The notes beneath the pieces are model-generated. The model worked only from the letters and a program-made list of their open reading frames with translations. It ran no database searches and was not told where the DNA came from. 14,208 bases of DNA, from NCBI GenBank assembly GCA_002728035.1, contig PBUZ01000084.1, forward strand, positions 6,425 to 20,632, read 5' to 3'. Made by a program: the position numbers and the translations under genes. Origin of the DNA: Methanobacteriota archaeon (GTDB lineage: Archaea > Thermoplasmatota > Poseidoniia > Poseidoniales > Poseidoniaceae). How positions within the stretch are numbered: position 1 is the first letter of the stretch; each line of letters opens with the position of its first letter. Shown one piece after another: positions 1-14,208 of the stretch.

Positions 1-420
1 AAGACCGAGGTTACAGCTTGTTCAAGGTGCGTTGAAAAACTCAATCTCGGTCCAAAGGGTGAAGCGCCAGGTTTAGCGCGTGCTCGCTCGTTCAATGCGT
101 CACCCCCTCCTCGACGAAAAAACGACATCATGTCTCGCTCGAGCAAGGAATTGGCTGATGATTTTCACAAATTGATCGCACAAGCACGCAAAGAACGTCA
201 ATGGAGTCAGCAACAATTGGCCAAAAAGATGGCAGAAACAGTGAACGTCATCAAGGCCGCTGAATCTGGCAAACAACCCACTGACGCGGTCATCCGAAAA
301 TTCGAAAAAATCCTCAACATCCAATTGATGGTTGAGCGTTCATCACAAGAAACGCGTTTCGTTAATTCAGGGCCATCAAGAGGCATGACCTTCGGTGATT
401 ACTTCAACGATTTGAGGTGA
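1..420 (+). CDS. mbf1: Multiprotein bridging factor 1 (MBF1-type zinc ribbon + HTH), 5' partial
   Basis: This is archaeal MBF1, a small transcription/translation-associated protein with an N-terminal zinc ribbon and a C-terminal Cro/C1-type helix-turn-helix. The reading frame is open back to base 1, so the start lies outside the window and the ATG at 130 is internal. Visible residues 4-10 (VTACSRC) are the second CxxC knuckle of the zinc ribbon; the first is lost. A basic, Pro/Arg-rich linker follows. The HTH lies at visible residues of about 56-100, with WSQQQLAKKM as the first helices and a recognition-helix region around NVIKAAESGKQP. The tail GMTFGDYFNDL resembles the usual MBF1 C-terminus. 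Family members interact with TBP/basal factors or ribosomes; that role is known from the family, not seen here. The stop overlaps the tsr3 start (TGATG), which suggests one transcript. Confidence 0.9.
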   Translation, partial: KTEVTACSRCVEKLNLGPKGEAPGLARARSFNASPPPRRKNDIMSRSSKELADDFHKLIAQARKERQWSQQQLAKKMAETVNVIKAAESGKQPTDAVIRKFEKILNIQLMVERSSQETRFVNSGPSRGMTFGDYFNDLR

Positions 421-977
421 TGGCCGTGAGACCAATACCTGTGCATGCCCTTTGGCTCGCACAAGATGACCCAAAGAAGAACACCGCTGTTTTGGCCAGT
501 AAACGGGGCGATATGACCCTGCACAAAACCGTACGTTCGGTCCCAAAACGAGGGGTCATCCTCGAACCACTTTGCGGTAAGGTCTTCGGACCCGAAGACC
601 ATGCACTCTTGACCGAACAACATGGAGCCCTTGTCGGCCTGGATTGCAGTTGGGCACACATTGAATCCTCGGTTGAACGCGTGATGAAGAACACACGGCT
701 CACTCCTCGAATGTTACCGCTTCTTCTCGCCGCCAATCCAGTCAACTGGGGAAAACCTGGTCGCCTGACGACGGCCGAAGCCCTTGCAACCGTGTTGTAC
801 CTCATGGGGCGAAAAGAACAGGCTTCGCAAGTGCTCGGCGCATTCCGGTGGGGTCAACGTTTCTTTGAATTGAACAGAGAGCCTCTGGATGCCTATGCTG
901 CGGCGAAATCCAGTGAAGAACTGGTCGCGCTTCAGTTTGAATTCTTCGACATTGAGCGTCATCATGAGGAGGCTTGA
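420..977 (+). CDS. tsr3: 16S rRNA aminocarboxypropyltransferase Tsr3 (DUF367)
   Basis: Tsr3 transfers the 3-amino-3-carboxypropyl group of SAM to a modified uridine in small-subunit rRNA, a late ribosome maturation step shared by archaea and eukaryotes. From the ATG at 420 the protein is 185 aa, about the usual archaeal length. Family motifs are in order: an N-terminal stretch LAQDDPKKNTA, then LDCSW at residues 74-78, then NPVNWGKPGRLTTAEA starting at residue 106, then FRWGQRFFELN. These form the SPOUT-like SAM-binding core. Starts at GTG 417, ATG 420 or GTG 426 are all possible. GAGGTGA at 414-420 would sit well as a Shine-Dalgarno for GTG 426, so the first two residues are uncertain. It overlaps the end of mbf1 and its own stop lies just before the fdhD start. 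Confidence 0.94.
   Translation: MAVRPIPVHALWLAQDDPKKNTAVLASKRGDMTLHKTVRSVPKRGVILEPLCGKVFGPEDHALLTEQHGALVGLDCSWAHIESSVERVMKNTRLTPRMLPLLLAANPVNWGKPGRLTTAEALATVLYLMGRKEQASQVLGAFRWGQRFFELNREPLDAYAAAKSSEELVALQFEFFDIERHHEEA
966..972 (+). promoter_or_regulatory. Shine-Dalgarno site deciding the fdhD start
   Basis: GAGGAGG lies inside the end of tsr3, 7 nt before a GTG at 980. The upstream in-frame TTG at 974 is only 1 nt from this site, so GTG 980 is the better start for FdhD. Confidence 0.7.
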
Positions 978-979
978 CC

Positions 980-1771
980 GTGCCAAGATACCAGCGTCAA
1001 GGGGTGCATCGTTGGAAACAAGACGAATTCGTCTTCGACAACGACATGTTGGCCAACGAAGGATTGGTTCACCTTCATGTCAATGGAAAACGCCTCACCT
1101 CATTGCTTGCCAGCCATGAAGACCTCGTCGAACTCGGCGTCGGTCATGTGACGGCTGAATACCAATCCTTTGACCCCGCATTGATCGATGTTGAAGTCGA
1201 ATACGGGAAAGATGAAGCCAAAGTTGACATGCATGGTCCCTTTGATGTCGAAAACTGGACCACACGGGACCGAGTGGTGACCACCTCATGTGGAGCATGT
1301 GAACATGATGCATTGCCTGCTATGCTCGCAACTTCGAACGTTGTCAATGCCGTCCATCCCGTACGACATATGCACTCCATAGAACATGCTTTCCAGGCCA
1401 TGAAATCTTCGCAGGACGGTTTTCGGATGACGGGTGGCTTGCATGCCGCTGGTCTTCTGTATGAGGGGGATGCTGTCCGTGTGATGGAAGACATTGGACG
1501 ACACAATGCTGTTGACAAGATCATCGGCGCCCACGTCCTGTCGAATGAGCAACATGAACCACATGTCTTGTTACTCTCGGGGAGATGCGGCTGGGATATC
1601 GTCGCAAAAGCATCCAGATTCAATATCCCCATCATCGCGTCCATCGGTGCGGCATCGTCTCTCGCAGCGACTGCTGCACGAGCATCAAACATCACCCTCG
1701 TGAGTTTCTTGAGAGACGGAAAAGCCGTCATTATTGGACCCCTTAAGGACAGAATAAAGGCAAAGGATTGA
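980..1771 (+). CDS. fdhD: Formate dehydrogenase accessory sulfurtransferase FdhD
   Basis: FdhD passes sulfur to the bis-MGD cofactor of formate dehydrogenase-type enzymes; in the family the two cysteines of the SCGxC motif are the sulfur carriers. Here TTSCGAC gives C104 and C107 (counted from GTG 980). Other family landmarks are GGLHAAGL at about residue 150, EDIGRHNAVDK starting at residue 170, and LSGRCGWDIVAKA, which corresponds to the usual SGR...E-V-KA segment. The 263-aa length is normal for the family. It sits directly before its likely client enzyme, the molybdopterin oxidoreductase at 1807, with only 35 nt between them. One oddity is that the second cysteine is followed by Glu-His, where bacterial FdhD commonly has Gly. 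Identification is firm; the client is inferred from neighbourhood. Confidence 0.95.
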   Translation: MPRYQRQGVHRWKQDEFVFDNDMLANEGLVHLHVNGKRLTSLLASHEDLVELGVGHVTAEYQSFDPALIDVEVEYGKDEAKVDMHGPFDVENWTTRDRVVTTSCGACEHDALPAMLATSNVVNAVHPVRHMHSIEHAFQAMKSSQDGFRMTGGLHAAGLLYEGDAVRVMEDIGRHNAVDKIIGAHVLSNEQHEPHVLLLSGRCGWDIVAKASRFNIPIIASIGAASSLAATAARASNITLVSFLRDGKAVIIGPLKDRIKAKD

Positions 1772-1796
1772 GAAGGTGGTGGCTCGCCACTGGGTT

Positions 1797-1802
1797 GAGG
1801 AG
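1797..1802 (+). promoter_or_regulatory. Shine-Dalgarno site for the molybdopterin oxidoreductase
   Basis: GAGGAG sits 4 nt before ATG 1807. The frame is open upstream to a TTG at 1768 that overlaps the fdhD stop, but that TTG has no ribosome-binding site and adds a Trp/Arg-rich stretch unlike the family. ATG 1807 is preferred. Confidence 0.65.
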
Positions 1803-1806
1803 TTCC

Positions 1807-4095
1807 ATGCGCGAACCATCCAGAGCCCGAACACCTCCCGACCGGGCTGGACTGAAACTCCGGAAGCCGAAGACCAAAGCTGCAGGCCTTCCAGCAGTGA
1901 CCTCCTCAGCCATTCATGGCATGACAAAGATGGGTGTTCGAAAAACCGTCAAAACACTCACCATGGTCAATCAACAGGATGGTTTCGATTGCCCTGGTTG
2001 TGCATGGCCCGACCCCGAACACCGCACATCATTTGAATTCTGTGAAAACGGCGCAAAAGCCGTTGCAGATGAAGCCATGAAAGCCCATGTTACGCCTGAA
2101 TTTTTTGAGAAGCACTCCGTGCAATCCCTTTCTGAGATGAGTGATTACCAACTCAACCGAATGGGGAGAATCGAGCAACCCATGCACCTCTCTGCAGGCG
2201 AATCCCATTATCGTCCAATTTCTTGGGAGGACGCTTTTTCGACCATCGCTCAACACCTTCAGGCCGCTCCTACTCCCGACCATGCCGTGTTCTATACCTC
2301 CGGCAGGACAAGCAACGAAGCCGCATTCCTCTACCAGGCCTTCGTGAGGGCCTACGGAACCAACAATTTGCCAGACTGTTCGAACATGTGCCACGAATCC
2401 AGCGGCAAAGGCCTCGGTCAAACCATCGGCATAGGGAAAGGAACGGTGACGTTGGATGATTTTGATCATGCAGATGTGATCATGGTCATCGGACAAAACC
2501 CTGGTACGAATCACCCGCGCATGCTCACGGCATTGCGTGACGCCAAGAAACACGGTGCCAAGATTGTTCACATCAATCCACTTCCAGAAGCAGGATTGCA
2601 GCGCTTTAAACACCCGCAAGATTACATGAAAGTGAATCTGAAATCGACCACATTGGCCGATATTCATCTCCCAGTTCGCATTGGTGGCGATGCTGCCCTC
2701 ATCAAAGGCCTCATCAAAACACAACTCACACACGATGCAGTTGACACTTCATTCATCGATTCCAAAACTTCGGGGTATCAAGCCATGGTCTCGTCATTGG
2801 AGGGCATTGATTGGGACCGAATTGAGCGCGATTCAGGACTCACACGGCACCAGATTGAACAAACAGGCGCTCTCCTCGCCAATTCCAAGGCCACGATTGC
2901 GTGTTGGGCAATGGGTCTCACGCAACACAGAAACGGCGTTGCTGTTATTCAGGAGGTGGTCAATTTGTTGTTGCTGAACGGTCATGTCGGCCGAAAAGGC
3001 GCAGGGTTTTGTCCCGTTCGTGGCCATTCCAACGTGCAAGGAGACCGCACGGTTGGCATTTGGGAAGCGCCATCATCTGCCTTTTTGGAGCGGATGGAAG
3101 AAGGGCTGGGCTACACCTTGCCAACGCACCACGGCTACGATGTCGTCAACGCCATTCAAGCGATGATCGACGGCAAAGTGAGTGTGTTTTTCTGCCTTGG
3201 CGGTAATTTCCTCTCGGCTACGCCAGACACCGATGCAACAGCCGATGGTATTCGAAACGTCCCGCTCACGGTTCAAGTTTCAACCAAACTCAACAGGTCA
3301 CATCTTGTGACAGGAAAAGAAGCCATCATCTTGCCGTGTTTGGGGAGAACTGAACACGATGACCAAGCCTCAGGTGCTCAATTTGTGACCGTTGAAAACT
3401 CAATGGGCATCGTGCATCGTTCGACAGGTGGATTGATTCCAGCCTCGCCCATGTTACGTAGCGAACCCTGGATTGTTGCACAGTTGGCTCAGGCAACGCT
3501 TGGTGATGAGACCCTGCCGTGGCTCCACCTGGTCGAAAATTACGACCGTATTCGAGATTTGATGGAAGCCTCACTCAACGGATTTGACAATTACAATGAA
3601 CGCGTACGCCAACCCAATGGATTCGCCCTTCCCAACCCCCCCAGAGATGCGCAGGAGTTTCGAACACCTGACCAGCGGGCCCAGTTTACGACCCACGACT
3701 TACCTGAAGTTGAATTGCCACCGGACCATTTTGTTATGATGACCTTGCGAAGTCACGATCAGTACAACACCACCATCTACGGATTGCATGACCGGTATCG
3801 AGGCATTCACGGCCATCGCCGCGTGGTGTTGATGAACGCCGAAGACATGGTTGAACGAGGCTGGAAAGCCCGTCAAGTCGTCAACATTACCAGCCATTTT
3901 AACGGTGAGCAACGAACTTCAGACAGGTGGCTCTTAATCCCTTACGAAATACCACGTGGAAACCTTGCCACCTATTTCCCAGAGGCCAACAGTCTCGTCC
4001 CTCTGCATTCAACAGCCGATGTCTCCAACACGCCGACCTCAAAGTGGATAGTCTGTACACTTTCGACCTCTGAGGCCGCTGACGAGGAGGAGTGA
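1807..4095 (+). CDS. Molybdopterin-dependent oxidoreductase, YdeP/FdhA-like (formate dehydrogenase alpha family)
   Basis: This 762-aa cytoplasmic protein belongs to the DMSO-reductase superfamily, in the subgroup of E. coli YdeP (FdhA-like alpha subunit). After a basic N-terminal extension of about 55 residues, GFDCPGCAWPDP supplies C62 and C65, and EFCENGAKAV supplies C79, an Fe-S-type cysteine cluster. FYTSGRTSNEAAFLYQ and GTNNLPDCSNMCHE follow. C195 in MCH aligns with the Sec/Cys Mo ligand next to the conserved His in formate dehydrogenases. GQNPGTNHPRML and HVGRKGAGFCPVRGHSNVQG are bis-MGD binding segments. The C-terminal molydopterin dinucleotide-binding domain contains YNTTIYGLHDRYRGIHGHRR. 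The closing residues are acidic. No signal peptide or Tat motif is visible. The preceding fdhD fits cofactor sulfuration. No electron-transfer subunit is nearby, so the substrate is not proven to be formate. Confidence 0.92.
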   Translation: MREPSRARTPPDRAGLKLRKPKTKAAGLPAVTSSAIHGMTKMGVRKTVKTLTMVNQQDGFDCPGCAWPDPEHRTSFEFCENGAKAVADEAMKAHVTPEFFEKHSVQSLSEMSDYQLNRMGRIEQPMHLSAGESHYRPISWEDAFSTIAQHLQAAPTPDHAVFYTSGRTSNEAAFLYQAFVRAYGTNNLPDCSNMCHESSGKGLGQTIGIGKGTVTLDDFDHADVIMVIGQNPGTNHPRMLTALRDAKKHGAKIVHINPLPEAGLQRFKHPQDYMKVNLKSTTLADIHLPVRIGGDAALIKGLIKTQLTHDAVDTSFIDSKTSGYQAMVSSLEGIDWDRIERDSGLTRHQIEQTGALLANSKATIACWAMGLTQHRNGVAVIQEVVNLLLLNGHVGRKGAGFCPVRGHSNVQGDRTVGIWEAPSSAFLERMEEGLGYTLPTHHGYDVVNAIQAMIDGKVSVFFCLGGNFLSATPDTDATADGIRNVPLTVQVSTKLNRSHLVTGKEAIILPCLGRTEHDDQASGAQFVTVENSMGIVHRSTGGLIPASPMLRSEPWIVAQLAQATLGDETLPWLHLVENYDRIRDLMEASLNGFDNYNERVRQPNGFALPNPPRDAQEFRTPDQRAQFTTHDLPEVELPPDHFVMMTLRSHDQYNTTIYGLHDRYRGIHGHRRVVLMNAEDMVERGWKARQVVNITSHFNGEQRTSDRWLLIPYEIPRGNLATYFPEANSLVPLHSTADVSNTPTSKWIVCTLSTSEAADEEE
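4084..4090 (+). promoter_or_regulatory. Shine-Dalgarno site deciding the MFS start
   Basis: GAGGAGG lies within the last codons of the oxidoreductase, 7 nt before ATG 4098. The upstream in-frame GTG at 4092, overlapping the stop, is only 1 nt away and is less likely. Confidence 0.7.
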
Positions 4096-4097
4096 AC

Positions 4098-5345
4098 ATG
4101 GCTCCGCGTTCGTATAGCGAACTCGTTCGCGAAAACCGCGATTTTCGGCGACTCTGGATTGCCGCCGTCATCTCGATGCTTGGCGAATGGTTCAACACCA
4201 TCGCGTTGTTTTTTCTGATTCTCGAATACACGGGAAGTGAGTTTCTCCTCGGGATGCTGTTCACCGTTCGAATGGCCGGTTTCGCATTGCTGCAGCCATT
4301 GATCGGGCTGCTTGCAGACCGATACAATCGCAAGACCTTGATGATCGTAACCAACCTTATGCAATCTGTGCTTGCCTTGTGTTTCCTCTTGGTGAATGAC
4401 GCCAACGACATCGTTTGGATGATCGGGCTGTCTGGCTTGATGATGGTGCTTCATGGCGTCTACATGACAGCCGAACGCGCAGCCTTACCCAATGTCGTGT
4501 CTGAAGAAGATTTGGCAACAGCGAATGCATTGGACGCCGCCTCATGGTCAACAGCCCTCTGCATCGGCGCAATGCTGGGCGGGGTGGTCGTTTCAATTTG
4601 GGGGACCAATGCAGCCTTCATTGTTGATTCACTGACCTTCCTGCTTGGCACCATATTTTTACTCAATCTCAAACTACCACAGACCATCAGCGATGAGATG
4701 AAGGGGCCATGGCTTTCGACGGCCTATTCCAATATCAAACACGGTTGGAACCGAATTCGCACACAACCGTCGCTGTTCCGCATCGTCTTCGCAAAGGCTT
4801 CATGGAACATTGCTGGAGGAGGTTTGGCTGGCGTCTACTTGGTGTTGATGGGGGCCGATGTGCAAGGTTATGGCGTTGCATTTGGGTTTGGGTTATTCTT
4901 CTTCGCTCGTGGCGTAGGCACCGGCCTCGGCCCCATCCTTGCTCGAACATTGTTCAAAAACGAACACCGATGGCCCAAATTGATTGGCCAACTGATTGTG
5001 CTTTCAGGTGTGTTCTACATCTTCGTCAGTTTGACCCTTGAGTGGTACTTGTGGCTCACCGTCATCCTCGTAATCCTCGCTCATTGTGCGAGTGGGGCCA
5101 ATTGGGTGCTTTCGACGATCATGATGCAGCGCTGGGTTGAGGATGAAGTCCGAGGGCGTGTCTTTTCTGCCGACATGCTCATCCTATCGATTGCATTTTC
5201 GTGCTCAACCAGTGTGGCTGGTTATTTGATGGAAAACACAGCACTGGGTATCCAAAATGGCATTCTTCTCTTTGCGAGCATCATGGTGCTCTGTGGCATC
5301 GGTTTCACCATGTGGCAACCGGTTGACAACCCTCAATCCGCTTGA
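4098..5345 (+). CDS. Major facilitator superfamily transporter (EntS/MFS_3-like)
   Basis: This 415-aa polytopic inner-membrane permease shows about 12 hydrophobic segments across its length. The N-terminal pattern (ENRDFRRLWIAAVISMLGEW) and the loop 2-3 motif GLLADRYNRK at residues 70-79 (MFS motif A) place it in the MFS group related to the EntS-type exporters. A second conserved stretch, ALPNVVSEEDLATANAL, follows transmembrane segment 4; this is typical of that group. The substrate cannot be read from sequence. It closes the mbf1-tsr3-fdhD-oxidoreductase run and starts inside the translational-coupling range of the preceding stop. It is not a FocA-type formate channel, so a role in formate movement is not supported. 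Its stop overlaps the convergent S15 hydrolase by 13 nt. Confidence 0.88.
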   Translation: MAPRSYSELVRENRDFRRLWIAAVISMLGEWFNTIALFFLILEYTGSEFLLGMLFTVRMAGFALLQPLIGLLADRYNRKTLMIVTNLMQSVLALCFLLVNDANDIVWMIGLSGLMMVLHGVYMTAERAALPNVVSEEDLATANALDAASWSTALCIGAMLGGVVVSIWGTNAAFIVDSLTFLLGTIFLLNLKLPQTISDEMKGPWLSTAYSNIKHGWNRIRTQPSLFRIVFAKASWNIAGGGLAGVYLVLMGADVQGYGVAFGFGLFFFARGVGTGLGPILARTLFKNEHRWPKLIGQLIVLSGVFYIFVSLTLEWYLWLTVILVILAHCASGANWVLSTIMMQRWVEDEVRGRVFSADMLILSIAFSCSTSVAGYLMENTALGIQNGILLFASIMVLCGIGFTMWQPVDNPQSA

Positions 5346-7270
5346 GCTGCTGCCAAACACCGTTCGTGTGTGCAGACTGGAGGCGTGAAATAGCGTCGGT
5401 CTTCCGGAACAAAAGTATCGAGTTGGAGCGTTGACCCCTCACCCTCTTGCACAAACACCACAGACGACGTGCTTGCAGGCAGATAATCCTCACCTGTTGA
5501 ACGGAGGCTAAGGCGAAGAACATGCCCCTGCTCCACCTCCGCATCCATGGCAAAGAACTCCATGTATGCGGTGATACTCTCCACAACAGGCGTCCATGTT
5601 TGCACCTCATCCCCGCCAGCATGATACCGCAAATCCATGATGGCGTGACCGAGATGTATGCAGTTGCTTTGGCCATCACAATCTTCGAGCAATGCATACA
5701 GTTGGCCACCCAGCGTGGCGGTCGTGACTTCAACATGAACACGTGGTAGGCCAGCGATGTACGTGTCTTGGGCGAGTGGCTCACTCTCCCAAACAGGGCC
5801 AGATGATGCATCAGGCAACACGGTGGTGGTACCGCCGATGTTGGTCATGTCACCGCCAAGGGTGAGCGATAGGGTGGTGATGTCCTCGGGAGGATAGCGG
5901 TCTTCAATTCTCCAGGAGCCTTGATTGGATTGGATTTCTATCCATTGACCTGGCTGCTCACCAATGCCTTTGAGGTAATAATCGAACCACTCAAGCATGT
6001 CTTGCATCCAATCAAATCGAACCATTTCTGGAAAGGCTTCTCCACCACGACCACCGATTTCTGAGCGGTCATCCAATTGGATGGGACGGTCAGGGTAATC
6101 GTGATCCCACTGCCCGAACAACCCTCTTGCTTCAATACCAGCGTCGATCAACGTATTGATGGTCGGTACGGCCATGTGCGGGTCAACGTTCCAATCATGC
6201 ATTCCCTGGATGAGGTAAACGCTACCCTTGTAATTCTCAATGACTCGATCAAGGAAATAGCGTTCTGCCCAGTAATCGCCAGCTGCTTCTCCTCCCCAGG
6301 CCCATGCACCAACGCCAGTAGCTGGTCCAATGATGTAATCCGGGCAGAGGTTCTGGTAGTCTTCCTCATCACCGTCCAAACCATAGGACCCGTAAACACC
6401 GTTGTGCATGATGGGCGCACGTGCTTCAGAAGATCCGTTTTTCCACATCAATTCCTTGACGCCGATGAGCCCCGAGATTGGTACAATCGTCTTGAGGTAA
6501 TCATGTTCTGAACCGAACATGGCCGCCTGCCATGGCGTACTGCCATCGTAGGACTTTCCGATCAAAGCAACCGCCCCGTTTGACCATGGCTGTTCAGCAA
6601 GCCAACGAACGGCAGCATCGTTTCCAAGTTGCTCTGCCGTACCCATCAGGTCCATGCAGTGATTCGAGCGGCCGGTCCCAGACACCGAAATTTGCGCAAA
6701 GGCATAACCGTGGGGTAAGATTTGATCAATAAACATCTGACCCAACCAACTCCCTGGCACCTCAATGCTGGGTGTCTCAACACTTGCTTCTTGGAAATAA
6801 GGGCCGCTTTCTGCAATCACGGGCACCAAGGTGCCTTCGGGCACAATGGGTCGCCATACGGCAAGGCTGATCAATCCGTTCGGCGCAGCCCCTCCTTCTT
6901 CCAAGGGCAACGTGTATTCAACGAAAGAGTGGGTTGAGTTCCACTCGTTTTCCGTTGGCATGATTTCGTACGGACCCACCTCGAGCGCCACCCCAAAGTC
7001 ACCCGATGTTTCGTAAGGAAGCGTGTACCTCTCCCAAACGGGAACGCGTACACCGAGGTCTTCGTCGTCTCCTGTGAATTGACTCATCAACGCCTCGTTG
7101 AACACGGCGGAGAGCATGAGAAACACGAGGCACACCGCGAACGTGGTGCCAATGACGATGTTGAATTCCTTGGTCGTATTGACTGAAGATGGCTCTTTCA
7201 TAGCCTCTTCACTCAGCGACAACAGGTCCAATTCAACCAGCGGGGGTGCCTCAACACTCATGGGTTTCAT
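5333..7270 (-). CDS. Membrane-anchored S15 family hydrolase (X-Pro dipeptidyl-peptidase / CocE-NonD type)
   Basis: An alpha/beta hydrolase of family S15, which cuts X-Pro dipeptides or acyl/ester bonds. From ATG 7270 it has 645 aa: about 35 cytosolic residues, one hydrophobic helix (IVIGTTFAVCLVFLMLSAVF), then a catalytic domain expected outside the membrane. The nucleophile is S240 in GKSYDG, the acid D359 in GMHDWNVDP and the base H390 in QWDHDYP, matching the PepX-type order and motifs. The C-terminal third is the beta-sandwich (PepX_C) domain, with alternating short hydrophobic strands and ends in a Cys-containing tail. The frame is open to a TTG at 7363, but no Shine-Dalgarno is seen, and a TATA-like AAAAATAT on the - strand (7294-7287) favours ATG 7270 or 7261 with a leaderless or very short leader. 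It is divergent from hutUH. A role in releasing small peptides for uptake is inferred; exact substrate is unknown. Confidence 0.88.
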   Translation of the reverse strand: MKPMSVEAPPLVELDLLSLSEEAMKEPSSVNTTKEFNIVIGTTFAVCLVFLMLSAVFNEALMSQFTGDDEDLGVRVPVWERYTLPYETSGDFGVALEVGPYEIMPTENEWNSTHSFVEYTLPLEEGGAAPNGLISLAVWRPIVPEGTLVPVIAESGPYFQEASVETPSIEVPGSWLGQMFIDQILPHGYAFAQISVSGTGRSNHCMDLMGTAEQLGNDAAVRWLAEQPWSNGAVALIGKSYDGSTPWQAAMFGSEHDYLKTIVPISGLIGVKELMWKNGSSEARAPIMHNGVYGSYGLDGDEEDYQNLCPDYIIGPATGVGAWAWGGEAAGDYWAERYFLDRVIENYKGSVYLIQGMHDWNVDPHMAVPTINTLIDAGIEARGLFGQWDHDYPDRPIQLDDRSEIGGRGGEAFPEMVRFDWMQDMLEWFDYYLKGIGEQPGQWIEIQSNQGSWRIEDRYPPEDITTLSLTLGGDMTNIGGTTTVLPDASSGPVWESEPLAQDTYIAGLPRVHVEVTTATLGGQLYALLEDCDGQSNCIHLGHAIMDLRYHAGGDEVQTWTPVVESITAYMEFFAMDAEVEQGHVLRLSLRSTGEDYLPASTSSVVFVQEGEGSTLQLDTFVPEDRRYFTPPVCTHERCLAAAQAD

Positions 7271-7366
7271 GATTGTGTCACGCACCATATTTTTGATGTT
7301 ATGCACGTGGTGCATTGGACGATACGAAAGAACAATCCTCAAGGACATCCATGATAACCGCAAGTC
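7271..7366. promoter_or_regulatory. Divergent promoter region between S15 hydrolase and hutUH
   Basis: This 96-bp gap drives two divergent transcripts. A TATA-like tract (AAAAATAT read on the - strand, 7294-7287) is suitably placed for the hydrolase. No convincing TATA box is visible for hutU; the weak candidate is around 7321-7330. The gap also carries the inverted repeat at 7301-7315. Confidence 0.55.
7301..7315. repeat. Perfect inverted repeat, candidate operator
   Basis: ATGCAC-GTG-GTGCAT is a perfect 6-bp inverted repeat with a 3-nt centre. It lies just upstream of the TATA-like tract of the hydrolase and about 52-66 nt before the hutU start. This spacing suits binding of a dimeric regulator serving both genes. 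Function is inferred from position and symmetry only. Confidence 0.5.
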
Positions 7367-9397
7367 ATGGAGGATACGTTCCTTGGTTTTCGTACCTCTC
7401 TTTCAGAAGGCATACCCGACTCACTCCCGAAACCTCTTCCGCTCGACGATACCGTCGACCACGCTCCAAATCGTCGCCAAATCCTTAACCCCGAGGAGAA
7501 GAAAATGGCATTGCGTAACGCTTTACGCTACTTCGATGCAAAACATCACGCTGAATTGATTCCAGAGTTTTTGGATGAATTGAATTCATTCGGCCGCATC
7601 ATCATGAGGCGTTTTCGGCCGACTGAATATGAAATGAAGGCACATCCACTGTCTGCTTACCCCGCGAAAACCCCTCAAGCCGCAGCCATCATGTTGATGA
7701 TTCAGAACAACCTTGATCCAGCCGTAGCACAATTTCCACACGAATTGATCACCTATGGTGGAAACGGTTCTGTTTTCCAGAATTGGGCCCAATACCGTTT
7801 AGCGATGAAGTACCTCTCGGAGATGACAAATGAACAAACGTTGGTGATGTATTCCGGCCATCCCCTTGGGTTGTTTCCGTCTTCATCGCATGCCCCGCGT
7901 GTGGTCATCACCAACGGAATGGTCATACCCAATTACTCAAGCCAAGAAGCCTATGAAAAAATGAATGCACTTGGCGTCACACAGTACGGGCAAATGACTG
8001 CAGGTTCGTACATGTACATTGGCCCCCAAGGCATCGTCCACGGGACCACCATCACGCTCCTCAACGCCGCACGCCTTCATCTTGGACTGAATGATGAGGC
8101 CACACTTGCAGGCGTGACCTTCATCACCAGTGGACTTGGAGGAATGTCGGGCGCACAAGCGAAAGCAGCCACCATCGCGGGTGCATCCTGCATCATTGCT
8201 GAAACGAATAAACACGCTGCAGTCAAGCGACATCAGCAAGGATGGCTGACCTGTGTGACCGAAGATATCGATGAAGCGATTGACCTTATGGTGTCAAACG
8301 CAAAGGAAGGGGCTGCGATTTCGATAGGTTTGGTTGGAAACATCGTTGAATTGTGGGAACGGTGTGTCGAGCGTAACATCAAGGTCGACCTCGGCAGCGA
8401 TCAAACCAGCCTGCACAACCCCTACCAAGGTGGATATTTTCCAGCAGACCGGACCTATGAAGAGAGCGCTGCCATGCTGTCAAGTTCACCAGACCAATTC
8501 AAAGCAGAGGTCCAGGCGACCCTCCGCCGTCATGCGAACGCTGTCAACATCATGGCTGAACGCGGCATGTACTTTTGGGATTATGGAAACGCTTTCCTTC
8601 TTGAGGCTTCAAGAGTTGGGGCTGACGTCGTCAATGAAGACGGCTCCTTTCGATACCCATCCTATGTTGAGGACATCATGGGTCCCTTGTGCTTTGACTA
8701 TGGCTTTGGGCCGTACCGGTGGGTGTGCACCAGCGGCGACCCTGAAGACCTCGAAAAGACGGATGCAATCGCTGCCGGTGTGTTGAGGGCCATGCTAGAG
8801 GAAGCCTCGCCTGATGTACGACAACAGATCAACGATAACCTGCGTTGGATTGAGCAGGCTGGTAAGAACAACATGGTTGTTGGAAGCCAAGCGCGCATCT
8901 TGTATGCGGACGATGTCGGTAGGCGAGCGATTGCATTGGCAATGAATGAAGCCATTGGTCGCGGTGAAATTGGACCCGTTGTCCTTGGTCGTGATCACCA
9001 CGATGTGTCAGGAACAGACAGCCCTTACAGAGAGACATCAAACATTCGAGATGGTTCAATGTTCACTGCGGACATGGCAGTGCAAAATGCACTTGGAGAT
9101 GCCTTTCGAGGTGCTACATGGGTGAGTTTGCACAACGGCGGAGGCGTTGGCTGGGGTGAGGTGATCAACGGAGGTTTTGGTCTTCTCTTGGACGGTAGCA
9201 AAGATGCTGAACAGCGTCTCCAAAACATGCTCCATTGGGATGTGAACAACGGCGTAGCTCGACGAGCATGGGCCCGAAATTCTGGGGCTCAAGCCGCGAT
9301 TCTAAGGGCAATGGAACGGGAACCTAATCTAACAGTCACCATGGCGCAACATGTTGATGATGACCTTCTCAACGCACTTACGGAGGACCAGTTATGA
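7367..9397 (+). CDS. hutU: Urocanate hydratase (urocanase), long type
   Basis: Urocanase uses tightly bound NAD+ as an electrophile to hydrate urocanate to imidazolonepropionate, step 2 of histidine breakdown in the cytoplasm. The protein is 676 aa, the long form known from animals and some bacteria, versus about 555 aa for the Pseudomonas type. Diagnostic segments: ALRNALRYF at residues about 48-56, NNLDPAVAQFPHELITYGGN, MYSGHPLGLFPSS, TSGLGGMSGAQAKA (NAD-binding), VDLGSDQTSLHNP, FWDYGNAFLLEA, RWVCTSGDPEDL with C454 as the probable active-site-region cysteine, RDHHDVSGTDSPYRETSNI, and HNGGGVGWGEVINGGFG. ATG 7367 is kept as start because the N-terminal part before residue 48 resembles that of long urocanases. 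No Shine-Dalgarno is seen, so the message may be leaderless. Its stop overlaps the hutH start (ATGA). Confidence 0.97.
   Translation: MEDTFLGFRTSLSEGIPDSLPKPLPLDDTVDHAPNRRQILNPEEKKMALRNALRYFDAKHHAELIPEFLDELNSFGRIIMRRFRPTEYEMKAHPLSAYPAKTPQAAAIMLMIQNNLDPAVAQFPHELITYGGNGSVFQNWAQYRLAMKYLSEMTNEQTLVMYSGHPLGLFPSSSHAPRVVITNGMVIPNYSSQEAYEKMNALGVTQYGQMTAGSYMYIGPQGIVHGTTITLLNAARLHLGLNDEATLAGVTFITSGLGGMSGAQAKAATIAGASCIIAETNKHAAVKRHQQGWLTCVTEDIDEAIDLMVSNAKEGAAISIGLVGNIVELWERCVERNIKVDLGSDQTSLHNPYQGGYFPADRTYEESAAMLSSSPDQFKAEVQATLRRHANAVNIMAERGMYFWDYGNAFLLEASRVGADVVNEDGSFRYPSYVEDIMGPLCFDYGFGPYRWVCTSGDPEDLEKTDAIAAGVLRAMLEEASPDVRQQINDNLRWIEQAGKNNMVVGSQARILYADDVGRRAIALAMNEAIGRGEIGPVVLGRDHHDVSGTDSPYRETSNIRDGSMFTADMAVQNALGDAFRGATWVSLHNGGGVGWGEVINGGFGLLLDGSKDAEQRLQNMLHWDVNNGVARRAWARNSGAQAAILRAMEREPNLTVTMAQHVDDDLLNALTEDQL
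9382..9386 (+). promoter_or_regulatory. Shine-Dalgarno site for hutH
   Basis: GGAGG in the 3' end of hutU, 7 nt before ATG 9394. It supports translation of hutH from the same message. Confidence 0.65.
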
Positions 9398-10944
9398 CAC
9401 AGACCACCGTCTATGTTGACGGAAACACGCTTTCACCACAAGAGGTCGCGATGGTCGCAGACCAACGAGCTAAGGTCGCAGTATCCGATGATGCGTGGCC
9501 ACGCATCCATGCAGCAAGGTCTGTCGTTGACCGTATTGTTTCGACTGGAGAGACCGTTTACGGCATCAATACGGGATTTGGCGCCTTGGTCCATGAACGC
9601 ATATCTTCAGAGGATATCGCACAACTTCAACTGAATTTGATTCGCTCACATGCAACGGCTCTGGGTGATCCTATGGATGCAGAATCCGTGCGCGCAATGA
9701 TGCTTATTCGATTAAATTCTCTTTGCAAAGGACATTCAGGCATTCATCCAGACTGCATCAATCAACTCGTTGATTTCCTCAATCACGGCATCCACCCTCA
9801 TGTCCCCAGAATCGGTAGTTTGGGCGCGAGCGGGGATCTCGCTCCACTCTCTCATTTGGCCCTCGCCATGATCGGTGAGGGGAAGGTCTTGAAGGAGGAT
9901 GCGTTCGTTGATACGAAGGATGTACTCCTTGAAACTGGACTCGTCCCAGTCACCTTGTCAGCCAAAGACGGCCTCTCACTGATCAACGGCACGAGTCAAA
10001 TGACCGCGTTCGCCACATTGGCTCACCAACAACTGCAGCAATTGTTGATCCTGGCAGACCTCGTTCTCAGTGCATCCATTGACGCACGGCAATGCAGCCT
10101 GACGCCGATGAGGGATGACATTCACGCCGCACGACCACATCCTGGGCAACGTTTGGTCGCCCAACGTTTGCGTGAGATTTTACAAAACTCACCGATTTTG
10201 AATGATCATGCAAATTGCGAACGGGTACAAGATCCGTATTCCTTCCGCTGTTCACCTCAAGTCCATGGTGCCGTGTATGAATCGTTTCAACGCCTCGGTG
10301 AGATGTTGCATGTGGAAATGAACAGTGCCACCGACAATCCACTCATTTTCCCTGACCCCAGTCAACCCGGTCCGCACGAAGTGGTCTCGCAAGGTAACTT
10401 CCATGGTGAAATCGTTGCACTTACTTGCGATGCAATGAGTCTTGCTCTGTTTGAATTGGGGTCAATCTCAGAGCGGCGTATTGACCAAATGCTTGATCCC
10501 GCACGCAGCGACTTACCAGCGTTTCTAGCGAAGGATTCTGGTTTGGAATCGGGGTACATGATTGTGCAATATGTGGCAGGTGCTGCACTTGCTGAGTTGC
10601 ATGGCCAAGCAACGCCTCGGAGTGCATTTTCAACATCTACTTCGGCAGGCCAAGAAGACCACGTCAGCATGGGTGCAACAGCAGCGTGGAACCTCCTTCT
10701 TGGCGTAAAGCGATTGGCTGAAGTGATTGCGTGCGAAGCATTGGTTGCCTTTGAGGCGCTGGAACACAACACGCTCGGCTCCTCCCCACATGTAGAGGGG
10801 CTTCGTATGTTGGTCCGTACCGTATCGCGACCCTTTGATGAGGATCGTTCGACATCTGCAGAACTCGTTGAACTCGCACATCAATTCAGATGCGGCGGAT
10901 GGTTGGCTCGTCTCGAAGCGGAGTACGGCCGATTACCTCGTTGA
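9394..10944 (+). CDS. hutH: Histidine ammonia-lyase (histidase)
   Basis: HutH removes ammonia from L-histidine to give urocanate, the first step of the histidine utilisation pathway, and hands its product to HutU. The 516-aa protein has the aromatic amino-acid lyase fold. The motif GSLGASGDLAPLSHLA contains Ala145-Ser146-Gly147, which cyclise to the MIO electrophile. Other landmarks are YGINTGFG near the N-terminus (catalytic Tyr loop), NGTSQM, the ATDNPLIF segment that binds substrate carboxylate, QGNFHGE, and the C-terminal SAGQEDHVSMG. These favour histidase over phenylalanine/tyrosine lyases, as does linkage to hutU. Translation is coupled to hutU by an ATGA overlap. The gene converges on the DUF835 gene with a 12-nt overlap of their ends. 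Confidence 0.97.
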   Translation: MTQTTVYVDGNTLSPQEVAMVADQRAKVAVSDDAWPRIHAARSVVDRIVSTGETVYGINTGFGALVHERISSEDIAQLQLNLIRSHATALGDPMDAESVRAMMLIRLNSLCKGHSGIHPDCINQLVDFLNHGIHPHVPRIGSLGASGDLAPLSHLALAMIGEGKVLKEDAFVDTKDVLLETGLVPVTLSAKDGLSLINGTSQMTAFATLAHQQLQQLLILADLVLSASIDARQCSLTPMRDDIHAARPHPGQRLVAQRLREILQNSPILNDHANCERVQDPYSFRCSPQVHGAVYESFQRLGEMLHVEMNSATDNPLIFPDPSQPGPHEVVSQGNFHGEIVALTCDAMSLALFELGSISERRIDQMLDPARSDLPAFLAKDSGLESGYMIVQYVAGAALAELHGQATPRSAFSTSTSAGQEDHVSMGATAAWNLLLGVKRLAEVIACEALVAFEALEHNTLGSSPHVEGLRMLVRTVSRPFDEDRSTSAELVELAHQFRCGGWLARLEAEYGRLPR

Positions 10945-11799
10945 AAGAAGATTCACCAACTCTTGTTCAACTTCGTTGATGTTGGAGAGGGCCATCAAGC
11001 GATAGTGGAACACTTCACGCTCCGTGACCGAGAGCATCTGCTTATTCGCCTCCAACAATCTCATCAAATCAATCGCTTTTGAAACATCGTGTTCCACAGA
11101 GGAATACAGGTTGTGGGCATCATCCATGTTCCTCATTGCAAGAGCGGGTTCCAACATGGCAAGGTCGAATCCCATTCGCCTCCACTGCAACATTCGACGT
11201 GACAGGATGGTCGTTGTAAATCCAGCAAGGGGTAAAGGGACCAGATGAGTGAGTTGTTTTTCTTCTTCCAAGGAATTGACGTTCGAATGTTGAGGCACTT
11301 CTCGAGCATCTGCGCTTTCAAGAACGATGTCTTCAGAGAATGAAACTATCGAATCAGAGAGGTGGTGTGAGGGGGCAATCGACCTTATTCTCGTCCAAAA
11401 CTGTGCCCTGAACGAAAGCGGGTCGACAGGGAGAAGGATAGTGAAGTCATTTGCACGCGAACGGCCATCCAAGGTCTGCAAATAACGCAAGACGCCCTGC
11501 TCGCCTTCCTTGGAGACGAGCCAGTCCAGTCCCTCGATCACAACGACGTCGTTTGAAGCAGGTGCATACGCCTCAAGATGATTGAGCAGTGATGTGGTGT
11601 TTGGCGGGACAGATTGTCCAGTTTCTTGTTCAGATATCCACCACATACTGGCTTGATTGGATTCCACGTAGCGGAGCAATTGCCGCATGGGCAAGCGACT
11701 GTAGCAGTGGAGGTGCCCTGAGGATAAGTCCTCAAGTCTGTCCAAGTGGGCGTAGAGCTGAGGAGATTGTGCGATTTCAACGCTGTAAAGACCAGACAT
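10933..11799 (-). CDS. DUF835 domain protein
   Basis: A soluble 288-aa protein with no membrane helix or signal. The N-terminal half (about residues 5-155) matches the DUF835 pattern, a RecA/KaiC-like remnant common in Thermoplasmatota and Thermococci: CYSRLPMRQLLRYVE early, then WWISEQETG, VVVIEGLDWLVSKEG (Walker-B-like hydrophobic strand), and ILLPVDPLSF. It lacks a P-loop, so ATP hydrolysis is unlikely. After an acidic linker, the C-terminal part (about 205-288) is helical, with RRMLQWRRMGFDLAMLEPAL followed by a helix of the VEHDVSKAIDLMRLLEANK type; I recall similar W-x3-G-x-D helical modules in marine Thermoplasmatota proteins. GGAGGGGAGGGC just before the ATG is a strong Shine-Dalgarno. 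It is divergent from the EF-hand gene. Signalling or scaffolding is a guess only. Confidence 0.82.
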   Translation of the reverse strand: MSGLYSVEIAQSPQLYAHLDRLEDLSSGHLHCYSRLPMRQLLRYVESNQASMWWISEQETGQSVPPNTTSLLNHLEAYAPASNDVVVIEGLDWLVSKEGEQGVLRYLQTLDGRSRANDFTILLPVDPLSFRAQFWTRIRSIAPSHHLSDSIVSFSEDIVLESADAREVPQHSNVNSLEEEKQLTHLVPLPLAGFTTTILSRRMLQWRRMGFDLAMLEPALAMRNMDDAHNLYSSVEHDVSKAIDLMRLLEANKQMLSVTEREVFHYRLMALSNINEVEQELVNLLSTR

Positions 11800-11911
11800 C
11801 GCCCTCCCCTCCTCTTCAATGGAGTTGCTGGAGTCCTAAGGAATTAATCCTCTTCTTTCCAACTTTCCATCAAGCATTATATTGCCCCACTTCTTCCAAA
11901 GACTAGGTGGA
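11800..11911. promoter_or_regulatory. Divergent promoter region between DUF835 and EF-hand genes
   Basis: On the + strand ATTATATT (11876-11883) is a good archaeal TATA box, about 30 nt before the ATG pair at 11912/11915. An imperfect palindrome AGGAATTAATCCT spans 11839-11851; its TTAAT core could be the TATA element of the DUF835 gene. GGAGGGGAGGGC on the - strand (11812-11801) is the DUF835 Shine-Dalgarno. Confidence 0.55.
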
Positions 11912-13693
11912 ATGATGGCAGAGGAAGAAAAAGAGAAAGTCGCCATGGCAGAATGTGGCGCTTGTCGTGCAATTATTCCTATTGATTCAAAGGAATGTCC
12001 GGAGTGCAATACAAAATTCACTGGCCTTTCGGATGAAGCGCTTGGCGAGTGTGGTGCTTGTAACGCGCTGGTTCCTCTTGATTCAACCCGCTGTCCCGAA
12101 TGTGGCGTCGTGTTCGTCGCCGATGATGTTGTTGATATCCTGCGAACATGGATTGCCGATACAGGCCTCAACATTCGCAAGTTGTTTGACAAGTTTGACG
12201 AAAACGACGACGGAACCATCGACTCCAATGAACTTCGCGCTGGCCTACTCAGCCTGAATCTCGCTGATCTGCCGCCCTCTCAGGTTGACCGGTTGGTCAA
12301 TGAAATCGATGCAGATGGAAACGGCGTCATTGACTTGGATGAATTTGAGACCATTCTCACTGGAGAAGAACCTTCAGCCAGTGACGAGGATGTTGCGCAA
12401 GCTACCCAAGAAGAGGCATCCGACGAAAGCGAGGCAGAGGAGTCCGAGGATGACGTCGAGGAAGATGCAGGCGACGAATCCGATGAAGGAGAAGAAGTGG
12501 ATCCCGAACCGGAAGATGCGGCTGAACAGGATACCGAAGGAGAAGAAGTCGATGACCCGTCGGATGAGGACGAAGACGATGCCACTGATGACGAAGGCGA
12601 GGGTGAAGAAACTGCTCACGTCGACGACATTGAAAACGAAGAATTCGACCTTGAAGAGGAGGAAGAGCCGGCGGTCCATCCGCTCGCAGCACTCGCAGAA
12701 ACCATGGATGAAAACGACATTTCAGCACAACGAATGTTCAACGACCTCGATGCCGATGGCAACGGTATGATTTCCTTGTCGGAACTCAAATCAACCTTGC
12801 TCGAATCTCATGGAGAGAACTTCAGTGAAGAGGATATCGAGGCAATGATGGAGGGAATTGACACGGATGGCGACGGGATGATCGACGTCACGGAATTCAT
12901 TGGTTCGCTGGAATCATTGGACGACCACGAAGAAGCGCTTGCAGCCCATAAGCAAGAGCGCGAATTCCCCACTCCTATGCAAAAGCGTATGATGTCAAAA
13001 ATGTGGGTCGACAATCTTTGGCCAATCATCCACGTTGGATTTGGTATTCTCATCGCACTCGTTCTCGTCAACGCCTTGATCGGTCCTGTTGATGGTTCGG
13101 GAGGTTCCATAGAATATGTCCCAATTGAAAACAATCCGTTCATCGTTCAAGATTTGAATCCAGGAGATGTTTACCCATGTGATGAACGCTATCAAGACGG
13201 TGGCTGTGCCAATTCCTTGACCCCGTTCGCGGGCGAAAATGGAGCATCTTCAATGCCGAAGGGCTTCTACTTGGATGGCGTCATTTTGCTTCTTATCTCG
13301 GTTGTTGGGCTATGCGGTTCTCTTTTCATCCATCTCATCAAGGTCCCCGCCTGGCGCGCACGGGTGAAGGCCATGAGGGAATTTGACGAGGACAAGTCAG
13401 ACGCATCAGAACTCGCCGAAGAGGAACACGAGAGCGAAGATTCAGAAGACGATGACTCCGAAGATGAAGAGGTCGAAGAGGACGCCGATGAAGATGTCGC
13501 CGAAGAGGAAGATGAGGGTGAAGAGGACGATGATTCCATTGACATCGGCTCTCACATCGGCCTTCTGTTCGACGATGAGGAAGTCTTTGGAACCATTTTG
13601 GAATTCGACGATGACGAAGGCACCGTTACAATTGAAGAGGACGGAACGGGTGACTTGGTCACTGGATATCAGGAAGACATGTTCCTTGAGTGA
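11912..13693 (+). CDS. Membrane protein with two zinc ribbons, four EF-hands and acidic linkers
   Basis: Not a named family that I recognise; domains are clear. From ATG 11912 it has 593 aa. Two zinc ribbons lie at the N-terminus: C15/C18/C29/C32 and C47/C50/C61/C64, each followed by the same IP/VP-hydrophobic pattern, as if duplicated. Four canonical EF-hand loops follow: DENDDGTIDSNE (96-107), DADGNGVIDLDE (133-144), DADGNGMISLSE (280-291) and DTDGDGMIDVTE (317-328), all with Asp/Asn at ligand positions and Glu at position 12. A Glu/Asp-rich linker of about 120 residues separates the two EF pairs. Membrane helices are at about 370-391 and 456-477, with a roughly 65-residue loop between them that contains a Cys pair. 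A second acidic stretch precedes a small beta-rich (SH3/KOW-like) tail. EF-hands and zinc ribbons are predicted cytosolic. An upstream TTG at 11882 is an alternative start but overlaps the TATA box. Ca2+ sensing is inferred. Confidence 0.85.
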   Translation: MMAEEEKEKVAMAECGACRAIIPIDSKECPECNTKFTGLSDEALGECGACNALVPLDSTRCPECGVVFVADDVVDILRTWIADTGLNIRKLFDKFDENDDGTIDSNELRAGLLSLNLADLPPSQVDRLVNEIDADGNGVIDLDEFETILTGEEPSASDEDVAQATQEEASDESEAEESEDDVEEDAGDESDEGEEVDPEPEDAAEQDTEGEEVDDPSDEDEDDATDDEGEGEETAHVDDIENEEFDLEEEEEPAVHPLAALAETMDENDISAQRMFNDLDADGNGMISLSELKSTLLESHGENFSEEDIEAMMEGIDTDGDGMIDVTEFIGSLESLDDHEEALAAHKQEREFPTPMQKRMMSKMWVDNLWPIIHVGFGILIALVLVNALIGPVDGSGGSIEYVPIENNPFIVQDLNPGDVYPCDERYQDGGCANSLTPFAGENGASSMPKGFYLDGVILLLISVVGLCGSLFIHLIKVPAWRARVKAMREFDEDKSDASELAEEEHESEDSEDDDSEDEEVEEDADEDVAEEEDEGEEDDDSIDIGSHIGLLFDDEEVFGTILEFDDDEGTVTIEEDGTGDLVTGYQEDMFLE

Positions 13694-13696
13694 GCC

Positions 13697-14068
13697 ATGA
13701 CCGATACGAATCCTCTCGATTCCTTTCGTGGCCTTGCCGCATGCCCTGTATGCGGTTGTCTTGAGCGAAAAGGCATGTATCGTTGCCCAGAATGTGGTAC
13801 CTTTCACGCAGGCTCGATCATGGAAGAACGCGAAGCGCCTCCGGTTCAAATGCAGGTTGAGGTTGATGAAAAGACGATTGACCCGAGCGTGTATTCGCTT
13901 GGACCGAATGCAACCATTCCCGAAGAATCCTTTGACGAGTCAGACGACGTCCGTTCATGGGATGGCGGTTCGACCGATTTTTCATTTGATGAGGATGAAG
14001 AGTTTGAGATGCCGAGCGAACCGTCCAAGGCCTTACCCGTCGAGGTACTTTCAAATGAAGATGAGTGA
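13697..14068 (+). CDS. Small zinc-ribbon protein with acidic tail
   Basis: A 123-aa protein of unknown function. The N-terminus carries one zinc ribbon: C16/C19 in CPVCGC and C30/C33 in YRCPECGTFH. The rest is low-complexity and acidic (for example FSFDEDEEFEMP) with no membrane helix, likely disordered. The ribbon resembles those of the preceding EF-hand protein, and the ATG starts 3 nt after that gene's stop, so the two are very probably co-transcribed and may act together. Possible roles are an adaptor or metal-bound scaffold; nothing in the sequence decides this. Confidence 0.8.
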   Translation: MTDTNPLDSFRGLAACPVCGCLERKGMYRCPECGTFHAGSIMEEREAPPVQMQVEVDEKTIDPSVYSLGPNATIPEESFDESDDVRSWDGGSTDFSFDEDEEFEMPSEPSKALPVEVLSNEDE

Positions 14069-14083
14069 ATTAATTTTGGATAG

Positions 14084-14098
14084 TTGATTATATTTTTT
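14084..14098 (+). terminator. Oligo-T terminator after the zinc-ribbon gene
   Basis: An AT-rich stretch ending in six T residues (14093-14098) begins 16 nt after the last stop codon on the + strand. It fits archaeal oligo-T termination and shows no strong hairpin. Confidence 0.5.
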
Positions 14099-14109
14099 GC
14101 CATCTGAAT

Positions 14110-14116
14110 AAAAAAA
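14110..14116 (-). terminator. Oligo-T terminator for tRNA-Val
   Basis: Seven A residues here read as seven T residues on the - strand, 17 nt past the tRNA 3' end, the expected arrangement for archaeal tRNA transcription stop. Confidence 0.55.
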
Positions 14117-14132
14117 GAATTATTTTCAATAG

Positions 14133-14206
14133 TGGGCTCGGAGAGAATCGAACTCTCGATCTTTGCCATGTCAAGGCAACGTCATAAACCCCTAGACCAC
14201 GAGCCC
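14133..14206 (-). tRNA. tRNA-Val (anticodon GAC)
   Basis: Read on the - strand, a full 74-nt cloverleaf forms. The acceptor stem GGGCTCG pairs with CGAGCCC, discriminator A. The D arm starts GTC and closes with GAC. The anticodon stem TTGCC/GGCAA encloses the loop TTGACAT, giving anticodon GAC (valine, GUC/GUU codons). The T arm GAGAG-TTCGATT-CTCTC is perfect. There is no intron, and CCA is not encoded (CT follows the discriminator), so CCA must be added by the nucleotidyltransferase. Confidence 0.96.
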
Positions 14207-14208
14207 TA

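Follow-up and report, generated by a model that had tools for sequence, protein, structure and literature searches.

A predicted four-EF-hand, double zinc-ribbon membrane protein encoded in a conserved three-gene module of Poseidoniales archaea

Calcium signalling is regarded as mainly eukaryotic, and we know of no established calcium signalling system in archaea. Calmodulin and centrin carry two EF pairs with canonical ligands, whereas STIM1-type sensors place EF hands on a membrane protein. The Poseidoniales, which to our knowledge are uncultured, are probably among the most abundant archaeal groups of the ocean. PMC9258230 describes families of calcium-binding proteins that are specific to both families of Poseidoniales; its section 9, on modules 135 and 45, mentions neither an architecture nor a gene module nor a DUF835 partner. 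The iKaiC/DUF835 proteins of PMC5847659 form a further point of reference in its accessible text: the third gene of the module described here likewise passes the Pfam cut-off for DUF835, but no receiver or PAS domain was found in it, unlike the architectures tabulated there, and it has a C-terminal tail of its own.

The window, by which we mean the whole 14,208-nucleotide stretch of DNA analysed, comes from a Poseidoniaceae genome, about 80% complete, whose 1.84 Mb lie in 115 contigs, and encodes a protein combining zinc ribbons, EF hands and a predicted membrane hairpin, hereafter the EF protein (Table 1). Like calmodulin and centrin, which are its top structural matches, it has two EF pairs with canonical ligands, but these are split by a long acidic linker, and a predicted membrane part, zinc ribbons and a barrel are added, the superposition being loose. 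Like STIM1-type sensors, it bears EF hands on a membrane protein, but it differs from them in having four EF hands, two helices, ribbons and a predicted cytosolic side; it scores 11 bits against the STIM1 EF model (cut-off 32.2) and 46.3 bits against the XopAW calcium-binding family NF041410 (cut-off 120). Its putative calcium binding would be a feature in common with the families of modules 135 and 45, and an overlap with the families of PMC9258230 is possible. No description of the three-gene module was found in the literature search listings, which surfaced that same paper. What is new is the full architecture and the module, whereas the component parts are known. We tentatively favour the reading that the EF protein is a cytosol-facing, Ca2+-responsive membrane scaffold that recruits the DUF835 protein and a small zinc-ribbon partner.

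Table 1. Coordinates of the module genes and of their parts in the window
Feature	Position	Strand	Details
DUF835 (inactive-KaiC type) protein, divergent gene, third module member	10933..11799	-	288 aa
C-terminal tail of DUF835 protein	10987..11244	-	
Conserved intergenic element TAAGGAATTA	11837..11846	+	exactly one occurrence in window
Conserved intergenic element ATTATAT	11876..11882	+	block ATTATA in relatives
EF-hand/double zinc-ribbon/two-helix membrane protein gene	11912..13693	+	593 aa
Zinc ribbon 1	11948..12019	+	Cys 15, 18, 29, 32
Zinc ribbon 2	12044..12115	+	Cys 47, 50, 61, 64
EF-hand loop 1	12197..12232	+	DENDDGTIDSNE
EF-hand loop 2	12308..12343	+	DADGNGVIDLDE
Acidic linker between EF pairs, predicted disordered	12365..12670	+	102 aa, residues 152-253, 57% D/E
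EF-hand loop 3	12749..12784	+	DADGNGMISLSE
EF-hand loop 4	12860..12895	+	DTDGDGMIDVTE
Membrane helix 1, predicted	13007..13081	+	
Inter-helix loop, predicted outside	13082..13255	+	Cys 423, Cys 432
Membrane helix 2, predicted	13256..13351	+	
Second acidic linker, before tail	13382..13534	+	residues 491-541, 69% D/E
C-terminal beta barrel, small, predicted	13535..13690	+	
Partner gene	13697..14068	+	one zinc ribbon and conserved acidic tail, consensus WDGGSTDF

The EF-hand assignment is supported by both profile and motif evidence. PF13499 matches two stretches of the protein (E 2.1e-24; 86.1 bits, cut-off 30) and the Pfam model EF-hand_1 matches four, in agreement with the four complete loops reported by the first-pass annotation. 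Four strict EF loops were counted in the protein, whereas 5000 shuffles of its residues gave 0.0026 on average and never more than 1, so that a chance origin is ruled out. For the two zinc ribbons of that annotation, the PF12773 double zinc ribbon model falls just short of its cut-off (27.0 bits against 27.3), but all eight ribbon cysteines are kept in every one of the 25 aligned proteins. No single Pfam or NCBIfam model covers the whole architecture. The more likely start codon is the next ATG, at 11915, which is favoured because the conserved GGTG and ATG columns of relatives align there. The second zinc-ribbon gene was correctly placed, its ATG following the EF stop codon after 3 nt.

Conservation was assessed on 25 full-length EF proteins including that of the window, with duplicate loci counted once and truncated or broken copies excluded (L012, L014, L020, L022, L023, L024 and L029). 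Loop position 1 is Asp in 99 of 100 loops, the remaining one holding an ambiguous base, and position 12 is Glu in all 100. Position 6 departs from Gly in loop 3 of seven proteins and in loop 2 of three, which means that some sites could be inactive in some relatives; two relatives carry additional loops (two more in L046, one more in L043). The partner gene adjoins the EF gene in all 25 loci, cut by the contig end in L003. With the ligands and the gene pair conserved, the relatives do not show the loss of EF ligands or of the neighbouring gene that the first-pass annotation had named as evidence against its own reading. A static arrangement, in which EF pairs permanently occupied by Ca2+ or Mg2+ only stabilise a membrane assembly that does not switch, would fit the constraint on the loops equally well and agrees with the degeneration of loop 3 in several relatives. 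Glu at position 12 is a Ca2+-type ligand, however, and its retention in every loop, together with the presence of paired sites, which are typical of cooperative sensors, argues against such an arrangement, and we consider it unlikely.

Constraint differs among the parts of the protein. Estimated from five close pairs, for which many values were saturated and ranges are given where computable, dN/dS is 0–0.01 in the ribbons, 0.02–0.10 in the EF pairs, 0.02–0.06 in the membrane part and 0–0.04 in the barrel; the acidic linkers, at 0.15–0.45, are the least constrained part, and the partner protein lies at 0.04–0.08. As judged from these comparisons, every domain of the EF protein is under purifying selection, with loose linkers. 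The inter-pair linker, put at roughly 120 residues in the first-pass annotation, counts 102 in the window and varies in length among relatives; because it is variable and least constrained, a tether fits it better than the tuned buffer or spring suggested there. A protein whose acidic linkers (57% and 69% D/E) and EF loops simply soak up Ca2+ would account for the abundance of acidic residues, but the weak constraint on the linkers, the single copy of the EF gene in nearly all genomes, and the ribbons, barrel and two conserved neighbours, which buffering does not need, make this highly improbable. The EF gene is nearly always single-copy, two separate membrane-part matches being seen in G010 and G072.

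The predicted model, built with 59 sequences, has a mean pLDDT of 62.5 and a pTM of 0.23. It contains four EF helix-loop-helix units, arranged as two EF pairs, and folds them as units, so the EF segments are not mere low-complexity sequence. Helices span residues 362–389 and 450–510 and overlap the hydrophobic stretches at about 366–397 and 449–480, between which Cys 423 and Cys 432 lie, in line with the two membrane helices and Cys-containing loop of the first-pass annotation. Its beta-rich tail corresponds to five short C-terminal strands at 547–591. Residues with pLDDT below 50 number 183 of 592, mainly in the linkers and including 153–252 and 509–540; the EF pairs and the barrel are thus predicted to be folded, with disordered acidic tethers in between. 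The nearest solved structures are calmodulins and centrins, with a loosely fitting superposition (best E 5.8e-05, rmsd 15, target TM-score 0.34). In a barrel-profile search of seven genomes, the EF gene alone was matched in six and nothing in the other (G050).

The hairpin is flanked by five basic residues on the EF side and five on the tail side, as compared with two among 61 in the loop, and the predicted topology has the two ends in the cytosol and the Cys loop on the outer side. The conserved Cys pair of the outer loop would fit a disulfide. Seawater is high in Ca2+, and an inverted protein, with its EF hands outside and held together by millimolar seawater Ca2+, could be imagined on that account; the positive-inside residue counts, the ribbons, whose free cysteines suit the cytosol, and the Cys pair, which suits an outer-loop disulfide, speak against it and leave it very improbable. 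The cytosol-facing scaffold remains our favoured orientation.

The partner model is poor (pTM 0.30). Against solved-structure sequences the partner gives ribbon-level matches only (best E 0.019), and against the FmdB-type zinc ribbon TIGR02605 it scores 14.4 bits (cut-off 31.3). The third member of the module matches PF05763 DUF835 at 38.4 bits, above the cut-off of 33.1, and it gives no useful match among solved-structure sequences (best E 0.53). A search for a receiver or PAS domain in it found none. Its most conserved 20-residue window is 201–220, and its C-terminal tail was matched once each in seven of seven module genomes and in none of five others, among the 12 searched. A calmodulin-type target helix was considered for this tail, in the best-conserved stretch of the DUF835 protein, and weakened, the basic charge being lost in several members: in five members of the second family, the net charge of the tail helix is -3, -1, 1, 2 and 3. 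As this charge is not conserved, the helix is retained only as a candidate contact. The DUF835 and EF genes are divergent and have a common intergenic region, in which TAAGGAATTA and ATTATA blocks are nearly invariant and GGTG lies ahead of the start, as compared among the window and 16 same-genus relatives, with two full-length relatives (L032 and L042) left out. These blocks are promoter-like.

The three genes hold a fixed place in the genome. In 20 of 20 long loci, which were selected by their EF match (16 from the first family, 4 from the second), the DUF835, EF and partner genes follow hutH, and the DUF835 gene always lies between hutH and the EF gene; the two-gene cassette of the first-pass annotation is therefore better described as three genes. 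The fetched loci run hutU, hutH, module, with hutI further downstream in most; hutU and hutH were confirmed in the window and hutI in L080. A tRNA-Val gene lies downstream in 18 of the 19 loci scanned (L042 was left out), farther off in some loci of the second family, and the remaining contig ends early. Such an order, together with the absence of both hutU and the module from G090, would suit an accessory to histidine catabolism. Module-free loci count against this: all 11 that were read, drawn from 15 module-free genomes with hutU (genera g7, g8, g9, g11, g13 and g15), contain hutU, hutH and hutI. Since the hut genes persist without the module in 11 of 11 loci, the role is rejected as the main reading and is very unlikely.

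In 10 of these 11 loci (L067–L076 and L085), an AlaX-like ORF occupies the module slot between hutH and hutI, next to a tRNA-Val gene; masked bases hide the slot in L074. One AlaX-like copy scores 173 bits against AlaXM, below the cut-off of 300, and lies above the cut-off for tRNA_SAD. The window also holds FdhD-like and FdhF/YdeP-type molybdopterin oxidoreductase genes at 974–4095, and FdhD-like and/or FdhF/YdeP-type genes lie upstream of hut in L080, L081, L082 and L083. At the usual hut place of G033, L084 contains a very divergent hutU-like copy (7934–9637, minus strand; 37% identity) on a very long branch.

The module is lineage-specific, being found in one order among the genomes searched. 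A single EF protein sequence run against the named genome contigs found no relative, and a search of 243 genomes across the phylum, relatives included, gave weak matches at most outside the order (best E 4.5e-6). Within the order, the partner profile matched 127 of 292 genomes at E 2.1e-23 or better and fragments in G014 and G283, whereas in the other 31 of the 160 matching genomes the matches are weak (E 7.2e-6 or worse), and the listed ones fall on the ribbon part. With the membrane-part profile, 119 of the 292 genomes gave a match. Both were found in 115 genomes and are adjacent and in order in 112, a contig end splitting the other three; the partner alone was matched in 12 and the membrane part alone in four. 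Of the partner-only genomes, G043, G057 and G087 do carry the EF gene, its membrane part having diverged. The placement in Poseidoniales is supported by the source name of one close protein match (P0085) and by traits that agree with published accounts; two partner matches carry other source names, P0171 (Thermoplasmatota, which would include the order) and P0204 (Woesearchaeota), the latter perhaps a misplaced contig.

For the third gene, 54 genomes were chosen, and 24 of them have a clear DUF835 match (E 2.4e-11 or better). Of these 24, 21 have the partner, and in the other three (G034, G095 and G162) the contig ends within the module. Seven genomes have the partner without a clear DUF835 match (G170, G195, G209, G216, G224, G226 and G270), and neither was found in G038, G042, G090 and G243, the contig of G042 ending after hutU. 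The 19 genomes of genera g7, g8, g9, g11, g13 and g15 show no clear DUF835 match and no clear partner match. The module occurs in the first family and in three genera of the second; the two families are probably Poseidoniaceae (MGIIa) and Thalassarchaeaceae (MGIIb), respectively.

In a tree of a marker that we take from its sequence to be Kae1, one branch (SH-aLRT 100, quick method) has all 11 module-free genomes on the same side, and the joint absence of the three genes may reflect one gain or loss event. Because these genomes lie on one side of one branch, joint absence is weak proof of joint function. The hutU tree agrees with the Kae1 split except for the very long branch of L084, although a single change appears in only 34% of bootstrap trees. 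G090, lacking both hutU and the module, may represent a second event. In the hutU tree, the g14 copies stand beside a genus of the first family (97/98), which hints, on tree evidence, at an exchange of the hut stretch between families; the DUF835 tree does not show this exchange, its g14 row being a long branch.

Archaellum and glycan traits have been described in MGIIa and some MGIIb (accessible text of PMC6336850 and PMC6461757), and the module distribution broadly resembles that of the glycan-degrading lineages given there. A link to the archaellum suggests itself from the KaiC-like DUF835 protein, which shows a weak similarity to ArlH (NF052589, 18.2 bits against a cut-off of 215), and from archaellins in a similar set of lineages: among the genomes tested, all 12 of the first family, all 9 of g10 and 5 of the 6 of g14 gave an archaellin match. 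By comparison, the partner occurs without an archaellin match in seven genomes, G195 and six g12 genomes out of eight tested (G043, G057, G087, G134, G209 and G224), and four genomes (G037, G041, G056 and G090) have an archaellin match and no partner or clear DUF835 match. As the distributions disagree both ways in the 54 genomes searched, regulation of the archaellum was set aside as very improbable.

EF pairs are widespread in these archaea. PF13499 is found in 17 of 17 lineage genomes (2–13 stretches each; 16 of 17 over the cut-off), as compared with 1 of 14 control genomes, so the view that paired EF hands are uncommon in archaea does not hold for this lineage. EF pairs are also joined to other membrane proteins. 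A NuoL-like protein of 863 aa (L098:984-3572, minus strand; G000:C31:20483-23071) carries an EF pair of about 90 residues inserted inside the complex I subunit; the inserted pair shares 38% identity with the first of the window protein's EF pairs. The insert is aligned through in 4 of 22 matching genomes, three from the genus (G000, G023 and G029) and one from the other family (G050). In the other 18, the first match ends at about 440–457, and 16 resume at about 539–547, as if the pair were cleanly absent. An amino acid permease (L101:1176-2834, minus strand) combines PF13520 with a C-terminal PF13499 EF pair, and a 661-aa protein (L099:1929-3911, minus strand), rich in membrane helices by eye, has a C-terminal EF pair and no other Pfam match.

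The protein of L095 (1132–3678, minus strand) and L096 carries, after an apparent single membrane helix, a zinc ribbon/EF pair unit that resembles the EF protein's ribbon 2 and first EF pair (38% identity); it differs in having one EF pair and a propeller-like N-terminal part, to which weak, sub-threshold matches point. The claim of an unrecognised architecture thus stands insofar as no Pfam or NCBIfam model spans the whole protein, but not for the ribbon/EF unit, which recurs in this other protein of a relative. Because EF pairs are common in the lineage and this unit recurs, only the full combination is special.

In the Ca2+-responsive scaffold reading, which we hold as a working proposal, the EF-hand pairs would bind and sense Ca2+ in the cytosol, and Ca2+ binding would alter the pairs, leading them to hold, or else to release, the DUF835 protein's tail or the conserved tail of the partner, these two tails being the likeliest contacts. 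The acidic linkers would serve as flexible tethers, and the zinc ribbons and barrel as docking surfaces. No enzymatic domain was seen among the module proteins, so the module would act by positioning or regulating other proteins at the membrane. A broader and rather unlikely extension is that Poseidoniales possess a cytosolic calcium signalling of their own, with EF pairs on membrane machines and the module as a dedicated hub that reads calcium at the membrane and passes the signal on to a receiver of inactive-KaiC type and a zinc-ribbon adaptor. With the conserved four-EF module, archaeal calcium signalling can be studied on expressed proteins, although the group is not known to be in culture. 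If true, the Ca2+-responsive scaffold would stand out as an unusual form of archaeal calcium signalling.
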